DNA of 64,000 bases from Candidatus Gastranaerophilales bacterium (GTDB taxonomy: Bacteria; Cyanobacteriota; Vampirovibrionia; Gastranaerophilales; Gastranaerophilaceae), in assembly GCA_017415185.1 (NCBI GenBank), contig JAFQHZ010000028.1, forward strand, positions 1 through 64,000. Reading direction: 5' to 3'. Under the pieces are notes generated by a model. The model searched no databases, had not been told where the DNA came from, and saw only the letters and a list, made by a program, of their open reading frames with translations. Positions 1 to 64,000 of this stretch are shown piece by piece (position 1 is the stretch's first letter; every line of letters starts with the position of its first letter). The translations under genes and the position numbers were made by a program.

Positions 1-33
1 CGTTTGAAGGAAAAAGAAAGTAAAACGAACTAG
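1..33 (+). CDS. possible 3' end of a gene cut by the window edge
   Basis: Frame 1 is open from the first base and ends at TAG (31-33), giving a lysine-rich tail RLKEKESKTN. Ten codons are too few to prove coding. The call rests on the charged, plausible C-terminus and on the following 110 bases being non-coding and AT-rich. It could be chance. Confidence 0.25.
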   Translation, partial: RLKEKESKTN

Positions 34-144
34 AGCTTTAGCTCTTAAAAACTTATATTTCCCATCCTCCATTCACCTTATCTTCCCGCATTTCACTTGC
101 AATATATATATATATATTAGAATGCTCCTCAAAGGAGTATCAAT

Positions 145-1047
145 ATGAAACAAAAATCTGCTTTCACGCTTGCTGAAGTTATGATTGTCTTAGTTGTAAT
201 CGGAGTATTAAGCGCAATTTTAATTCCTACCGCTATGAAATCAAAACCCGATGAAGCAAAAATGAAATTTGAAAACACATTATCATCAATAGCAACAACA
301 ACAAGAGAAGTTGTTTCTTCAGATGAATATTTCCTTGATGGTGATATGTCTAAAAAAATTAATGGAACATCATCAACTTCAATCAATGTATGTTCTGCTT
401 TTGCAAACACTCTTAACTTTAAAACATCAAACTGTAACAACACCAATTCAACAACAGACACCTCAAATCCTGACGAAGATTGTGCTAATTCATCAAACAA
501 AGCTCAAATAACAACCAAAAATGGAGTTGAATATTTCTTTTCATCAAACGTACCTTTCACAAATGAAAACTCTCAAAAAACAATCTGTTTTGATATTGAT
601 GGCATAGGTAAAGGCGAAGCTCCTTTCGGTCTTAAATTAAGAGCCGATGGCAAAATCACTTATGGAACTCGTGCATTGACCTGGAGCGGAAGTACGCCTG
701 AATCGGTTAATACGCCTAGTGAAGAAAATAATGGCGAAGTGGATTGTGATTTAGCACAACAGCAAGCTGGATATATTGATGGATATAATGAAGCTAATTG
801 TGATATGGTGGATATCCATGAGGAGTACTGTGTTTCTTTGGGAAATGGTTGGGAATTTAAACGCTGGGGTTGTGTTGATAGGTGCTGGGCTACAATAATA
901 GGTGAAGGCGGTGTTGTTCTTCAAGAAGGAGGCTGCGATGAGGTTGAGTGTAGTGCGCCAGGGGCTGGAAGAGGGTTTGATAGCCATTGCATAAATCCTT
1001 CATGTGGTAATTTAAAAATTCACTGTGACACCGGTGGCGATCTTTAG
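145..1047 (+). CDS. type IV prepilin-like protein with Cys-rich C-terminal domain
   Basis: A 300-aa protein with a class III prepilin leader: short basic MKQKS, then AFTLAEVMIVLVVIGVLSAI, with cleavage expected before the FTLAE phenylalanine analogue and the hydrophobic helix at about residues 8-28. Prepilin peptidase would process it for a type IV pilus or type II secretion pseudopilus. The middle (about 40-190) resembles the Ser/Thr/Asn-rich pilin bodies common in this lineage. From about residue 197 it carries ten cysteines and many Gly and Trp residues, with higher GC at the DNA level, unlike the N-terminal half. That suggests a disulphide-rich tip or minor pilin. SD AAAGGAG lies 7 bases before the ATG. 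The exact role is unknown; an adhesive minor pilin is inference. Confidence 0.8.
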   Translation: MKQKSAFTLAEVMIVLVVIGVLSAILIPTAMKSKPDEAKMKFENTLSSIATTTREVVSSDEYFLDGDMSKKINGTSSTSINVCSAFANTLNFKTSNCNNTNSTTDTSNPDEDCANSSNKAQITTKNGVEYFFSSNVPFTNENSQKTICFDIDGIGKGEAPFGLKLRADGKITYGTRALTWSGSTPESVNTPSEENNGEVDCDLAQQQAGYIDGYNEANCDMVDIHEEYCVSLGNGWEFKRWGCVDRCWATIIGEGGVVLQEGGCDEVECSAPGAGRGFDSHCINPSCGNLKIHCDTGGDL

Positions 1048-1058
1048 TTTCAACAATA

Positions 1059-1493
1059 TTACTTAATTTTTTTAATTTTTTCCAACACTTCGCAAAAGGG
1101 AATAATTGCTTCAAAACGATATCCGCATTTATCCTGTAATTGTGCACCAAAAGAGAATATCTCTTCGCTTGGGTAATTTTTGCAAATTGAGGGACGATTT
1201 TTGTGGTCTTTGCATAGTCTTTTTTCTTTGTCGAATTTGTCGCAAGAAAAAACAAGCCCAAAGTCGTCCTTTTTGATTATGCTTATATGCTTATAAAAGC
1301 TATAATTATCCGATTTTTTGATTTTTTCAAATTCTTCTTCGTTTTGAATAACTTTTCCATGGTGGCGAACATAAATATTTTCACAACAACAACCACATTG
1401 AGCGCATTTGCCAAGGCGGTAATATTTCTTTTTTAAGATTCTTAAATGATAAAACCTTTTTAATTTTTCTTTAATTTTATTGAGCGATATCAT
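1059..1493 (-). CDS. YkgJ-type cysteine-cluster protein
   Basis: A 144-aa protein matching the zinc/iron-chelating CxxCxxCC family (YkgJ, formerly UPF0153). Visible ligands are CAQCGCCC near residues 34-41, an isolated C then RLCKDH, PSICKNYP and a late CGYRF. Family members bind a metal through this Cys cluster; their physiological role is unsettled. The start overlaps the upstream 113-aa gene by 17 nt, so the two are probably co-transcribed. The basic N-terminal 30 residues (KIKEKLKRFYHLRILKKKYYRLG) precede the cluster and are not part of the family core. Confidence 0.75.
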   Translation of the reverse strand: MISLNKIKEKLKRFYHLRILKKKYYRLGKCAQCGCCCENIYVRHHGKVIQNEEEFEKIKKSDNYSFYKHISIIKKDDFGLVFSCDKFDKEKRLCKDHKNRPSICKNYPSEEIFSFGAQLQDKCGYRFEAIIPFCEVLEKIKKIK

Positions 1494-1818
1494 TTAATAA
1501 GTCTTCATTGTCTAAAAGTTCAGATAGAAAATCTGTGTCGTCGATTGAAAACAAACCATCAAATGCTTGTTGTAAAACCAAGTCGTTTGCGGCTTTTTCG
1601 TCCGTTTGCATCAAGATTTCGCTGAAGCTTTTAACATCAAGCTCTCTTTGATATTTTTGAAGCGCAGCAGTAGATATGCTTGATTCATCAATAAAGAACT
1701 TGCTTTTGTCAGCTTCGTATGGGTTTGATACCCCTAATCCTTTAATTCTATCCAAGCTTTGACTTTGATCAATTATTTCTGAATTATTTGCTAATATTTT
1801 ATCCAGCATATTTCCCAA
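1477..1818 (-). CDS. hypothetical acidic protein, 113 aa
   Basis: Not recognised. TTG start with AAAGGA five bases upstream; an internal ATG three codons later is the alternative. The protein is acidic, predicted helical, and ends in a run of D/E/L (DDTDFLSELLDNEDLLNDIAQ-like, positions 93-113). No signal peptide or membrane segment. It overlaps the downstream YkgJ-type gene by 17 nt, so translational coupling and shared function are likely. Its acidic tail beside a metal-binding Cys protein is noted, but no role can be assigned. Confidence 0.6.
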   Translation of the reverse strand: MGNMLDKILANNSEIIDQSQSLDRIKGLGVSNPYEADKSKFFIDESSISTAALQKYQRELDVKSFSEILMQTDEKAANDLVLQQAFDGLFSIDDTDFLSELLDNEDLLNDIAQ

Positions 1819-1870
1819 GTCATCCTTTTACATTTACAGTATGATATAAATTTGAGATTTTGTAATTATA

Positions 1871-2476
1871 CTAATGGTTGATTTTTGAGCCAATTTTCGC
1901 ATCTAAATAATTATTATTTGAAAAATCATAGCTATTTATATAATCAAGCGCTTCTTCTGGCGTATTTGCAACAAAATACATATCTTTGCAAATTTCTGGC
2001 GCAAATTTTTGCTGAATGATGTCATCAAAAAAATTGACCAAATTATTATAAAAACCGTTTGTATTTAATAAAACTATCGGTTTGTTGTTGTAACCAAGTT
2101 GTTTTTGAACTATCATTTCGCTCAATTCTTCCAATGTTCCAAAACCACCTGCAAGAGCAATTAAAGCTTGCGATAATTCATCCATTTTGGCTTTTCTTTC
2201 TCGCATTCCCTTGGTTAAAATGAATTTTGAACATTCTCCTGGGTTGATTCCCAAATTATAAAGCTTTTCAGGCATTACGCCAATAATTTCACTCCCCCTT
2301 AAGCGAGCAGAAGATGTTACTTCGCCCATTAAGCCAAGGTTTGAACCGCCATAAATTACATCATAGCGATTTTGCGCAATTAGCACACCAAGCTCGTGTG
2401 CAGCTTTAAAATATATTTCGTTTATGTTGTTTGATGCGCTTGCAAAAACGCAAATTGTTTTGATATTTTTATTCAT
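1871..2476 (-). CDS. LOG-family Rossmann-fold nucleotide hydrolase
   Basis: A 201-aa protein of the TIGR00730/LOG family (cytokinin riboside 5'-monophosphate phosphoribohydrolase-like), which cleaves nucleoside 5'-monophosphates to base and ribose 5-phosphate. Seen: YGGSNLGLMGEV at 42-53, the MRERK segment at 91-95 and the AGGFGTLEEL signature at 109-118. The family consensus is PGGxGTxxE; here Pro is Ala, while the catalytic Glu and Arg are kept. Its start overlaps the ugd stop by 8 nt, so it belongs to the ugd/uxs operon. Physiological substrate in bacteria is uncertain. Confidence 0.85.
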   Translation of the reverse strand: MNKNIKTICVFASASNNINEIYFKAAHELGVLIAQNRYDVIYGGSNLGLMGEVTSSARLRGSEIIGVMPEKLYNLGINPGECSKFILTKGMRERKAKMDELSQALIALAGGFGTLEELSEMIVQKQLGYNNKPIVLLNTNGFYNNLVNFFDDIIQQKFAPEICKDMYFVANTPEEALDYINSYDFSNNNYLDAKIGSKINH

Positions 2477-3740
2477 TTTTACCTATACAAAAATATTGTA
2501 ATCCATATTCATTCAAATTTTTATTAATAAAAATATTTCGACCATCAAAAATTGCTTTGTCTTTCAATTTTAAAAGTGTTTCAAGGGGTAATTCTTTAAA
2601 TTCTTGCCATTCTGTTGTAATAACAAGTGCATTTGCTTCGTTGATTGCTTCTTTAACGCTTTCAACTTGATGATTTTCGATTTTTGCTTTAGGGTCGTAT
2701 GCTTTAATTTTTGCTCCGTTTGATTCCAATTTTTTGATTAATTTTAGGCTTGGAGCCTCTCTTAAATCGTTTGTGTTTGGTTTAAAAGCCAGTCCTAAAA
2801 TTGCAAACGTTTTGTTTTTTATATTGTTTTTATAAAAGCGCATAATTTTTTGGAAAAAATATTCAATTTGATTTTCGTTAATTTCGATTGCGCTTTTAAT
2901 TGTTTCAAGTTCAATTCCTTTTTCTTTTGCAATGTTTACGATTGCTTTTGTGTCTTTTGGAAAACAGCTTCCTCCAAAACCAATTCCTGCGTTTAAGAAT
3001 TTTTCGCCAATTCTTGAGTCTTTAGATAATCCGAGCTTGATGTGTTCAATATTTGCGCCTGTTTTTTCGCAAAGTTTTGCAATTTCATTAATATATGAAA
3101 TTTTTAAAGCTAAAAATGAATTTGCAGCATATTTCACCATTTCTGCAGAATTTTCGTCCATTGTTAAAATTTGATTATCGTTTAAATTAAGAGGTTTATA
3201 TAGCTTTAAAACTTCTTCTAGAGCTTTTTTTGAGCTTGTTCCAATAATTAGTCTTTCAGGATTCAAAAAGTCATTAATTGCGCTTCCTTGCCTTAAAAAC
3301 TCAGGATTTGAAACTATATCAAAAGGCGTTTTGGTTCTTTCTTTCATAAAATTGGTGATTTTTTTATTGAAACCAATTGGAACCGTTGATTTATTGATGA
3401 TTATTGTATAATTTTTGATGTTTTTTGCAATTTCGTTTGCAACTTCAAAAATTGCATTTGTATCAACTTCGCCATTTTCTAATGTTGGCGTTCCGACTGC
3501 TATATAGCAAATATTTGAATCAATTAAACCATCTTTAATTTCTGATGAAAAAGTTATTTTTGATTTATTTTTTAAAATCAATTCTTCCATGTTTGGTTCA
3601 AAAATTGATACTATCCCTTTTTTGAGATTGTTTAGTTTTTTTTCGTCTTTTTCAATACAAACGATTTGATGACCAATTTCAGCAAGGCAAGCAACACAAG
3701 TTAATCCAACATATCCTGCCCCAATTACGCATATTTTCAT
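2469..3740 (-). CDS. ugd: UDP-glucose 6-dehydrogenase
   Basis: A 423-aa enzyme oxidising UDP-glucose to UDP-glucuronate with two NAD+. N-terminal Rossmann motif GAGYVGL (7-13), the conserved STVPIG (118-123), NPEFLRQG (145-152) and the catalytic cysteine C259 in GFGGSCFPKDTKA, then the C-terminal UDP-binding domain with GLAFKPNTNDLREAPS. Length is typical. The start overlaps the stop of the uxs gene (ATGA arrangement), so the two enzymes are translationally coupled and UDP-glucuronate probably passes directly to the decarboxylase. Confidence 0.95.
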   Translation of the reverse strand: MKICVIGAGYVGLTCVACLAEIGHQIVCIEKDEKKLNNLKKGIVSIFEPNMEELILKNKSKITFSSEIKDGLIDSNICYIAVGTPTLENGEVDTNAIFEVANEIAKNIKNYTIIINKSTVPIGFNKKITNFMKERTKTPFDIVSNPEFLRQGSAINDFLNPERLIIGTSSKKALEEVLKLYKPLNLNDNQILTMDENSAEMVKYAANSFLALKISYINEIAKLCEKTGANIEHIKLGLSKDSRIGEKFLNAGIGFGGSCFPKDTKAIVNIAKEKGIELETIKSAIEINENQIEYFFQKIMRFYKNNIKNKTFAILGLAFKPNTNDLREAPSLKLIKKLESNGAKIKAYDPKAKIENHQVESVKEAINEANALVITTEWQEFKELPLETLLKLKDKAIFDGRNIFINKNLNEYGLQYFCIGKNE

Positions 3741-4663
3741 TGAATTATCTCCTTAAAATATGCGATTGTTTTATCAAGTCCTTCATTCAGGCTGATTTTT
3801 GGCTCCCAAATTAATTCTTTTTTTGCTTTTGTGATGTCTGGCTTTCTTTTTATTGGGTCGTCTTGGGGAAGTTTTTTGAAAACGATTTGAGATTTTGTTT
3901 CAATCTTTGACATTATTATTTCCGCAGTTTTTAAAATGCTATATTCGAAAGGATTTCCAAGGTTTATTGGTGTTGAAATATTTGATTCCATTAATTTAAT
4001 TAATCCATCGATTAAATCGTCAATATAGCAATATGAGCGAGTTTGACTGCCATCGCCATAGATTGTTATTTCTTTGTTGCTTAATGCTTGAACGATGAAA
4101 TTTGAGATAACTCTTCCATCGTCTTGGCGCATATTTTTGCCGTATGTGTTAAATATTCTTGCAATTTTTATATTTACATCATATTGTTTATGATAGTCCG
4201 ACATAAAAGTTTCGGCGCATCTTTTGCCTTCATCATAACAACTTCTAGGACCATTAATATTAACATTTCCAAAATAGTCTTCATTTTGAGGATGAATCAA
4301 AGGATTGCCATATACTTCGCTTGTTGAACTTTGTAAGATTTTGGCATTATATTTTTTTGCAAGTTCCAAAAGATTATAAATTCCAAATACGCATGTTTTT
4401 AAAGTTTGAAGTGAATCTTTTTGATAATGAACGGGGCTTGCTGGACAAGCTAGATTATAAATTTCATCAATTTCAATGTCTATTGGGTTTATTATATCGT
4501 GTTCTATGAATTTAAAATTTGGATTTTCCAATAACGGCATAATATTTGTCATGTCGCCTGTTGATAGGTTATCAAGGCAAATGACAATATTGTCTTTAAT
4601 TAATCTTTTGCATAGGTTTGAACCTATGAAGCCAGCTCCTCCGGTTATCAAAATTGTTTTCAT
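3737..4663 (-). CDS. UDP-glucuronate decarboxylase (UDP-xylose synthase)
   Basis: A 308-aa short-chain dehydrogenase (extended SDR). GGAGFIGSN at 8-16, SSTSEVYG at 112-119, and the Y143xxxK147 catalytic pair in GPRSCYDEGKRCAE, the last two in the form typical of UXS rather than GalE or RmlB. ACPASPVHYQ and TLKTCVFGIYNLLE are also UXS hallmarks. The product is UDP-xylose for envelope glycans. First gene of the operon with ugd and the LOG protein. A TATAAT-like element lies on the minus strand in the 46-bp gap to the next gene, but no good -35 is seen. Confidence 0.92.
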   Translation of the reverse strand: MKTILITGGAGFIGSNLCKRLIKDNIVICLDNLSTGDMTNIMPLLENPNFKFIEHDIINPIDIEIDEIYNLACPASPVHYQKDSLQTLKTCVFGIYNLLELAKKYNAKILQSSTSEVYGNPLIHPQNEDYFGNVNINGPRSCYDEGKRCAETFMSDYHKQYDVNIKIARIFNTYGKNMRQDDGRVISNFIVQALSNKEITIYGDGSQTRSYCYIDDLIDGLIKLMESNISTPINLGNPFEYSILKTAEIIMSKIETKSQIVFKKLPQDDPIKRKPDITKAKKELIWEPKISLNEGLDKTIAYFKEIIQ

Positions 4664-4709
4664 AAAACCTCTATTGAAATTTTATTATAAAATTTAACTT
4701 TTGCATAGT

Positions 4710-5981
4710 TTATAAAGTATAATTGCTTAAATATTCACCTGGAGTTGCAAAGTTTTCTTTGATTTTTCCGCTTTGAGAATCTCTTGCTTCCTTGAAATAG
4801 TCATTAATAATTTTGTTTGTTATGGTTTTATATAGTTTTTGATAATTATCCCAACCAATTTCTTCTTCGGATGGCATATTTTCTTCATACCAAGAGCCTA
4901 AAATTTCATAAAAATTTTGCAAAATTTTTTGTGCTTCGATTTCGAATTTTTCGCTTATTGGGTTAAAACAATTATAAAATGTTTGAATATCTTCAGAATC
5001 TGCGCTAAAATCCATTGCGCCATCTTGAATAAAGCTTGTTAGTGCAAAAGTTGCTTGTATATAATTTTTGCTATCTTTTTCTTGAATATATCGAAGAGTG
5101 CTTGCAACATTTTCAATTTGCTCTCGAGGATCAATATCGTTAAATAAATGCAAGATTATTCTTGACAATTTCAAGCAAAAATCAATATCAAAATTTCCGT
5201 TTTTATCTTGAGAATTTTCAATTATTAAATCAAAACAATTTAAATCAACTCTTTTGCTGAAGTTTGCGATTATTACGGCGATTTCGTTTTTGATTTCATA
5301 ATTCGACAAATCTAAGCCTTGCGGTGTTTTCGATAAAGCGATTATAAACATCGCTTCAGCGGCGCATGTGTGGGAGCTTTTTGCGAAATTTTCTTCACAA
5401 TTTGTTAAACATTGCGCTGCTAGGCTTTTTCTTTCATTTTTGTCTTTAATGTTTAGCAAATAATTTTCAATATAATCGTCATTATCAGCTTTAAATGATT
5501 CTTCAAAGGCGTGTTTTCGTTCTTCAAATGGATTTAGAGAGATAAATTTGTTTGGAGAATTATCGTTTAAAACTTTTAATAAAAATTCTTTTTCTTTTTC
5601 GTATTTTGCTTTTTGGATTGAATAATATTTTGTATATATTTCAACATAAGCTTTTACAATGTTATTATCAATTTGACCAAATTGGTTTAAAAATAATTGC
5701 GCTTCGTTTTCCTCAAATTCAAGGGTTATTCTGTCATTGTCTTGGGTTGGAATTTGCAAGATTATTCCTTCGATTTTATTTTTGTGCCCAATTGGAATTG
5801 CTAAAAAATGAACATTTGAACAAAAAGAAATGTTGTTTGCAATTTGGTAGTATTTTGGGTTTGATGGGGCTTTTGCGTAGTTATTTTCAATTGTTAAAAA
5901 AGAATTTTCTTTTTTATTTAATTTATTTCTTGAATATTGGTTTACTTTTATTGTGTTTCTGTCTAATTTATTGATTTTCAT
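4710..5981 (-). CDS. hypothetical protein, 423 aa
   Basis: Not recognised. It is cytoplasmic by appearance (no signal peptide or membrane helix), rich in Asn, Lys and Glu, and mostly helical after residue 90. A short basic N-terminal leader (MKINKLDRNTIKV) is followed at about 45-60 by NNISFCSNVHF, similar in style to the NxxFx(G/A) leaders of several other unknowns in this window. The middle holds charged helical segments with scattered Cys and no known motif. SD-like GAGGATT precedes the ATG. It may be the first gene of the minus-strand block ending at 1059. Confidence 0.6.
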   Translation of the reverse strand: MKINKLDRNTIKVNQYSRNKLNKKENSFLTIENNYAKAPSNPKYYQIANNISFCSNVHFLAIPIGHKNKIEGIILQIPTQDNDRITLEFEENEAQLFLNQFGQIDNNIVKAYVEIYTKYYSIQKAKYEKEKEFLLKVLNDNSPNKFISLNPFEERKHAFEESFKADNDDYIENYLLNIKDKNERKSLAAQCLTNCEENFAKSSHTCAAEAMFIIALSKTPQGLDLSNYEIKNEIAVIIANFSKRVDLNCFDLIIENSQDKNGNFDIDFCLKLSRIILHLFNDIDPREQIENVASTLRYIQEKDSKNYIQATFALTSFIQDGAMDFSADSEDIQTFYNCFNPISEKFEIEAQKILQNFYEILGSWYEENMPSEEEIGWDNYQKLYKTITNKIINDYFKEARDSQSGKIKENFATPGEYLSNYTL

Positions 5982-6052
5982 AAGAATCCTCGTTCATTAA
6001 ACATTTTAAAACTGCTGAAAAAAAATTTTTGCTTTTTACAATAAAAAAGGGG

Positions 6053-6080
6053 TTGATTTTTTATTTTTATGGGTTAATAT
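6053..6080 (+). promoter_or_regulatory. candidate promoter of the initiator tRNA
   Basis: TTGATT (6053-6058), a 16-base spacer, and TAATAT (6075-6080), about 20 bases before the mature tRNA start. The match is moderate; it is supported mainly by position. Confidence 0.4.
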
Positions 6081-6099
6081 GTATATACAAATTGAATAT

Positions 6100-6156
<57 letters not shown>

Positions 6157-6176
<20 letters not shown>

Positions 6177-6209
6177 TTTGCAAGAGGCTTAAAGCCTCTT
6201 TTTTAGTGC
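6157..6209 (+). repeat. 53-bp direct repeat, copy 1 (tRNA 3' end plus terminator)
   Basis: This segment (last 20 bases of the tRNA gene, spacer and terminator) is repeated without mismatch at 6355-6407, offset 198 bp. The layout (intact tRNA gene followed by a second copy of its 3' end) is that of an attachment-site duplication, or of a local tandem duplication. Confidence 0.95.
6181..6206 (+). terminator. intrinsic terminator of tRNA-fMet
   Basis: AGAGGCTT-AA-AGCCTCT stem followed by T6, starting 6-8 bases after the CCA end. Confidence 0.85.
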
Positions 6210-6251
6210 GCCGAATTCTCACCCAAGGGTTCACCTTCGCTTCGCTACGGA

Positions 6252-6353
6252 TACAAGTTCGCACAAATCGAGCTTCGCTCTCTTTGGCTCATTTTGCTCG
6301 CACAGCGTACAAGTTCGCACAAATCGAGCTTCGCTCTCTTTGGCTCATTTTGC
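6252..6353. repeat. two 46-bp direct repeats (unit 56 bp) inside the tRNA duplication
   Basis: 6252-6297 and 6308-6353 are identical over 46 bases, separated by 10 bases. The unit contains GAGCTTCGCTC and is clearly richer in G and C than its surroundings. No plausible gene lies here: the one open frame simply reads through tRNA and repeats. Origin unknown; a genome-wide repeat family is possible. Confidence 0.93.
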
Positions 6354-6354
6354 A

Positions 6355-6407
6355 AAATCCGGCTCCCGCAACCATTTGCAAGAGGCTTAAAGCCTCTTTT
6401 TTAGTGC
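6355..6407 (+). repeat. 53-bp direct repeat, copy 2 (truncated tRNA end plus second terminator)
   Basis: Identical to 6157-6209. It holds only the 3' 20 bases of the tRNA-fMet, so it is not a functional tRNA, followed by a full second copy of the hairpin and T-run (6379-6404). Confidence 0.95.
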
Positions 6408-6498
6408 ATTATTATTTATGTTAATTTTTCTTAACTTTATTAAAGTTTTGACTAATAACGCCGATAAATACCTTAGGAAGACAAAAAAAGGGTTAGAT

Positions 6499-7446
6499 AT
6501 GGGCTTTGAAGTACAAAATGCCGATATGAATGGTTCAGCAGGATTATACGGTGCTGCAAATATTAAATATGATTATAATCAACAAAACGTTGTTCCTATT
6601 TTCTTGCAAAATAATGACCAGTTTATGAGTAATTTGGGTCAAAAGCAAAATGATAACATGGGTTTTCTTGAAATGTTTACAAACACTTTCTTGAAAGCGC
6701 TTTCTTCAAGAGAATATAGAGGAATTAATTCCGACTTTTTTGATGAAAATGTTGTTCCCAAATGGGAAGTTGCCCAAGACGACACCAGAATGCCTTATGC
6801 TGTTATTGCGCCCGAAGATGTCGATCCTAATGAAGAATTGCCGGTAATTGTATTTTTGCATGGTGCAGGTGAGCTTGGTAATGTTAATAAAACCGATTTT
6901 AAAGTTTATCAAGATATTATTAAATCAATGGAACTTGAAGGCTTTAGGGGTTATATCTTGTGTCCTGGGCTGAAAAGCGGACTTTGGGCAAGCGATTATG
7001 CTGTTGAGTGTGTTGATGAAATATTAACAAGTTTTTCTGAAACTCACAATATTATGGAAGACAATGTTTCTCTTGCGGGTCATAGCCTTGGCGGGCAAGG
7101 AACGATTTATATGCTTGCGCATAATACATTTAATGATGGTGTAGGATTCGATTTTCATCGTGGGGCTGTAATTAGTGGTTACAACCTTGGCTTTGGAAGT
7201 AATTCCGGCGGATGGGAATCTTTGGAAGATAAAGAAATAAGAAGTTATCTTGCTCAATGGGAAGATAGTGCAAGCAGTTGGGCTATGGAACATTATTTGC
7301 ATCCTATTATTGGCGAGGAAAATGTAATTAGCGGAGAAACAGTTGCCGGAACAGGGCATGGCGACATTGATAGAGAAGCTTTTCATTTAGACCAAGATGG
7401 TGATGGAATTTCTGATTTACTCGATTGGTTGACTACAACTGATTAA
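6499..7446 (+). CDS. alpha/beta-hydrolase, esterase-like
   Basis: 315 aa from the ATG at 6499, chosen because AAAAAAAGGG lies just upstream; the open frame continues to 6418 without an SD. The first 80 residues are low-complexity Asn/Gln-rich with no signal peptide. Then a carboxylesterase / PHB-depolymerase-like fold: VIVFLHGAGELG (oxyanion strand), the nucleophile elbow GHSLGGQG, and a late GTGHGD that probably supplies the histidine. The C-terminus DQDGDGISDLLDWL looks like a Dx[DN]xDG calcium loop. Substrate unknown. It is monocistronic or precedes the ispD-like gene by 57 bp. Confidence 0.7.
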   Translation: MGFEVQNADMNGSAGLYGAANIKYDYNQQNVVPIFLQNNDQFMSNLGQKQNDNMGFLEMFTNTFLKALSSREYRGINSDFFDENVVPKWEVAQDDTRMPYAVIAPEDVDPNEELPVIVFLHGAGELGNVNKTDFKVYQDIIKSMELEGFRGYILCPGLKSGLWASDYAVECVDEILTSFSETHNIMEDNVSLAGHSLGGQGTIYMLAHNTFNDGVGFDFHRGAVISGYNLGFGSNSGGWESLEDKEIRSYLAQWEDSASSWAMEHYLHPIIGEENVISGETVAGTGHGDIDREAFHLDQDGDGISDLLDWLTTTD

Positions 7447-7503
7447 ATTAAGTTTGCAAAATAATTTTTAGCATGCTTTGATTATTGCAGAAATGAGTTT
7501 TAT

Positions 7504-8193
7504 ATGAATAACTATGCAATAATTTTAGCTTCAGGCACAGGTAGTCGTTTTGGTTCAAATGTTCCAAAGCAATTTAGTAAAATTTGCAATAAAACAATAA
7601 TTGAATACACAATTGAAGCTTTTGAAGAATCAGATTTAATTGATAAAATTATTTTGGTTGTTGTTGATAAATATCTTGATTTTGTTTGCAATTTAGTTCA
7701 AAAAAATAATTATAAGAAGATTTATAAAGTAATCAAGGGTGGTTTAACCCGAAAAGAAAGCTCTTTTAATGGCGTATTTGCAATTGATGAAATAAATGCA
7801 AATGTTTTAATTCATGATTGCGCTAGGCCTTTTGTTTCAAATCGTATTATTAAAGACTGCATTTGCGCCCTAAAAGATTATGATGCTGTTAATGTTGCTA
7901 TTCCTTGTACTGATACAATTTTAGAAATCAAGGACAATATTATTCAATCGATACCTCAAAGAAGCAATTTAAGGGCTGTTCAAACTCCGCAATGTTTTAA
8001 GCTTTCGACTATTAAAAAAGCCCACCAATTGTCTAAAAATGACTCCGAATTTAGTGATGATTGCGGGCTTGTTTTAAAACATAATCTTTGCCCGATTTTT
8101 GTTGTCGAGGGCGATGTTAATAATTTTAAAATCACTTATCCTAATGATTTCTTTTTGGCTCAAAAAATTATTAATGATTTAAAAATAAAATAG
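7504..8193 (+). CDS. IspD/TarI-family cytidylyltransferase
   Basis: A 229-aa nucleotidyltransferase of the IspD type: LASGTGSRFG (9-18) and PKQF (CTP binding), KGGLTRKESSFNG, HDCARPFV, a central AIPCTDT, and AVQTPQCF. IspD makes CDP-methylerythritol for isoprenoids; relatives TarI and Bcs1 make CDP-ribitol, and other members activate small alcohol phosphates. It sits upstream of an aminotransferase, a TagD-like cytidylyltransferase and an aldolase, which favours a role in activating a small molecule for the envelope. True IspD cannot be excluded. A weak promoter (TTGCAA-N17-TTTGAT) precedes it. Confidence 0.82.
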   Translation: MNNYAIILASGTGSRFGSNVPKQFSKICNKTIIEYTIEAFEESDLIDKIILVVVDKYLDFVCNLVQKNNYKKIYKVIKGGLTRKESSFNGVFAIDEINANVLIHDCARPFVSNRIIKDCICALKDYDAVNVAIPCTDTILEIKDNIIQSIPQRSNLRAVQTPQCFKLSTIKKAHQLSKNDSEFSDDCGLVLKHNLCPIFVVEGDVNNFKITYPNDFFLAQKIINDLKIK

Positions 8194-8249
8194 TAAAATA
8201 TATAATTTGTTGTTATAATTGGTTTGTAAATAACTATTTTAGGGGAAAT

Positions 8250-9350
8250 ATGAAACATTTTATCGTTGGTCCTGTTGAGATGTATCCTTGCACAAAGGAA
8301 ATTTATAAAGATGGCATTGTATATTTTAGAACCCCTGAATTTTCAAAAATTGTTTTAAATTGTTTATCTAAGTTATCTTGCTTAATTGGCAATAGCGAAG
8401 AATCCTCAATGATATATTTAACAGCTTCTGGCACTGCTGCAATGGAGGCTGTTGTTGAAAATACTGTTTTTGATAATGACAAAGTTTTGGTCATTAATGG
8501 CGGAACTTTTGGGCATAGATTTTGTGAACTTTTAAAGTATCACAATAAAAATTATGAGTCATTAAATCTTTCATGGGGTGAAGCATTAAATGAAGATTTA
8601 TTGAATAAGTTTGATAATCAAAATTTCACTATGTTGTTTGTTAATCTTCATGAAACTTCTGTTGGTCAATTGTATGACATCGAATTATTAAAAAGATTTT
8701 GCAAGAAAAATAATCTTTTGCTTGTTGTGGACGCTATTTCAACATTTCTTGCTGATGATTATAATATGGATAAAAATGGTATTGATGTTACTATTGCAAG
8801 CTCTCAAAAAGGCTTGTGTTTGTCTGCTGGCTTGTCTTTTGTTAGCGTTTCAAAAAGAATAAAAGAAAAGATTTTAAATGCGCCAAATCCTTCAAGTTGT
8901 TATTTTAATTTTAAAGATTATTTTAAAAATATTGAACGTGGCCAAACGCCATATACTCCAGCTGTTCATATAATTTATGAATTGCAAGCAATATTAAATT
9001 ATATCGATTCTTTTGGTGGCAAGGAAAAATGGCTCGAAAATATTAAACAAAAAGCGCAATATTTTAGAAAAAAAGCACAAGAATTTGGTTATTCTATTCC
9101 AAAATATCCACTTTCAAACATGCTCACCCCTTTAATTTTTAATGATGTTAAAGCGAGCGATGTTGTTTTAGAATTAAAAGACAAATATCAAATTTATGTT
9201 AATCCTTGTGGTGGTGAAATGGCTGACAAATTGATTCGTGTTTCTCATATTGGAAATACTAATTTGCAAGATATTGATGATTTGTTTGAAAAAATGAATA
9301 TTGTTGTTGGGGATTTGAAAAATAAGGAGCTTGTTTATGATAGGAAATAA
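8250..9350 (+). CDS. class V PLP-dependent aminotransferase
   Basis: 366 aa, fold-type I. The PLP lysine is K187 in SSQKGL, and D161 in VDAIS should bind the pyridine nitrogen. The N-terminus (FIVGPVEM, FRTPEF) resembles alanine-glyoxylate, serine-pyruvate and 2-aminoethylphosphonate transaminases. No PEP mutase or phosphonopyruvate decarboxylase is nearby, so a phosphonate role is only one option. RBS AGGGGAAAT precedes the ATG. It overlaps the next gene by 14 nt and follows the ispD-like gene by 56 bp. Expected to interconvert an amino and keto (or aldehyde) group on a small precursor. Confidence 0.85.
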   Translation: MKHFIVGPVEMYPCTKEIYKDGIVYFRTPEFSKIVLNCLSKLSCLIGNSEESSMIYLTASGTAAMEAVVENTVFDNDKVLVINGGTFGHRFCELLKYHNKNYESLNLSWGEALNEDLLNKFDNQNFTMLFVNLHETSVGQLYDIELLKRFCKKNNLLLVVDAISTFLADDYNMDKNGIDVTIASSQKGLCLSAGLSFVSVSKRIKEKILNAPNPSSCYFNFKDYFKNIERGQTPYTPAVHIIYELQAILNYIDSFGGKEKWLENIKQKAQYFRKKAQEFGYSIPKYPLSNMLTPLIFNDVKASDVVLELKDKYQIYVNPCGGEMADKLIRVSHIGNTNLQDIDDLFEKMNIVVGDLKNKELVYDRK

Positions 9351-9801
9351 GACCGTTGTATATACTTCTGGCACTTTTGATATGCTTCATATTAATCATT
9401 TGAAAATGATTGAATATGCAAGAGCCTTAGGCGACATTTTAATTGTTGGAGTTAATACTGATGAGCTTGTTGCGAGTTATAAATCTATGCCAATTATTCC
9501 TTTTGAAGAAAGAATTGGCTTAATGAAAGCGATTAAGGGTCCTGATATTGTAATTCCTCAAAAATCTCTTGATCATAGAGACAAAGTTGCAAAATTAAAT
9601 TTTGATATTTTTGTTGTCGGGGATGATTGGGCTGGAAAATTTGACTATCTTAAAGAGCAAGGTGTTGAAGTTGTATATTTTCCTTATGGCGATGGTATTA
9701 GTTCTTCTAATTTAAAAGCAAGAATTTATGAAAATTATCAAAAACTTCAGGAAAAGGCAAATAATCATATTCCTGATGATTTTGATAAAGAAGATAAATA
9801 A
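9337..9801 (+). CDS. TagD-like glycerol-3-phosphate cytidylyltransferase family protein
   Basis: 154 aa starting at ATG 9337, seven bases after AAGGAG; a TTG at 9331 sits too close to the SD. Family landmarks: TSGTFDMLHINH (the HxGH nucleotide-binding site), FVVGDDWAGKFDYL, and GDGISSSNLK (counterpart of RTEGISTT in TagD). In HINH, Asn replaces the usual Gly of HxGH. Known relatives transfer CMP from CTP to glycerol 3-phosphate, phosphoethanolamine or similar. Start nested in the end of the aminotransferase gene and stop abutting the aldolase start indicate tight coupling. Confidence 0.85.
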   Translation: MIGNKTVVYTSGTFDMLHINHLKMIEYARALGDILIVGVNTDELVASYKSMPIIPFEERIGLMKAIKGPDIVIPQKSLDHRDKVAKLNFDIFVVGDDWAGKFDYLKEQGVEVVYFPYGDGISSSNLKARIYENYQKLQEKANNHIPDDFDKEDK

Positions 9802-10770
9802 ATGAATATCGAAGTTCTTGATTGTACACTTAGGGATGGCGGATATGTTAATGATTGGAATTTTGGATATGACAATATTCAAAAAATAATCAACAATCTT
9901 ATTTTGTCTAAAATTCAATTTATCGAATGCGGTTTTTTGAAAAAAAATCTTTTTAATCGAGATTTTTCTTTGTTTAATTCTTTTGAAGCTTTAAACGAAT
10001 TTCCTAACAATTCCAAACTTGGTTTAATGCTTAATTTTGGCGAATTTGATGAAAAAGAGTTATTGGAATTAAATCCGTATAATTTTTTTCTTCGAATTGC
10101 TTTTAAAAAAGAAGATTTTAGTGGCGCAATGTCTTTGTGTGAGGTTTTAATTAAAAATGGATTTAAGATTTTTATAAATCCTATGAATACAATTAGCTAT
10201 AATGATATTGAGTTGCTTAATTTGATTGAATTTGCTAATAAAATCAAGCCTTTTGTTCTCACAATTGTTGACACTATGGGGCAAATGAACAAAAAAGAAA
10301 CTTTATTAATGTTTTATTTGTTCGATAAAAATTTAAATTCTGATATCGCAATTGGATATCATTCGCATAACGCTCTTGCACTTTCTTTTTCAAATGTTCA
10401 ATGTTTGCTTGAACAAAAAAGCGATAGAAGCTTAATTATTGATTCAACTTTGTTTGGAATGGGGCGTGGCGCAGGAAATTTATCCAGCGAATTATTAATT
10501 CAATATTTGAACGATAATTACGAAAAAGATTTTGATTCAATTCCAATTTTAAAATCGATTCAAGAATCAATTAATCCAATTTTTGACAAATCTCCTTGGG
10601 GATATAGTATCCCTTATCGTATTGCAGCGCTGAATTCTTGCCATCCTAATTATGCAAAATTATTGATTGAAAAAAAAGTTGATATTGAAATTATTGATAA
10701 AATTTTGAAAAAAATTCCGGAAGAAAAAAAAGCTTCTTTTGATAAAAAAATATTAGAAAATATTATGTAA
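9802..10770 (+). CDS. DRE-TIM (HMGL-like) aldolase
   Basis: 322 aa. The N-terminal DCTLRDGGYVND supplies the catalytic Arg-Asp and a metal-binding Asp; GYHSHNALAL gives the HxH metal ligands; GMGRGAGN closes the active site. This is the pattern of 4-hydroxy-2-oxovalerate aldolase relatives found in polysaccharide loci, which join or split pyruvate-type keto acids and aldehydes with a divalent metal. The ATG follows the upstream TAA directly. Last gene of the four-gene cassette; its product could feed the aminotransferase or the cytidylyltransferases. Confidence 0.85.
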   Translation: MNIEVLDCTLRDGGYVNDWNFGYDNIQKIINNLILSKIQFIECGFLKKNLFNRDFSLFNSFEALNEFPNNSKLGLMLNFGEFDEKELLELNPYNFFLRIAFKKEDFSGAMSLCEVLIKNGFKIFINPMNTISYNDIELLNLIEFANKIKPFVLTIVDTMGQMNKKETLLMFYLFDKNLNSDIAIGYHSHNALALSFSNVQCLLEQKSDRSLIIDSTLFGMGRGAGNLSSELLIQYLNDNYEKDFDSIPILKSIQESINPIFDKSPWGYSIPYRIAALNSCHPNYAKLLIEKKVDIEIIDKILKKIPEEKKASFDKKILENIM

Positions 10771-10775
10771 ACTTT

Positions 10776-10804
10776 TTGTAACAAATCCCTTAAAAATCTA
10801 AACT
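10776..10804 (+). promoter_or_regulatory. candidate sigma70-type promoter
   Basis: TTGTAA (10776-10781), 17-base spacer, TAAACT (10799-10804), starting 6 bases after the aldolase stop and 45 bases before the next ATG. A similar TTGTAA box occurs at the ferredoxin promoter. Confidence 0.5.
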
Positions 10805-10848
10805 TATTAAGCTTTGTGCCGATTTCTTACATGTGGAGATAAGGAAAG

Positions 10849-12438
10849 ATGTCTAGCGTTTATTCAACATTACGAATAGCATTCAAAGCTTATTTGCAAG
10901 GCTTAGAAAAAAGCACAGGCAAGGATTATAACCTTGAAGATGGCGATATTTTTAAGTATGCAGAAGAGTTTGAAGAATTTCTTGCTGAAAACGATGAATT
11001 TGATGTTGATGCGCATTGTTTTTCTCTTGATGACACTTTAGCTCTTGAAATTGATGATATGGGAAAAATCCTTGATAATGCAAGAAAAGCGTTTGGCGAT
11101 AGCGAAGAAAGCGAATTTTTCCTTGATTTTGCTGATGATATTTTTGCTTCTGAAGATGTTATTGCTGCTCTTGATACTGATGAAGATGGAGAAATTAGCA
11201 GTGAAGAAATGCAAGGCTTCTTTGCTACTGTAAGCTCAAATGATGGTTCCAAAGACGATGTTTCTATGGAAGACATTTTTAAAGGTCTTGAAGACATCAG
11301 AAAAGATAAATTCAAAATGCTTGATTCTGATACTGTTGCCCAAATGAAAGAAGCAGCGCAAGTTGCACAAACTGCTCAATCTGGCGGTGTGTCTGGAACC
11401 GGTGGTGGAGGCAGCACTACTGGTGGCTCTACAAGAACAAATAACACTCAACAACAGCAACAACAAACCCCTGAAACAAAATATGAATCAGAAATTCAAC
11501 AATATACTGGACTTGATAAATTAGACGTTGCTGCTCTTGAACAAAAGAAAACAGAAGCAGATGCTTCTATGACAGAATGGACTGAAAAATATACTCAGGC
11601 TGTTTCTGGTCATAGCGAAAATGCTGAAGCTGCAAGAGTAAATATGGAAAAAACTTATGACGATTTCCTTGCTGCAACTGAAGCGGATGAAGCAACAAAA
11701 GAACAAGCAAGAATTCAAAGAGAAGCTGTAATGACTGCTGAAGAAGCTTGCAATCAGGCTTCCGTTGAACAGGAACTTGTCACAACAGAAATCACTTCTC
11801 TAAATGTTCAAATTGAAACTCTTACAACTCAAATTACTGCTCTTGATAGTTCAATTTCAAGTCTTCAAGCTGCTAAATCTTCGCAGCCTGCAACAATAAA
11901 AGACGAAAATGGTAAGGAAGTTGCTAACCCAGCAATAGCGCAATATGAAGCTCAAATTCAAGCTTTAACTAGTCAAAAGCAAGAAATTGAAGCAACTAAA
12001 CAACAATTAACAGAACAAAGAACTCAAAAAGAAGCTCAACAACTTCAAATTCAACAAAGAATTAGAGACGAGCTTGTTCCTGCCTATACTGCCGCTGTTG
12101 AAGCGTTTGACGCTACAAATGAAGCTTTAATTGGAACTTCTGAAGCTCTTGCAACTGCTTTTCAAACATATACCGATTCAAAAACTCAATATGACACAGT
12201 TCAAACAGAAGACTCTAACAAAGCAAAAGCAACTCTTTCCGTTGCAGCAACAAACCAAGCTTTGGTTCAAAACCAATTGCACATTGCAAAATATAATGAA
12301 GGAATTGCAGCCGCAGAAAAATTGGGTCCTAATTATGTTGAGCCTGCTGCTCCTCAAACTCCTCAAGGCGCCGATAATGATGATGGTTCGCAAAATGATA
12401 ACGACGAGGACGATGAGGATGATGATGAAGAAGATTAA
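10849..12438 (+). CDS. acidic EF-hand / coiled-coil protein
   Basis: A 529-aa protein not matched to a known family. Residues 1-150 are acidic and helical with one clear EF-hand calcium loop (DTDEDGEISSEE, about 104-115). Residues 180-210 are a Gly/Thr/Gln linker containing Q6. From about 215 to 490 come long coiled-coil helices (LNVQIETLTTQITALDSSI style). The last 20 residues are almost all Asp/Glu/Asn. No signal peptide. SD AAGGAAAG. Codon use is richer in GCT/GAA than its neighbours, as in a well-expressed gene. A calcium-responsive structural or scaffold protein is inference. Confidence 0.75.
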   Translation: MSSVYSTLRIAFKAYLQGLEKSTGKDYNLEDGDIFKYAEEFEEFLAENDEFDVDAHCFSLDDTLALEIDDMGKILDNARKAFGDSEESEFFLDFADDIFASEDVIAALDTDEDGEISSEEMQGFFATVSSNDGSKDDVSMEDIFKGLEDIRKDKFKMLDSDTVAQMKEAAQVAQTAQSGGVSGTGGGGSTTGGSTRTNNTQQQQQQTPETKYESEIQQYTGLDKLDVAALEQKKTEADASMTEWTEKYTQAVSGHSENAEAARVNMEKTYDDFLAATEADEATKEQARIQREAVMTAEEACNQASVEQELVTTEITSLNVQIETLTTQITALDSSISSLQAAKSSQPATIKDENGKEVANPAIAQYEAQIQALTSQKQEIEATKQQLTEQRTQKEAQQLQIQQRIRDELVPAYTAAVEAFDATNEALIGTSEALATAFQTYTDSKTQYDTVQTEDSNKAKATLSVAATNQALVQNQLHIAKYNEGIAAAEKLGPNYVEPAAPQTPQGADNDDGSQNDNDEDDEDDDEED

Positions 12439-12458
12439 AAAAGTTTTTTCTAACCGTA

Positions 12459-12487
12459 AAAAGGAAATCTTTAGATTTCCTTTTTTA
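12459..12487 (+). terminator. intrinsic terminator after the EF-hand gene
   Basis: AAAGGAAATC-TTTA-GATTTCCTTT hairpin followed by a T-run, 20 bases after the stop. Confidence 0.88.
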
Positions 12488-12491
12488 TTGC

Positions 12492-12514
12492 AAAAAAAAT
12501 CCCCGTCAGGGGAA
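12492..12514 (-). terminator. minus-strand intrinsic terminator without a minus-strand gene
   Basis: Read on the minus strand: TCCCC-TGAC-GGGGA followed by T8. On the plus strand the hairpin is preceded by A8 and has no T-run after it. No minus-strand protein gene lies upstream within 1.6 kb, so it may end an antisense or small RNA (see findings). Confidence 0.5.
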
Positions 12515-12770
12515 TTCTATCTGGTACATAGAAAGGAAGGAAAGGTTAGGAAAAATGTAGGTGTGTGTAAATAGTGATATATAAAAGGTATATATTATAT
12601 ATACCAATATTTTTTTAAAAAATAACAGTAAAATCCTCTTTTTACAATTCTTAATGAACAAAAATACACTTAATTTGTAATACCTATTCAAATAGTGCTT
12701 TTTATCACGATTTGGTAAATGGTTAAAAATACACTTAAAAAATGCCTGAAAAATATTATTATATCTGGTC

Positions 12771-12799
12771 TTGAGGGGGTTTTAAGTTTGTGATATAAT
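12771..12799 (+). promoter_or_regulatory. strong extended -10 promoter
   Basis: TTGAGG (12771-12776), 17-base spacer, TATAAT (12794-12799) with an upstream TG giving TGATATAAT. Transcription would start near 12806, about 25-35 bases before the phosphodiester glycosidase gene. Confidence 0.8.
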
Positions 12800-12830
12800 A
12801 TAAGTAGAGCATACTAGACATTTAAATACG

Positions 12831-14153
12831 GTGATTAAAATGATAAATTCAAAAACAACTGAATATTATCATGGTTCTTATGGTTCGAGTTTAAGTTTTT
12901 TGAGTGAATACATAGCAAATAAAACCTATCAAGACCGCAAACTCAACTATATTATAATATTATTTTTATTGGCCGTTTTGATTGCTACCTGTTTACTATC
13001 TCGCCCAATTTTTGCGCAAACTGATACAGGACCAATCAAAACGGTTTTTGTAGACGAAAAAGTATATTTACAGAAAAATTTTGAACAAAATATTAAAAAC
13101 AAATATGCAAACTCCCATATTTCTTTTCCCGCCAAGGGCGTAGCGCATATTAAACAAACAAAGTATATAAACAAAAGACCAATAAAAATAAACATTGTAG
13201 AATTAAATTCTAACATTAATCCAAATTTATCTATTAAACCGCAAATTGCCAGTAAGAAATTAAATTCTAGAAAAACAATTAGGAGAATTGCACAACAAGA
13301 GGGGGCTATTGTAGCTATTAACGGAGGATATTTTAAACCACAAACAGGTGTGCCTCTTGGAGCTTTGATGATTGACAGGAATGTTTTAACAGGGGAAATT
13401 TTTAATCGAGTTGGAATAGCTTTTTTTGAAGAGAATGGCATTGAGTCATACAAGATGGATAAAATTGACTTTGATATCAAGGCTTATACAAGGGCTTTTT
13501 CAATTGAAATTGATAACATTAATCAACCAAGAATGCTTTCAACTTATACTCTTTTATATACTCCAATTTGGGGTAAAACTAGTCCTGCTGCTCCTAAGGA
13601 CGGCTTAAATTTATTGGTGGTTAATAATAAAATTGAAAAAATTTCCTCTAGTCCTATCGAATTAAAAGAAAATAGTTTTGTGATTTCGGGAAATAAAAAC
13701 ATCATTTCTAAACTAGTTAAATCTAATAGCAAAATATATATTGATATTAAGCTTCAACAAAGTCTTAAAGGTGCAAAACACATCCTTGCGGCAGGTCCTT
13801 ATTTGGTAAAAGATTCGGAGGTTTTTGTTGATACAAAAGAACAAAAATTTGGTGCAATTGCAGGCAAAAACCCAAGAAGTGCAATTGGATTTAAAAACGA
13901 TGGAACATTTATCATCGTAGCGATTGACGGAAGAGAAAAAGCCTCAGTTGGAATGACTTTAGTCGAGCTTGCAAAATTTATGAAAAGCATTGGATGTGAT
14001 TATGCGATGAATTTTGATGGAGGTTCATCAAGTGCTTTATATGTTAAAGGAAAAATTGCGAATTCTGCTCATAATAAAGAAGGCGTTGCGGTTTCTAATG
14101 CATTAATTGTCAACGATGATTCTAATTATGATATTCAACTATCAAGCCTTTAA
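12831..14153 (+). CDS. phosphodiester glycosidase (NAGPA-type) family protein
   Basis: 440 aa from GTG 12831; ATG 12840 three codons later is an equally good start, since no clear SD is visible. One transmembrane helix or uncleaved signal (about 43-62) anchors a periplasmic domain. From about 145 the NAGPA/DUF2233 fold is recognisable: AINGGYFKP, PLGALMI, NPRSAIGF, IVAIDGR, and NFDGGSSSALYVKG. Relatives remove GlcNAc from phosphodiester-linked glycans or act on teichoic-acid-like polymers. The 3' end overlaps the convergent nnrD gene by 4 nt. Confidence 0.85.
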   Translation: MIKMINSKTTEYYHGSYGSSLSFLSEYIANKTYQDRKLNYIIILFLLAVLIATCLLSRPIFAQTDTGPIKTVFVDEKVYLQKNFEQNIKNKYANSHISFPAKGVAHIKQTKYINKRPIKINIVELNSNINPNLSIKPQIASKKLNSRKTIRRIAQQEGAIVAINGGYFKPQTGVPLGALMIDRNVLTGEIFNRVGIAFFEENGIESYKMDKIDFDIKAYTRAFSIEIDNINQPRMLSTYTLLYTPIWGKTSPAAPKDGLNLLVVNNKIEKISSSPIELKENSFVISGNKNIISKLVKSNSKIYIDIKLQQSLKGAKHILAAGPYLVKDSEVFVDTKEQKFGAIAGKNPRSAIGFKNDGTFIIVAIDGREKASVGMTLVELAKFMKSIGCDYAMNFDGGSSSALYVKGKIANSAHNKEGVAVSNALIVNDDSNYDIQLSSL

Positions 14154-15058
14154 TTAACGTTTAAAACGGCTTTCATCGCAAGTGGAATATATTTTATTAA
14201 ATCAGAAGCCAAAACGCAATATTCTGTCATCGATTTTGAAGCAACTTCGCTTGTGATTCCATGGATATAAACAGCGCAACATGCCGCTTCTTCAAGAGAT
14301 ATGCCCTGTGCGCAGAATCCTGCAATCATTCCTGTTAAAACATCTCCGCTTCCTGCTTTTGAAAGGGCAGAATTTCCTGTGTGATTTATGAAAATTTTGC
14401 CGCTCGGAACGGCGATTACTGTTTCATGTCCTTTTAAAAGAACAATGCAATCATATTCTTTGCTTGCTTCCCAAGCCCATTTTGCTCTGTTTTGTTGAAT
14501 TTCTTTTACTTCAACACCCATTAATCTTGATAATTCCATTGGATGCGGGGTAATTATTGAATTTAAGGGCATTGAATACATTTTTTGTTTCGCCATAATG
14601 TTTAGCGCGTCAGCGTCAATAATTATTGGAGTATAAGAATTTTTATTTTTCTTTAAAAAATTAATAACAAAATCATCAACGCCGCCAACTTGGTTTAATC
14701 CGCAACCAATTGAAACAACGTCATAATTTGCAATTGCGCTGATAAATTTTCCTGAATCTTTTGGAATTGTTCCATAGCCAGATTGACCAAGGTCGATAAA
14801 GGTTATGTCGGGAGTATTTGAAGCAACTGTATTGATAACATCAGAACAACTTGCAAGCATACAATATCCTGCGCCAACTTTTAAGGATGAAACAGAACTC
14901 AATAATGCTGCACCTTGATATTGACTTGAGCCTGCAATATTTAAAACATGTCCGTATGTGCCTTTATGAGAGTTTTGTATTCTTTTTGGCAACATATTTA
15001 AGACAATATCTTTTCCTAAGACTTGTATGTCAGCTTGTTGCTGTTGCTGGTGATTCAT
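14150..15058 (-). CDS. nnrD: ADP/ATP-dependent NAD(P)H-hydrate dehydratase
   Basis: 302 aa. The ATG at 15058 is preferred because AAGGAGA lies 5 bases upstream; the frame is open for 17 more codons, which would overlap trmL. It repairs hydrated NAD(P)H. Motifs: HKGTYGHVLNIAGS, VGAGY, IDADALNI, ITPHPMELSRL, VLLKGHETVI, and the ribokinase-type NSALSKAGSGDVLTGMIAG with the catalytic Asp. Only the dehydratase (YjeF C-terminal) half is present; the epimerase half is absent. Last gene of the minus-strand envelope operon. Confidence 0.92.
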   Translation of the reverse strand: MNHQQQQQADIQVLGKDIVLNMLPKRIQNSHKGTYGHVLNIAGSSQYQGAALLSSVSSLKVGAGYCMLASCSDVINTVASNTPDITFIDLGQSGYGTIPKDSGKFISAIANYDVVSIGCGLNQVGGVDDFVINFLKKNKNSYTPIIIDADALNIMAKQKMYSMPLNSIITPHPMELSRLMGVEVKEIQQNRAKWAWEASKEYDCIVLLKGHETVIAVPSGKIFINHTGNSALSKAGSGDVLTGMIAGFCAQGISLEEAACCAVYIHGITSEVASKSMTEYCVLASDLIKYIPLAMKAVLNVN

Positions 15059-15071
15059 TAATTCTCCTTGA

Positions 15072-15533
15072 CTAATTTGTAAATTGTCTATAAGCTTCGT
15101 AAGCTGCAATTGCTACCGAATTGGATAGATTTAAGCTTCTTGTTTCTTTTCGCATTGGAATTGTTGCGCAAGTTTGCTTGTTTTTGTTTAAAATTTCTTC
15201 AGGAATTCCTCTTGTTTCTGGTCCGAATACTAAAAAATCCCCTTGTTTGTAATTAATATTAGTATAAACTGTATCAGTCTTTGTTGTAAAGTAATAAAAG
15301 GTTGAATCAGGGTTTTTTGCAATTAAATCATCCAAATTATCCACATGACAAATATCAAGCTTATCCCAATAGTCTAACCCTGCTCTTTTTAAATATTTAT
15401 CAGACAACACAAAACCCAATCTTCCAACAAGATAAAGTTTTGCACCCAAACAAGCACAAAGTCTTGCGATATTGCCCGTATTTTGTGGGATTTCTGGTTC
15501 AAATAAAACTATGTTTAAAAAATTTGATTTCAT
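15072..15533 (-). CDS. trmL: tRNA (cytidine/uridine-34 2'-O)-methyltransferase
   Basis: A 153-aa SPOUT enzyme (SpoU family, TrmL/CspR). N-terminal FEPEIPQNTGNIARLCACLG, central VFGPETRGIP, and C-terminal IPMRKETRSLNLSNSVAIAAYEA form the knotted SAM site. It methylates the wobble ribose of tRNA-Leu isoacceptors. Length is exactly that of the single-domain family. 13 bp upstream of nnrD and 2 bp after the CDP-alcohol transferase gene. Confidence 0.95.
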   Translation of the reverse strand: MKSNFLNIVLFEPEIPQNTGNIARLCACLGAKLYLVGRLGFVLSDKYLKRAGLDYWDKLDICHVDNLDDLIAKNPDSTFYYFTTKTDTVYTNINYKQGDFLVFGPETRGIPEEILNKNKQTCATIPMRKETRSLNLSNSVAIAAYEAYRQFTN

Positions 15534-15535
15534 AA

Positions 15536-16135
15536 TTAGAAAAATCTTTTTGATTCAATTACTACTGGTAAGCCTCTAAGAACGCAGAAAACAACCGAAA
15601 TTATTGCGCAAATTTCGCCAATTTTTAAAATTATATCTTGATTTGCGTATGAACTTGGCATATTTCCAGCAATCAAGAAGAAAAACGCAACTGCTTTGCA
15701 AACTGCATAAGTGAATCTTGAGAAGTTTGAAGCAACGATAAATTTTGCTATTCGTCCTTGCATCATCGTTGTTGCGCCAAAGGCAGTGAAACCTTGTTCA
15801 AATGCTAGAGTTCTAAGCGAGTCTGTTATAATGCCTCGAGTAAGAACTATAATCGGAATTGAAACATTTATCCAACCAAGAGCGCAAAAAGAAATCCAAA
15901 AAACATTTTCAACTATTCTATCGCCCATGATGTCTAATAGCGCACCAAGTTTTGTTGAAATATTGAATTTTCTTGCAACAAAGCCATCCAATCCATCAAA
16001 CCACATTAAAATTGTTGTTAAAAAGAGCGCTGTTTTGTATGAATAAGGGCATTCTTTGCAAAATAGTAGCGCTACAACTATGAATACAAAAAATATTCGA
16101 GACAGTGTAATAATATTTGCAAGATTCTTTTTCAT
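15536..16135 (-). CDS. CDP-alcohol phosphatidyltransferase family membrane protein
   Basis: 199 aa with about five or six hydrophobic helices. The full active-site motif D(x)2DG(x)2AR(x)8G(x)3D(x)3D is present in the DGLDGFVARK...GALLDIMGDR segment at about 47-72. The family makes phosphatidylglycerol phosphate, phosphatidylserine or related lipids from CDP-diacylglycerol. PgsA is the likely assignment by length, but the exact acceptor is not determinable. Starts 3 bp after the lpxB stop, in the lipid-A operon. Confidence 0.85.
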   Translation of the reverse strand: MKKNLANIITLSRIFFVFIVVALLFCKECPYSYKTALFLTTILMWFDGLDGFVARKFNISTKLGALLDIMGDRIVENVFWISFCALGWINVSIPIIVLTRGIITDSLRTLAFEQGFTAFGATTMMQGRIAKFIVASNFSRFTYAVCKAVAFFFLIAGNMPSSYANQDIILKIGEICAIISVVFCVLRGLPVVIESKRFF

Positions 16136-16138
16136 AAT

Positions 16139-17254
16139 TTATTCCCCTATAAGTTCGTTTTTGATAACGTGCGCAACTTCTTCAACGCAGTGTTTTTGTC
16201 CTAATAGTTGTCGAGTTTTCTCGCAACCTTTTAAAATATGCTCTCTTTTTTTTGGATTATCAAGAATTTCAATAATTCCATTTGCTATTTTTTCGCTTGT
16301 TGCATCATACATTAGGAATTCGTCAACATAATCGTTTTTTGTAATTATATTAACAAGACAAGCTCTTTTAATATTTCTAACTAATAAATAGCCAAGGTAA
16401 AAAATCAATGGACCTTTGTATGCTATAAGCATAGGCGTATTATACATTGCAGCTTCAAGCGCAACTGTTCCTGAAGCCAAAATCAGTGCGTCAGAATACG
16501 CAAGCAATTGATGATTTTCACCTTTAATTTTTTTATATGGAACGCTGAAAGCGTCGTCTTTTAAGCTCATTGCATGAGAAAAAGCAAATTGCACATCTGG
16601 CTTTAATTTTTCGATAATTTTAATTGCCCCAAGGAAGATATCAAGCAAAAATTTAATTTCAAAAACTCTTGAACCAGGGAAGATTCCTATTAGTTTTTTA
16701 TTTGAATCAAAGCCATGACGCTCAAAAAATTCTTTTTTGTTGTTGCATTCGGGCAATTCTGAAACAATCGGATGTCCGACATAAGTTGAGTCAATTCCCT
16801 CCGCTTCGTAAAATTCTTTTTCAAAAGGGAAAATAGTTAAAACTTTATCAATATTTTTCTTAATTGTTTTTAAGCGGTGTTTTCTTGAGGCCCAAATTTG
16901 TGGCGGTATGAAGAAAAATGTTTTTATATTTGCTTTTTTTAATTCTTTTGAAATTTGCAAATTAAAAGCGCCATAGTCAATTAAAAGGACTAAATCTGGT
17001 CTAAATTCCTCTTTAAGATATTTCATTATATCTATTCCAAGAGAAAAATGTTCAATTATTGATTTTGGAGTTAAACCCATCTTGCCCATTTTTTCGTGAT
17101 TTCGAAATAATTTCACGCCAGCATTTTCAAGATTTGACTCCCCAACTCCTTCAATAATTATATCGGGAATTAGTTTTTTTAATTCTCGAACCATATTAGA
17201 CGCATGCACGTCTGCTGAATAATCCCCTGTTATTATGAATAATTTTTTGCTCAT
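16139..17254 (-). CDS. lpxB: lipid-A-disaccharide synthase
   Basis: A 371-aa GT19 glycosyltransferase joining UDP-2,3-diacylglucosamine and lipid X to the tetraacyl disaccharide. Diagnostic stretches: FSLGIDIMKY, PDLVLLIDYGAFNLQISK, FFFIPPQIWASRKHR, LTIFPFEKEFYEAEG, YVGHPIVSE, IGIFPGSR and LILASGTVALEAAM. The N-terminal loop reads ITGDYSADVHA, where most LpxB have GExSGD. Two bases separate it from lpxI, whose product LpxI supplies lipid X. Confidence 0.94.
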   Translation of the reverse strand: MSKKLFIITGDYSADVHASNMVRELKKLIPDIIIEGVGESNLENAGVKLFRNHEKMGKMGLTPKSIIEHFSLGIDIMKYLKEEFRPDLVLLIDYGAFNLQISKELKKANIKTFFFIPPQIWASRKHRLKTIKKNIDKVLTIFPFEKEFYEAEGIDSTYVGHPIVSELPECNNKKEFFERHGFDSNKKLIGIFPGSRVFEIKFLLDIFLGAIKIIEKLKPDVQFAFSHAMSLKDDAFSVPYKKIKGENHQLLAYSDALILASGTVALEAAMYNTPMLIAYKGPLIFYLGYLLVRNIKRACLVNIITKNDYVDEFLMYDATSEKIANGIIEILDNPKKREHILKGCEKTRQLLGQKHCVEEVAHVIKNELIGE

Positions 17255-17255
17255 T

Positions 17256-18077
17256 TTAAAGTGCTACTATAACCATCTTGTTTTTGTTTGCAAACTCAAC
17301 CATTTCGTCTTGGTTTACAATAATTGTTTCTCCGCTTTCAAGAGCCAAAACGTTTGCGCCGTATTTTTTCATTGTTTTTATGGTTCTTAATCCAACGGCA
17401 GGAATGTCGAAGCGCTTGTCTTGTGCTGGTTTTGAAACTTTAACAACAATTGCATTTTTTCTTCTTGCTAATTTACAGCCACGTTTAATGCATTTGTCTG
17501 TTCCTTCGATAGCCTCGATTGCCATTATCATTCTGTCTTTCATAACAACAGATTGACCAATGTCTAATCCGCCCATTTGTTTTGCTATATTGAAGCCATA
17601 TTCAATATCTGCCATTTGTGATTCATTTGGTTTTAAATTTGTTAAAACTCCCTTTTGAATCATAAGATTTTTAATAAAAATTGTTTGATCAAGTATTGTT
17701 ACGCCGATTGATTCCATTTCTTGAATAATCCTTAGCATAACTGCATCATCATTCAATTTTCTCATTTCTTTGAGCATTTCAATTGCTCTTTTTTCAAGCT
17801 TTGGACGTTTAACAAGCATTGTTTTAGAGACTTTGCCTAGGAAAGTTAGTTGCTTAATATTTTCTTCTTGTAAAAATTTGCGAATTGAATTAACTTGCCC
17901 AGGACCATAAGAAACTACTTTTGAACAATATTTTTTTAATTCTTTATAGTTATCAGAAGAAAGCGAAATGCAAATCACTTCAAATCCGTTTTGCGTTGCA
18001 CTTTTTGCCATTGCAACAGGAAGATTACCATCCCCTGCAACAAGACATTGTTTGTGTTCTAATGTTATGCTTGTCAT
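17256..18077 (-). CDS. lpxI: UDP-2,3-diacylglucosamine hydrolase LpxI
   Basis: A 273-aa LpxI-type (DUF1009) enzyme that replaces LpxH, releasing UMP to give lipid X. Recognised from the N-terminal GDGNLPVAMAKSA, the LGKVSK segment, MAIEAIEGTD, VKVSKPAQDKRFDIPAVG, and the terminal LESGETIIVNQ. Length matches the family. It begins on the base after the lptA stop and lies directly before lpxB, the enzyme using its product. Confidence 0.94.
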   Translation of the reverse strand: MTSITLEHKQCLVAGDGNLPVAMAKSATQNGFEVICISLSSDNYKELKKYCSKVVSYGPGQVNSIRKFLQEENIKQLTFLGKVSKTMLVKRPKLEKRAIEMLKEMRKLNDDAVMLRIIQEMESIGVTILDQTIFIKNLMIQKGVLTNLKPNESQMADIEYGFNIAKQMGGLDIGQSVVMKDRMIMAIEAIEGTDKCIKRGCKLARRKNAIVVKVSKPAQDKRFDIPAVGLRTIKTMKKYGANVLALESGETIIVNQDEMVEFANKNKMVIVAL

Positions 18078-19067
18078 TTATAAACTGAACTCCATTTTGT
18101 TTTTGTTTTGATTTTTATTTGTTTCTTGTTCAAGAATTGTTTTAACTTGACCAATTGCTTCAAATGTTTTTGGTTGCATTGTCATAGTTATTTTATCTGC
18201 TTCAACAGTGTTTACGCCTTTTTCTGTGATTTTAGAGCGCCCTGTGAAAATTATTTTGTCTGGTTTATTTGTTTTTTCGTTGATATATAAGATTGCCTTA
18301 GGTCCAATTGCAACATAATCAGCATATTTTACATTAACTGCACCTGTTGCCATGATTGTATTTCCACGTCTGTCATATTGTTGATTTCTTGCATTAACAA
18401 TAACTCTGTCGCCATTTTCAAAAGTTACATCGGACATTGTATTTCCTGAAACAATGATATCTTGACGGAGGTTTGAATATTGGATATTGTCGCCTTTTAT
18501 AATGCTTTTGTCTTGTTTAATTGTTGCTCTTGATGAAAGTTTAATGTTTTGCACATCTCCTTGCTTATTTAAAAGCGCAAAAGCATTGTCAGATGTTGCA
18601 ATCATATCTTCATAATTAATTACAACGGAACCTTTTGCTTTCATAAGGTTTGTGTTTGTGTCATATTCTTGTTCGTCTGCCGTTATGATTATTACTGGTT
18701 TTTTGTCTTGCAAGACATTTGTTTGAGCGTTGCCTTGCGCAGTAATGACTTTTTTAATTAATGAAACTTTAATGATGTCTGCTTTAACTTCATGCTTTTT
18801 ATTGTCTTTTGTTTGATGAGCATAAGGTTTATCAAAAAATGTTGCCAGAGAAGGCTTTTTTGTTTCGGGTTCTAAATCTAAATCTGCACGAGGAGATTGC
18901 ACAATAACATCCCCAACTTGAACTTTAACGTCTCCTTCAAAAAACCCTTTGTTTTTGTCAAGCTCAATTTCTTGTTTCTTTGATTCTATTGTGATAGCAG
19001 TTGCACTTCCTAGCATGAGTAGGGCAAGCGTTACTATTAAATATTTAAAATTATTTTTCCTCATCAT
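18078..19067 (-). CDS. lptA: LptA/OstA-like LPS-transport protein
   Basis: 329 aa with a signal peptide (about 1-25, ending LLMLGSATA). The mature part is a run of beta-strand repeats of the OstA domain, with IESKKQEIELDKNKGFFEGDVKV and later GDNIQYSNLRQDIIVSG and ADKITMTM. This is longer than E. coli LptA (185 aa), suggesting two beta-jellyroll modules in tandem. It would form the periplasmic bridge carrying LPS. The preceding lptC and following lpxI/lpxB support the call. Confidence 0.85.
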   Translation of the reverse strand: MMRKNNFKYLIVTLALLMLGSATAITIESKKQEIELDKNKGFFEGDVKVQVGDVIVQSPRADLDLEPETKKPSLATFFDKPYAHQTKDNKKHEVKADIIKVSLIKKVITAQGNAQTNVLQDKKPVIIITADEQEYDTNTNLMKAKGSVVINYEDMIATSDNAFALLNKQGDVQNIKLSSRATIKQDKSIIKGDNIQYSNLRQDIIVSGNTMSDVTFENGDRVIVNARNQQYDRRGNTIMATGAVNVKYADYVAIGPKAILYINEKTNKPDKIIFTGRSKITEKGVNTVEADKITMTMQPKTFEAIGQVKTILEQETNKNQNKNKMEFSL

Positions 19068-19085
19068 TATTAATCTAGCACAAAA

Positions 19086-19676
19086 TTAAAAGTGTGTATA
19101 TTTTTTCTTCTTTTCTTTGTCTGCAAAAAGTTCTGTTTTTGTTTTTCCAATTATTTTGAAATTTGTTAAGTCGGAGTTAAAAATCGCTTTTTGTGATTTT
19201 GTTATGATTTTATTGTCTTGAATAAATTGCACATTGCCGTTTGCAAGGATGTCTGCGTCTTGTCCTTGCCAAATTAGTTCATCGGCATATAATTGAGAAC
19301 CGTCTTTCCCAACAAAAAGATTTTCTCCATTCAAGACAACTCTTTTGCTTTTTTCGTCGTATGTTCCTTTTTTAGATTTAAAGCTTACAACAACATTTTC
19401 GCTTTTGTCATAAAAATTTCCAATTAAATCGTTTAAAAGAATGCTGTTATGTTCTGAATTATATTCTCCAGATTTGGCATAAAATTCCCAATATTTTTTT
19501 TCGTTTTGTGTTTCTGTGACAATAATATTTTTCACGATTGCTCTTTGGTTTTTAAGATCGGAATTTTTGCTGTTCTTCTTAACAGTTTTTGTTACTCCAT
19601 AGCTCCAAACTAGCCCCCAGAATAATAAAAGCCCCAAAATAATATATAAAATTTTGAAAATTTTCTTTTTGTTCAT
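19086..19676 (-). CDS. lptC: LPS export protein LptC
   Basis: 196 aa, one N-terminal membrane helix (about 6-28), then a periplasmic beta-jellyroll. Typical LptC features: a WEFYAKSGEYN-type strand, VVSFKSKKGTYDEKSKRVVLNGENLFV, and ADELIWQGQDADILANGNVQ. It links the LptBFG exporter to LptA. First gene of the seven-gene minus-strand operon; 18 bp separates it from lptA. The 51-bp divergent gap to the plus-strand gene must hold its promoter, but no consensus box stands out. Confidence 0.88.
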   Translation of the reverse strand: MNKKKIFKILYIILGLLLFWGLVWSYGVTKTVKKNSKNSDLKNQRAIVKNIIVTETQNEKKYWEFYAKSGEYNSEHNSILLNDLIGNFYDKSENVVVSFKSKKGTYDEKSKRVVLNGENLFVGKDGSQLYADELIWQGQDADILANGNVQFIQDNKIITKSQKAIFNSDLTNFKIIGKTKTELFADKEKKKKYTHF

Positions 19677-19727
19677 ATTTTAATAATAACACAAATTACT
19701 ATTTTAAAATTTTATTTTTATCATAGT

Positions 19728-20111
19728 ATGTTGTATATGGATTTTATTAAAAGAATACTTTTAATATTAATTTTAGTATTAGCAACATTTTCCTTTAGCG
19801 AGGCAAATTGTGCTTCGATTGCAATGCCTTCTTGTGAATGCGTTTTAAGCAGTGGCGAAAAATCGAGCAAAGGTTTTTTAAACACGAAAGAAAATGAATT
19901 AACGCTAAATGTTGCTCAAAATTCTTCAACTTCAATAAATTCAAGAAGAAACAATAATTCTGAAAGCAATATTAATGATGATTTTGTTGCACCATCTTTA
20001 AAACAATTTGACAATACAATATCTTACATATATACGAAAGGCTTTTTGGATGACAAAAATGAATTAGCACTTCTCCTTTTGTTGCACCAAATACAGCCGA
20101 ATGCCCCTTAG
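19728..20111 (+). CDS. small secreted hypothetical protein
   Basis: 127 aa (start ATG 19728, or ATG 19737). Signal peptide at about 5-28 (RILLILILVLATFSFSEANCA), then a short cluster of cysteines (PSCEC), an Asn/Ser-rich linker and an aliphatic C-terminal helix (ELALLLLLHQI). No family recognised. It precedes the oadG-like gene by 47 bp and may be co-transcribed. A T-rich stretch, but no clear hairpin, lies between them. Confidence 0.55.
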   Translation: MLYMDFIKRILLILILVLATFSFSEANCASIAMPSCECVLSSGEKSSKGFLNTKENELTLNVAQNSSTSINSRRNNNSESNINDDFVAPSLKQFDNTISYIYTKGFLDDKNELALLLLLHQIQPNAP

Positions 20112-20158
20112 AAACTCCTTTTTTATTGTTTTAGTTTAATAGAATAGGAGAAAGTATA

Positions 20159-20416
20159 ATGGCAGATTTTGCAGAATTATTTAATACTGGCATTACCATT
20201 ACTTTTATTGGAATGACGGTAGTATTAGCGTTTTTGACGCTTATGATTTATGCTATGAATATCACTAGCAGTTTTATAATTAATGTTTTAAACAAATATT
20301 TTCCTGAAGCTGTGAAAGAAGAGCCAAAAAAAGCAAAGAAAAAAGCTTCTTCAAATAATGAAGAAATTGCTCTTGGTGTTGCTTTGGCATTCCATGCTCA
20401 ACAAGGAGGTAAATAA
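20159..20416 (+). CDS. OadG-like small membrane subunit
   Basis: 85 aa with one N-terminal membrane helix (about 10-34, TGITITFIGMTVVLAFLTLM), then a charged Lys/Glu-rich cytoplasmic tail (EEPKKAKKKASSNNEE) and a short helix EIALGVALAFHAQQ. This is the layout of the gamma subunit of sodium-pumping decarboxylases. No alpha or beta subunit is adjacent; instead the next gene, overlapping by one base (TAATG), is a NhaD-type transporter. SD AGGAG. Confidence 0.72.
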   Translation: MADFAELFNTGITITFIGMTVVLAFLTLMIYAMNITSSFIINVLNKYFPEAVKEEPKKAKKKASSNNEEIALGVALAFHAQQGGK

Positions 20417-21741
20417 TGGAAGCATTGCACGAATTAGTGGCTCAAAATGGCATAATGATTTCAGCTATAATATTATTATTGGCTTATGTTTTTATTGCCT
20501 TAGAAAAAATTCCAAAAGTTACAATTGCACTTTTTGGTGGTGTTTTAACTATATTATTGGGTTTAATTAGCCAAGACAAAATGAGTGGCGATTCTTTAAA
20601 TCCATTGTATTTTATTAACTTTATTGATTTCAATGTAATATTTTTGCTCGTTTCAATGATGATTATTGTTTCAATAACGTCTAAAACAGGCGTGTTTACA
20701 TATTTAGCAAATAATTTCTTAAAAATGACCAAGGGTCACCCAATTAAAGTTTTAACTGTATTGGGCATTTTTACAGCAGTTCTTAGTGCGTTTTTAGACA
20801 ATGTTACAACTGTAATTTTAATCATGCCAATTACATTTGCTATTGCAAAAAAATTACAAATCAATCCAATTCCATTTTTAATTACAGAAATTTTCTGTTC
20901 TAATATTGGCGGAACTGCCACATTAATTGGCGATCCTCCTAATATAATCATCGGCTCAGCTGCTGGTTTTGGCTTCATGGATTTTATTAAAGAATTAACA
21001 GCTATTGTTGTAATTATCATGGTTGCAGTTGTTGCTTTTCTGGTTGCGTGTTTTAAAAAGCAACTTGTTGCAACAAAGGAAAAAATGGCATTAGCTGCTA
21101 ATATTGATAATACAGGTGTTATCACTGATTATGTTGCAATGTGGCGCTCTGTTATCGTTTTAACATTTGTTATTATTGGTTTTGTTTTACATGACGTTAC
21201 TCATATCGAAACAAGTATTATGGCAATGTTGGGTGCTTCAATTCTTTTATTCTTTGAAAAACCAACAAAAATCCTTGAAGAAGTTGAATGGAATACAATT
21301 TTCTTCTTTATTGGCTTATTTATTATCATTGGTGGTTTAGAAGCGACTGGCGGCATTAAGCTTATGGCTCAATGGATAATCGATGTTACAAATGGTTCTC
21401 AAGCTTTGGCTTCAATGATTATTCTTTGGGGTTCTGGAATCATTTCTGGAATTATTGATAACATTCCATATACTGCAACAATGGCTCCTATGATTGCACA
21501 AATGCAAGTTGTTATGGGTGTCGAATATGCATATCCAATTTGGTGGAGTTTGTCGCTTGGTGCATGTTTGGGTGGAAATTTAACAATTATCGGTGCAGCA
21601 GCAAATGTAATTGTTAGTGAAAACTCAGCAAAACAAGGACATCCAATTGGTTTTATGCAATTTATGAAATACGGCGTTGTTGTTGTGTTTATTTCTCTGG
21701 TTTTAAGTAGCGCTTATATTTACTTAAGATTCTTAGGATAA
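20416..21741 (+). CDS. ArsB/NhaD-family ion transporter
   Basis: A 441-aa polytopic protein of the ion-transporter superfamily (citrate-transporter-like domain), with about 11 hydrophobic helices. Diagnostic motifs occur twice in the inverted-repeat fold: SAFLDNVTTVILIMP with SNIGGTATLIGDPPN in the first half, and SGIIDNIPYTATMAP with GGNLTIIGAAANV in the second. Relatives exchange Na+/H+ (NhaD) or export arsenite (ArsB). Without an arsR/arsC context and with an OadG-like partner, Na+ transport is the better guess. Strong SD AAGGAGG. Confidence 0.85.
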   Translation: MEALHELVAQNGIMISAIILLLAYVFIALEKIPKVTIALFGGVLTILLGLISQDKMSGDSLNPLYFINFIDFNVIFLLVSMMIIVSITSKTGVFTYLANNFLKMTKGHPIKVLTVLGIFTAVLSAFLDNVTTVILIMPITFAIAKKLQINPIPFLITEIFCSNIGGTATLIGDPPNIIIGSAAGFGFMDFIKELTAIVVIIMVAVVAFLVACFKKQLVATKEKMALAANIDNTGVITDYVAMWRSVIVLTFVIIGFVLHDVTHIETSIMAMLGASILLFFEKPTKILEEVEWNTIFFFIGLFIIIGGLEATGGIKLMAQWIIDVTNGSQALASMIILWGSGIISGIIDNIPYTATMAPMIAQMQVVMGVEYAYPIWWSLSLGACLGGNLTIIGAAANVIVSENSAKQGHPIGFMQFMKYGVVVVFISLVLSSAYIYLRFLG

Positions 21742-21750
21742 GGAGAAAAA

Positions 21751-21867
21751 ATGCTAGATAAAGACAATAAAAGGGATTCATGTGCGGATGATTTAAAAAA
21801 AGCTTTATTATATTCAACAACAATAATTTTGATTATGTGGCTTTTATCCGTATTTGTTATTAAATAA
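21751..21867 (+). CDS. 38-aa membrane microprotein
   Basis: Starts ATG 21751, five bases after AAGGAG that overlaps the transporter stop. A charged N-terminus (MLDKDNKRDSCADDLKKA) is followed by one hydrophobic helix (LLYSTTIILIMWLLSVFVIK). The spacing, SD and following terminator are those of a real gene and make it the third member of the operon. Small single-helix proteins often modulate transporters; that role here is inference. Confidence 0.7.
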   Translation: MLDKDNKRDSCADDLKKALLYSTTIILIMWLLSVFVIK

Positions 21868-21893
21868 AAAAGGGTGCTTTTGCACCCTTTTAA
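21868..21893. terminator. bidirectional terminator
   Basis: AAAGGGTGC-TTT-TGCACCCTTTT hairpin with A-run before and T-run after. It ends the transporter operon and serves the convergent gene stopping at 21890. Confidence 0.88.
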
Positions 21894-23338
21894 TTTTGCG
21901 ATAGCCATGGATATCTTTCATCCATGTCTGTATAGTTATCCAGTGTGTCTTCAATTGCGTAATAGCCATCTAAAGAGCCTTGGCTTGCATAAAGCTTGGC
22001 TAATTCTACAACGCTTGGGGTGAATTGATCATATTGGAATGTTTCAGGATTTGATAATATTATTCCTAATTGCGATGTAAAAAATCTGTCATATTTGTTG
22101 AATTGCTCAGATTCGTGCAAGTCTGCGCCTGTATTCCAAGCATGGGGAATATATTCTAATGGGCTCATCGCCATTCCTTCGTGAGATAGGAATAGTCTTA
22201 TGCATTCTAATGATTCGGAATCAAATTCGCTATCTTTAAAATATGAATTTAAAAGAATTAATTGAGCTTCTTCATTAAATTTGTTTTCGGGGGAATTTAC
22301 TAAAGCTAGCAATTCTTCTTGGGATAAATTGTCAGTTTTTTCAAGTGTGCTATTATTTGTGCTTAGCATCCAATTCTTTGCGATATCTCTGAATTTTTTC
22401 ATCGCTTCAATATCGTCTATTTCATTGTATTTTTCGTATATTGTTAATACGCTTTCGTACCCTTTTTGTAGCGCTTCATCATAAGTTAGCCCTGTTTCTT
22501 GAGATATTTTATCGCCAAGTTGCTCATGATAAGTGCTCATAGCGCCTTCATATTCTTTATGATCCTTTAGTAAAGTTGCAAGATATGCCATTGTAGCTAG
22601 AGCTGCTTTTTGGGGTTCTTTTGCTAAATTGTTTACTGTTGCGCTTTCAGAGGTTATTCCAAATTCTTCCAGTGTTCTTGATAATAAGCTTGATTGATTT
22701 TTTGGGTCATTTAAAATGTCATGAATTTTCATTTGGGTTAAACCAGAAGACGCTGATTGTGCGTCTTGCGGAATATTTATTCCAATTAGACCTGCTACTT
22801 TACTTGCAATTACCAAAGGATCTAAGCCTTCGTCTTTTGTGTCTAAAAAGTTTAGTATTTCAATTTGTGAATTTCTTTTATCTTGAGTTCTTCTATCTTT
22901 TCCGTTTTCTTCTTGATATCCTTCTTCAAAGCCCATGCCTGTCTCTTGAGAAGCTAATGCTAGGGCAATGCAAGCAAGGGCATCGTATTCTTCTTCTTCG
23001 AGTCCAAATTTGCTTCTTATTAAGTCTTTTGTTTCTTCGCTTGTTATTGTGCTCCAATAATCGTATGCATCATCATAGGGCTTATCTTCCCAATATGAAT
23101 TGTTATCGCCATATCTTGTGCCATCAGCTGCATATCTTGTCCCTCTTATTGGTTCATATTGGTCTATGTTTTCGAATAAATTAAATACGCCAATAAAACC
23201 ACTTCGAGCAGGTTCTTGTTTAAATGTTGTATATACAGTCGTAATTTCGCTTAAATCTATATTGTTATTCTCTGCGCTATATCCTAATCTGCGCTCTTTC
23301 CAGGGAAAGACTGCTTGATTAATATCAAATAATGTCAT
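21890..23338 (-). CDS. hypothetical protein with muramidase-like segment
   Basis: 482 aa, no signal peptide. At about 125-215 there is LALASQETGMG, then SSGLTQMKIHDIL, then the helix AALATMAYLATLL with STYHEQ. The order (helix with E, small-GLxQxK, long helix with aromatic/His) resembles the SLT lysozyme-like fold, but sequence divergence is large. The rest is acidic and helical. The first 90 residues are rich in Asp/Tyr with no known domain. SD AAGGTGTG is modest. Muramidase activity is a hypothesis only. Confidence 0.6.
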   Translation of the reverse strand: MTLFDINQAVFPWKERRLGYSAENNNIDLSEITTVYTTFKQEPARSGFIGVFNLFENIDQYEPIRGTRYAADGTRYGDNNSYWEDKPYDDAYDYWSTITSEETKDLIRSKFGLEEEEYDALACIALALASQETGMGFEEGYQEENGKDRRTQDKRNSQIEILNFLDTKDEGLDPLVIASKVAGLIGINIPQDAQSASSGLTQMKIHDILNDPKNQSSLLSRTLEEFGITSESATVNNLAKEPQKAALATMAYLATLLKDHKEYEGAMSTYHEQLGDKISQETGLTYDEALQKGYESVLTIYEKYNEIDDIEAMKKFRDIAKNWMLSTNNSTLEKTDNLSQEELLALVNSPENKFNEEAQLILLNSYFKDSEFDSESLECIRLFLSHEGMAMSPLEYIPHAWNTGADLHESEQFNKYDRFFTSQLGIILSNPETFQYDQFTPSVVELAKLYASQGSLDGYYAIEDTLDNYTDMDERYPWLSQN

Positions 23339-23426
23339 AACACACCTTTAATGCAATATATTATTGTATATCGGTGTTTATTTATAAAACTTTAGATTAT
23401 ATTACGTTTTGTTACGCTTATAAATT

Positions 23427-23450
23427 AAAAGCGACTAATTGTCGCTTTTA
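23427..23450 (-). terminator. terminator overlapping the YwqK-repeat gene stop
   Basis: AAAAGCGAC-AATTA-GTCGCTTTT on the minus strand, followed by TTTTAATTTA. The stop codon (23435-23437) lies inside the stem and loop. Confidence 0.75.
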
Positions 23451-24949
23451 ATTCTTGGAGTTTTATCTGCATTATATTCTTTTGTGCTTAAAACTTTAAA
23501 TCCTTCATCATAGCAAGTTACGCTGTATGAGCGGTCTTTATTAAATTTAATCACTTTTCTTGGGACTTGTCCGTTTTCATGATAAAAAACTCGTTCCATT
23601 ACAACATCTTTGCTTGTAACAGTGTCTTTTTTAGTTAATTTACCAGTATAATCATCGAAATTTTTGATAATATACCAACCATGCATATTTGGATGAATTT
23701 CTCTTGATTCATACATTTTGCCTGTTGTTGTGTCATATTTTTCGACTTTTTTCATTGTTCCGTTTGAATCAAAATACATTGCTTGGCTCAATGGTTTTTT
23801 GCCTGAATCTTCAAACAATTCTTCAACATATCCGCCATTGTCAAAATATGTTAAAACTCTTTTTGGTTTTATGCCGTTGTCGTAATAATATGTGCATTTT
23901 GTCACTCTGTCGCCAACTTTGATTTCGCTATATGAGCGTACATTTGGGAATGTATTATAATAATGAATTGTTTTTTCTTTTGAATTTTTCCCTAGTTCAA
24001 TAATGTTTTGAATTATATCTGTGTTTGGTTGATATGTTGTTTGCTTTGCTAATTTTCCTTCTGAGTCATATTGTTTTTCGATTCTTGAAGTTTCGTGGAT
24101 TCCGTCTTCTCCAAAAGTATAAATTATTTTTGTACCTTTTTTGTCGGTGTTAATTGTTCTTTGTTTAACGCCTTTTTCGTTGAATGTTGTAACAGTTGTT
24201 CCGCCTTTTTCAACTAATGTTTCTTTTGTGATTATTCCTGTTTCTCGTGAATAATCTGTTATTTTGATATTTCTTCCTCTGTTAGTGAAAGTTTCTCTTT
24301 TGTAAACTTCGCCTGTAACGATGTTTGTTGTTTCAAAAACGCCATCTTCAACTTCAATTCTATCTTCAACTAATGGTCCTTTTGTAACGCTTTCGCCGGT
24401 GTTTAAGTCAAACACTTGTACTTTTTCTTTCAATTCAGGAGCGCTGAGAGTAATCACTCTTCTTTTTCTGTCGTAATCTGTTTCAACAATTTTCTTTTGT
24501 TGTTGTGTATTAGTTAATTCTAGATATATCTGTCTTCCTAATTCGTCTTTTGTTTCGATAATTTGACCTTTAGGGCTTTGAGTTGTTCTTGTGGTATAGC
24601 CATCGTTATAATCAACAACGATTCTTGTTCTTTCAGATGGAATTATATGAATATAACGTCTTTCTTCGCCGTTTGGGTTGTGTTCCCAATATTCAAGTTC
24701 GCCATTATATGCATTATATTTTAAATCTTCACCAGCATGGCTAATTGCGCTTTTTTGTTCATATTCAAAGCCTTTTTGGGTTAGCTTACCTGTTCCTTTG
24801 AATGAAACTTGGCTTCTTCCTAACGTTTCTTGTAGGCTGTTTTTTGAAATAGAATTACTTACAAAATTATTGTTTAATTTTGTAATTTCTTTTGTTTGAA
24901 TTTTTTTTGAAGCGTAATTGTTAATGCTATTAATTGCGTTTAATTTCAT
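23435..24949 (-). CDS. YwqK/MORN-like beta-repeat protein
   Basis: 504 aa made of about 18 short beta-hairpin repeats of the form YYDNGxxKRVLTYFDNGGY, as in YwqK-type antitoxin repeats and RHS-like strands. Clear units lie at 90-500, for example WEHNPNGEERRYI, YDSEGKLAKQTTY, FDSNGTMKKVEKY and YHENGQVPRKVI. The N-terminal 55 residues form a leader ending VSFKGTG, like other unknowns here. No signal peptide. Probably a binding or surface-interaction scaffold; no toxin gene is adjacent. Confidence 0.72.
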   Translation of the reverse strand: MKLNAINSINNYASKKIQTKEITKLNNNFVSNSISKNSLQETLGRSQVSFKGTGKLTQKGFEYEQKSAISHAGEDLKYNAYNGELEYWEHNPNGEERRYIHIIPSERTRIVVDYNDGYTTRTTQSPKGQIIETKDELGRQIYLELTNTQQQKKIVETDYDRKRRVITLSAPELKEKVQVFDLNTGESVTKGPLVEDRIEVEDGVFETTNIVTGEVYKRETFTNRGRNIKITDYSRETGIITKETLVEKGGTTVTTFNEKGVKQRTINTDKKGTKIIYTFGEDGIHETSRIEKQYDSEGKLAKQTTYQPNTDIIQNIIELGKNSKEKTIHYYNTFPNVRSYSEIKVGDRVTKCTYYYDNGIKPKRVLTYFDNGGYVEELFEDSGKKPLSQAMYFDSNGTMKKVEKYDTTTGKMYESREIHPNMHGWYIIKNFDDYTGKLTKKDTVTSKDVVMERVFYHENGQVPRKVIKFNKDRSYSVTCYDEGFKVLSTKEYNADKTPRIKSDN

Positions 24950-25010
24950 GTTTTCCCACCTTTATAGTTAATTCAAGATTAAACATTTTAAAAAATGCGC
25001 TTAATTTTTA

Positions 25011-25035
25011 TTTTGTAACATTATTGTTACAAAAA
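25011..25035. promoter_or_regulatory. perfect 10-bp inverted repeat TTTTGTAACA-N5-TGTTACAAAA
   Basis: Lies 62 bases upstream of the YwqK-repeat gene start, after the pilin terminator. It has no T-run of its own, so it looks more like an operator than a terminator. On the minus strand it also contains TTGTAA with TAAAAA 17 bases on, a possible promoter. Confidence 0.5.
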
Positions 25036-25042
25036 GACATTA

Positions 25043-25070
25043 AAAAAAGCGCAATTTCTTGCGCTTTTAT
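25043..25070 (-). terminator. terminator of the major pilin-like gene
   Basis: Minus strand AAAAGCGCAAG-AAA-TTGCGCTTTTTTT: strong stem with T7, 19 bases after the stop. Confidence 0.88.
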
Positions 25071-25088
25071 ATATGTATTACTATTAGA

Positions 25089-25859
25089 CTATTTTAAGTC
25101 AGCAGCCATACGACCTGTTGCAGTGAATTCTCTTGGACCTGCTGTTGCACCGTCTGAACCGATGTAGATTTTATATCTGTCACCAGTAATTGTATCCATT
25201 GGTTCATTAGGTGTTAATGCACCGTCAAGACCTTGAGTTTCAAATGTGTTTGGACCTTTTGCTAAGCCATTTACGTCAACCAGAATAACTGCGCTTGAGT
25301 TATTTGCAGCAAGAATATCAGTTGCTTGTGCAGCAATTTGTTGTTTAGTCATAGCGTTTGTTGCTGTTGCACCACCTTGAACAACTGCATAAGCGATGTT
25401 GTCTTCTGTGATAATCCAAGCAAGTCCTTGATCAGCAACTGCACCGCCATCGTCAGTAACAGCAACTACTTGAGCACAACCGTTTGCGCCACCTTCAGTA
25501 CCTAATGTGCCTTCACCAGCAACACCAGCAATTGTTGATAAACAAGCATTAGATGCATTTGTTACGATAGTACCAGAATTACCAGCGTCAGTTCCATAAG
25601 CTTTAACTGATAAAGAATTGTTTAGCGCAGTATAAAGTGCATTGATGTTGCCTTGAGATGCGCGGTTTGGTAATGTACCAGCAACTTTTTCCATAGCTGC
25701 AAAGTTTGAAATTGTGTTGAAAGCTTTTTTGTAGCCAGTTTTTAATTGTGCTTCAGTAACACCTTTCATCATAGATGGGATAGTCATTGTTGCAATAACA
25801 CCGATTACCATCAATACGATTAAAATTTCGGCTAATGTAAAACCTTTTTTAAGTCTCAT
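25089..25859 (-). CDS. type IV prepilin, probably a major pilin
   Basis: 256 aa. Leader MRLKKG then FTLAEILIVLMVIGVIATMTIP, a textbook prepilin-peptidase site and hydrophobic helix. The mature body has GYKKAFNTISNFAAMEKVAG and a C-terminal half rich in Ala, Gly, Thr and Val with only two Cys, and ends GPREFTATGRMAADLK. DNA is richer in G and C than its neighbours and uses few rare codons, as in an abundant protein. It has a consensus promoter and its own terminator, so it is transcribed alone and probably strongly. Confidence 0.9.
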   Translation of the reverse strand: MRLKKGFTLAEILIVLMVIGVIATMTIPSMMKGVTEAQLKTGYKKAFNTISNFAAMEKVAGTLPNRASQGNINALYTALNNSLSVKAYGTDAGNSGTIVTNASNACLSTIAGVAGEGTLGTEGGANGCAQVVAVTDDGGAVADQGLAWIITEDNIAYAVVQGGATATNAMTKQQIAAQATDILAANNSSAVILVDVNGLAKGPNTFETQGLDGALTPNEPMDTITGDRYKIYIGSDGATAGPREFTATGRMAADLK

Positions 25860-25903
25860 AGTAATACTTCCTTTATAATCTAATTACGATTCTATCTTGT
25901 ATT

Positions 25904-25932
25904 ATTATAGTGTTTGATTTTTAATGTGTCAA
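25904..25932 (-). promoter_or_regulatory. perfect-consensus sigma70 promoter of the pilin gene
   Basis: On the minus strand TTGACA (25932-25927), 17-base spacer, TATAAT (25909-25904). Both boxes are exact consensus. Transcription would start near 25897, leaving a leader of about 38 bases with AAAGGAAG before the ATG. Confidence 0.92.
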
Positions 25933-25955
25933 ATTAAAAATTAATAATATCCTAT

Positions 25956-26750
25956 TTAAGGACTAGAATTTATTATTTTTAATTTATTATCATGTTTTGT
26001 TTTTTCTCTGCACTTATAAATTTCATAAATCCTTCCGACAAGCGACTTTGCGGTTTGGGAATGTGGCTTTTTGGCGATATATTTCTTATAGAATCTTACC
26101 GCATAAATATATTTCCCCATTTTGTCGAAACATAACCCAAGCCCAAGAAATGCTCTATAATATTCTTCATTAATCTTAAGGATTTTTTTGAATAAAACTA
26201 TTGCCTTTTTGTATTCTTCTTGTTCAATATATAAACTTGCGAGGTTTGAAAGCGCAGGAATATAATATGGATATTTTTCGATTATTGTTTCATAAACCAA
26301 GATTGCCATTTCTGCTTCGCCAGATAATTCGTGGGTTAAAGCGAGTTTTATTTGTGCATTTTTGTTGTTTGGTTCAAGTTTGATTGTTCTTATGAAATTT
26401 TTTTGCGCATTTGGATTATCTGCGCTAAGCAAATAATTTAAGCCAAGTTCGTAGTAAATTTCAGAATCAAAACCATATATATTTCTTGCATTTTTTAAAT
26501 GCTTGATTGCTTTATCATATTCTTTAAGGTTTTTATATGCTTTTGAAGCACCTTTGCAAGCTGGAATATTATTCTTATCAATCATTAAAGAAACTAAATA
26601 TTCTTTAACTGCTTTTCGATATTCATTTTTCAGCATGAAGCTATCGCCCAAATTGCAAAAAAACGCTTTGTCTTTCTTGACTGGATTTGAGGTGAATTTC
26701 ATTGCTTTATTGAATGAATTTGTTTTGTCGTTTGAATATCTAAAAGCCAA
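25956..26750 (-). CDS. TPR-repeat protein
   Basis: 264 aa starting with TTG 26750, six bases after AGGAGG. About six tetratricopeptide repeats cover residues 28-250, for example AIKHLKNARNIYGFDSEIYYELG, AILVYETIIEKYPYYIPALSNLA, and AIVLFKKILKINEEYYRAFLGLG. No signal peptide, so probably a cytoplasmic scaffold. The C-terminal 20 residues are basic. Located between the pilin gene and a divergent MscS gene; partner unknown. Confidence 0.82.
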   Translation of the reverse strand: MAFRYSNDKTNSFNKAMKFTSNPVKKDKAFFCNLGDSFMLKNEYRKAVKEYLVSLMIDKNNIPACKGASKAYKNLKEYDKAIKHLKNARNIYGFDSEIYYELGLNYLLSADNPNAQKNFIRTIKLEPNNKNAQIKLALTHELSGEAEMAILVYETIIEKYPYYIPALSNLASLYIEQEEYKKAIVLFKKILKINEEYYRAFLGLGLCFDKMGKYIYAVRFYKKYIAKKPHSQTAKSLVGRIYEIYKCREKTKHDNKLKIINSSP

Positions 26751-26822
26751 TTTTCCTCCTAAACAATTTAAGTTTAGTCTCCATATTAAAAAAACTAATT
26801 AATCAAAAGGTGAATTTATTCT

Positions 26823-26851
26823 TTGACCTTTAGATTTATTTTTTTTATAAT
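26823..26851 (+). promoter_or_regulatory. near-consensus promoter of the MscS gene
   Basis: TTGACC (26823-26828), 17-base spacer, TATAAT (26846-26851); start expected near 26858, 19 bases before the ATG. Confidence 0.85.
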
Positions 26852-26876
26852 TTTTTTATAAAAATTGGGGAGAATT

Positions 26877-27746
26877 ATGGAAGAATTTTTGAATTTGGAT
26901 TTATTTGGTGAAATTTTAAAACCTGCGCATGTAAAAATGATTTTATTTATTTGGAGCATTATAAAATGCAGCTTCTTGTTTGTTGTTGCACTGAAGCTTT
27001 CAAGCGTTTTATCGGCAAAAATGATTGAAAAAATTTCAAATAATTCTATTCCTCAAGTTAGAAAACAGCAGCTGATAACATTTAATACTATTTTGCTTCA
27101 TGTTATTAAAGCAGTTGTTTTTGCAATTTATATTGTAAGTATGCTTAATCTTTTTGGAATTGATATAAGACCAATTCTTGCAACGGCTGGGGTAATGGGT
27201 GTTGCTATTGGTTTTGGGGCTAAAAGATTTGTTGAAGATGTTATTTCTGGAATAATTATTCTTCTTGAAGGACAAGTTCGTGTTGGTGATTACGTTGAAA
27301 TCGGCGGAGTTAAAGGGTTTGTTGAAAAAATTACCTTGTCTTTGATAACCGTTCGCTCTGATGTTACAGGGGCTCTTTGCTATATTAGATGTGGCTATAT
27401 TGATTCAATAATCAATCATACAATGGAATATTCTTATGCCTTTTTTGAGCTTGATGTTGCATATAAGGAAAATGTTAAACATGTTTTTGATACTTTATTA
27501 AAATCTTTTGATATTTTGGTTTCTAATGAGCAAAACCGAGAAAAAGTTATCGGCGCCCTTGATATTTGGGGTTTGGATGGTTTTAAAGAGAGTTCTTTAT
27601 GTATAAAATGTCGCATTAAAACTCAACCAAAAGGACAATGGTCTATTAAAAGAGAATTTAATAAAATAATTAAAGAACAATTTGAATTGGAAAATATTGA
27701 AATACCATTTAATCAGCTTGTTGTAACAAATAATAGTCAGGATTAA
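26877..27746 (+). CDS. MscS-family mechanosensitive channel
   Basis: 289 aa from ATG 26877 (GGGGAG 4-9 bases upstream); an in-frame TTG four codons earlier would overlap the SD. Two N-terminal membrane helices (about 16-40 and 60-85), then the pore helix ATAGVMGVAIGFGAKRFVEDVISG and the conserved IILLEGQVRVGDYVEIGGVKGFVEKI of the beta domain, then a small C-terminal alpha/beta domain. It relieves osmotic downshock in the inner membrane. Length matches the small MscS class. Confidence 0.92.
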   Translation: MEEFLNLDLFGEILKPAHVKMILFIWSIIKCSFLFVVALKLSSVLSAKMIEKISNNSIPQVRKQQLITFNTILLHVIKAVVFAIYIVSMLNLFGIDIRPILATAGVMGVAIGFGAKRFVEDVISGIIILLEGQVRVGDYVEIGGVKGFVEKITLSLITVRSDVTGALCYIRCGYIDSIINHTMEYSYAFFELDVAYKENVKHVFDTLLKSFDILVSNEQNREKVIGALDIWGLDGFKESSLCIKCRIKTQPKGQWSIKREFNKIIKEQFELENIEIPFNQLVVTNNSQD

Positions 27747-27749
27747 TTT

Positions 27750-28004
27750 ATGAAAAAAAGATATATAGCTTCAATTTTTTTAAGTTTATTATTTTTCGCA
27801 AGCATGTTTTTATTTGGTTGCAAGCATGATACAATCAAATTCTATCGCGAGAGCGCTGCTTCAAAATTATTAAATCCGACTGCTTCAAAACCAAAAGCAA
27901 ACGTAAATTCAGGAATAATTATTTTGAGAGACGAAACTTCTCAAGAAACAATAAACTTTGGACCAAGAGACATTAATTTTGATTTACCCGTAAGATTTAA
28001 ATAA
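27750..28004 (+). CDS. small putative lipoprotein
   Basis: 84 aa with a basic start (MKKRY), hydrophobic stretch (8-22) and lipobox-like LFGC at about 21-24, so it is likely lipidated by Lgt and anchored in a membrane. The mature 60 residues have no recognised domain. Three bases after the mscS stop, so co-transcribed with it. Confidence 0.65.
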   Translation: MKKRYIASIFLSLLFFASMFLFGCKHDTIKFYRESAASKLLNPTASKPKANVNSGIIILRDETSQETINFGPRDINFDLPVRFK

Positions 28005-28044
28005 ATAAAACTAGAAACATTAACAACAAAAGAAAGGAACAATA

Positions 28045-28401
28045 ATGCTATCCAGACATGGAAGTTTAGAATGTGCCATTTTGGGCGCTTTGTGGGGGTT
28101 GGAGCAAAATGGAATATATACAAATTCAGTTAAAGATGTATATGATATTTTAGCAAATTCGCAAGAAGAAAAACGAGCATACACAACAATCAAAACTGTT
28201 ATGGATAGACTTTTTGAAAAAAAAGTTTTGTTAAGATATAAACAAGGTAAAAAATTTTATTATAGAACCGTTTATTCTAATCAGGAAATCATTACAAAAT
28301 CTTTGTTTGAAATTGCGCAAAGATATTGCAGTGGCGATTTAACAAGGCTTTCTTTAATTTTGAATGAAATGATGGAAGAAGAATGCCTTGTTGGTGTATA
28401 A
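28045..28401 (+). CDS. BlaI/MecI/CopY-type winged-helix regulator
   Basis: 118 aa. N-terminal winged helix: LECAILGALWGLEQNG, then a recognition helix AYTTIKTVMDRLFEKKVLLRYKQGKKFYYR typical of BlaI, followed by a dimerisation helix with DLTRLSLILNEMMEEE. Relatives repress beta-lactamase or copper genes and are released by BlaR1-type proteases; no such partner is adjacent. Here it heads a block with rsmH, ftsL-like, ftsI and murE, so wall or division genes are plausible targets. SD AAAGGAAC. Confidence 0.85.
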   Translation: MLSRHGSLECAILGALWGLEQNGIYTNSVKDVYDILANSQEEKRAYTTIKTVMDRLFEKKVLLRYKQGKKFYYRTVYSNQEIITKSLFEIAQRYCSGDLTRLSLILNEMMEEECLVGV

Positions 28402-28409
28402 TTTAAGCA

Positions 28410-28790
28410 ATGGAAAGCGAAAAATTAAAAATATATCAAAATAGGCTTTTGGTTGCCGATTTAATTAAAGAAGTTTTAATTGGTAAAATTTCTGTTAGTA
28501 TGGCGCTTAGCTCTTTTCCCAAAGAAAAAAATGATATTAATATAAAATGTGCTTTTGATGCTTTAATGCATAGGGAAGCTGATGAAGAATATAGAAAAAA
28601 AGTTGCTGATTATGCTCAAGTGCAAGACGATTTTCTTCTTGATTTGGCTAATATTTTAAAAGAAAACGAAAAACTTCCTCAAAATATTATTGAGCAATAT
28701 CAAAAATATCATGCCCAGAATTTAATGGGTGAATGGGATAAGCCTTTAAAAAGTATTTTAAAAAATTTCAAAAGAATGATAAACTTTTAA
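28410..28790 (+). CDS. hypothetical helical protein, 126 aa
   Basis: Not recognised. Soluble, all-helical and highly charged, with no signal peptide or Cys. Sits 8 bp after the regulator and one base before rsmH, so it is part of the division/wall operon. The first 50 residues (LLVADLIKEVLIGKISVSMAL) look like a small helical bundle; the end is basic (KSILKNFKRMINF). No SD better than GTATAATTTAAGC is seen, so coupling from upstream is likely. Confidence 0.65.
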   Translation: MESEKLKIYQNRLLVADLIKEVLIGKISVSMALSSFPKEKNDINIKCAFDALMHREADEEYRKKVADYAQVQDDFLLDLANILKENEKLPQNIIEQYQKYHAQNLMGEWDKPLKSILKNFKRMINF

Positions 28791-28791
28791 T

Positions 28792-29739
28792 ATGGAAAAT
28801 TTTGAATCTGAAAAACCAAATTTTGTTCATTATACGGTTATGAAACAAGAAGTTGTTGATAGCTTAAATTGCTATGATTCAGATAAAATTTTTGTCGATT
28901 GTACGCTTGGTGGGGGCGGGCATAGCGAAGAAATTTTAAAAAGAATTTCTTCAAATGGAAGATTGATTTCTTTTGATGTTGATGATGATGCGATTAATCA
29001 TGCTAGTGAAAGATTGAAAGAATACAAAAATCTCACAATTATTAAAGGAAGTTATGCTGATATCGATATTCATTTGAAAAATCTTGGAATTGAAAAAATT
29101 ACCGGTGGAATAATATTTGATTTGGGCGCTTCATATCACCAATTGACGTGTGCTAATCGTGGTTTTTCTTTTATGAAAGATGCCCCTTTGGATATGCGAT
29201 TTAATCAGCAACAAGACTGGTGTGCTTGGGATGTTGTTAATAAATATAAAGAAGCTGAGCTTGTTGAAATTTTTTCAAACTATGGCGAGGAAAGATTTTC
29301 AAAAAGAATAGCTCGTGCAATTGTTCAAAATCGTCCAATTAATTCAACATTGGAATTGGCGCAGCTAATTAAAAATTCCACACCAAATATCAAATCAAAA
29401 ATTCATCCTGCCACAAGAGTCTTTCAAGCTCTTAGAATCGAAGTTAATCAGGAATTGTTAAATTTTGAAAATACATTAAAAAAAGTTATCGAATTAACGG
29501 ACGTTAATGCTATAATAAGTTTGTTATCTTTCCATTCTTTGGAAGATAGACTGGCAAAAAGATTTTTAAAATCTTATTCGTCTGAATGTCGTTGCGATAA
29601 GAATATTATCAAATGTGCTTGCGGAGGAAAATTGCTAGAGCTTGTCAATAAGAAGCCAATTATGGCATCTTGCGAAGAATTAAAAATTAATCCTCCATCA
29701 AGAAGTGCAAAACTACGAATTGCAAGAAAAATTAAGTGA
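28792..29739 (+). CDS. rsmH: 16S rRNA m4C1402 methyltransferase
   Basis: A 315-aa RsmH (MraW). N-terminal HYTVMKQEVVDSL and the SAM loop DCTLGGGGHSEEIL, then FDLGASYHQL (the family has FDLGVSSxQ), GFSFMKDAPLDMRFN, YGEERFSKRIARAI, and C-terminal SFHSLEDRLAKRFLK and NPPSRSAKLRIARK. Methylates N4 of C1402 in the ribosomal P site with RsmI. Its position at the start of a division/wall block is the classic mraW place. Confidence 0.96.
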   Translation: MENFESEKPNFVHYTVMKQEVVDSLNCYDSDKIFVDCTLGGGGHSEEILKRISSNGRLISFDVDDDAINHASERLKEYKNLTIIKGSYADIDIHLKNLGIEKITGGIIFDLGASYHQLTCANRGFSFMKDAPLDMRFNQQQDWCAWDVVNKYKEAELVEIFSNYGEERFSKRIARAIVQNRPINSTLELAQLIKNSTPNIKSKIHPATRVFQALRIEVNQELLNFENTLKKVIELTDVNAIISLLSFHSLEDRLAKRFLKSYSSECRCDKNIIKCACGGKLLELVNKKPIMASCEELKINPPSRSAKLRIARKIK

Positions 29740-29746
29740 GAAATAA

Positions 29747-30229
29747 TTGAAACCTTCTTTTACTAAATATAAAAATAAAATTGCGCAAAAAATAAAGAAA
29801 GCTGAAAATAAAACGTCAGCTGATACTAACGTTTCAAATCCAATTGAACAAGAAAATAGCCAAATTATAAGTGGTTATTTCTTAAATGAAAAATCATATA
29901 AGGAAATGATTGTCCAAAGGGTTAATAATTTTTTATATGGCACATTGGGCTTTTTGGTTTTATTTTGCTTAGTTTGCTATTATTTTGTGTCTTGTAAAGA
30001 AGTTCAACTTAATCAAATTTCAAGAGAAACACTGGAATTAAACTATGAAAACGACGAATTGCAAAACAAAGTGGATAGTTTGCAATCGTATTATAATATC
30101 GACAAAGCTGTTTCTAAAACAAACATTTTAGAACGTGCTCGTCATGTTGTTGAGGTTGATGCTATTGCATTGCCTGACTTGAATTTGAATAAAAAACAAT
30201 CTAAAAAATCTTTAGTAGTTAGTTATTAA
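29747..30229 (+). CDS. FtsL-like cell-division protein
   Basis: 160 aa from TTG 29747. A 63-residue cytoplasmic basic region, one membrane helix (about 65-85, GTLGFLVLFCLVCYYFV), then a short heptad coiled coil (QLNQISRETLELNYENDELQNKVDSL split at 86-112). This is the topology of FtsL, which recruits FtsI and FtsW with FtsB. Sequence identity is low, as usual for FtsL, so the call rests on topology and its place between rsmH and ftsI. Confidence 0.75.
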   Translation: MKPSFTKYKNKIAQKIKKAENKTSADTNVSNPIEQENSQIISGYFLNEKSYKEMIVQRVNNFLYGTLGFLVLFCLVCYYFVSCKEVQLNQISRETLELNYENDELQNKVDSLQSYYNIDKAVSKTNILERARHVVEVDAIALPDLNLNKKQSKKSLVVSY

Positions 30230-30240
30230 TCGGGGCAGTC

Positions 30241-31947
30241 TTGAGAAACATCGTTCATAATAAATTTGATAGACGCATGGGTTGTCTGCAATCTATATTT
30301 TATTTGTGCTTTTTGGGCTTAATAGTTTACCTTTTTTTGCTTCAAGTTTGTGATATTAGACATTGCAAAAAGAAAGCAAAATCACAAAGAACTTCCAAGA
30401 TGTACGTTTTAAGGGGCGAAATTGTTGATAGATATGGCTTCAAGCTTGCAGCTGATAAAACAACATTTGTTTTGTATGCTCATCCGAATTATTATGATTA
30501 TCCTCCTGAAAAATTGGCGGAAATCCTTGCTCCTTATGTAAAAATGTCTGTTCCTGAATTAACTAAAAAGCTTTCTCAAACTAATAAAAAAATTATTACC
30601 GTAAAAAAAGATTTAGACAGAAAAACTGTTCGAGAAATCAAGAAAAAAGGGCTTCGTGAACTTTCTTATGAAGTTAAAAACAAGCGTGTTTATCCGCAAG
30701 GAACTCTTGCTTCACATGTGCTTGGTTTTTACAATCCAAACGCCGATACAGCTGGCGGAATTGAGTATCGTGCGAAAGAATATCTTGAATATGTTGATAA
30801 AACAATAACTTATGAAAAAGCGCCAAATGGCGATATTATCTACAACATCAGCGTTAATCCTGCGGATGTTTCTGCACCAGTTAAAGGAAAAACTTTAACT
30901 TTAACAATTGATAGCGCTGTTCAGCATGTTTGCGAAAAATATCTTTTGAAAGCTATTCAAAAATTTAAAGCGCCAAGAGCGGCTGCAATTGTTATGGATC
31001 CAAAATCTGGCGAAATTTTAGCGCTAGCGCTTGCTCCAAGCTATGATCCTAATGAATATAATAAATACACAATGCAAGAAATGAAAAATTGGGCAATTTC
31101 AGACGTTTTCCCTCCCGGTTCAACATTTAAAATTATAACTGTTGCTTGTGGATTTATGAACAAAAAAATCAATAAAAATTCCAAAATTAACGACACTGGC
31201 AAAATGAAAATTGGTTGGTGGGATATTTTCAATTATGATTACAAAAGCAAGGGTGCACCTGGAATCATTGATTTAGTATATTTATTTGAACATTCTTCAA
31301 ATATTGGTTCAATTAAAATTGCTCAAATGATGAGTGATAGAGAGTTTTATGACAGTTTAAAATTGTTCAATTTTGGCGAAAAAACCGGAATAGATTTACC
31401 TGGCGAATCTGCTGGTTTGCTTCCTTCTCCAAAACATTGGGATGTTGCGACCCACGGCGCTATGGGATATGGATATGGTGCTTCTACAACAGTTATTCAA
31501 ATGATTTCTGCGGTTAGTGCAATTGCTAATAATGGCGTTTGGGTAACTCCGCATATTGTAAAATATTCTCCTGAAGAAGCTGAACAAAAAATTGTCAGAA
31601 GAAGGATTTTAGAAGAACAAGATGCAAAAGACATCACAAACCTTCTTGTTAAATCAATCGAAAATGGAAGAAATCCTGCAAAAATGGATGACTTTTATAT
31701 CGCTGCAAAAACTGGTACATCAAGAAAACCAAATTCTAATGGAACAGGATATTCAAACAAACTTTACACTTCTATGATTGGATATTTTCCTGCAACAAAT
31801 CCAAGAGTTGTGCTTTATGTTATTGTTGATTCTCCTTCAGGGGAAGGCATTTGGGGCTCAACTGTTGCTGCTCCAGTATTTAAAGAAATTTCAACTGAAC
31901 TTGTTAGAATATTAAATTTAAATCCTGACAAGCAGTCTAAAAAATAA
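30241..31947 (+). CDS. ftsI: septal/elongation transpeptidase (PBP2 class, FtsI-like)
   Basis: 568 aa from TTG 30241. N-terminal membrane anchor (about 15-37), then the pedestal domain (LRGEIVDRYGFKLA) and the transpeptidase domain with S294xxK297 (PPGSTFKI), S352xN354 (HSSNIGS) and KTGT at 490-493. It cross-links peptidoglycan peptides and is the target of beta-lactams. FtsI rather than the rod PBP2 is inferred from its place after rsmH and the FtsL-like gene. The SD is weak (CGGGGCAG). Confidence 0.92.
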   Translation: MRNIVHNKFDRRMGCLQSIFYLCFLGLIVYLFLLQVCDIRHCKKKAKSQRTSKMYVLRGEIVDRYGFKLAADKTTFVLYAHPNYYDYPPEKLAEILAPYVKMSVPELTKKLSQTNKKIITVKKDLDRKTVREIKKKGLRELSYEVKNKRVYPQGTLASHVLGFYNPNADTAGGIEYRAKEYLEYVDKTITYEKAPNGDIIYNISVNPADVSAPVKGKTLTLTIDSAVQHVCEKYLLKAIQKFKAPRAAAIVMDPKSGEILALALAPSYDPNEYNKYTMQEMKNWAISDVFPPGSTFKIITVACGFMNKKINKNSKINDTGKMKIGWWDIFNYDYKSKGAPGIIDLVYLFEHSSNIGSIKIAQMMSDREFYDSLKLFNFGEKTGIDLPGESAGLLPSPKHWDVATHGAMGYGYGASTTVIQMISAVSAIANNGVWVTPHIVKYSPEEAEQKIVRRRILEEQDAKDITNLLVKSIENGRNPAKMDDFYIAAKTGTSRKPNSNGTGYSNKLYTSMIGYFPATNPRVVLYVIVDSPSGEGIWGSTVAAPVFKEISTELVRILNLNPDKQSKK

Positions 31948-31983
31948 TTTTTTGATAAAATAATAAAAAACCGAGGAAAAATA

Positions 31984-33444
31984 ATGGACTTAAGTAAAAT
32001 AATTAAAAGCATTGAAGCTGTTGAAGTATTAAACTTTAAAGATATTGATATTAAAGGGATTTCATATAATTCAAACACGATTAATTCGCATGAAATCTTC
32101 GTTTGTTTAAAAGGCGAACATGTTGATGGGCATGATTTTGCTCAAAGTGCTTTTGAAAAAGGCGCTGTTGCATTAATGTGCGAAAAGCCTTTAAATATCG
32201 AAATTCCGCAAATTATTGTTAAATCAACTCAAGAATCAATTGCTGATTTGGCTGCTGTTTTTTATCATAATCCTACTCATTCGCTTAATCTTATGGGTGT
32301 TACGGGAACAAATGGCAAAACAACCGTTGCACACTTGGTTCAAAAAATATTTGAAGAAAATAATAAAAAATGCGCTTTAATTGGAACTTTAGGATATAAA
32401 TTTTCTTCAAAAGACGATTATCTTGAAGCAAAACACACTACTCCTCAGGCGCCTCAAATGCAAGAAACATTACAAAAAATTCTTAATGCAGAAGTTTCAA
32501 ATGTTATTACCGAAGTTTCAAGTCATGCGCTTGAACAGTTTAGGGTTAAAAATTGCGAATTTTCTACTGCAATTTTCACAAATTTAACCCAAGACCATCT
32601 TGATTATCATATCACTATGGATAATTATTTTTCAGCTAAAGCAAAATTGTTTGCTGGTTTAAAGCAAGGCTGTTGTGCTGTTATCAATTTGGATGATAAG
32701 TATGCTAAACGTTTGATTGATTCTGTTAATGAAGGTGTAAATATTTTAACTTATGGCGTTAAAACAAATGCTGATTTAATGGCTAAAAATATCGAATTTA
32801 TGTCTGATGGCGTGTCTTTTGATGTTTCTTATAAAAATGAATCGCTTAATTTTAAACTGCATTTAAATGGAATGTTTAGCGTTTATAATTGCCTTGCAGC
32901 AATTGGTTGCGCCTTGGTTAATAATATTGAATTAGTGGTTATTAAATCTGCTCTTGAAGCCACAAGAAGTGTTGCCGGCAGGTTTGAGATTGTTCAAACA
33001 AATCCAATGGTAATTGTGGATTATGCTCATACTCCGGATGGCTTAGAAAATATTCTTCGTGCCGCAAGGGAATTAACACCAAAAGACGGAAATTTAATTT
33101 GTTTGTTTGGTTGTGGTGGAAATCGAGATTGCACAAAGCGCCCAAAAATGGGAAAAATTGCTCAACAACTAGCAGACAAAATTATAATAACTTCTGATAA
33201 TCCAAGAAGCGAAGACCCTCAGCAAATCATTACAGATATTTTATCTGGTCTTGCGCTTATTAACCCTAAAACTGTCTTTGTTGAAGCAGATAGGCACTTG
33301 GCGATTAAACTTTTAAAAGATATTTCTTCAGAAAATGATGTTTTGGTTTTGGCAGGAAAAGGACACGAAAATTATCAAATTCTGGCGGACAAAACGGTTC
33401 ATTTTGATGATAGAGAAGAAGTTATCAAAGTATTTGGCGAATAA
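31984..33444 (+). CDS. murE: UDP-MurNAc-tripeptide synthetase, meso-DAP adding
   Basis: 486 aa. ATP loop GVTGTNGKTT (105-114), EVSSHALEQ, TNLTQDHLDYH with the carbamylated-Lys region nearby, NGMFSVYN, VDYAHTPDGLENIL, LFGCGGNRD, and the DNPR motif D405-R408, which marks specificity for meso-diaminopimelate. It adds mDAP to UDP-MurNAc-Ala-Glu in the cytoplasm. SD CGAGGAAAAAT. 36 bp after ftsI; last recognisable gene of the block. Confidence 0.96.
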   Translation: MDLSKIIKSIEAVEVLNFKDIDIKGISYNSNTINSHEIFVCLKGEHVDGHDFAQSAFEKGAVALMCEKPLNIEIPQIIVKSTQESIADLAAVFYHNPTHSLNLMGVTGTNGKTTVAHLVQKIFEENNKKCALIGTLGYKFSSKDDYLEAKHTTPQAPQMQETLQKILNAEVSNVITEVSSHALEQFRVKNCEFSTAIFTNLTQDHLDYHITMDNYFSAKAKLFAGLKQGCCAVINLDDKYAKRLIDSVNEGVNILTYGVKTNADLMAKNIEFMSDGVSFDVSYKNESLNFKLHLNGMFSVYNCLAAIGCALVNNIELVVIKSALEATRSVAGRFEIVQTNPMVIVDYAHTPDGLENILRAARELTPKDGNLICLFGCGGNRDCTKRPKMGKIAQQLADKIIITSDNPRSEDPQQIITDILSGLALINPKTVFVEADRHLAIKLLKDISSENDVLVLAGKGHENYQILADKTVHFDDREEVIKVFGE

Positions 33445-33742
33445 ATTTAAATAAAAAAAATGTTTGACTATTTTAAATCTAGGTCAAACATTTATAAACA
33501 CGAGGATATCAAGAGAGAGAGTAAAAATATCTTTTTTATTATCCTCTATTATTTAATTCTTAGTTCCGTTTATTTCATAATTAATTAATACCGTTCCCTT
33601 ATATTTTAATAAAGTGTTTTTTAATTATGAAATTGCTTTTTGTTTTAAAAAAGTATATACGATTTTAATGTTTTGTTACATAACTGCAAAGAATGCCATA
33701 AATGTGTATAATTGAACAAAATGCCGTATTTAAGGAATATAA
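33445..33742. other. 298-bp intergenic region with two hairpins
   Basis: Hairpin 1: AAATGTTTGAC (33458-33468) pairs with GTCAAACATTT (33483-33493); its T-run is on the minus strand only. Hairpin 2: GAGGATA (33502-33508) pairs with TATCCTC (33540-33546); an alternative GATAT/ATATC (33505-33509/33527-33531) is followed by T6 and could end murE transcripts. An AG-repeat run (33511-33520) lies in the loop. TATAAT at 33707-33712 is a probable -10 for the next gene, without a clear -35. Confidence 0.55.
33454..33493 (-). terminator. minus-strand terminator-like hairpin without a minus-strand gene
   Basis: On the minus strand an 11-bp stem (AAATGTTTGAC with GTCAAACATTT, loop 14) is followed directly by T-rich sequence (TTTTTTTTATT). 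No minus-strand protein gene feeds into it within the window until beyond 34379, which is separated by the plus-strand GT2 gene. Confidence 0.45.
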
Positions 33743-34447
33743 ATGAAAACTTTAATTATTATCCCAACTTTTAATGAAGAATTAAATATTGAGTGTTTGA
33801 TTAATAGTATTAACGATATTTTAAAAGGAAAAGATTTTTCTATTTTGGTTGTGGATGATAATTCAAAAGATTCCACCGCTAAAATTGTCAAAGCGCTTAA
33901 AAATAGGCTTTCAAATCTTTATTTACTGGAGCGTGGCGGGAAATATGGACTTGCAAGCGCATATATTGATGGAATTAAATATGGCGCAGATTTGGGATAC
34001 AAAGCTTTTATTCAAATGGATGCTGATTTTTCACATAATCCTGAATATTTGCCAATATTTTTTGATAAATTACAAGACAATGACGTTGTTATTGGTTCAA
34101 GAAATATCTCTGGCGGTAAAGTTAAGGGTTGGAATTTATTAAGAAGTTTAATTTCAAAGGGCGGTTCATTATATTCAAGATTAATTTTAAAATGTCCAAT
34201 TAAAGATTTAACAGGCGGTTTTAACGGTTGGCGTTTGGATATTTTAAACAAAATTGGTTTAAATAATATAGTTTCAAGTGGTTATTCTTTTCAAATTGAA
34301 ATGAAATATAGGGCTTATGTTTCAGGCGCGCAAATTGTTGAATTTCCGATTATTTTTGAAGACAGAAAGTTCGGAAAATCAAAAATGAACAAAAAGATTT
34401 TCTTCGAAGCGTTGTGGAACGTCATCAAATTCAGGTTTATTATCTAA
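33743..34447 (+). CDS. GT2 polyprenyl-phosphate mannosyltransferase-like
   Basis: A 234-aa GT-A glycosyltransferase of the dolichol-phosphate mannosyltransferase type: IIPTFNEELNIECL, VVDDNSKDST, RGGKYGLASAYIDG (DPM1 has GLGxAY), the metal site QMDADFSHNPEYLP, VIGSRNISGG, DLTGGFNGWR, and the C-terminal RKFGKSKM. It makes a polyprenyl-phosphate sugar used as a periplasmic donor. No membrane domain, so it is the soluble class. The 3' 69 bases overlap the convergent methyltransferase gene. Confidence 0.9.
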   Translation: MKTLIIIPTFNEELNIECLINSINDILKGKDFSILVVDDNSKDSTAKIVKALKNRLSNLYLLERGGKYGLASAYIDGIKYGADLGYKAFIQMDADFSHNPEYLPIFFDKLQDNDVVIGSRNISGGKVKGWNLLRSLISKGGSLYSRLILKCPIKDLTGGFNGWRLDILNKIGLNNIVSSGYSFQIEMKYRAYVSGAQIVEFPIIFEDRKFGKSKMNKKIFFEALWNVIKFRFII

Positions 34448-35266
34448 TTTTGTGCAAAATTCTGGTCGAACTATCATTTGTTTATAATAATTTGCCATAT
34501 TTTGAAGATTTTTTGGTTTTTTAAACACGCATGGCGCTTCATTATAAGGCTGAATAAACCCTGCTTGTATAATTTTTGATTGATATTTTGGATATCCAAA
34601 AGGTTCAACACAAAGCAAACCCCCTGGTTTTAAAGCATCAAATGCTTGTTTAAAAAATGCATCTAAATCTTTTTTGTCGAGCTGATAAAGGACATATCGA
34701 CACAAAATTAAATCTTGAGAATTTTTTTCAACATTTTGTGATAAATTCAATATGTTTCCGGAAACAAAACTGCAATTTTCAAGCTTTCCTTCTTTTTTTC
34801 GATATTCATGGGTTTTAGGGTTGTAGCATTCAAAATTTTCATTAAATTTTTCTTTCATTGTGTGAATAAATGGGCTTTTTTCGAAAAATTTTGGCATTTG
34901 ACTATCTAAACTTAAATATGAATTTTCCCATTCATCCAATTGGAAATGCCCTAGTCTTGCTTCATCAATTACTTTTTTTGATATATCAAGCCCAATAATA
35001 TTTGCCTTTTTGGCTAAATCATCAAGAGCAAGAGCATAGCTATAAACCTCTTCTCCATAAGAACAGCCTGCAGAAATAATATTAAGAGGAGCATTTTGAG
35101 CCAATTGCTTCTTTTTTAATTTATTAATTATAAATTCATCCAAATCGTTATATCGAAAAAAAGAAGTCGTATGAACCAAATTTGGCAATTCTGGCTTATA
35201 GTTTGACTCATATAAGGCGTTATGGAGTGCTTTAAAATTAATATTGCTTTTGTTCGATATTTTCAT
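34379..35266 (-). CDS. CheR-like SAM methyltransferase, paralogue 3 of 3
   Basis: 295 aa from ATG 35266 (MKISNKSN), chosen because both paralogues start MK[IL] followed by a short NxxF leader; the frame opens further to 35314. SAM fold: ISAGCSYGEEVYSYALAL (motif I, CheR style), IIGLDISKKVIDEAR, and SQDLILCRYVLYQLD. The usual CheR N-terminal receptor-binding helices are missing. It overlaps the previous paralogue by 29 nt and the convergent GT2 gene by 69 nt, where its last 22 residues lie. Substrate unknown; no chemotaxis gene is nearby. Confidence 0.75.
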   Translation of the reverse strand: MKISNKSNINFKALHNALYESNYKPELPNLVHTTSFFRYNDLDEFIINKLKKKQLAQNAPLNIISAGCSYGEEVYSYALALDDLAKKANIIGLDISKKVIDEARLGHFQLDEWENSYLSLDSQMPKFFEKSPFIHTMKEKFNENFECYNPKTHEYRKKEGKLENCSFVSGNILNLSQNVEKNSQDLILCRYVLYQLDKKDLDAFFKQAFDALKPGGLLCVEPFGYPKYQSKIIQAGFIQPYNEAPCVFKKPKNLQNMANYYKQMIVRPEFCTKLDNKPEFDDVPQRFEENLFVHF

Positions 35267-36089
35267 AAATTTTTTTATTCTTTTCAAGTAAATTAAATGG
35301 CAAATAGTTACCAAAAAGCCCAGTTTTCTTTGGTTTTTGATAAATCCAAGGGTGTTTTAAATTTGGCTGAATAAAACCAAATATTTTTAACTCCAATGTT
35401 GGTTCGTGCTCTAATGGTGCAAGACAGAGTATTCCGCCAGGTTTTAATACTTCATAAATTTGTTTTATCGTTTTTAATTTGTCTTTATCGTCTAAATGAT
35501 ACAAAACAAACGAACAATTGATTAAGTCTTGTGATTCTTTTTCAAAATATTTTCCTAATTGCGTCACATCTCCTTGGAAAAATTCGCAATTTTGAAAAGA
35601 TCCTTCTTTAACTTTAAATTTTTTATCCCATTCATCCAATAATTCAAAATTTTTCGAAAATTCTTTTCTCATGCCTTTTTGAAATTCGCTCGGATTGTCA
35701 TTAAATTCGTAATGACACAAATTAGGGCATAAATATTCAGTTTCGTAGCCTGAAAGTCTGTATATCCCTTCTTGGATTCCATTTAGTGCTTGTTTTGAAA
35801 TATCAAAACCTTTGATTCTTGAATCAAGATTGAAATAATCAAGTGTCATTGCAAGGCTATAAACCTCTTCGCCATAAGAACAACCCATTGAAACAACATT
35901 TATTGGTTCTGATTTACAATTTCTTTTTAAAAATTCTCCAATAGCTTGATTTGCAAGGTGGTTTTTGTCATATCTGAAAAAATGAGAAGTATGCACAAGT
36001 TCTTTATTTTTGCTTTGCGAGTTTTTTTCAATATTATTTCGATGTCTTGCGCTAAAAATCATATTATATTTTACTGGTGAAATTTTCAT
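35238..36089 (-). CDS. CheR-like SAM methyltransferase, paralogue 2 of 3
   Basis: 283 aa. Leader MKISPVKYNMIFSARH, then HTSHFFRYDKNHLA (shared with the paralogues), SAM motif VSMGCSYGEEVYSLAMTL, IKGFDISKQALNGI, and SQDLINCSFVLYHLD, where the paralogues have LILCRYVLY. The terminal PKKTGLFGNYLPFN differs. Start overlaps the stop of paralogue 1 by 4 nt (ATGA). Product is probably cytosolic. Confidence 0.78.
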   Translation of the reverse strand: MKISPVKYNMIFSARHRNNIEKNSQSKNKELVHTSHFFRYDKNHLANQAIGEFLKRNCKSEPINVVSMGCSYGEEVYSLAMTLDYFNLDSRIKGFDISKQALNGIQEGIYRLSGYETEYLCPNLCHYEFNDNPSEFQKGMRKEFSKNFELLDEWDKKFKVKEGSFQNCEFFQGDVTQLGKYFEKESQDLINCSFVLYHLDDKDKLKTIKQIYEVLKPGGILCLAPLEHEPTLELKIFGFIQPNLKHPWIYQKPKKTGLFGNYLPFNLLEKNKKIYENIEQKQY

Positions 36090-36949
36090 ATTTTGCTTTC
36101 TTGAAAGTATGGTTTGTTGTAATTGTTTGATATTTCGATTAATTTTTGAATTTGATAATTCAAAAGCATTTCTTCTCTATCAATTGGGTTGTTTGGCTTT
36201 TGATAAATATGGGGAAAATTTGGGAAAAATGGTCTTGTAAATCCAAGGGCAAACATTGTTGAGCTTTTAACTGCAAAATCGTCATCAACTTCAAAACAAA
36301 GCAAGCCTCCCGGTTTAAGTGTTTCATAAAATTGCGAAAGTGCATTTTCTTTTGATTCTTCGTCTAAATGATACAAAACATATCGGCATAAAATTAAATC
36401 TTGAGAATTTTTTTCAAAATATTCTTGTGTTTTTGTGATGTCCCCCACAAAAAAATTGCAATTGTTTAAATGACCATTTTTTAATTTAAATTTATTATCT
36501 TTCCAGCTTACGCATCTAAAATTTTTCATAAAATCTTTTTGAATTTTATCTTGAAGTGGCTCTTTTGTATTTTTAGATTTTAGCGGAAATCTTCTTGGGT
36601 CAAGATATAGTTTTTCTTGGCTAGATAAAACATATTCGCCCTTTTTTGCTCCTTTGATTGCCTCTTGTGATATATCAAAAGCGTTAATTTGAACATTTGG
36701 CTTATCAATTAGCCCGATAGCATAACTGTATGCTTCTTCGCCATAAGAACAGCCAGCGCTTACAATATTAATTGAATCTTGATTAAGTTTCGATAGATAA
36801 TTAATCAAAAATTCGTCGGTTGAGCGATAGCGAAAAAAATGCGAAGTGTGATTTAAGTAATTTGTTTTGCTTAAATTACTTTGAACAACATTTTTTGTAT
36901 GTATTGCGCTAAACGCTAGATTATAATTGGGGTTAAGATTTAATTTCAT
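36086..36949 (-). CDS. CheR-like SAM methyltransferase, paralogue 1 of 3
   Basis: 287 aa, first of the tandem set. Leader MKLNLNPNYNLAFSAIH, then NHTSHFFRYRSTDEF, SAM motif VSAGCSYGEEAYSYAIGL, INAFDISQEAIKGA, SQDLILCRYVLYHLD and LKPGGLLCFEVDDD. Protein length and motif order match paralogues 2 and 3, so the set arose by tandem duplication. Classical CheR methylates glutamates of chemoreceptors and carries an N-terminal helical domain that is absent here, so another target is likely. Confidence 0.78.
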   Translation of the reverse strand: MKLNLNPNYNLAFSAIHTKNVVQSNLSKTNYLNHTSHFFRYRSTDEFLINYLSKLNQDSINIVSAGCSYGEEAYSYAIGLIDKPNVQINAFDISQEAIKGAKKGEYVLSSQEKLYLDPRRFPLKSKNTKEPLQDKIQKDFMKNFRCVSWKDNKFKLKNGHLNNCNFFVGDITKTQEYFEKNSQDLILCRYVLYHLDEESKENALSQFYETLKPGGLLCFEVDDDFAVKSSTMFALGFTRPFFPNFPHIYQKPNNPIDREEMLLNYQIQKLIEISNNYNKPYFQESKI

Positions 36950-36955
36950 ATAAAT

Positions 36956-36998
36956 AAAAACCCTCTAAAATTATTTATTTGCATTTAGAGGGTTTTTG
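36956..36998 (-). terminator. terminator between valS and the methyltransferases
   Basis: AAAACCCTCTAAA pairs with TTTAGAGGGTTTT over 13 bp; minus strand is followed by TTTTTATTTA, five bases after the valS stop. T-rich sequence also flanks the other side. Confidence 0.85.
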
Positions 36999-37002
36999 AT
37001 TT

Positions 37003-39609
<2,607 letters not shown>

Positions 39610-39709
39610 TATTTATCCTCTTAAATAGTGTTTATAAATTTAATTTATCACAAAAGTATTAGCCGATAAAGTTATTCTTGTTAATTTTATTATTTTATAA
39701 AATTTTAAA

Positions 39710-41158
39710 ATGCGTTTAGTATGCTTAATTTTGACTTTGCTTTTTTTAAATATCCCTTTTGCTTTTGCAAAGGATATTCTTTTTGATTCTCCAATTGATT
39801 TAATTTATAAAAAAGATTGCTCTTTGGATGAATTTTGCAAGGAATTTGTTGATGATTTGGATATTGAAAAATTTATCAAAGAACATATTGAGTCTGACTA
39901 TGTTGTTGTTAGTTTGGATGAGTGTTTAAATGTTGCATTTAAGAATAATTTTAATATTCGAATTAAAGATAAGGAATATTTTAGCGAAAAATATCTTTAT
40001 CAGAATTCGCTTTCAAAATTTTTACCAATTTTATCAACAACTTCATATATTGCTGATTATAGCGGTCAAATTCTTGTTGGTGGAGTTTTAAGGGATAATT
40101 TCCATGAAACTGCAATTTCTGTTAATATGACAGCACAACACGACTTAACTCAAGGCGGAAGATTAATTTTTGAAGCAAAAGCTTCGAAGTATTTTGCTAA
40201 AAGCAAAAAACATAATCTAAATTTTACAAGAAGCGAAGTTGTTTTTTATACTACAAAATATTACTACGAAATGCTTTTGGCTAAAATTTATATTGAAATA
40301 TATCTAAGAAACCTTATTGAAAGAAATGCGCAACTTGCTTTGGCAAAAAATCTTTTAAAATCAGGGTTTGGAACAAATTTCGATGTAATAAGGTCGCAAA
40401 ATTTTTCTCTTCAAGCAAGGGCAAAACTAATCGATGCTTTGAATAATTTTCGGCTTAGCCAATCAAGGCTTGCAAATTTAATGGGTATTGATGTAAATAC
40501 TTCTTTAATGCCCTTTGAAGACGAAATTAGACCTTTGAATTTGGTTGATGAAAACTTAGAAACGGAGTCTTTTTTTAAATTAGCATTAGATAAAAGAGAA
40601 GATTTAAAGGCTTATCGAAATTTAATTAATTACGAAAAGCAACTTAAAAACGTTTTGATTACGGATTTCATTCCAAAGCCTTTGGTCAATTTTCAACAGC
40701 AATTTCAAGGAACGGCTGATTATGGCGTTAATCCGAACTATATTTTGACTGGCTTAATTAATTGGCAACCTGGAGAAAATACAATTTTTGGAACTATTAC
40801 AAAGATTAATGCTCAAAAAGAGAAAATTAAACAAAGAATGTTGGAGTTTGAAAATAAATATAGAAACATAAAACAGGCGATTATCGACGCTCGTTCGACT
40901 TCTATTTTTAATGAAAAACAAACGAAAATTAATAAAGAAAGGATGGAATATTCTCTTCATAGCATAAAACTTGCGATGTTAAGATTTAATTATGGAAAAG
41001 GAATTCTGCTTGATGTTATTCAAGCTCAAAGCGAAGCAACAACGGCTCGAGTTGAATATGTTGCTTCGATTATAAGATATAACATTTCGCAAGCGGAATT
41101 GCTTTTTAATTGCGGAACAATATCTATTGATGAAATCATTGCCAATTACAAGCCTTAA
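39710..41158 (+). CDS. TolC-family outer-membrane protein
   Basis: 482 aa with a signal peptide (1-20, cut after FAFA). Two OEP domains follow: DYVVVSLDECLNVAFKNNFNIRI, TAQHDLTQGGRLIFEA, YYEMLLAKIYIEI, LLKSGFGTNFDVIRSQ, then the repeat LRFNYGKGILLDVIQAQSEATTARVEYV. It should form the trimeric outer-membrane tunnel of a tripartite efflux or type I secretion system. No membrane-fusion or pump gene is adjacent, so its partners lie elsewhere. Confidence 0.85.
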   Translation: MRLVCLILTLLFLNIPFAFAKDILFDSPIDLIYKKDCSLDEFCKEFVDDLDIEKFIKEHIESDYVVVSLDECLNVAFKNNFNIRIKDKEYFSEKYLYQNSLSKFLPILSTTSYIADYSGQILVGGVLRDNFHETAISVNMTAQHDLTQGGRLIFEAKASKYFAKSKKHNLNFTRSEVVFYTTKYYYEMLLAKIYIEIYLRNLIERNAQLALAKNLLKSGFGTNFDVIRSQNFSLQARAKLIDALNNFRLSQSRLANLMGIDVNTSLMPFEDEIRPLNLVDENLETESFFKLALDKREDLKAYRNLINYEKQLKNVLITDFIPKPLVNFQQQFQGTADYGVNPNYILTGLINWQPGENTIFGTITKINAQKEKIKQRMLEFENKYRNIKQAIIDARSTSIFNEKQTKINKERMEYSLHSIKLAMLRFNYGKGILLDVIQAQSEATTARVEYVASIIRYNISQAELLFNCGTISIDEIIANYKP

Positions 41159-41178
41159 AAACCAATCTAAAGGTTAGC

Positions 41179-41207
41179 TTGTAAAAAAAGTTATTTTTCT
41201 ATATACT
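41179..41207 (+). promoter_or_regulatory. promoter of the ferredoxin gene
   Basis: TTGTAA (41179-41184), 17-base spacer, TATACT (41202-41207), 32 bases before the ATG. Confidence 0.65.
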
Positions 41208-41238
41208 TTATTTGTTATTCGAGTTAAGGAGATAATAA

Positions 41239-41418
41239 ATGAAAGTTACTATTGAAGACGGTTGCATCGGATGCGGCGCTTGTGAATCATTCTGCGCTGA
41301 TGTTTTCAAAGTTGAAGATGTATGCACAGTTGATGAATCAAAAATTGCTGGTAACGAAGATTGCGTTAAAGACGCAGCAGATGCTTGCCCTGTTAGCGTA
41401 ATTAACGTTCAAGAATAA
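41239..41418 (+). CDS. single-cluster 4Fe-4S ferredoxin
   Basis: 59 aa, MKVTIEDGCIGCGACESFC, then CP near residue 50 (DACPVSV). The three Cys of CxxCxxxxxC-like spacing plus the distant CysPro make one [4Fe-4S] cluster; two other Cys (28, 42) may form a disulphide. It is acidic, as in the Thermotoga/Clostridium single-cluster type. It serves as a low-potential electron carrier in the cytoplasm. SD AAGGAG, own promoter and terminator. Confidence 0.92.
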   Translation: MKVTIEDGCIGCGACESFCADVFKVEDVCTVDESKIAGNEDCVKDAADACPVSVINVQE

Positions 41419-41432
41419 ATTTTATTTTAAAT

Positions 41433-41464
41433 AAAAATACACCCTTTTTGGGTGTATTTTTTAT
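41433..41464. terminator. bidirectional terminator
   Basis: AATACACCC-TTTTT-GGGTGTATT with A-run and T-run on both sides; serves the ferredoxin and the convergent gene ending at 41461. Confidence 0.88.
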
Positions 41465-42870
41465 TGTTTATTTTCCTTGTTTTTAATTTTATTAATTACT
41501 TTTTCAATTCCTTCAACAGTCATTGAAACCGCTTTACCAAATATTAAACCGACAACGGCAGATGTAAAGCCTGATATATTTTTAATTCCGCCAATGAATG
41601 AAAATGCCATTGATGAGAATAACGGAACGCCTAAATCTAGCGTAATAGATTTTCTTTCTTCTTTAGAATCTGCGCTTATTACTGCACCACCTAATAAGCC
41701 CGCTGAACCAATCATTCCTAAAACGTCAACTGAAGCATTTCCAAGATGCAAATCTCTTTGTTTTGCAATCGTTTCTTTTGCTCCAGATTTTAAAATTCGA
41801 TTCATTTCAGCTAAATCCTGCGCAAATGCTTCTGCTAAGAGTTTATGATATTCATCATTAATATATTCAGGATATGTTATTCTATCAAAACCGGTGTCTG
41901 TCGTTGCCTTTGATACTGCTTTTTGATAGAGTTCTTTATCAAATTGAGCTGAAGCACTATCGAATTTTTCGCTATTTTTGTCAATCAATTCTCTTATTTT
42001 GCCTGTTAATTCTCTAAAAGCTGCGTCTTTTTTTGTTTTGTTTAGAGAATATAATTCATCGCTTAGAGTAATTCCTTCTGGCAATACTTCAGCTGGAATA
42101 CCTTTTGCATATTTTTGATACACATCTGCGATGTTATCATCGGCAATTATGCTTGATGAGCCGTTTTTCCATAATGTTACAAAACCAGTTTTCATTCTAT
42201 CGACAAATTTTTGCTCTGGAGATGTTTTTTTGAAGCCTTCAAATAAAACTTGAGAAATTCTTCTTCCTTCTGGGTTTACTTTTTCGCCAATTTCTTTACT
42301 TAAATCATTATACCAAGCTCCATAAGATGGAGGAAACTTATCTGTTCCTAATCCATGCAAGAATGGCAATATTCTCATTTTGTGTTTAGCGTATTTTTGT
42401 TGGTTTTCAGCGATTGAAAGTTTTTCGTATCCTTTTCTTATTTTTTCATCAAACCCACGCATTTTAATTTTTGATGATATTTGAGTCCAGATGTCGTTTT
42501 TGAGTGCATCAATATTTGTGAAGAAATTAACGAATTTTTCACCCATCGAAATTGCACTTTTAACGTGCCTATTTCCTTGAACTTGGCTGATTAGTTCTTG
42601 TGGGGTGATTTTCTTTTTTAACATTTGAAAAGCAAGACCGCCCAATATGCTTAATGAAGCAACGGCTGTAAATGTTAAAGTTAAAATTTTGCTTAATTTT
42701 TTTCTTTTTTCTTTTTTTATTGCAGAATCATCGTTGTAGTATTGAACCTGATTATATGAAATTGCATTTGTTGTTGAATTTGGTGTTTTTGTACGCTTTG
42801 AATCAGACAAATGCTGAAACATTTGCCTATTTGAATCAATGGCAGAATTAATTTTTGATAATTGTTGCAT
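41461..42870 (-). CDS. hypothetical membrane-associated protein, 469 aa
   Basis: Not recognised. The first 50 residues are Ser/Asn-rich, then a hydrophobic helix at about 60-85 (LTLTFTAVASLSILGGLAF). The middle (90-360) is hydrophilic and helical, with no known motif. The C-terminus has two Gly-rich hydrophobic segments (LGMIGSAGLLGGAVI and VPLFSSMAFSFIGGI...SAVVGLIFGKAV). No Cys. Gap of 33 bp to the exported protein upstream (42904-44034); possibly one operon. Role unknown. Confidence 0.6.
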   Translation of the reverse strand: MQQLSKINSAIDSNRQMFQHLSDSKRTKTPNSTTNAISYNQVQYYNDDSAIKKEKRKKLSKILTLTFTAVASLSILGGLAFQMLKKKITPQELISQVQGNRHVKSAISMGEKFVNFFTNIDALKNDIWTQISSKIKMRGFDEKIRKGYEKLSIAENQQKYAKHKMRILPFLHGLGTDKFPPSYGAWYNDLSKEIGEKVNPEGRRISQVLFEGFKKTSPEQKFVDRMKTGFVTLWKNGSSSIIADDNIADVYQKYAKGIPAEVLPEGITLSDELYSLNKTKKDAAFRELTGKIRELIDKNSEKFDSASAQFDKELYQKAVSKATTDTGFDRITYPEYINDEYHKLLAEAFAQDLAEMNRILKSGAKETIAKQRDLHLGNASVDVLGMIGSAGLLGGAVISADSKEERKSITLDLGVPLFSSMAFSFIGGIKNISGFTSAVVGLIFGKAVSMTVEGIEKVINKIKNKENKQ

Positions 42871-42903
42871 ACATATATATAAAAACAGAAATAAGGAAAA
42901 AAT

Positions 42904-44034
42904 TTACCCTTTTTTTGTTTTCCTTTTTTTGTTTTCTTTTTGTTTTGCAATTTCTTTCAAATCAATTTTTGCATTATCAATTGAATATTTTGCTAAAGGT
43001 TTTTTTGTTTTTCTATCATAAAAAACAAGCCAATGTTTTGCTTTTTTGTCATTGACATTGAACGACAATTTGCCAACAACCCTGTCTCCTGGATTAATTG
43101 TTTTAAACCAAAGGGAAGTATCTCCAAAAGGGCTTGGGAAGTAAACTTGTGATGTGTTTGAATTAAGAGCAATATCAAAAGTTGAGAAAGCAAAGTCTGT
43201 GTAATTATCAATTCCTAGCGAAAGAGTTATTGTGTTTTCGATTCCAAAAGGGTCTTTCTCAAGTGCAACTGAGTTAATTCTGACTTTTAGACCTTCTAAA
43301 AATAATTCTTCTTGTCTAAATGCGTCTTTTGAAAAAACGGGCATATCAATTGAAGAATCAACTTTAATTTTAAGCTCATCCCCTGGTTTAATCATAAAAC
43401 CATTGCCTTTTTTAATAATTGCAGCGGTTAAACCGACAATTCCTCCAACAGCTGCTCCTCCCGCAAGAGTATAACCATTTGAAGCAACAGCAGCACCTAA
43501 CCCAAGAGTATTTAGCGCAAAAAAGCCTCCTGCGACTCCGCCAAGCAATGTGTAACCAGTGTGATGTGCAATTGCCTTTGCAGCACCCTTTATTGCAGTT
43601 GGTTTCGTTGAAAGGCTTGCTTGAATGGGGATTTCTCTTCCATCGGGAGTAACCATATAATCAAAATCAACGTTGATATAGCCATCTCTGCCCATATTTT
43701 TTGCTTCTTCAACATATTGCACTGTTCCATGGACAATTGTGCCTGTTGGAATGATTATTCCTTTGTCTGTTTCAACATCTGTTGTGACTTCGGCAAAAAA
43801 TTCATCCCCTTCAACGGTATAGCCAGAGCTTAGAACTTGAGAGACTGTTAAATTTATAACATCATTATCATCAAGCTTTTCAATTTCGCCTGTGAACATT
43901 TTTTTATCAAGCTCTTCTTGAGCTTGCTCATCTTTTTGAATATGTCCAGACATTGTTGAAGCAAAACCCGCTTGGGCGCATAAAAATGCGCATAAGATTA
44001 ATGATGTCAATATTTTTTTGCTATTTTTCCCCAT
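42904..44034 (-). CDS. exported hypothetical protein with Gly-rich helices
   Basis: 376 aa, signal peptide 1-25 (ending CAQAGFA). Residues 40-170 are beta-rich with a loop IIIPTGTIVHGTVQYV, like the hydrophobic-rim domains of periplasmic adaptors. Two Gly-rich hydrophobic helices at 170-215 (TLLGGVAGGFFALNTLGLGAAVA; GGAAVGGIVGLTAAII). Then a beta domain (220-350) and a Lys-rich tail. Family not identified. Possible envelope scaffold. Confidence 0.6.
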   Translation of the reverse strand: MGKNSKKILTSLILCAFLCAQAGFASTMSGHIQKDEQAQEELDKKMFTGEIEKLDDNDVINLTVSQVLSSGYTVEGDEFFAEVTTDVETDKGIIIPTGTIVHGTVQYVEEAKNMGRDGYINVDFDYMVTPDGREIPIQASLSTKPTAIKGAAKAIAHHTGYTLLGGVAGGFFALNTLGLGAAVASNGYTLAGGAAVGGIVGLTAAIIKKGNGFMIKPGDELKIKVDSSIDMPVFSKDAFRQEELFLEGLKVRINSVALEKDPFGIENTITLSLGIDNYTDFAFSTFDIALNSNTSQVYFPSPFGDTSLWFKTINPGDRVVGKLSFNVNDKKAKHWLVFYDRKTKKPLAKYSIDNAKIDLKEIAKQKENKKRKTKKG

Positions 44035-44080
44035 AATCTAGTATTATTTTAATACATAATTGTTTTATTTAAAAATTAAT

Positions 44081-44110
44081 TTCAAAATTTTAATATTTTT
44101 AATTTATAAT
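44081..44110 (+). promoter_or_regulatory. candidate promoter of the HIT gene
   Basis: TTCAAA (44081-44086), 18-base spacer, TATAAT (44105-44110), 25 bases before the ATG. Confidence 0.45.
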
Positions 44111-44134
44111 TTAACTAGAATTAAAGGAGAAAAT

Positions 44135-44443
44135 ATGACAAATTGCATTTTTTGTAAAATATTATCAGGCGAAATTCCTTCAAAAATTATTTATCAAGAC
44201 GATTATTGCTTTGCAATTAATGATATTAATCCAAAAGCTAAAAAGCATATTTTAGTTATTCCAAAAGAACATATTGAATCTTTGAATGAAATTAATGACT
44301 TTTCTTTAATGTCAAAAATGTTTGAAGCGATTAAAAATATTAATAAACAAGAAAATATTAATCATTTCAAAACTCAAATTAACACTGGCTCTCAAGCTGG
44401 GCAAGAAGTTATGCATTTACATATTCATATTTTGGCTAATTAA
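44135..44443 (+). CDS. HIT-family nucleotide hydrolase
   Basis: 102 aa from ATG 44135, after AAAGGAGA; the open frame extends to 44060 without an SD. Seen: CIFCKILSGEIPSKIIYQDD, DINPKAKKHILVIPKEHI, and the histidine triad HLHIHILAN (HxHxH). It is the HinT type, a phosphoramidase for adenosine nucleotides. The C-terminus ends two residues after the triad, slightly shorter than HinT. Two bases precede the next gene. Confidence 0.92.
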   Translation: MTNCIFCKILSGEIPSKIIYQDDYCFAINDINPKAKKHILVIPKEHIESLNEINDFSLMSKMFEAIKNINKQENINHFKTQINTGSQAGQEVMHLHIHILAN

Positions 44444-44445
44444 TA

Positions 44446-44970
44446 ATGGAAATATTAATTGATAAAAAAACATTAAGAAAAGAGGCTTTGTCAAAAAGAG
44501 CTGAATTTAACAAGAAAAAAGAAAGCTTAATTTTGACAAAAATTTTAAATTCCGCTGATTTTAAGAACGCAAAAAATATTGCGCTTTATTTTCCCATTAA
44601 TAATGAAATTGATATTACGCCTTTATTGAATACAAAAGGAAAAAATTTCTATTTTCCAAGGTGCAATGATGATATTCTTGAATTTGTTAAATTTGAATCA
44701 AAGGAACTAATTGTTTGCGGCAAATTTAATATTCCAGAGCCAATTGGGCAAACCATAAATCCTCAAATTTTGGATTTAATTTATATTCCAGCTTTGATGG
44801 CTAACAAAAGATGTTATCGCCTTGGTTATGGAAAAGGATATTATGATAAATTTTTTGCAAAGGAAAAAATCAGCGCTAAAAAATGCATTGTTATTGCTTG
44901 CGAGCTCATTTGTGATAAATTTATTGAAGAAGAAAATGATTTTAAATGCGATTGTTTAATTAGTGCATAA
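44446..44970 (+). CDS. 5-formyltetrahydrofolate cyclo-ligase
   Basis: A 174-aa MTHFS (YgfA-type) enzyme converting 5-formyl-THF to 5,10-methenyl-THF with ATP. Seen: KKTLRKEALSKRAEF (N-terminal ATP-binding region), ALYFPINNEIDITPLL, KNFYFPRC, DLIYIPALMANKRCYRLGYGKGYYDKF. Length fits the family. Coupled to the HIT gene. Confidence 0.9.
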   Translation: MEILIDKKTLRKEALSKRAEFNKKKESLILTKILNSADFKNAKNIALYFPINNEIDITPLLNTKGKNFYFPRCNDDILEFVKFESKELIVCGKFNIPEPIGQTINPQILDLIYIPALMANKRCYRLGYGKGYYDKFFAKEKISAKKCIVIACELICDKFIEEENDFKCDCLISA

Positions 44971-45017
44971 GTATTAATAAATTTGCGAAAAAAATAAAAA
45001 TAAATTAGAATTAATTT

Positions 45018-45605
45018 ATGAATGAATTGAGAAAAGATCAATCAATAACAATTGAATTAAGAGACAAAAGCAAAATATACGGAGTTGTTGAAGATTTTGA
45101 GCTTGACCGTGTTTTTATAAAAATTGCTGCTGATTCTTATGAAATTGCAAAAAAAATCAAAGAGCTTGATTTGGTTTTGGTTGATGTTAGTACACACCTT
45201 GGTTCAAAAAAAATGTTTTCTCATGTTATTGACCCTCTTGATTCAAAGCTTTGTTTAATTGTTGAAAACAATGAGCCAATTGCTTCTGAACAAAGAAGAG
45301 AATTTGTTCGAGTAAACGCAGATTTCATTTTTGAAGCTGAAAAAGAAAACGGAAGAAGTGTAAAATGCAAGACAGACAATCTTTCAGGAGGAGGAATCGC
45401 ATTCACAGCCCTTAATGGCTTTTTTGAAGTTGGAGAGTTGTTTGAAATTAAATTTTCAAAAGAAGTTTTTGAACATGAAATATATTGCAAAGCAAGAATA
45501 GTTAAAATAATTGGCGATATTTATGCTGCACAATTTGATAATTTATCTCCTTTTATTGAAGGAAAAATTATAAAACAGGTTTATAAATTAATCACAAAGA
45601 AGTAA
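45018..45605 (+). CDS. PilZ-domain protein (YcgR-like)
   Basis: 195 aa. Residues 1-85 are a YcgR-N-like beta domain (TIELRDKSKIYGVVEDFELDRV). Then PilZ: QRREFVRV (RxxxR) near residue 95 and DNLSGGGIAF (D/NxSxxG), which bind c-di-GMP. Relatives slow flagellar motors or regulate pili and exopolysaccharides. With prepilins in this window, control of pilus function is possible. 15 bp before the TPR gene. Confidence 0.88.
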   Translation: MNELRKDQSITIELRDKSKIYGVVEDFELDRVFIKIAADSYEIAKKIKELDLVLVDVSTHLGSKKMFSHVIDPLDSKLCLIVENNEPIASEQRREFVRVNADFIFEAEKENGRSVKCKTDNLSGGGIAFTALNGFFEVGELFEIKFSKEVFEHEIYCKARIVKIIGDIYAAQFDNLSPFIEGKIIKQVYKLITKK

Positions 45606-45620
45606 AGACTTGGAGTTATT

Positions 45621-47213
45621 TTGGAAGACATTAAAAAAATAGAAAAAACTATTAATGAATATACTAAAAAAGGCGAAATTCAAAGGGCGATTGAATATTG
45701 CCAAGGTTTGCTTTTAAGCAAGCCAACCGATACAAATTTGTATATTCGTCTTGGAGATTTATATCTTGATTGGCATTTGGATGTTTACCAATCAAAACAA
45801 TATATTGATGAAGCCATAACAGAATATCAAAAAGCGGCCGAAATTTTGATTGATAATGGTGAAATATATTATAAAATTGGTCTTGCACTTTATTATAAAG
45901 GCGAACTTGATAAAGCAATTAATTATTTCAATATTGGTATTGAAAAAGGGGCTGATATTGCTCAATGTCACTATATGATTGCAAATTGCTTAAAAAAGAA
46001 AGACCGTTTTCAAGATGCTCTAGAGCAAATTGAACTTGGCTTAAAACATGCCAAGCTTAAATCTTCAAGATTGCATTATTCAAAATTTAGATTGTTAAAT
46101 GCGCTGTATTTCAAAAATCCAAAAATGAAATATATTGGACTTTGCGAGTTGTTTTTATCATATTTAACACTTCCTTTTGATAAAGAAGCAATTAAAAATT
46201 TAAAAGATAAATTGAAATGGTTTCAAATTATTCCTGTTTTATGCAAAGCTGATGCATATATTTCTCAAGGAGATATCTCAAAAGCTTTTGATTGTTATTC
46301 AGATGCAATCGAGAAAATGCCAGGGTTTGGTGCGTTATACACCGCTCTTGGGGATACATATCGAAAAGCAGGAAAATTAGAAGAGGCTGTTGTTGAATAC
46401 AAAATGGCTCTTTGGATAGATTCTTTGAGTTATAGTGCTTATTCTGGCTTGGTTCAAGCTTATGAAGAATTGGGCGACTATGACAATGCAATTGCATACT
46501 ATAACAAATATATTGCAATTCATCCAAATAACGCTGTTTTGCATTCTAGCATTGCTAATCTTTATTTTATGAAAGGCGAAGCAGAACTTGCGGTTTCTCA
46601 TTATCAAAGCGCAATTTCTCTTAATCCAAAACCTGATTGGACAAGCATTGTTGCTCAAACTTTGGGATATATTCAACAAAACGTTATTAAAAACACGGAC
46701 TGTGCAATTGCAAATTATCAACTTGCAAATGTTTTAACTCCAAAAGAAATTGATATTTATATTTCATTAGGTAGTGCTTTTTATGATAATGAAGACTATA
46801 AAAATGCGCTAATTGTTTACAGACGTGCGCTTGAACTTGAGCCTAATAATTCAAAAATTCATTGCAACCTTGGATATTTATATTGGGGCATGGGAGATTT
46901 GGATGAAGCAATTAAAGAATACACTCTTTCAATCAAATTTGACCCTAATTATGATATTGCACACAATAATCTTGGCGTAATTTATCTTGATGATTTAGTA
47001 CAGCTACAAAACGCAATTGATTGCTTTAATAGTGCAATTGAGTGTAATCCTAATTATGCTCTTGCATATTATAATTTAGGAAGATGTTATTCTTTGAAAA
47101 ACGAAAACATCGAAGCTGCGAAGTATTTCCAACAAGCAATGGATGTTAATAACATTACAAACGAAATTGATCCAGCTGATATTCAAGATAGATTAAATAG
47201 CTTATTTGATTAA
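45621..47213 (+). CDS. large TPR-repeat protein
   Basis: 530 aa from TTG 45621 (GGAG 6 bases upstream). About eleven tetratricopeptide repeats, canonical from about residue 60, for example AIEYCQGLLLSKPTDTNLYIRLG, AIDCFNSAIECNPNYALAYYNLG and ALIVYRRALELEPNNSKIHCNLG. No signal peptide or other domain. Linked to the PilZ gene, it may be a scaffold in the same signalling or assembly path; partner unknown. Confidence 0.85.
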   Translation: MEDIKKIEKTINEYTKKGEIQRAIEYCQGLLLSKPTDTNLYIRLGDLYLDWHLDVYQSKQYIDEAITEYQKAAEILIDNGEIYYKIGLALYYKGELDKAINYFNIGIEKGADIAQCHYMIANCLKKKDRFQDALEQIELGLKHAKLKSSRLHYSKFRLLNALYFKNPKMKYIGLCELFLSYLTLPFDKEAIKNLKDKLKWFQIIPVLCKADAYISQGDISKAFDCYSDAIEKMPGFGALYTALGDTYRKAGKLEEAVVEYKMALWIDSLSYSAYSGLVQAYEELGDYDNAIAYYNKYIAIHPNNAVLHSSIANLYFMKGEAELAVSHYQSAISLNPKPDWTSIVAQTLGYIQQNVIKNTDCAIANYQLANVLTPKEIDIYISLGSAFYDNEDYKNALIVYRRALELEPNNSKIHCNLGYLYWGMGDLDEAIKEYTLSIKFDPNYDIAHNNLGVIYLDDLVQLQNAIDCFNSAIECNPNYALAYYNLGRCYSLKNENIEAAKYFQQAMDVNNITNEIDPADIQDRLNSLFD

Positions 47214-47248
47214 TATATTTAATTTGTTTTTAATGTAGGATGTTTTTG

Positions 47249-48214
47249 ATGAGTACTTGGGTTTACATTTTAAAAAGAATTGCAAGTTCAATTCCAATTT
47301 TGTTTATCGTATCTTTAATTAGCTTTTTTTTGATACGTTTATCTCCTGTTGACCCTTTGGCTCAATTAAAATTAAATCCTGCAATTAGCCAAGAAACAAT
47401 CCAATCTGAAACAAAAAGACTTGGGCTTGATAAGCCTGTTATTGTGCAATATGCTCTTTGGATGAAAAATTTTATCAAAGGAGATATGGGCTATTGCACT
47501 GATAATACAAAAGTTTCAACAAAAATTAAATCTCGAATTTTAAATACTCTTTTGTTGTCTTTTTGTGTAATCTTTTTTAGTTGGATAATAGCAATTCCAC
47601 TTGGGGTTTTGGCTGCTGTTTATTACAATTCTTGGTTTGATAAATTTTTAACCGTTATTTCAAGCGTCGGAATGGCAATTCCTTCCTTCTTTTTTGCTAT
47701 TTTAATGCTTCTTTTTGCGCAGAAAACTGGCTGGTTTCCTATTGGTGGTTTAACAAGTGTTGATTTTAGCGAAATGAATTTTATATCTAAAATTTTTGAT
47801 ATAGCGCATCATTTAATTTTGCCTGTTTTTGTTTTGACAACGATTTCTCTTTGTTCTCTTGCAAGGCAAATGAGAGCAAATTTGCTTGATGTTTTGAATT
47901 CTGAATATGTTAAATATGCTTATGCAAAAGGACTTTCTAAGAAAAAAGTGATTATAAAACATGCTCTAAGAAATGCAATTAATCCAATAATAACCCTTTT
48001 GGGCTTTGAATTTGCAGGATTGCTTTCGGGAGCCGCTTTAACAGAATTTGTTTTCCAATATCCTGGGCTTGGAAAATTAATTTTAGAAGCCGTTATGCAA
48101 TCCGATATTAATCTTGTCATGGCAAGTTTGATGATTGGCGCAATTATGCTTATTGTTGGAAATTTAATTTCCGATATTTTATTAAAACTCACCGATCCGA
48201 GAGTGAGGGTTTAA
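47249..48214 (+). CDS. peptide-type ABC transporter permease, DppB/OppB class
   Basis: 321 aa from ATG 47249, eight bases after AGGA; an ATG at 47240 sits on the SD. Six hydrophobic helices, N-terminal ILKRIASSIPILFIVSLISFFLIRLSPVDPL, the periplasmic loop typical of this class, and the EAA loop EYVKYAYAKGLSKKKVIIKHALRNA that contacts the ATPase. Imports peptides, nickel or similar. Neither the binding protein nor the ATPases are adjacent. Confidence 0.9.
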   Translation: MSTWVYILKRIASSIPILFIVSLISFFLIRLSPVDPLAQLKLNPAISQETIQSETKRLGLDKPVIVQYALWMKNFIKGDMGYCTDNTKVSTKIKSRILNTLLLSFCVIFFSWIIAIPLGVLAAVYYNSWFDKFLTVISSVGMAIPSFFFAILMLLFAQKTGWFPIGGLTSVDFSEMNFISKIFDIAHHLILPVFVLTTISLCSLARQMRANLLDVLNSEYVKYAYAKGLSKKKVIIKHALRNAINPIITLLGFEFAGLLSGAALTEFVFQYPGLGKLILEAVMQSDINLVMASLMIGAIMLIVGNLISDILLKLTDPRVRV

Positions 48215-49276
48215 TTGAAAAAAGTATTTGCAAAATTAAAAAAAGACAAAGTTCCATTTTTTGCGTTTTGCGTTCTTTTTGCTCTTTATTTTTTGATATT
48301 GTTTGCTGATTTTTTCGCTCTTTATCCTTCCTCTTATTCCAATCGAAAAATGGCATATCAACCTCCAAACAATATTTATATAATTACTCCTGAAAATAAG
48401 CTTTCAAAACCATACACTTATAACTATATTAAAAGTTTCAATAAAGATTCTTTTTCAATTGAATATAAGCAAGATAGAAGTAAAAAATATTATATTAAAT
48501 TTCTTTCAAAAGGCTTTGAATACAAGCTTTTTGGTCTATTTAAAACTAATATTCATTTTTTAAGTGTTGATAAAGAATGCAATTTTCATTTGCTAGGCAC
48601 TGACATTAACGGTTGCGATGTTTTTTCAAGATTGTTTTACGGAGGACAAATTTCGCTAACAATCGGTTTTTTAGCCCTTTTGATTTCATTTCCAATTGGT
48701 GCAATATATGGTGGAATTTCAGGATATTTAGGAGGCAAAACTGACAAAGTTTTAATGCGCATTGCAGAAGGAATTATGTCTGTTCCAAGTTTTTATCTTT
48801 TGATTATTCTTGCTTCAATTTTACCTTCGGGAATGACTTCACTTCAAAGATTTGCCCTTATTACAGCAATTTTAGCTTTAATCGGCTGGGCGGGTTTTTC
48901 AAGGGTGATTCGAGGAATGGTTTTATCCATTAAAAACCAAGATTATGTTAAAGCTATTGAAACAATTGGTGCAAGTAAAAAAAGAATAATTTTAAAACAT
49001 ATTTTGCCTCAAACTTCAAGCTATGTCATTATTGCAATAACATTGTCTGTGCCTTCGTATATTCTTGCTGAATCTGGTTTGAGCTTTTTGGGTTTAGGGA
49101 TTCAATTGCCTGATGCAAGCTGGGGAAATATGCTAAAAGAGGCACAAGAATTCGCCAATATTTTATATCGTCCTTGGTTATTAACTCCTGGATTTTTAAT
49201 TTTTATTGCAGTTTTGTCTTTTAATGTATTGGGCGATAAAATAAGAGATATACTTGATCCAAAAACTATAAAATAA
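48215..49276 (+). CDS. peptide-type ABC transporter permease, DppC/OppC class
   Basis: 353 aa from TTG 48215, directly after the dppB-like stop. N-terminal helix (14-38), then a long periplasmic insertion (about 45-125, longer than usual), then five helices with HLLGTDINGCDVFSRLFYGGQISL (OppC signature) and the EAA loop QDYVKAIETIGASKKRIILKHILPQ. The partner of the preceding gene. The insertion resembles the longer YejE-type permeases. Confidence 0.9.
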   Translation: MKKVFAKLKKDKVPFFAFCVLFALYFLILFADFFALYPSSYSNRKMAYQPPNNIYIITPENKLSKPYTYNYIKSFNKDSFSIEYKQDRSKKYYIKFLSKGFEYKLFGLFKTNIHFLSVDKECNFHLLGTDINGCDVFSRLFYGGQISLTIGFLALLISFPIGAIYGGISGYLGGKTDKVLMRIAEGIMSVPSFYLLIILASILPSGMTSLQRFALITAILALIGWAGFSRVIRGMVLSIKNQDYVKAIETIGASKKRIILKHILPQTSSYVIIAITLSVPSYILAESGLSFLGLGIQLPDASWGNMLKEAQEFANILYRPWLLTPGFLIFIAVLSFNVLGDKIRDILDPKTIK

Positions 49277-49285
49277 GGAAAAAAT

Positions 49286-50011
49286 ATGCTGGATGTAACT
49301 ATAAATTGGAATGAAACATTAATAATATTATTCAGAATCTTTTTAGCGGTTCTATTAGCTTGCATTCCTGGAATTGAAAGAGAATTGACTGGAAAATTTG
49401 CAGGTTTAAGAACGCATATTTTAGTATGTTTGGGTGCTTGTGTTTTCACTCTTTTATCGGTTTATGGTTTTGAAATGCGCTCTGAAGTTGGCGAATATAA
49501 CGGTTCTATTAGACCATTTATTCAAAATGACCCTGCTCGTATTGCGGCACAAGTTATTACAGGGATTGGTTTTATTGGCGCAGGAACGGTTATGCGCCAT
49601 GGTAGTAATGTTTTTGGAATAACTACTGCTGCAACGTTGTGGATGTGCGCAGCAATTGGAATGTCTTGCGGTTGTGGAGAATATATGACGGCAATTATTG
49701 CTTCTCTTGCAACGCTATTGGTTTTAATTTCTATTCGAAGATTGGAAAAAAATGTTTTATCTAAAAGAAAAATTTCATACAAAGATTTTGAAATTTCAAT
49801 TGTTGCTTCGCTAGATGCATGCGATAATATTGAGCTAATTTTTGAGAAAAGCTTTAAGAAAATTTATCGATTAAACAAAAAATTAGTTAATCATGACGAA
49901 CTTCGTTATAGCGCAGTTGTTACAACTAAAAAAACATTGAAAGAAATAAATGAATATTTTAAAGATATGAATTGTATTGAATCGATTGAAATTAGAGAAC
50001 ATTATGAATAA
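49286..50011 (+). CDS. MgtC/SapB family membrane protein
   Basis: 241 aa. Four or five helices with the MgtC pattern: ACIPGIERELTGKFAGLRTHILVCLGACVFTLL, AAQVITGIGFIGAGTVM, and GITTAATLWMCAAIGMSCGCG. The C-terminal 85 residues (from about 160) are a soluble ACT-like domain as in the longer class. Family members affect Mg2+ homeostasis and F-ATPase. Overlaps the next gene by 8 nt. Confidence 0.9.
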   Translation: MLDVTINWNETLIILFRIFLAVLLACIPGIERELTGKFAGLRTHILVCLGACVFTLLSVYGFEMRSEVGEYNGSIRPFIQNDPARIAAQVITGIGFIGAGTVMRHGSNVFGITTAATLWMCAAIGMSCGCGEYMTAIIASLATLLVLISIRRLEKNVLSKRKISYKDFEISIVASLDACDNIELIFEKSFKKIYRLNKKLVNHDELRYSAVVTTKKTLKEINEYFKDMNCIESIEIREHYE

Positions 50012-51266
50012 AGCAAATAAATCAAATTTTAAAGAATATTTAGCAACGATATTCGTATCGTTGTTTATGGTTAGTGCAATTGCTCTTGTTGTTGAGCTTG
50101 AATTACTTTATCGAAGCGAAAAAACTGTTAATTTTGCAGAATTAAATACTAAAAATTTATCAAAATTTTATACAATTGAAGAGCTTGAAAAGCAGCTAGC
50201 AAAAACTCCTGATGATATTATTTTAAACATTCGTTTAGCAAAATCTTATGAAGAAATTGATAAGCTTGATAAAGCAAATGATTTTTATAAAAATGCTCTG
50301 AAGTTATCCGGAAGGTCAAATTTTGCAATTTATTCTTATGCTTTATTTTGCGCAAAACAAGATTTATTTGTTTTTGCGGCAACATTGGCTGAAGAATTAA
50401 GCGGAAATTCAAAAAGGGTAAATCTTTTCAAAGCTAAAATATATGAAAACATTGCTGATGGCTTAAGTGAAGCAAAAAATTATCCTGCTTCAACTAAAAG
50501 CTATCAAATTGTTTATAAGTATGCAAAAAGCATTGGCGATATTAAATATTTAAATCAAATTAAAGAAAAATATTCTAAAGAATATGTTAAGCTTGCTGAT
50601 TATAATATGGAGCTTGGTGAAGTTGAACTTGCAATTTCTAATTTAAATAATTCACTAAAAATCAAGAAAAACGCCCTTGCAAATTATAAATTGGGTTTGA
50701 TTTATTTAGAATCTAATCCAAAAAAAGCGGAAAAACACATCAATCAAGCGTTTTTTGAAGATGTTTATGTTGTAAATCCATATATTTACAATAATTTATT
50801 GCAATCATTGCTAGAAGAAACCAAAGTTTTAAGTAATGATGGTTTATTTAACTATTATAATTCTCGTTTAACAAGGTTTAAAAATAAAATTGCTAGTTCG
50901 TATTTATACAAAAACGATATCATAATCGATAACTCTTCTTTAATTACAAAAAAAACTTGGTTTAAAAAGTTAAATCATTATTTGTTTTTTGATATAAAAA
51001 ACAATACTAAGGAAGAAATAAACGATTTATTTGTTAAAGCTGAGCTATATATCGATTCTTCTAAATATATTTTTGAAAAAAAGATTATAAAACCAACAAG
51101 TCCGCTTGACGCTTACGATGTTTTGCAATATAGCGATTTTGAATTACCTAAAGAAATTGAATTTGATTCAATTAAAAATAGCAACGACGTTTTTGTAAGA
51201 TATTTTGCAAAAAAACAAGAGGATGCGCCTTGGATATTGATTAAAATAGACTTTTTGAATATTTAA
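50004..51266 (+). CDS. membrane-anchored TPR-like protein
   Basis: 420 aa from ATG 50004 (AGAGAAC upstream, overlapping the mgtC-like stop). One N-terminal membrane helix (about 10-34). Then tetratricopeptide-like helices at about 50-250 (TPDDIILNIRLAKSYEEIDKLDKAND; VELAISNLNNSLKIKKNALANYKLG), and a beta-rich C-terminus (330-420) without a known motif. Probably periplasmic or membrane associated. Function unknown; no clear terminator follows. Confidence 0.7.
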   Translation: MNKANKSNFKEYLATIFVSLFMVSAIALVVELELLYRSEKTVNFAELNTKNLSKFYTIEELEKQLAKTPDDIILNIRLAKSYEEIDKLDKANDFYKNALKLSGRSNFAIYSYALFCAKQDLFVFAATLAEELSGNSKRVNLFKAKIYENIADGLSEAKNYPASTKSYQIVYKYAKSIGDIKYLNQIKEKYSKEYVKLADYNMELGEVELAISNLNNSLKIKKNALANYKLGLIYLESNPKKAEKHINQAFFEDVYVVNPYIYNNLLQSLLEETKVLSNDGLFNYYNSRLTRFKNKIASSYLYKNDIIIDNSSLITKKTWFKKLNHYLFFDIKNNTKEEINDLFVKAELYIDSSKYIFEKKIIKPTSPLDAYDVLQYSDFELPKEIEFDSIKNSNDVFVRYFAKKQEDAPWILIKIDFLNI

Positions 51267-51335
51267 GACTATACAACAAATTTTGGTTGTGTTATTTTAA
51301 AATTAACACTGTTATTCGACAAAAATTGGAGAAAC

Positions 51336-53831
51336 ATGAGAGTACACGAACTTGCAAAAGAATTAAATATAACTTCTAAGGAATTAATTGAAAAAGCTAA
51401 TGAAACTTTGGGATTATCATTAAAATCGCATAGTTCAACTGTTAGCGACTCATCAATTGACAAAATTAAAGCGCTTTACACAAAGGAAGTTAAGCCAACT
51501 TCTAAACCGAAAGCGTTCATTGTTAAAAAACAAAAGCCTGTTGAAGTTGTAGAAAAAGAAGTTAAAAAAGAAGAACCAGTTATCAAGACTGTTTCTCGTC
51601 TTGAAATCGTTAGAAGCGCAAAAGACAATGCGCCTCGTCATAATCAAGAAATACCAAAAGCGCAAGTTCAAAAACACGAAAATAGAAATCCAAACACACA
51701 AAAACCTGCTCCAAAAGCTCCAATTGAAAATTCAACAGATAAACTTGCAAGTTTGCCTTCAATGACTAGAAAAAATTTCTCTCGTCAAAATGAAGAAAAA
51801 ACTCAAGAAAAACATGATAAAAACCAAAATAAAGACAATAAAAATCAAAAACAAGCACCTCAAGCTCCAATTAAAAGACATATCATTTCTCAAGATATGT
51901 ATAACAACCAAGCGAGAGGCGGCAAAAAGAAGAAAAAAGAACACGGCTACAACAATAAACAAGAAGAGCAAGAAAGAATTAGTCTTGAAAAGGCTGTTCA
52001 AAATAAGCACAAAAAGCATACTCAAGAAGTGGCTGCTGTTGAAGAAGTTACATCAGTTGTTATTAATAGACCAATGACTGTTGGTGAATTGTCTGACAAA
52101 ATCAAAAAAACTCCTGCTGAAATCATTAAATTTTTAATGCTTGAAGGTATTATGGTTACAGTTAATGCCCCAATTGATACCGAAACAAGCAAAAAAGTTG
52201 CACAGAATTTTGGATTAGAAGTTCTTGACGAAGATATTGAAGAATTCATTGCTCAAGAAGAAGAAAAAGAAGGCGTAAATAAATATCTTAAAAATGCTAA
52301 AGAAGAAGATATTGTTAAACGTGCACCTGTTGTTACTGTTATGGGGCACGTTGACCATGGTAAAACAACAACTCTTGATTCAATTAGAGCTTCAAAACAT
52401 AAAATTGTTCACACAGAAGTTGGTGGAATTACTCAAAGCATCGGTGCTTATACCGTTTGGCTTGATAAAAAGAAAATTGTATTTATTGATACTCCAGGTC
52501 ACGAAGCATTTACTCAAATGCGTTTGCGTGGTGCACAATCAACCGATATTGCAGTATTAGTTGTTGCTGCTGATGATGGTGTTATGCCTCAAACTGTTGA
52601 ATCAATTTCACATGCTAAATCAGCAGGAGTTCCAATCATTGTTGCAGTAAATAAATGTGATAAGCCTGATGCAAATCCTGACAAAGTTCTTCAAGAATTA
52701 ATTGAGCATGGTTTGATTGCTGAAAAATGGGGCGGAGACACGATTGCTGTTGAAATTTCAGCGCTACAAAAAACTGGTATCGATGAATTATTAGAATACA
52801 TTTTGCTTGTTGCTGAAATGCAAGAATTAAAAGCGGTTGAAAAATGTCCTGCAACAGGTGTAATTATTGAAGCTAACCTAGACAAAGGAAAAGGTCCTGT
52901 TGCAACAATGCTTGTTCAAAATGGTACTTTAAAAGTTGGCGATTCTATTGTTGTTGGAACAGTTGGCGGCAAAGTTAGAGCTTTGTTGGATGATTCAGGA
53001 AAAAGAGTTCGAACAGCTGGACCATCTACTCCTGTTGAAATTCTTGGATTAAGCGAAGTTCCTCAAGCAGGTGATATTTTTGAAGTTGTTGCTAATGATA
53101 AAGTCATGAAACAAATGGTTGCGGAAAGAAAGCAATTAGAACGTTCTTCAAGACTTGAAGCAATGACAGCTGCACACGTTCAAAAAGAAGCAATCGCTGG
53201 AGATAACCAAATTACCAACTTGAATTTAATTATCAAAGCCAATACAAACGGCTCAGCTGAAGCTGTTTCTAATGCAATTCAAAATGTTAAATCTCTAAAA
53301 GTTGTTCCAAAAATTGTTCATGCTGGCGTTGGCGATATTTCAGAAGCAGACGTTATGCTTGCTTCCGCATCAAATGCAATTATTCTTGGTTTCACTGTTA
53401 AAGAAGATATGAATGCACTTTTAGCAGCTCAAAAACAAGGTGTTAAAATCAAAAAATATGATATTATTTATCAAGTATTGGAAGATATTGAAAAAACAAT
53501 GCTTTCATTATTATCTCCTGAAATTGAAGATGTTGAACTTGGTAAAGCTGAAGTTAGAGCAGTGTTTACAGTTGGAAAAACAACAAGAATTGCTGGTTGT
53601 TATGTTCTTGAAGGCAAAATTGTTCGTTCAAAAACAGCACGCTTAATTAGAAATGGTCAAGAAATCTTTAAAGGCGAAATTGACCAATTAAAACGCTTCA
53701 AAGACGATGTTAAAGAGGTTAAAGAAGGTTTTGAATGCGGTATTTCATTCTCACGCTTTAACGACATTCAAGAAGGTGATATTATTGAAGTTTCTACAAC
53801 TAAAGAAGTCGAAGTTCAAACATTGGTGTAG
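51336..53831 (+). CDS. infB: translation initiation factor IF-2
   Basis: 831 aa. IF2-N module (RVHELAKELNITSKELIEKA, 2-21), a 230-residue Lys/Gln/Asn-rich linker, a second IF2-N module (GELSDKIKKTPAEIIKFLM), the G domain with GHVDHGKT near 336, DTPGHE, NKCD, and domains II-IV to the end. It places initiator tRNA on the 30S subunit. Upstream, TTGTGT-N17-TGTTAT is a weak promoter candidate. It is followed by rbfA 8 bp later. Confidence 0.97.
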   Translation: MRVHELAKELNITSKELIEKANETLGLSLKSHSSTVSDSSIDKIKALYTKEVKPTSKPKAFIVKKQKPVEVVEKEVKKEEPVIKTVSRLEIVRSAKDNAPRHNQEIPKAQVQKHENRNPNTQKPAPKAPIENSTDKLASLPSMTRKNFSRQNEEKTQEKHDKNQNKDNKNQKQAPQAPIKRHIISQDMYNNQARGGKKKKKEHGYNNKQEEQERISLEKAVQNKHKKHTQEVAAVEEVTSVVINRPMTVGELSDKIKKTPAEIIKFLMLEGIMVTVNAPIDTETSKKVAQNFGLEVLDEDIEEFIAQEEEKEGVNKYLKNAKEEDIVKRAPVVTVMGHVDHGKTTTLDSIRASKHKIVHTEVGGITQSIGAYTVWLDKKKIVFIDTPGHEAFTQMRLRGAQSTDIAVLVVAADDGVMPQTVESISHAKSAGVPIIVAVNKCDKPDANPDKVLQELIEHGLIAEKWGGDTIAVEISALQKTGIDELLEYILLVAEMQELKAVEKCPATGVIIEANLDKGKGPVATMLVQNGTLKVGDSIVVGTVGGKVRALLDDSGKRVRTAGPSTPVEILGLSEVPQAGDIFEVVANDKVMKQMVAERKQLERSSRLEAMTAAHVQKEAIAGDNQITNLNLIIKANTNGSAEAVSNAIQNVKSLKVVPKIVHAGVGDISEADVMLASASNAIILGFTVKEDMNALLAAQKQGVKIKKYDIIYQVLEDIEKTMLSLLSPEIEDVELGKAEVRAVFTVGKTTRIAGCYVLEGKIVRSKTARLIRNGQEIFKGEIDQLKRFKDDVKEVKEGFECGISFSRFNDIQEGDIIEVSTTKEVEVQTLV

Positions 53832-53839
53832 GTGAAATT

Positions 53840-54190
53840 ATGACTTTAAGAAATGAAAGAGTTAGAAAAGCTTTAATGAGAGAAATTTCCGATATTTTAT
53901 TTCGTGAAATTAAAGATCCTCAAATTTGCGGCATGGTTTCAATAACTGATGTTGATGTTTCGCCTGATAATTCTGCTGCAAGAGTTTTTTATAGTGTTTA
54001 TGGAACAGACGAAGTTAAAGAAAAAACTTCAAAAGCTCTAGAACGTCATGTTGGGCAAATTCGTCACGAAGTTGGAAAAAGAATTCGTTTAAGAAAGACT
54101 CCTACTTTGCTTTTTATCCTTGATGATTCAATGGAAAGAGGGGCAAAAATGATGGAGCTTATTAATAAAATTGAGCGTGGCGAAGTTTAA
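53840..54190 (+). CDS. rbfA: 30S ribosome-binding factor A
   Basis: 116 aa with LRNERVRKALMREISDILFREIKDPQI, VSITDVDVSPDNSAARVFYSVYG and the KH-like core RHEVGKRIRLRKTPTLLFILDDSMERG. Needed for maturation of the 16S 5' end. The infB-rbfA-truB order is classical. Its stop overlaps the truB ATG by one base (TAATG). Confidence 0.96.
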   Translation: MTLRNERVRKALMREISDILFREIKDPQICGMVSITDVDVSPDNSAARVFYSVYGTDEVKEKTSKALERHVGQIRHEVGKRIRLRKTPTLLFILDDSMERGAKMMELINKIERGEV

Positions 54191-55032
54191 TGTATTTTTT
54201 AAATATAAATAAACCAAAAGGAATAAGCTCTTTTGATGTCATAAGAGAGCTTCGCAAACGTCTTAAAATCAAACAAATTGGTCATAGTGGGACTCTTGAC
54301 CCTTTGGCAAGTGGCGTTTTGCAAATTGCAGTTGGTAAAGCTACAAAATTGCTTGATTATCTCGAATCAGATAAAGAATATATTGCAGATATTGTTTTTG
54401 GTTTTGTGACCGAAACTTTTGATTCAGAAGCACAAACAGAATTTGTTAAAAACCCTGATTTTAATAAAACGCAGCTGTTAGATGTTTTAAATGGTTTTGT
54501 TGGGAAAACAATCCAAATTCCTCCAAAATATAGCGCAATTAAATTAAACGGAAAAAAATTATGCGATATTGCTCGAAACAATCTTGAAATCGATATTTCA
54601 AAGCATGCACGAGAAATTGAAATATATTCTATTGAATTGTTAGAATTTAAGGATTATAAAGCTAAGATTAAAGTTTCATGCAAAAAAGGAACATATATTC
54701 GTTCACTTGTTAATGATATTGGTCTTAAGCTTGGCTGTGGTGCATACATGAGCGATTTAATAAGAACAAAAGCTGGAAATTTTGAAATTATTAATTCTAA
54801 TTGTCTGGATGATGAATTTAATGAAATTAATCCTCTTGAAGCTCTGAATCTTGATAAATACGAGTTAAATGAGGATGAAATTTTAAAAATTAAAAACGGA
54901 AATTCTATTCAAAACAAGCTTAATAAAAAAGAAGGAGTTATTTTATTAACAAAAAATAACAAACTTGTATCAATTGCCAATTTATCAGATAATTTAATCA
55001 AACCTAGAAAACTTTTTATGGAGGATAAATGA
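54190..55032 (+). CDS. truB: tRNA pseudouridine-55 synthase
   Basis: 280 aa. N-terminal NKPKGISSFDVIRELRK and the catalytic GHSGTLDPLASGVL, then RIRKGTYIRSL-type segment (CKKGTYIRSLVNDIG), and YSAIKLNGKKLCDIAR. Modifies U55 in the T-loop. The C-terminal 60 residues form a short PUA-like extension. Overlaps the gerM-domain gene by 4 nt (ATGA). Confidence 0.95.
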   Translation: MYFLNINKPKGISSFDVIRELRKRLKIKQIGHSGTLDPLASGVLQIAVGKATKLLDYLESDKEYIADIVFGFVTETFDSEAQTEFVKNPDFNKTQLLDVLNGFVGKTIQIPPKYSAIKLNGKKLCDIARNNLEIDISKHAREIEIYSIELLEFKDYKAKIKVSCKKGTYIRSLVNDIGLKLGCGAYMSDLIRTKAGNFEIINSNCLDDEFNEINPLEALNLDKYELNEDEILKIKNGNSIQNKLNKKEGVILLTKNNKLVSIANLSDNLIKPRKLFMEDK

Positions 55033-55637
55033 ACACTTTTTTAAAGACATTTTTTGCTTGTTTAATTTTGTCCTTTGGTTTTTTAGCTTATAAATTCATA
55101 GGGCAAGATAGTTATTCTTCAAATTTAACAGTGTCAAAGAATAATCCAATTTTTGGCACTCATCAGAATTTGCCAGAGGCTCGTCCTATTGAAAATAATA
55201 AAACTAGTGTAAGTGTTGAAAATAAAGAAGAAATTAAAAAAGATGTTAAATATAAGCACAGTTGCTATTTTTTCTCAAACAATGGCGAATTAGTTAAAGC
55301 GCAAAGAGAATTGTCTTTTAAGCCATCATTGGAAAATTCAATTGCAATTTTACTTAAAGGTCCAACAATTGCTGAATCTAAAAAAGGAATGTATTCTGAA
55401 ATTCCAGCAAATGTTGATATTATTTCAATTAGACAACTTGATAAAGATATTATTGTTGATTTGACATCAAATTTTGGCAATGGCGGCGGAACAAATAGCG
55501 TTGCTAACCGTGTTAAACAGCTTTCAAAAACAGTTAAACTATACGAGCCAAGCAAAAATATTTATCTATATATCAACGGAAAAGAGGTTGAATATCTTGG
55601 TGGTGACGGGGTTTATATTAAGCAGCCATTGGATTAA
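55029..55637 (+). CDS. GerMN-domain protein
   Basis: 202 aa with one N-terminal hydrophobic helix (7-25), a Lys/Asn linker, then the GerMN fold at about 75-195: CYFFSNNGELVKAQREL, AIAILLKGPTIAESKKG, DKDIIVDLTSNF, and IYLYINGKEVEYL. Found in Bacillus GerM and many wall proteins of non-sporulating bacteria. It likely acts in the periplasm. Coupled to truB; terminator follows. Confidence 0.82.
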   Translation: MNTFLKTFFACLILSFGFLAYKFIGQDSYSSNLTVSKNNPIFGTHQNLPEARPIENNKTSVSVENKEEIKKDVKYKHSCYFFSNNGELVKAQRELSFKPSLENSIAILLKGPTIAESKKGMYSEIPANVDIISIRQLDKDIIVDLTSNFGNGGGTNSVANRVKQLSKTVKLYEPSKNIYLYINGKEVEYLGGDGVYIKQPLD

Positions 55638-55656
55638 ACACCAATCCAATTTTTTA
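55628..55656 (+). terminator. terminator of the infB-rbfA-truB-gerM operon
   Basis: ATTGGATT-AAACACC-AATCCAAT (8-bp stem) followed by T6AATTT; the stop codon lies in the loop. Confidence 0.8.
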
Positions 55657-56389
55657 ATTTGCGTTTAACTTTAATTTTTTTATCATAAACATTTAAACAA
55701 TATTCTTTTTGATTAAAAACAGCCGCCCAGAATCCTTCTGAATAAGAGTTTTTTGTGTTTAATATGATTTTATGTTTGCAAGATTTTAAAAGGGTAAATT
55801 CCTCCTTAAAGTCGTCTATATTGATAATTTTATAATTTAAATATAAATCCTGATTTTTTAATTTAGAATTTGAGCTAAATATAAAAACTTTTGGCTGTTT
55901 AATATATTTATTCAATCTTTTGAGCGCTCTATTTATAAAATCAAAATCTATATCGTCATTTTTGTCAATATAAATTCCAATTGAATTTGTTGTTGAAATT
56001 TCTTCTAAAATATCGTGATTTATCAAAAAATCAGTATTTTTAAATTGAAGCTTATTGATGATTTCATTGCTAAGATATGAAATATCGTTAATATTAAACA
56101 TGCCTGTATTAATGTAATGAGAATGCTTTTTGCTGATTTTTTTATTTAAATAGATGTTGTTTAGCTCGTTTGCTTTTTTGGAGATTTCTTTAACCCTGTT
56201 AATTGAAAGGAAATTTAATTCCAAATCAAGGTGAGACATTTGCTTTTCAAGCATATTTCGAGAAATAGTATTATTTTCATAATAGCATTTTATTCCTGTC
56301 TTTTGGGATAATATCTCGCTATAAGCATAAGCGCTTAAATTATCGCAAAAATTTGTATGATATTTAATTAAATTAAATTTTTCACCCAT
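55634..56389 (-). CDS. divergent GT11-like glycosyltransferase (fucosyltransferase fold)
   Basis: 251 aa. The N-terminus FNLIKYHTNFCDNLSAYAYSEILSQKTG and the C-terminus TLLKSCKHKIILNTKNSYSEGFWAAVFNQ follow the alpha-1,2-fucosyltransferase pattern (NxxFxYALA...; DLxLMSxCKHxIIANSxFSWWGAWL). The middle FIFSSNSK matches FVFSDD. The donor-binding HxRRGD, however, is GIYIDKNDD, so the catalytic Arg residues are lost. It may be inactive, or use another donor. No SD is convincing. It overlaps the convergent gerM-domain gene by 4 nt. Confidence 0.55.
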   Translation of the reverse strand: MGEKFNLIKYHTNFCDNLSAYAYSEILSQKTGIKCYYENNTISRNMLEKQMSHLDLELNFLSINRVKEISKKANELNNIYLNKKISKKHSHYINTGMFNINDISYLSNEIINKLQFKNTDFLINHDILEEISTTNSIGIYIDKNDDIDFDFINRALKRLNKYIKQPKVFIFSSNSKLKNQDLYLNYKIINIDDFKEEFTLLKSCKHKIILNTKNSYSEGFWAAVFNQKEYCLNVYDKKIKVKRKLKNWIGV

Positions 56390-56417
56390 AAACTCAAAAA
56401 ATTAACCAAATGTATGA

Positions 56418-56446
56418 TTTACATTTAACTGTATCACAAATATTCT
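56418..56446 (+). promoter_or_regulatory. candidate promoter of the TPR lipoprotein-lgt pair
   Basis: TTTACA (56418-56423), 17-base spacer, TATTCT (56441-56446), about 39 bases before the ATG. Confidence 0.5.
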
Positions 56447-56484
56447 TGTTAAATAAGGAATTGTGAATAAATATAGAGGAAAAT

Positions 56485-57057
56485 ATGTTTAAATTAATAA
56501 AATTTGCACTAATTTTGTTCTTAGGAGTAATATCCTGTGCTTGCGTGAATATGGTTGCAGTTCATGAACTAAACCAAAAAGCTAATGATTATCTTGAAGA
56601 AGGCGATTTAAAATCTGCTATTTCAAGATTGGAAGCCTCTGTCGATTTAGATGGAAACATTTATGAGTCAAGATACAATCTTGCAAGTGCTTATATGCAA
56701 ACTGGCGAATTTGAAAAAGCGCTTGAGAATATTCAAGTTGCACTTAAGCTTCAAAAAAATGAGCCAATTGTTTTTTATACGCATGCAGTAGCTTCTCAAA
56801 GAGTGTCTGAAGGCATTTTTGAAAAGAAAAACGATGATGGTGAAATTGTTCCTGTTCCATATCATACTGAAGAAGACGAAAAAAGAGCAGCAACTCGCTA
56901 TGTTAATCTTTTAAAAGATGCCAACAAAAGCTTTAATCGTTATCTTGAATTAGTTCCAAATGCCGAAGATACTCAGCAAATTTATGAATTAATTAAACAA
57001 AACGAAGAAAATATTGCAGCCAAAACTCAACAATACCAAATTGTATCGGAAGAATAA
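56485..57057 (+). CDS. TPR-containing lipoprotein
   Basis: 190 aa. Signal peptide with lipobox VISC (about 15-18), then two or three TPRs (AISRLEASVDLDGNIYESRYNLA; ALENIQVALKLQKNEPIVFYTHA), and a helical tail. Likely anchored in the outer membrane; role perhaps in assembly. Its stop overlaps the lgt start by one base, an apt pairing because Lgt modifies such lipoproteins. SD GAGGAAAAT. Confidence 0.78.
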   Translation: MFKLIKFALILFLGVISCACVNMVAVHELNQKANDYLEEGDLKSAISRLEASVDLDGNIYESRYNLASAYMQTGEFEKALENIQVALKLQKNEPIVFYTHAVASQRVSEGIFEKKNDDGEIVPVPYHTEEDEKRAATRYVNLLKDANKSFNRYLELVPNAEDTQQIYELIKQNEENIAAKTQQYQIVSEE

Positions 57058-57857
57058 TGGAAATAATAATAACACCACCAAATAGTCCTGTTTTTGCAAC
57101 AGTTTTGGATTTTCCAATAAGATTTTATGGTGTTATCATGGCAATATCTTTTGCAATTGGCGTTTTAAGCGCATATTTCTTATTTAAAAAGAAATATGAA
57201 AAACAAGAAGCTGAGCTTTTTTTGGACTATTCTCCAATAGTGATATTTTTTTCAATTATTGGCGCAAGATTGTTTTATGTTTTAGCTTCATACAAATTTT
57301 ACTTTAAAAATCCACAAGAAATTTTTATGATAAACCACGGCGGATTGACAATTTTTGGTGCAATTTGTTTTGGAATATTGACTCTATTTTTCTTATCAAA
57401 AATCAAAAAATTTAATTTATTAAAACATCTTGACCTTCTTGCGGTGGTTTTTCCGTTGTGTCAATCAATTGGTCGCTTTGGAAATTATTTTAATCAAGAA
57501 GCTTATGGCGCTCCAACAGATGGTTTTTTAAAGCTTTATGTTGATTCTAATTGTCGAAAGCAAGAATTTTTAAATGTTGAATATTATCATCCAACTTTTC
57601 TTTATGAAAGCATATTAGACTTTTTGGTTTTTTTAATCTTACTTTTTTTATTTTTAAAATCTAAAAATCAAAAATTTGGCAATATTGCATTAATTTATTT
57701 GATTTTATATTCATTAATTCGCTTTACAATTGAAGGAATTAGAATCGATAGCATTGCTTATATTTCAAATTTGCCTGTTGCAAAATTAATTTGTATTTTT
57801 ATTTTTATTATTTCAATTATCTGCATATTTTTAAACAACAAAAAACACGCCCAGTAG
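57057..57857 (+). CDS. lgt: prolipoprotein diacylglyceryl transferase
   Basis: 266 aa with about seven helices. IRFYGVIMA (21-29), NHGGLTIFG (93-101, with H94), and the Lgt signature SIGRFGNYFNQEAYG (137-151) including R140, N143 and E148. It transfers diacylglycerol from phosphatidylglycerol to the lipobox Cys. Complete and of usual length. Confidence 0.95.
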   Translation: MEIIITPPNSPVFATVLDFPIRFYGVIMAISFAIGVLSAYFLFKKKYEKQEAELFLDYSPIVIFFSIIGARLFYVLASYKFYFKNPQEIFMINHGGLTIFGAICFGILTLFFLSKIKKFNLLKHLDLLAVVFPLCQSIGRFGNYFNQEAYGAPTDGFLKLYVDSNCRKQEFLNVEYYHPTFLYESILDFLVFLILLFLFLKSKNQKFGNIALIYLILYSLIRFTIEGIRIDSIAYISNLPVAKLICIFIFIISIICIFLNNKKHAQ

Positions 57858-57876
57858 CCGAGCGTGTAGTTTTTGT
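57843..57876. terminator. terminator between lgt and gpmI
   Basis: ACACGC (57845-57850) pairs with GCGTGT (57862-57867), with A-run and T-run either side; the lgt stop lies in the loop and the convergent gpmI ends 20 bases on. Confidence 0.7.
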
Positions 57877-57886
57877 TTGTTTTATT

Positions 57887-59425
57887 TTATTTTCTTGCCA
57901 TTGCTTTAATCATTGATTTTCCAGACATTTCAGATGGCTTTTCGATTCCTAAAATATCTAAAATTGAAGGTGCGATGTCGCAAAGAGCACCGTCTTGGTT
58001 TAGTTCATATTTGTCTTTTGAAACAATAATGAATGGAACAACGTTTGTTGTGTGCGCTGTTTGTGGAGCTTGAGTTTGTTCATTAAACATCCATTCAGCA
58101 TTTCCATGATCAGCTGTAATTATCATATCAACGTTGTTTTCTAGTGCCTTTTGGGCAATCTTGCCAACGCAAACATCAACTGCTTCAACAGCTTTAATTG
58201 CAGCATCCATAACGCCAGTGTGTCCAACCATATCAGGATTTGCAAAGTTTACCAAAATAAAGCCATATTCTTCATCGTCTAATGCTTTTAAAACATTGTC
58301 GCATACTTCATAAGCGCTCATTTCAGGTTTTAAATCGTATGTTGCAACTTTTGGAGAATTAACCAATGCTCTTGTTTCAAGTTTGCCTTCTTTTTCAACG
58401 CCACCATTAAAGAAGAAAGTAATATGGGCATATTTTTCGGTTTCTGCAGTTCTGAATTGTTTAATATTGTTATTATCTAAAACATCTCCTAAAATGTTTG
58501 TCAAAGTTTGCGGTTTGAAAGCAACTGGAACATCCATTGTTTCGTCATATTGAGTCATACAAACATAATAAAGATTTTTGATTTCTTTTTTGCGATTAAA
58601 TCCTTTAAAAGCTGGGTCAGTAAATGTTCTTGTGATTTCTCTTGCTCTATCAGGTCTATAATTGAAGAAAATTATTGCATCATTATCGTCGATTCTTCTA
58701 TTTGATATAATCGTTGGTTCAACAAATTCGTCGGTTTTTTCGTTTTTGTATGAATTTTGAATTGCAATTGCAGAATTTTCTTCTTTAATTCCTTCGCCTA
58801 AAGTTAAGCAATCGTAAGCTCTTTCAACTCTTTCCCAACGCTTGTCTCTATCCATTGCCCAATAACGACCAATAATTGAAGCAATTTTTGGAAGATTATA
58901 TTTTGCAAGTTCTTCTTCGATTTCTGCTAAATATTTGTCTGCAGATTTTGGAGGAGTATCTCTTCCATCAAGAAAAGCATGGATATAAACTTCTTTTAAT
59001 TCATTATTAGCCATCATTTTAATTAATGCTTTTAAATGTTTCATTGAGCTATGAACTCCACCAGGAGAAACAAGTCCATATATATGCATTGCAGAGTTGT
59101 TTTTCTTTACATGATTAATTGCATTAAGAAATTCTTCATTATTGAAAAAGTCGCCATCGTCAATTGATTTATTAATTCTGGTTAGTTCTTGATATACAAC
59201 TCTTCCTGCGCCAATATTTAAGTGTCCAACCTCAGAATTTCCCATTTGACCTTCTGGAAGTCCAACAGATAAGCCATCAGCGTGTATATTTGTGTAAGGC
59301 ATTTCTTTGACAAATCTGTCAAAGTTTGGTGTATTTGCGCTAAAAACTGCATTATGTTTTTGATCGTTTGAAATCCCCCATCCATCTAAAATGCAAAGTA
59401 GCGCACGTTTTTTTGTGTTTGTCAT
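57887..59425 (-). CDS. gpmI: 2,3-bisphosphoglycerate-independent phosphoglycerate mutase
   Basis: 512 aa of the alkaline-phosphatase fold. N-terminal LCILDGWGIS (metal site), the catalytic Ser in QMGNSEVGHLNIGAGR, HAFLDGRDTPP, RYWAMDRDKRWERV, FFNYRPDRAREIT, and C-terminal NPDMVGHTGV and ADHGNAEWM for the two Mn ions. It interconverts 3- and 2-phosphoglycerate. Full length; SD AAGAGGTAAAC. Confidence 0.97.
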   Translation of the reverse strand: MTNTKKRALLCILDGWGISNDQKHNAVFSANTPNFDRFVKEMPYTNIHADGLSVGLPEGQMGNSEVGHLNIGAGRVVYQELTRINKSIDDGDFFNNEEFLNAINHVKKNNSAMHIYGLVSPGGVHSSMKHLKALIKMMANNELKEVYIHAFLDGRDTPPKSADKYLAEIEEELAKYNLPKIASIIGRYWAMDRDKRWERVERAYDCLTLGEGIKEENSAIAIQNSYKNEKTDEFVEPTIISNRRIDDNDAIIFFNYRPDRAREITRTFTDPAFKGFNRKKEIKNLYYVCMTQYDETMDVPVAFKPQTLTNILGDVLDNNNIKQFRTAETEKYAHITFFFNGGVEKEGKLETRALVNSPKVATYDLKPEMSAYEVCDNVLKALDDEEYGFILVNFANPDMVGHTGVMDAAIKAVEAVDVCVGKIAQKALENNVDMIITADHGNAEWMFNEQTQAPQTAHTTNVVPFIIVSKDKYELNQDGALCDIAPSILDILGIEKPSEMSGKSMIKAMARK

Positions 59426-59544
59426 GTTTACCTCTTTTTATGTTTTCAATACGAGATAATTTTACCATAAAAAATCACTCAAAAGGATTAGATTTAAATT
59501 CTTATATTTTTATATTATTATGTTAATTGCATAGGAAAAATAAA

Positions 59545-61161
59545 ATGAAATATTCAAAATATAGCGCAATAATTGTTGGTAGTGGAATAAGCGGGCTTTT
59601 TTTAGCAAATAAGCTTGCTGAAAGCTCCAACTTAAATGATGGAATTTTGTTAATCACAAAAGACAAGCTCAATTCAGGTTCAAGTCCACTTGCTCAAGGC
59701 GGAATTGTTAGCGTAATTCCAGAAATAAATAAAAATGATTCAATCGAATCGCATATTAAAGACACAATCAAAGCTGGTTGTGGTCTTAATGACTTAAATA
59801 CTGTTAAATTAGTATCCGAAAAATCAGCAATAGCGGCTCAAGAATTAATTCGCTATGGCGTTGAGTTTGATAAAAACGATTCTAATTCGCTTAATTTCAC
59901 GCTTGAAGGAGCGCATAGCTGCCCTAGAATTTTGCATGCTAAAGGTGATTCAACAGGAAGAGTAATTGAAGAAGCGCTTTGTTGTGCTTTGTTAAAAACT
60001 AAAAATGTTGATATATATGAAAATGCTATTGCTGCCGAGTTATTGGTTGATGATAACAACGAGTGCAAAGGTTTAATTGTATTCAATAAAATTGATTCAA
60101 GTTTTGAAGCTGTTTATTCTTCAAATGTTATTCTCGCAACTGGCGGTATAGGACAAATTTATAAAACAACAACAAATCCTGCTGTTTCAACAGGAGATGG
60201 AATAGCTTTAGCCTATAAAGCAGGGGCAGAAGTTAAGGATATGGAATTTGTTCAATTTCATCCGACTGCGCTATTTTGCAAAAACAAAAAAACTCTTCCT
60301 TTGGTTTCAGAATCCGCAAGAGGAGAGGGCGCAAAGCTTGTTGATTTAAATGGAGACTATTTTGCAAAAAATCACCACCATCTTGCTGATTTAGCGCCAA
60401 GAGACGTTGTTGCAAGAGCGATTAATCAGCAAATCCTTGAAAACGATTTTGAATATGTTAATTTGGATATTTCGCAAATTGGAATTGAAAAATTTAAAAA
60501 ACGTTTTCCAACAATTACGTCATTATGTTTAGAAAACGATATTGATTTATCGAAAGGCTTGATTCCTGTTGCGCCAGCTGAACATTATTTTATGGGCGGA
60601 ATTAAGGTTGATTTAAATTCAAGAACTACAATTAAAAACCTTTATGCGATTGGAGAATGCTCTTCAACAGGGCTTCATGGGGCAAATAGGCTTGCTTCAA
60701 ATTCTTTGCTTGAATGCGTTGTTTTTGCAAACAAGCTTGCTGAATTAATTTGTGCAAACGGTGTAAATCCTCCTAAGAAAAATGATGAGAAAATTAAAAA
60801 AATAATAGAAAAATATGCTGAAATTGACGTTGATTACGACAATAAAGACGAAATTAATGAATTATTCTTAAAATTGAAAGAATCAATGAATCGTAATGTT
60901 GGAATTGTTCGAAATATTAATTCTCTCAACAAAGCTCTTTTTGATATTAAAACAATTGAATTAAGATTGAGTGAGCTAAATTTATCTTTCAGTTTTGAAT
61001 TGTATGAATTAAAAAATGCAATTTGCGTTGCTAAATTGGTTGCAAAAGCTGCACTTTCAAGAAATGAATCAATTGGTGCACATTTTAGGGATGATTACAA
61101 AGATAATAAAAATATTGATTTAAAAGGAAGTTTAAATTATGACAAAATATTGGTTAAATAA
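59545..61161 (+). CDS. nadB: L-aspartate oxidase
   Basis: 538 aa from ATG 59545 (AGGAAAAATAAA upstream); a TTG six codons earlier has no SD. FAD-binding GSGISGLFLANKL, SSPLAQGGIVSV, HPTALF, SARGEGAKLVDLNG, APAEHYFMGGI, and GECSSTGLHGANRLASNSLLE. It oxidises aspartate to iminoaspartate for quinolinate, the first step of NAD synthesis. Overlaps nadC by 23 nt. NadA, the next enzyme, is not in this window. Confidence 0.96.
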   Translation: MKYSKYSAIIVGSGISGLFLANKLAESSNLNDGILLITKDKLNSGSSPLAQGGIVSVIPEINKNDSIESHIKDTIKAGCGLNDLNTVKLVSEKSAIAAQELIRYGVEFDKNDSNSLNFTLEGAHSCPRILHAKGDSTGRVIEEALCCALLKTKNVDIYENAIAAELLVDDNNECKGLIVFNKIDSSFEAVYSSNVILATGGIGQIYKTTTNPAVSTGDGIALAYKAGAEVKDMEFVQFHPTALFCKNKKTLPLVSESARGEGAKLVDLNGDYFAKNHHHLADLAPRDVVARAINQQILENDFEYVNLDISQIGIEKFKKRFPTITSLCLENDIDLSKGLIPVAPAEHYFMGGIKVDLNSRTTIKNLYAIGECSSTGLHGANRLASNSLLECVVFANKLAELICANGVNPPKKNDEKIKKIIEKYAEIDVDYDNKDEINELFLKLKESMNRNVGIVRNINSLNKALFDIKTIELRLSELNLSFSFELYELKNAICVAKLVAKAALSRNESIGAHFRDDYKDNKNIDLKGSLNYDKILVK

Positions 61162-61996
61162 TTTCGCAATTGATGATTTTATCATTTCAGCACTGAAAGA
61201 AGACATGTATTATGGCGATATTACAACAGACGCAATTTGCGCTGATTTGGACGATAATGAATTTGATGTTAATTTAACAACAAGAAATGATGGAATTCTT
61301 TGTGGTAGAAGTGTTTTTGAGCGAGTTTTTAAACTTCTTTGTGATGATAAAGTTAAAATTCAATTTTATTTTGAAGAAGGCGATGTTATTAAAAAAGGCG
61401 ACAAAATTGCTTCAATCAAGGGAGATGCTCGTTCGATATTGACAGGCGAAAGACTAGCACTCAATTTTGTTCAAAAAATGTCTGGAATAGCCACTTATAC
61501 AAGAAAATTTCAAGATTTAATTTCGCAATATGATGTTAATATTGTCGACACGAGAAAAAATACTCCAAATTTTAGAATTTTTGAAAAATATTCTGTAAAG
61601 GTTGGCGGAAATAAACTTCATAGATTTAATTTATCAGATTGCGTAATGCTTAAGGATAATCACATTGCGCTTTACGGTGGCTCAATTACAAAAGCCGTTA
61701 AAGAAGTTCGAAAACATCTTTCTCACGCTCATAAAATTGAAATTGAATGCGATACTTTAGAGCAAGTTAAAGAAGCATTGGAGAATAAAGTTGATATTAT
61801 TATGCTTGATAATATGACTTGTGAGCAAATGAAAGAAGCCTGCCAATTAATTAATAAAAGAGCAATTGTTGAAGCTTCAGGATGTGTTACTTTTGATAAT
61901 GTTGAAGAAATTGCCAAAACTGGAGTGGATATAATTTCCACAAGTGCAATCGTTATGAAAGCTCCAACATTAGACTTGGCTTTTGATTATCAGTAA
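61139..61996 (+). CDS. nadC: nicotinate-nucleotide pyrophosphorylase
   Basis: 285 aa. EDMYYGDITTDAI, GILCGRSVFERVF, GERLALNFVQKMSGIAT, DTRKNTPNFRIFEKYSVKVGGNKLHRFNLSD and MLKDNHI. Converts quinolinate and PRPP to nicotinate mononucleotide. Coupled to nadB by overlap; 13 bp before the radical SAM gene. Confidence 0.96.
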   Translation: MTKYWLNNFAIDDFIISALKEDMYYGDITTDAICADLDDNEFDVNLTTRNDGILCGRSVFERVFKLLCDDKVKIQFYFEEGDVIKKGDKIASIKGDARSILTGERLALNFVQKMSGIATYTRKFQDLISQYDVNIVDTRKNTPNFRIFEKYSVKVGGNKLHRFNLSDCVMLKDNHIALYGGSITKAVKEVRKHLSHAHKIEIECDTLEQVKEALENKVDIIMLDNMTCEQMKEACQLINKRAIVEASGCVTFDNVEEIAKTGVDIISTSAIVMKAPTLDLAFDYQ

Positions 61997-62009
61997 TTAG
62001 GAGAATAAT

Positions 62010-63023
62010 GTGGTACATATCGCAATAAATAGCGCTTGTAATAATAATTGCAGCTATTGTTTTAGACATAGCACTTACGAACAGCAATCGCACATACTTG
62101 AATTTGACGAAATATTGCAATTGTTTGAATGGTCTAAAGGGGCAGACATGATGGGTATTTCAGGAGGAGAGCCAACATTACACCCTGATTGCTTAAGAAT
62201 TTGTCAAGAATCCTGCAAGAGGTTTAGAACTTTTTTCTATACTAATTTAACCTGTAAACAAAGTCTTTTAGAAGAACTTTGTGCGCTTGATATGATTTGG
62301 CTTGTCAATACAAATACAAGAAAAGAATTAAAACAAAATTTTGAATCAAATCTTCAATACCTTGTAAATATGCCATACAAAAGATATATGACATTTGGAA
62401 TAACTCTAACTGGAAATTTAAGCGAAGATATTGGTTATATTGAAAACTTGCTTCGCATCGGAAGGACCTATCCAAGAGCAATTTCATATTATCGTATAGC
62501 TTTTGCCACTCCATTTCATGATAAAAAATTTAGACTTGTAAATTTTGATAAATCAATTTTGTATCTATATAAAAAAATGGATGAACAAAAATCTAATATT
62601 CCAGTGATTTATGATTGTTGTGTTAACAGTTGTCAACTTAGCAAAGATGTTATGCTAAAGGTTCTTCAAGACTTTAGAACAACTGAATTTATGCACCGCT
62701 GTCTTCCTGCTAGAGTTGATATTTTAGCAGACAGAAGTGTTAACTTCTGTGCTTCTCATCCAGCAAGTATATTTAGCAAAGTAAAGGATTACAGGCATTT
62801 TGTCAATTGGATTCAATGTGAAAAATGGATTGGTCATATTGTTGCAAATTATATGAAAAAACACCAATATTATTGTAAAACTGTAAAAAATTGCAAAAAT
62901 AAAAATTGTCCTGGAGCTTGTTTTGCGCTAACTTCAAGCCTTGTTGAGCAAGATAAGGACAAACCTAAAATTATTACTAAACTTCAAAATATTAGACGAA
63001 ATATTAACGAATTAATTAACTAA
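62010..63023 (+). CDS. radical SAM protein with C-terminal Cys cluster
   Basis: 337 aa from GTG 62010, after TAGGAGAAT; an ATG at 62008 is out of frame and stops at once. The SAM cluster is C10-x3-C14-x2-C17 (SACNNNCSYCFRH), then GISGGEPTLHP and FYTNLTC. The C-terminus has several more Cys (DCCVNSCQ, FCASHP, CKTVKNCKNKNCPGAC), probably an auxiliary Fe-S site of the SPASM/twitch kind. It follows nadBC, but no link to NAD is known for this family; substrate unknown. Its end overlaps the convergent epimerase gene by 8 nt. Confidence 0.82.
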   Translation: MVHIAINSACNNNCSYCFRHSTYEQQSHILEFDEILQLFEWSKGADMMGISGGEPTLHPDCLRICQESCKRFRTFFYTNLTCKQSLLEELCALDMIWLVNTNTRKELKQNFESNLQYLVNMPYKRYMTFGITLTGNLSEDIGYIENLLRIGRTYPRAISYYRIAFATPFHDKKFRLVNFDKSILYLYKKMDEQKSNIPVIYDCCVNSCQLSKDVMLKVLQDFRTTEFMHRCLPARVDILADRSVNFCASHPASIFSKVKDYRHFVNWIQCEKWIGHIVANYMKKHQYYCKTVKNCKNKNCPGACFALTSSLVEQDKDKPKIITKLQNIRRNINELIN

Positions 63024-63885
63024 AATACATCAATTTAAAGTGCTTAGTGGTGTTTAAAATCCCGTCTAAGACGTTTGTTTTGCATTCAAAATCAATTGGG
63101 AAGTTTGAAAGATTTAAATAGCAAGGTTTTGTAATGGTGGTTTTTAAATCAATTTTTGAATCAGATTTTAGATATGAAACAATTAGTCTTGCAACGTCTG
63201 ATTTTAAATATGTATTTGGATTATATGCATTCAAAATTGGCTTTTCGTTAAATTTAATCATCGCTTTTTCAAGAATTTGAACAACATCTTGAATATATGT
63301 AAAACAATTTGCTTCATCATATTCAAAATCGATAACTTCATTATTGAAAGCTTTTAAAATAATTTGAGGAATAAAACGATTGTCGTCTTTAAGCATGTTT
63401 TCACCATAAACCGAAGCCAACCTAACTATATTGCAATTCAATTTATTATTTTTAATTAATTCAAGCGCTAGATTTTCAATTAATTTAATGCAATTGTAAT
63501 ATTCTAAAAATTCATTATCATCAGAATATTCTTGAAAATTACTTGTAAACACGAGTTTTGCTCCGCATTTTATGCAATATTCAACAATATTTTTAAAAAT
63601 TTCAATTTTATCTAAAATAAATTGATATTTATCATTAAAATATGCGCTAAAATCGCCATTTCCAGCCAAATGATAAACGCAATCAACGCAAAAATTTAAG
63701 TCACTTTTTAAATCGTGTTCAACGAATTCAAAATTCTCGTTTTTTAATAATGGATATAAATTTGACATTGTCGAATGAGAAAAATTATCGACTCCATAAA
63801 TAAAATTTTTTTCATTTTTAATTAAATAATTTGCTAAATTTGAGCCAATAAACCCTGCGCAACCCGTAATTAAAATCTTATCCAT
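63016..63885 (-). CDS. NAD-dependent epimerase/dehydratase family protein, UXS paralogue
   Basis: A 289-aa extended SDR. GCAGFIGSNLANYL keeps the Rossmann pattern, and YNCIK at about 140 supplies Tyr-xxx-Lys. NLYPLLKNENFEFVEHDL corresponds to MPLLENPNFKFIEHDI in the UXS at 3737-4663, so the two share ancestry. The SSxxVYG segment has become SNFQEYSD, and the UXS-specific GPRSCYDE is absent, so another nucleotide sugar is likely, or lower activity. Start of an operon with the next partial gene cannot be judged. Confidence 0.75.
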   Translation of the reverse strand: MDKILITGCAGFIGSNLANYLIKNEKNFIYGVDNFSHSTMSNLYPLLKNENFEFVEHDLKSDLNFCVDCVYHLAGNGDFSAYFNDKYQFILDKIEIFKNIVEYCIKCGAKLVFTSNFQEYSDDNEFLEYYNCIKLIENLALELIKNNKLNCNIVRLASVYGENMLKDDNRFIPQIILKAFNNEVIDFEYDEANCFTYIQDVVQILEKAMIKFNEKPILNAYNPNTYLKSDVARLIVSYLKSDSKIDLKTTITKPCYLNLSNFPIDFECKTNVLDGILNTTKHFKLMYFS

Positions 63886-63894
63886 ATCTTAATT

Positions 63895-64000
63895 TTATTT
63901 CAAAGCATTGATTATTTCAATTATTTCTGAATTTTTAAAATCATCCATTGTGCAATTGTTTTTGATATACTCTTTTAAAATAAAAGCAAATTTTGCTTTT
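63895..64000 (-). CDS. 3' end of a gene cut by the window edge
   Basis: The minus strand is open from the window edge to TAA at 63897-63895, encoding at least 34 residues (KAKFAFILKEYIKNNCT...). No family can be assigned from this tail. It lies upstream of the epimerase gene, 10 bases away, so it is probably co-transcribed with it. Confidence 0.55.
   Translation of the reverse strand, partial: KAKFAFILKEYIKNNCTMDDFKNSEIIEIINALK

Follow-up and report, generated by a model that had tools for sequence, protein, structure and literature searches.

The window analysed here is a stretch of 64,000 nucleotides from a Candidatus Gastranaerophilales bacterium, contig C25 in a genome of 1.87 Mb that is 97.5% complete. 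Four open reading frames are packed together on its forward strand, all starting with ATG. The first encodes an IspD-family cytidylyltransferase (7504 to 8193, 229 aa; Pfam IspD, 175.8 bits), and the second a class V PLP aminotransferase, called AT5 below (8250 to 9350, 366 aa; Pfam Aminotran_5, 68.2 bits). These are followed by a TagD-like cytidylyltransferase (9337 to 9801, 154 aa; Pfam CTP_transf_like, 60.8 bits) and an HMGL-like (DRE-TIM) aldolase (9802 to 10770, 322 aa; Pfam HMGL-like, 52.3 bits). All four Pfam scores exceed their cut-offs. The 154 aa of the TagD-like protein are counted from the ATG that it has in common with its homologs; a mechanical ORF caller begins at a TTG two codons upstream.

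The IspD-like gene and AT5 are separated by a 56-bp gap on the same strand (8194 to 8249), with a good ribosome-binding site (aggggaaat) ahead of AT5. The AT5 and TagD-like genes overlap by 14 nt, and the aldolase gene follows at 0 bp. The original prediction, made from the letters of this stretch, had described these same four reading frames, and their spacing and enzyme families are confirmed.

The GC content of the cassette is 27-30%, against a window mean of 31%, which does not clearly support reading it as a foreign island. A duplicated 3' end of tRNA-Met lies entirely upstream of the cassette and does not flank it. A promoter scan gave no more matches than were obtained in shuffles.

The encoded enzymes

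AT5 has 3f0h as its closest solved relative in a PDB comparison. K187, the expected PLP lysine in an SQKG motif, is invariant across 19 homologs, as are D161 and R330. The protein scores below every equivalog cut-off of the known aminotransferases. This means that the DHAP step proposed further on is argued from logic, and not from sequence.

The best PDB matches of the TagD-like protein are 1coz (101 bits) and 2b7l (93 bits). Its motifs are HINH and YFPYGxGISSS, the latter reading PYGDGISSS in the window copy. A true TagD identity was considered and rejected, both because of these motifs, which stand in place of HxGH and RTxGISTT, and because the score against the glycerol-3-phosphate cytidylyltransferase equivalog is 111.9, where 165.4 is the cut-off. 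Being below that cut-off and without RTxGISTT, the enzyme may have a substrate that is not glycerol-like.

The IspD-like protein has its PDB relatives in the IspD/TarI family. The aldolase is related to 3dxi, itself a putative aldolase, and its homologs elsewhere are often longer at the C-terminus, by about 200 residues.

Conservation of the aminotransferase and TagD-like genes

Across 382 genomes of the class, AT5 turned up at more than 50% identity in 20 places including the window, and the 19 others were compared for gene order. The TagD-like gene adjoins AT5, or is one gene off, in all 19. Between the window and the other family loci that were aligned, AT5 is 52-64% identical and the TagD-like protein 82-87%.

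A wider scan of GTDB contigs yielded 29 core loci, which are the loci with a TagD of this core type, counted by the type of neighbour; some of these contigs are also among the 19 family loci, and the labels of some bins may be wrong. Here too AT5 and TagD are 0-1 gene apart every time (29 of 29). Most of the close relatives of the pair that carry a name belong to Candidatus Gastranaerophilales. The core loci also include two from Verrucomicrobiota (L128, L129) and one from a Succinivibrio bin (L133), which form separate deep branches.

The AT5 proteins of the core loci and the window make up a single clade (SH-aLRT 100), with 1 label change compared to 24.2 in shuffles. The core TagD proteins are also one clade (support 97/96). 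This is a distinct subfamily, separate from TagD/TarD, from the Gfo/Idh-fused TagD domains and from the CyTase domain of PEP mutase fusions.

More widely, a cytidylyltransferase of some kind is found within 3 genes in 72 of the 78 loci that have a related aminotransferase. Relatives of AT5 outside the core clade (42-50% identity) are located near a LicC-like cytidylyltransferase or a TagD-Gfo/Idh fusion, often with LicD. Viral contigs contributed one distant AT5 relative (42%), and plasmid sequences one TagD relative. Parabacteroides has relatives of TagD, at 67-68% identity, that lack an aminotransferase; their operon partners are an SDR, a CDP-alcohol phosphatidyltransferase and an acyltransferase, a warning that the TagD subfamily may serve other alcohols as well.

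AT5 and the TagD-like gene are thus a real, conserved two-gene pair, widely shared among gut microbes.

LicD and TagF-type genes around the pair

LicD is found at most 6 genes from the pair in 20 of the 29 core loci, and LicD or a TagF-type gene in 23, where Pfam confirmed the neighbour's identity as LicD for one locus (L094) and as TagF for another (L087). The LicD signature is visible in many members of the LicD neighbour cluster. Around the aldolase the count is zero: LicD is absent from the surroundings of all 20 aldolase loci taken from related genomes.

In this window, neither LicD nor TagF adjoins the pair. The genome does carry LicD and TagF-type genes of its own, and its only LicD is on contig C10, within an rml/glycosyltransferase cluster.

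The neighbours of the pair point to glycan decoration. The idea that the locus makes a CDP-activated amino compound, which was part of the original prediction, gains support from a conserved AT5-TagD pair amid LicD and TagF, and from the nearby cytidylyltransferases in the 72 loci mentioned above.

A possible pathway and its alternatives

The preferred reading, with a probability of about 0.5, is that AT5 works together with the TagD-like enzyme, as a module of two enzymes, to make a CDP-amino-alcohol. The adjacency of aminotransferase and cytidylyltransferase that such a module should have is present in the window. AT5 would transaminate a phosphorylated ketone or aldehyde to an amino-alcohol phosphate. 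Because the pair comes without a constant third enzyme, this substrate should be a common one. The leading guess is DHAP, which would give serinol phosphate; glycolaldehyde phosphate and glyceraldehyde 3-phosphate are alternatives. The TagD-like enzyme would then couple the amino-alcohol phosphate to CMP, and from the resulting CDP-amino-alcohol a LicD- or TagF-type transferase would move the phospho-amino-alcohol onto a surface glycan. In the window genome, the candidate transferase is the only LicD, on contig C10. An amine that is made before activation by CTP agrees with L086, L093 and L095, where the gene of a NodS-like methyltransferase is placed between AT5 and TagD. Isoprenoid synthesis is the most likely function of the IspD-like gene upstream, and the aldolase would be a local addition that may share a transcript with the pair.

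A more specific version is that the pair converts DHAP in two steps to CDP-serinol (CDP-2-amino-2-deoxyglycerol), a glycan donor resembling CDP-glycerol. It would then be one form of a wider aminotransferase/cytidylyltransferase/LicD module, present in several bacterial phyla and in gut methanogens. This version is tentative, and less than even odds are attached to it. A search of the open-licence PMC literature did not find a CDP route for serinol or aminoglycerol, nor one by way of a link between LicD and class V aminotransferases.

The pair might instead make CDP-ethanolamine from glycolaldehyde phosphate, or CDP-choline with the help of a methyltransferase, providing LicD with phosphoethanolamine or phosphocholine. 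LicD is classically a phosphocholine transferase, and 3elb, an ethanolamine-phosphate cytidylyltransferase, is also among the PDB relatives of the TagD-like enzyme. The methyltransferase inside the pair in L086, L093 and L095 is N-methyltransferase-like, which would suit choline. However, these are only three of the 20 family loci. Glycolaldehyde phosphate is also not an abundant metabolite, and the TagF-type genes nearby fit a glycerol-like donor better. A product of the ethanolamine or choline kind is conceivable, if on the unlikely side.

The role of the IspD-like gene

For the gene at 7504 to 8193, curated models do not tell IspD and ribitol-5-phosphate cytidylyltransferase apart. It passes the TIGR00453 ispD equivalog-domain cut-off (202.8, cut-off 181.3) and that of the ribitol-5-phosphate cytidylyltransferase subfamily (168.8, cut-off 166), and falls below that of NF001186 (185.1, cut-off 253).

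The genome has one IspF, and so needs an IspD. It contains two IspD-family genes, plus a weak match inside a longer ORF. The second copy, which the original prediction had recommended looking for, does exist. It is on contig C4, where an SDR-type gene and TagF come after it, and it clusters with SDR-linked copies in another clade. Given that company, finding it strengthens the reading of the window gene as the housekeeping copy and not as an extra one. The clade of the window gene is present in 25 sampled family genomes (the window's included), and is the sole IspD-family gene in 14 of these; most other family genomes have a third, shorter IspD type in that role. The window gene is the only plausible IspD here, and is probably the housekeeping IspD of the MEP pathway in its genome; with some members of its type fused to an SDR, it may have an extra role.

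The alternative is an extra TarI/Bcs1-like enzyme, such that the locus would supply a single polymer with two CDP donors, a CDP-amino-alcohol and a CDP-polyol. The clade does hold IspD-SDR fusions, some of them in loci with LicD and AT5 (L088, L126), and the score against the ribitol-5-phosphate subfamily is what such an enzyme should have. Elsewhere, whenever an IspD of the window type lies near the pair, it is such a fusion (L088/L127, L126); in L089 and L099 a more distant IspD-family type is near the pair. But no SDR, the reductase partner of TarI/Bcs1, lies next to the window gene, which passes the ispD cut-off too. The MEP pathway would moreover be left with only the C4 copy and its SDR and TagF neighbours. 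A second activating enzyme for the same polymer is therefore improbable.

A proposed single pathway for the four genes

The original prediction joined all four genes in a single pathway. The aldolase would build a skeleton, AT5 would add nitrogen, and one or both cytidylyltransferases would activate the product. It is true that the genes share a strand and are tightly packed, and that no bases separate TagD and the aldolase. This coupling suggests one transcript, not one pathway.

A conserved four-gene unit was rejected, since no other locus carries all four: the order is unique to the window among 382 genomes of the class. The aldolase is not near the AT5-TagD pair at any other locus, neither in these genomes nor in the 29 core loci. 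Because the pair is without an aldolase everywhere else, a sequence that starts with the aldolase and proceeds through the aminotransferase to the cytidylyltransferase cannot be the general route. The 3dxi-like DRE-TIM group was matched in 184 of the 382 genomes, and the aminotransferase of the pair in far fewer. The prediction had offered to give way if the IspD-like gene turned out to be the only IspD in some genomes and the other genes occurred apart. This is largely what is seen, with 14 sampled genomes that have the window type as sole IspD, and the aldolase elsewhere keeping its distance from the pair.

The company of the aldolase is also different. A NeuA-like CMP-sugar synthetase adjoins it in 6 of 20 loci examined, which hints at keto-acid sugars; the window has no such neighbour of the aldolase. 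The IspD-like and aldolase genes are probably incidental neighbours of the pair, and one molecule made by all four enzymes is quite doubtful.

The phosphonate question

The original prediction called a phosphonate variant possible, but in need of a PEP mutase that it did not see in the stretch. In favour of the variant, PhnW-AepZ is among the best NCBIfam matches of AT5. In addition, the PYxxGISS motif of the TagD-like enzyme is like that of Fom1, and in L145/L154 a fusion of CyTase and PEP mutase lies near AT5 relatives of about 46% identity, with LicD nearby. But a search for PEP mutase (TIGR02320) found none in the window genome, none in 15 of the 17 other pair-carrying genomes of the family, and none in the genomes of L128, L129 and L133. 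Several other genomes scored above the TIGR02320 cut-off in the same search and served as working positives. Two genomes do have a PEP mutase (G354 and G238), on contigs other than that of the pair. A weak PF13714 match in the window genome is PanB beside PanC, not PEP mutase. A route in which AT5 is an aminoethylphosphonate (AEP) transaminase and a cytidylyltransferase makes CMP-AEP is thus rejected as very improbable, on the absence of PEP mutase and on an AT5 score of 136.9 where the AEP transaminase equivalog has its cut-off at 360.8.

Significance

If the CDP-amino-alcohol reading is true, a group of gut bacteria and some gut methanogens make a phospho-amino-alcohol surface decoration out of central metabolites. 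This would need neither choline uptake nor phosphonate chemistry. Charged surface groups of this kind matter in host and phage recognition. A two-gene pair with few candidate substrates is also directly testable in vitro. For annotation, the four-gene reading is corrected: IspD and the aldolase should not enter the pathway without evidence.

Comparison with known systems

The window aldolase keeps the metal and catalytic residues of the DRE-TIM enzymes, such as 4-hydroxy-2-oxovalerate aldolase and 3dxi, at D7, R11, D12, H187, H189 and N226. It differs in scoring far from the 4-hydroxy-2-oxovalerate aldolase models (60.7 against a cut-off of 229, and 55.5 against 286).

The TagD-like enzyme belongs to the same family as TagD/TarD (1coz, 2b7l), and they have the GTFDxLH, GDDWxGKFDxLK and GIS motifs in common. 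Yet it is in a separate clade and under the equivalog cut-off, with HxGH changed to HINH and RTxGISTT to PYGxGISSS.

The clusters of aminoethylphosphonate transaminase and CyTase-PEP mutase also place a class V aminotransferase near a cytidylyltransferase, and in L145/L154 with LicD nearby. The window genome however is without PEP mutase, and AT5 stays under the AEP transaminase cut-offs.

Cj1437 of C. jejuni transaminates DHAP with L-glutamate, and is linked to the capsule (PMC12096443). It offers a precedent for the first step proposed for AT5. In the Cj1437 branch an ATP-dependent ligase attaches the serinol phosphate through an amide, and no CDP step is described.

The lic loci, with LicC and LicD for phosphocholine, have the same logic of a cytidylyltransferase combined with LicD. 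Unlike there, the amine of the window's product would come from transamination and not from imported choline, and the cytidylyltransferase is of the TagD type, not the LicC type.

Other genes in the window and its genome

The genome that holds the window has a second IspD-family gene, on another contig (C4). The genes that come after it there are one of SDR type and two phosphotransferase genes of the TagF type (locus L189, 8919-13355). This is a separate CDP-polyol or phosphopolymer locus.

Within the window, upstream of the cassette and on the opposite strand, genes at 2469-4663 (-) look, from their translated sequence alone, like a UDP-glucose dehydrogenase and a UDP-xylose synthase. Between these and the cassette lies a tRNA-Met (6100-6176). 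Its 3' end, together with its terminator (6158-6209), is repeated exactly, at 52 of 52 bases, 198 bp downstream (6356-6407). This duplication resembles an integration footprint.

Relatives in other genomes

A relative of the core TagD-like cytidylyltransferase, with 67-68% identity and the motifs HYNH and YFPYG, is found in an operon of Parabacteroides distasonis (L253, 12001-14934) and also in L266. Its partners are an SDR, a CDP-alcohol phosphatidyltransferase and an acyltransferase, and the product is perhaps an unusual lipid head group. One genome out of the 395 sampled from the phylum gave a match.

Aminotransferases related to AT5, but outside the core clade, occur with other cytidylyltransferases. 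In L136 (7234-9775) and L137 (7240-9781), from Amphibacillus and Evansella, one sits with a LicD and a LicC-like gene. Flagellin-like genes adjoin this set, which suggests flagellin decoration. Elsewhere a TagD domain is fused to a Gfo/Idh/MocA oxidoreductase (L138, L150, L151, L158, L168, L171, L172, L174, L181 and L182), with a related aminotransferase and often LicD nearby. The hosts are Bacillota, Mycoplasmatota and Methanobrevibacter.

Relatives of the window's aldolase adjoin NeuA-like CMP-sugar synthetases in polysaccharide loci (L035, L036, L037, L041, L042 and L052). Many of these relatives are longer at the C-terminus by about 200 residues. In these loci the aldolase may make a keto-acid sugar, in place of a NeuB-type synthase.
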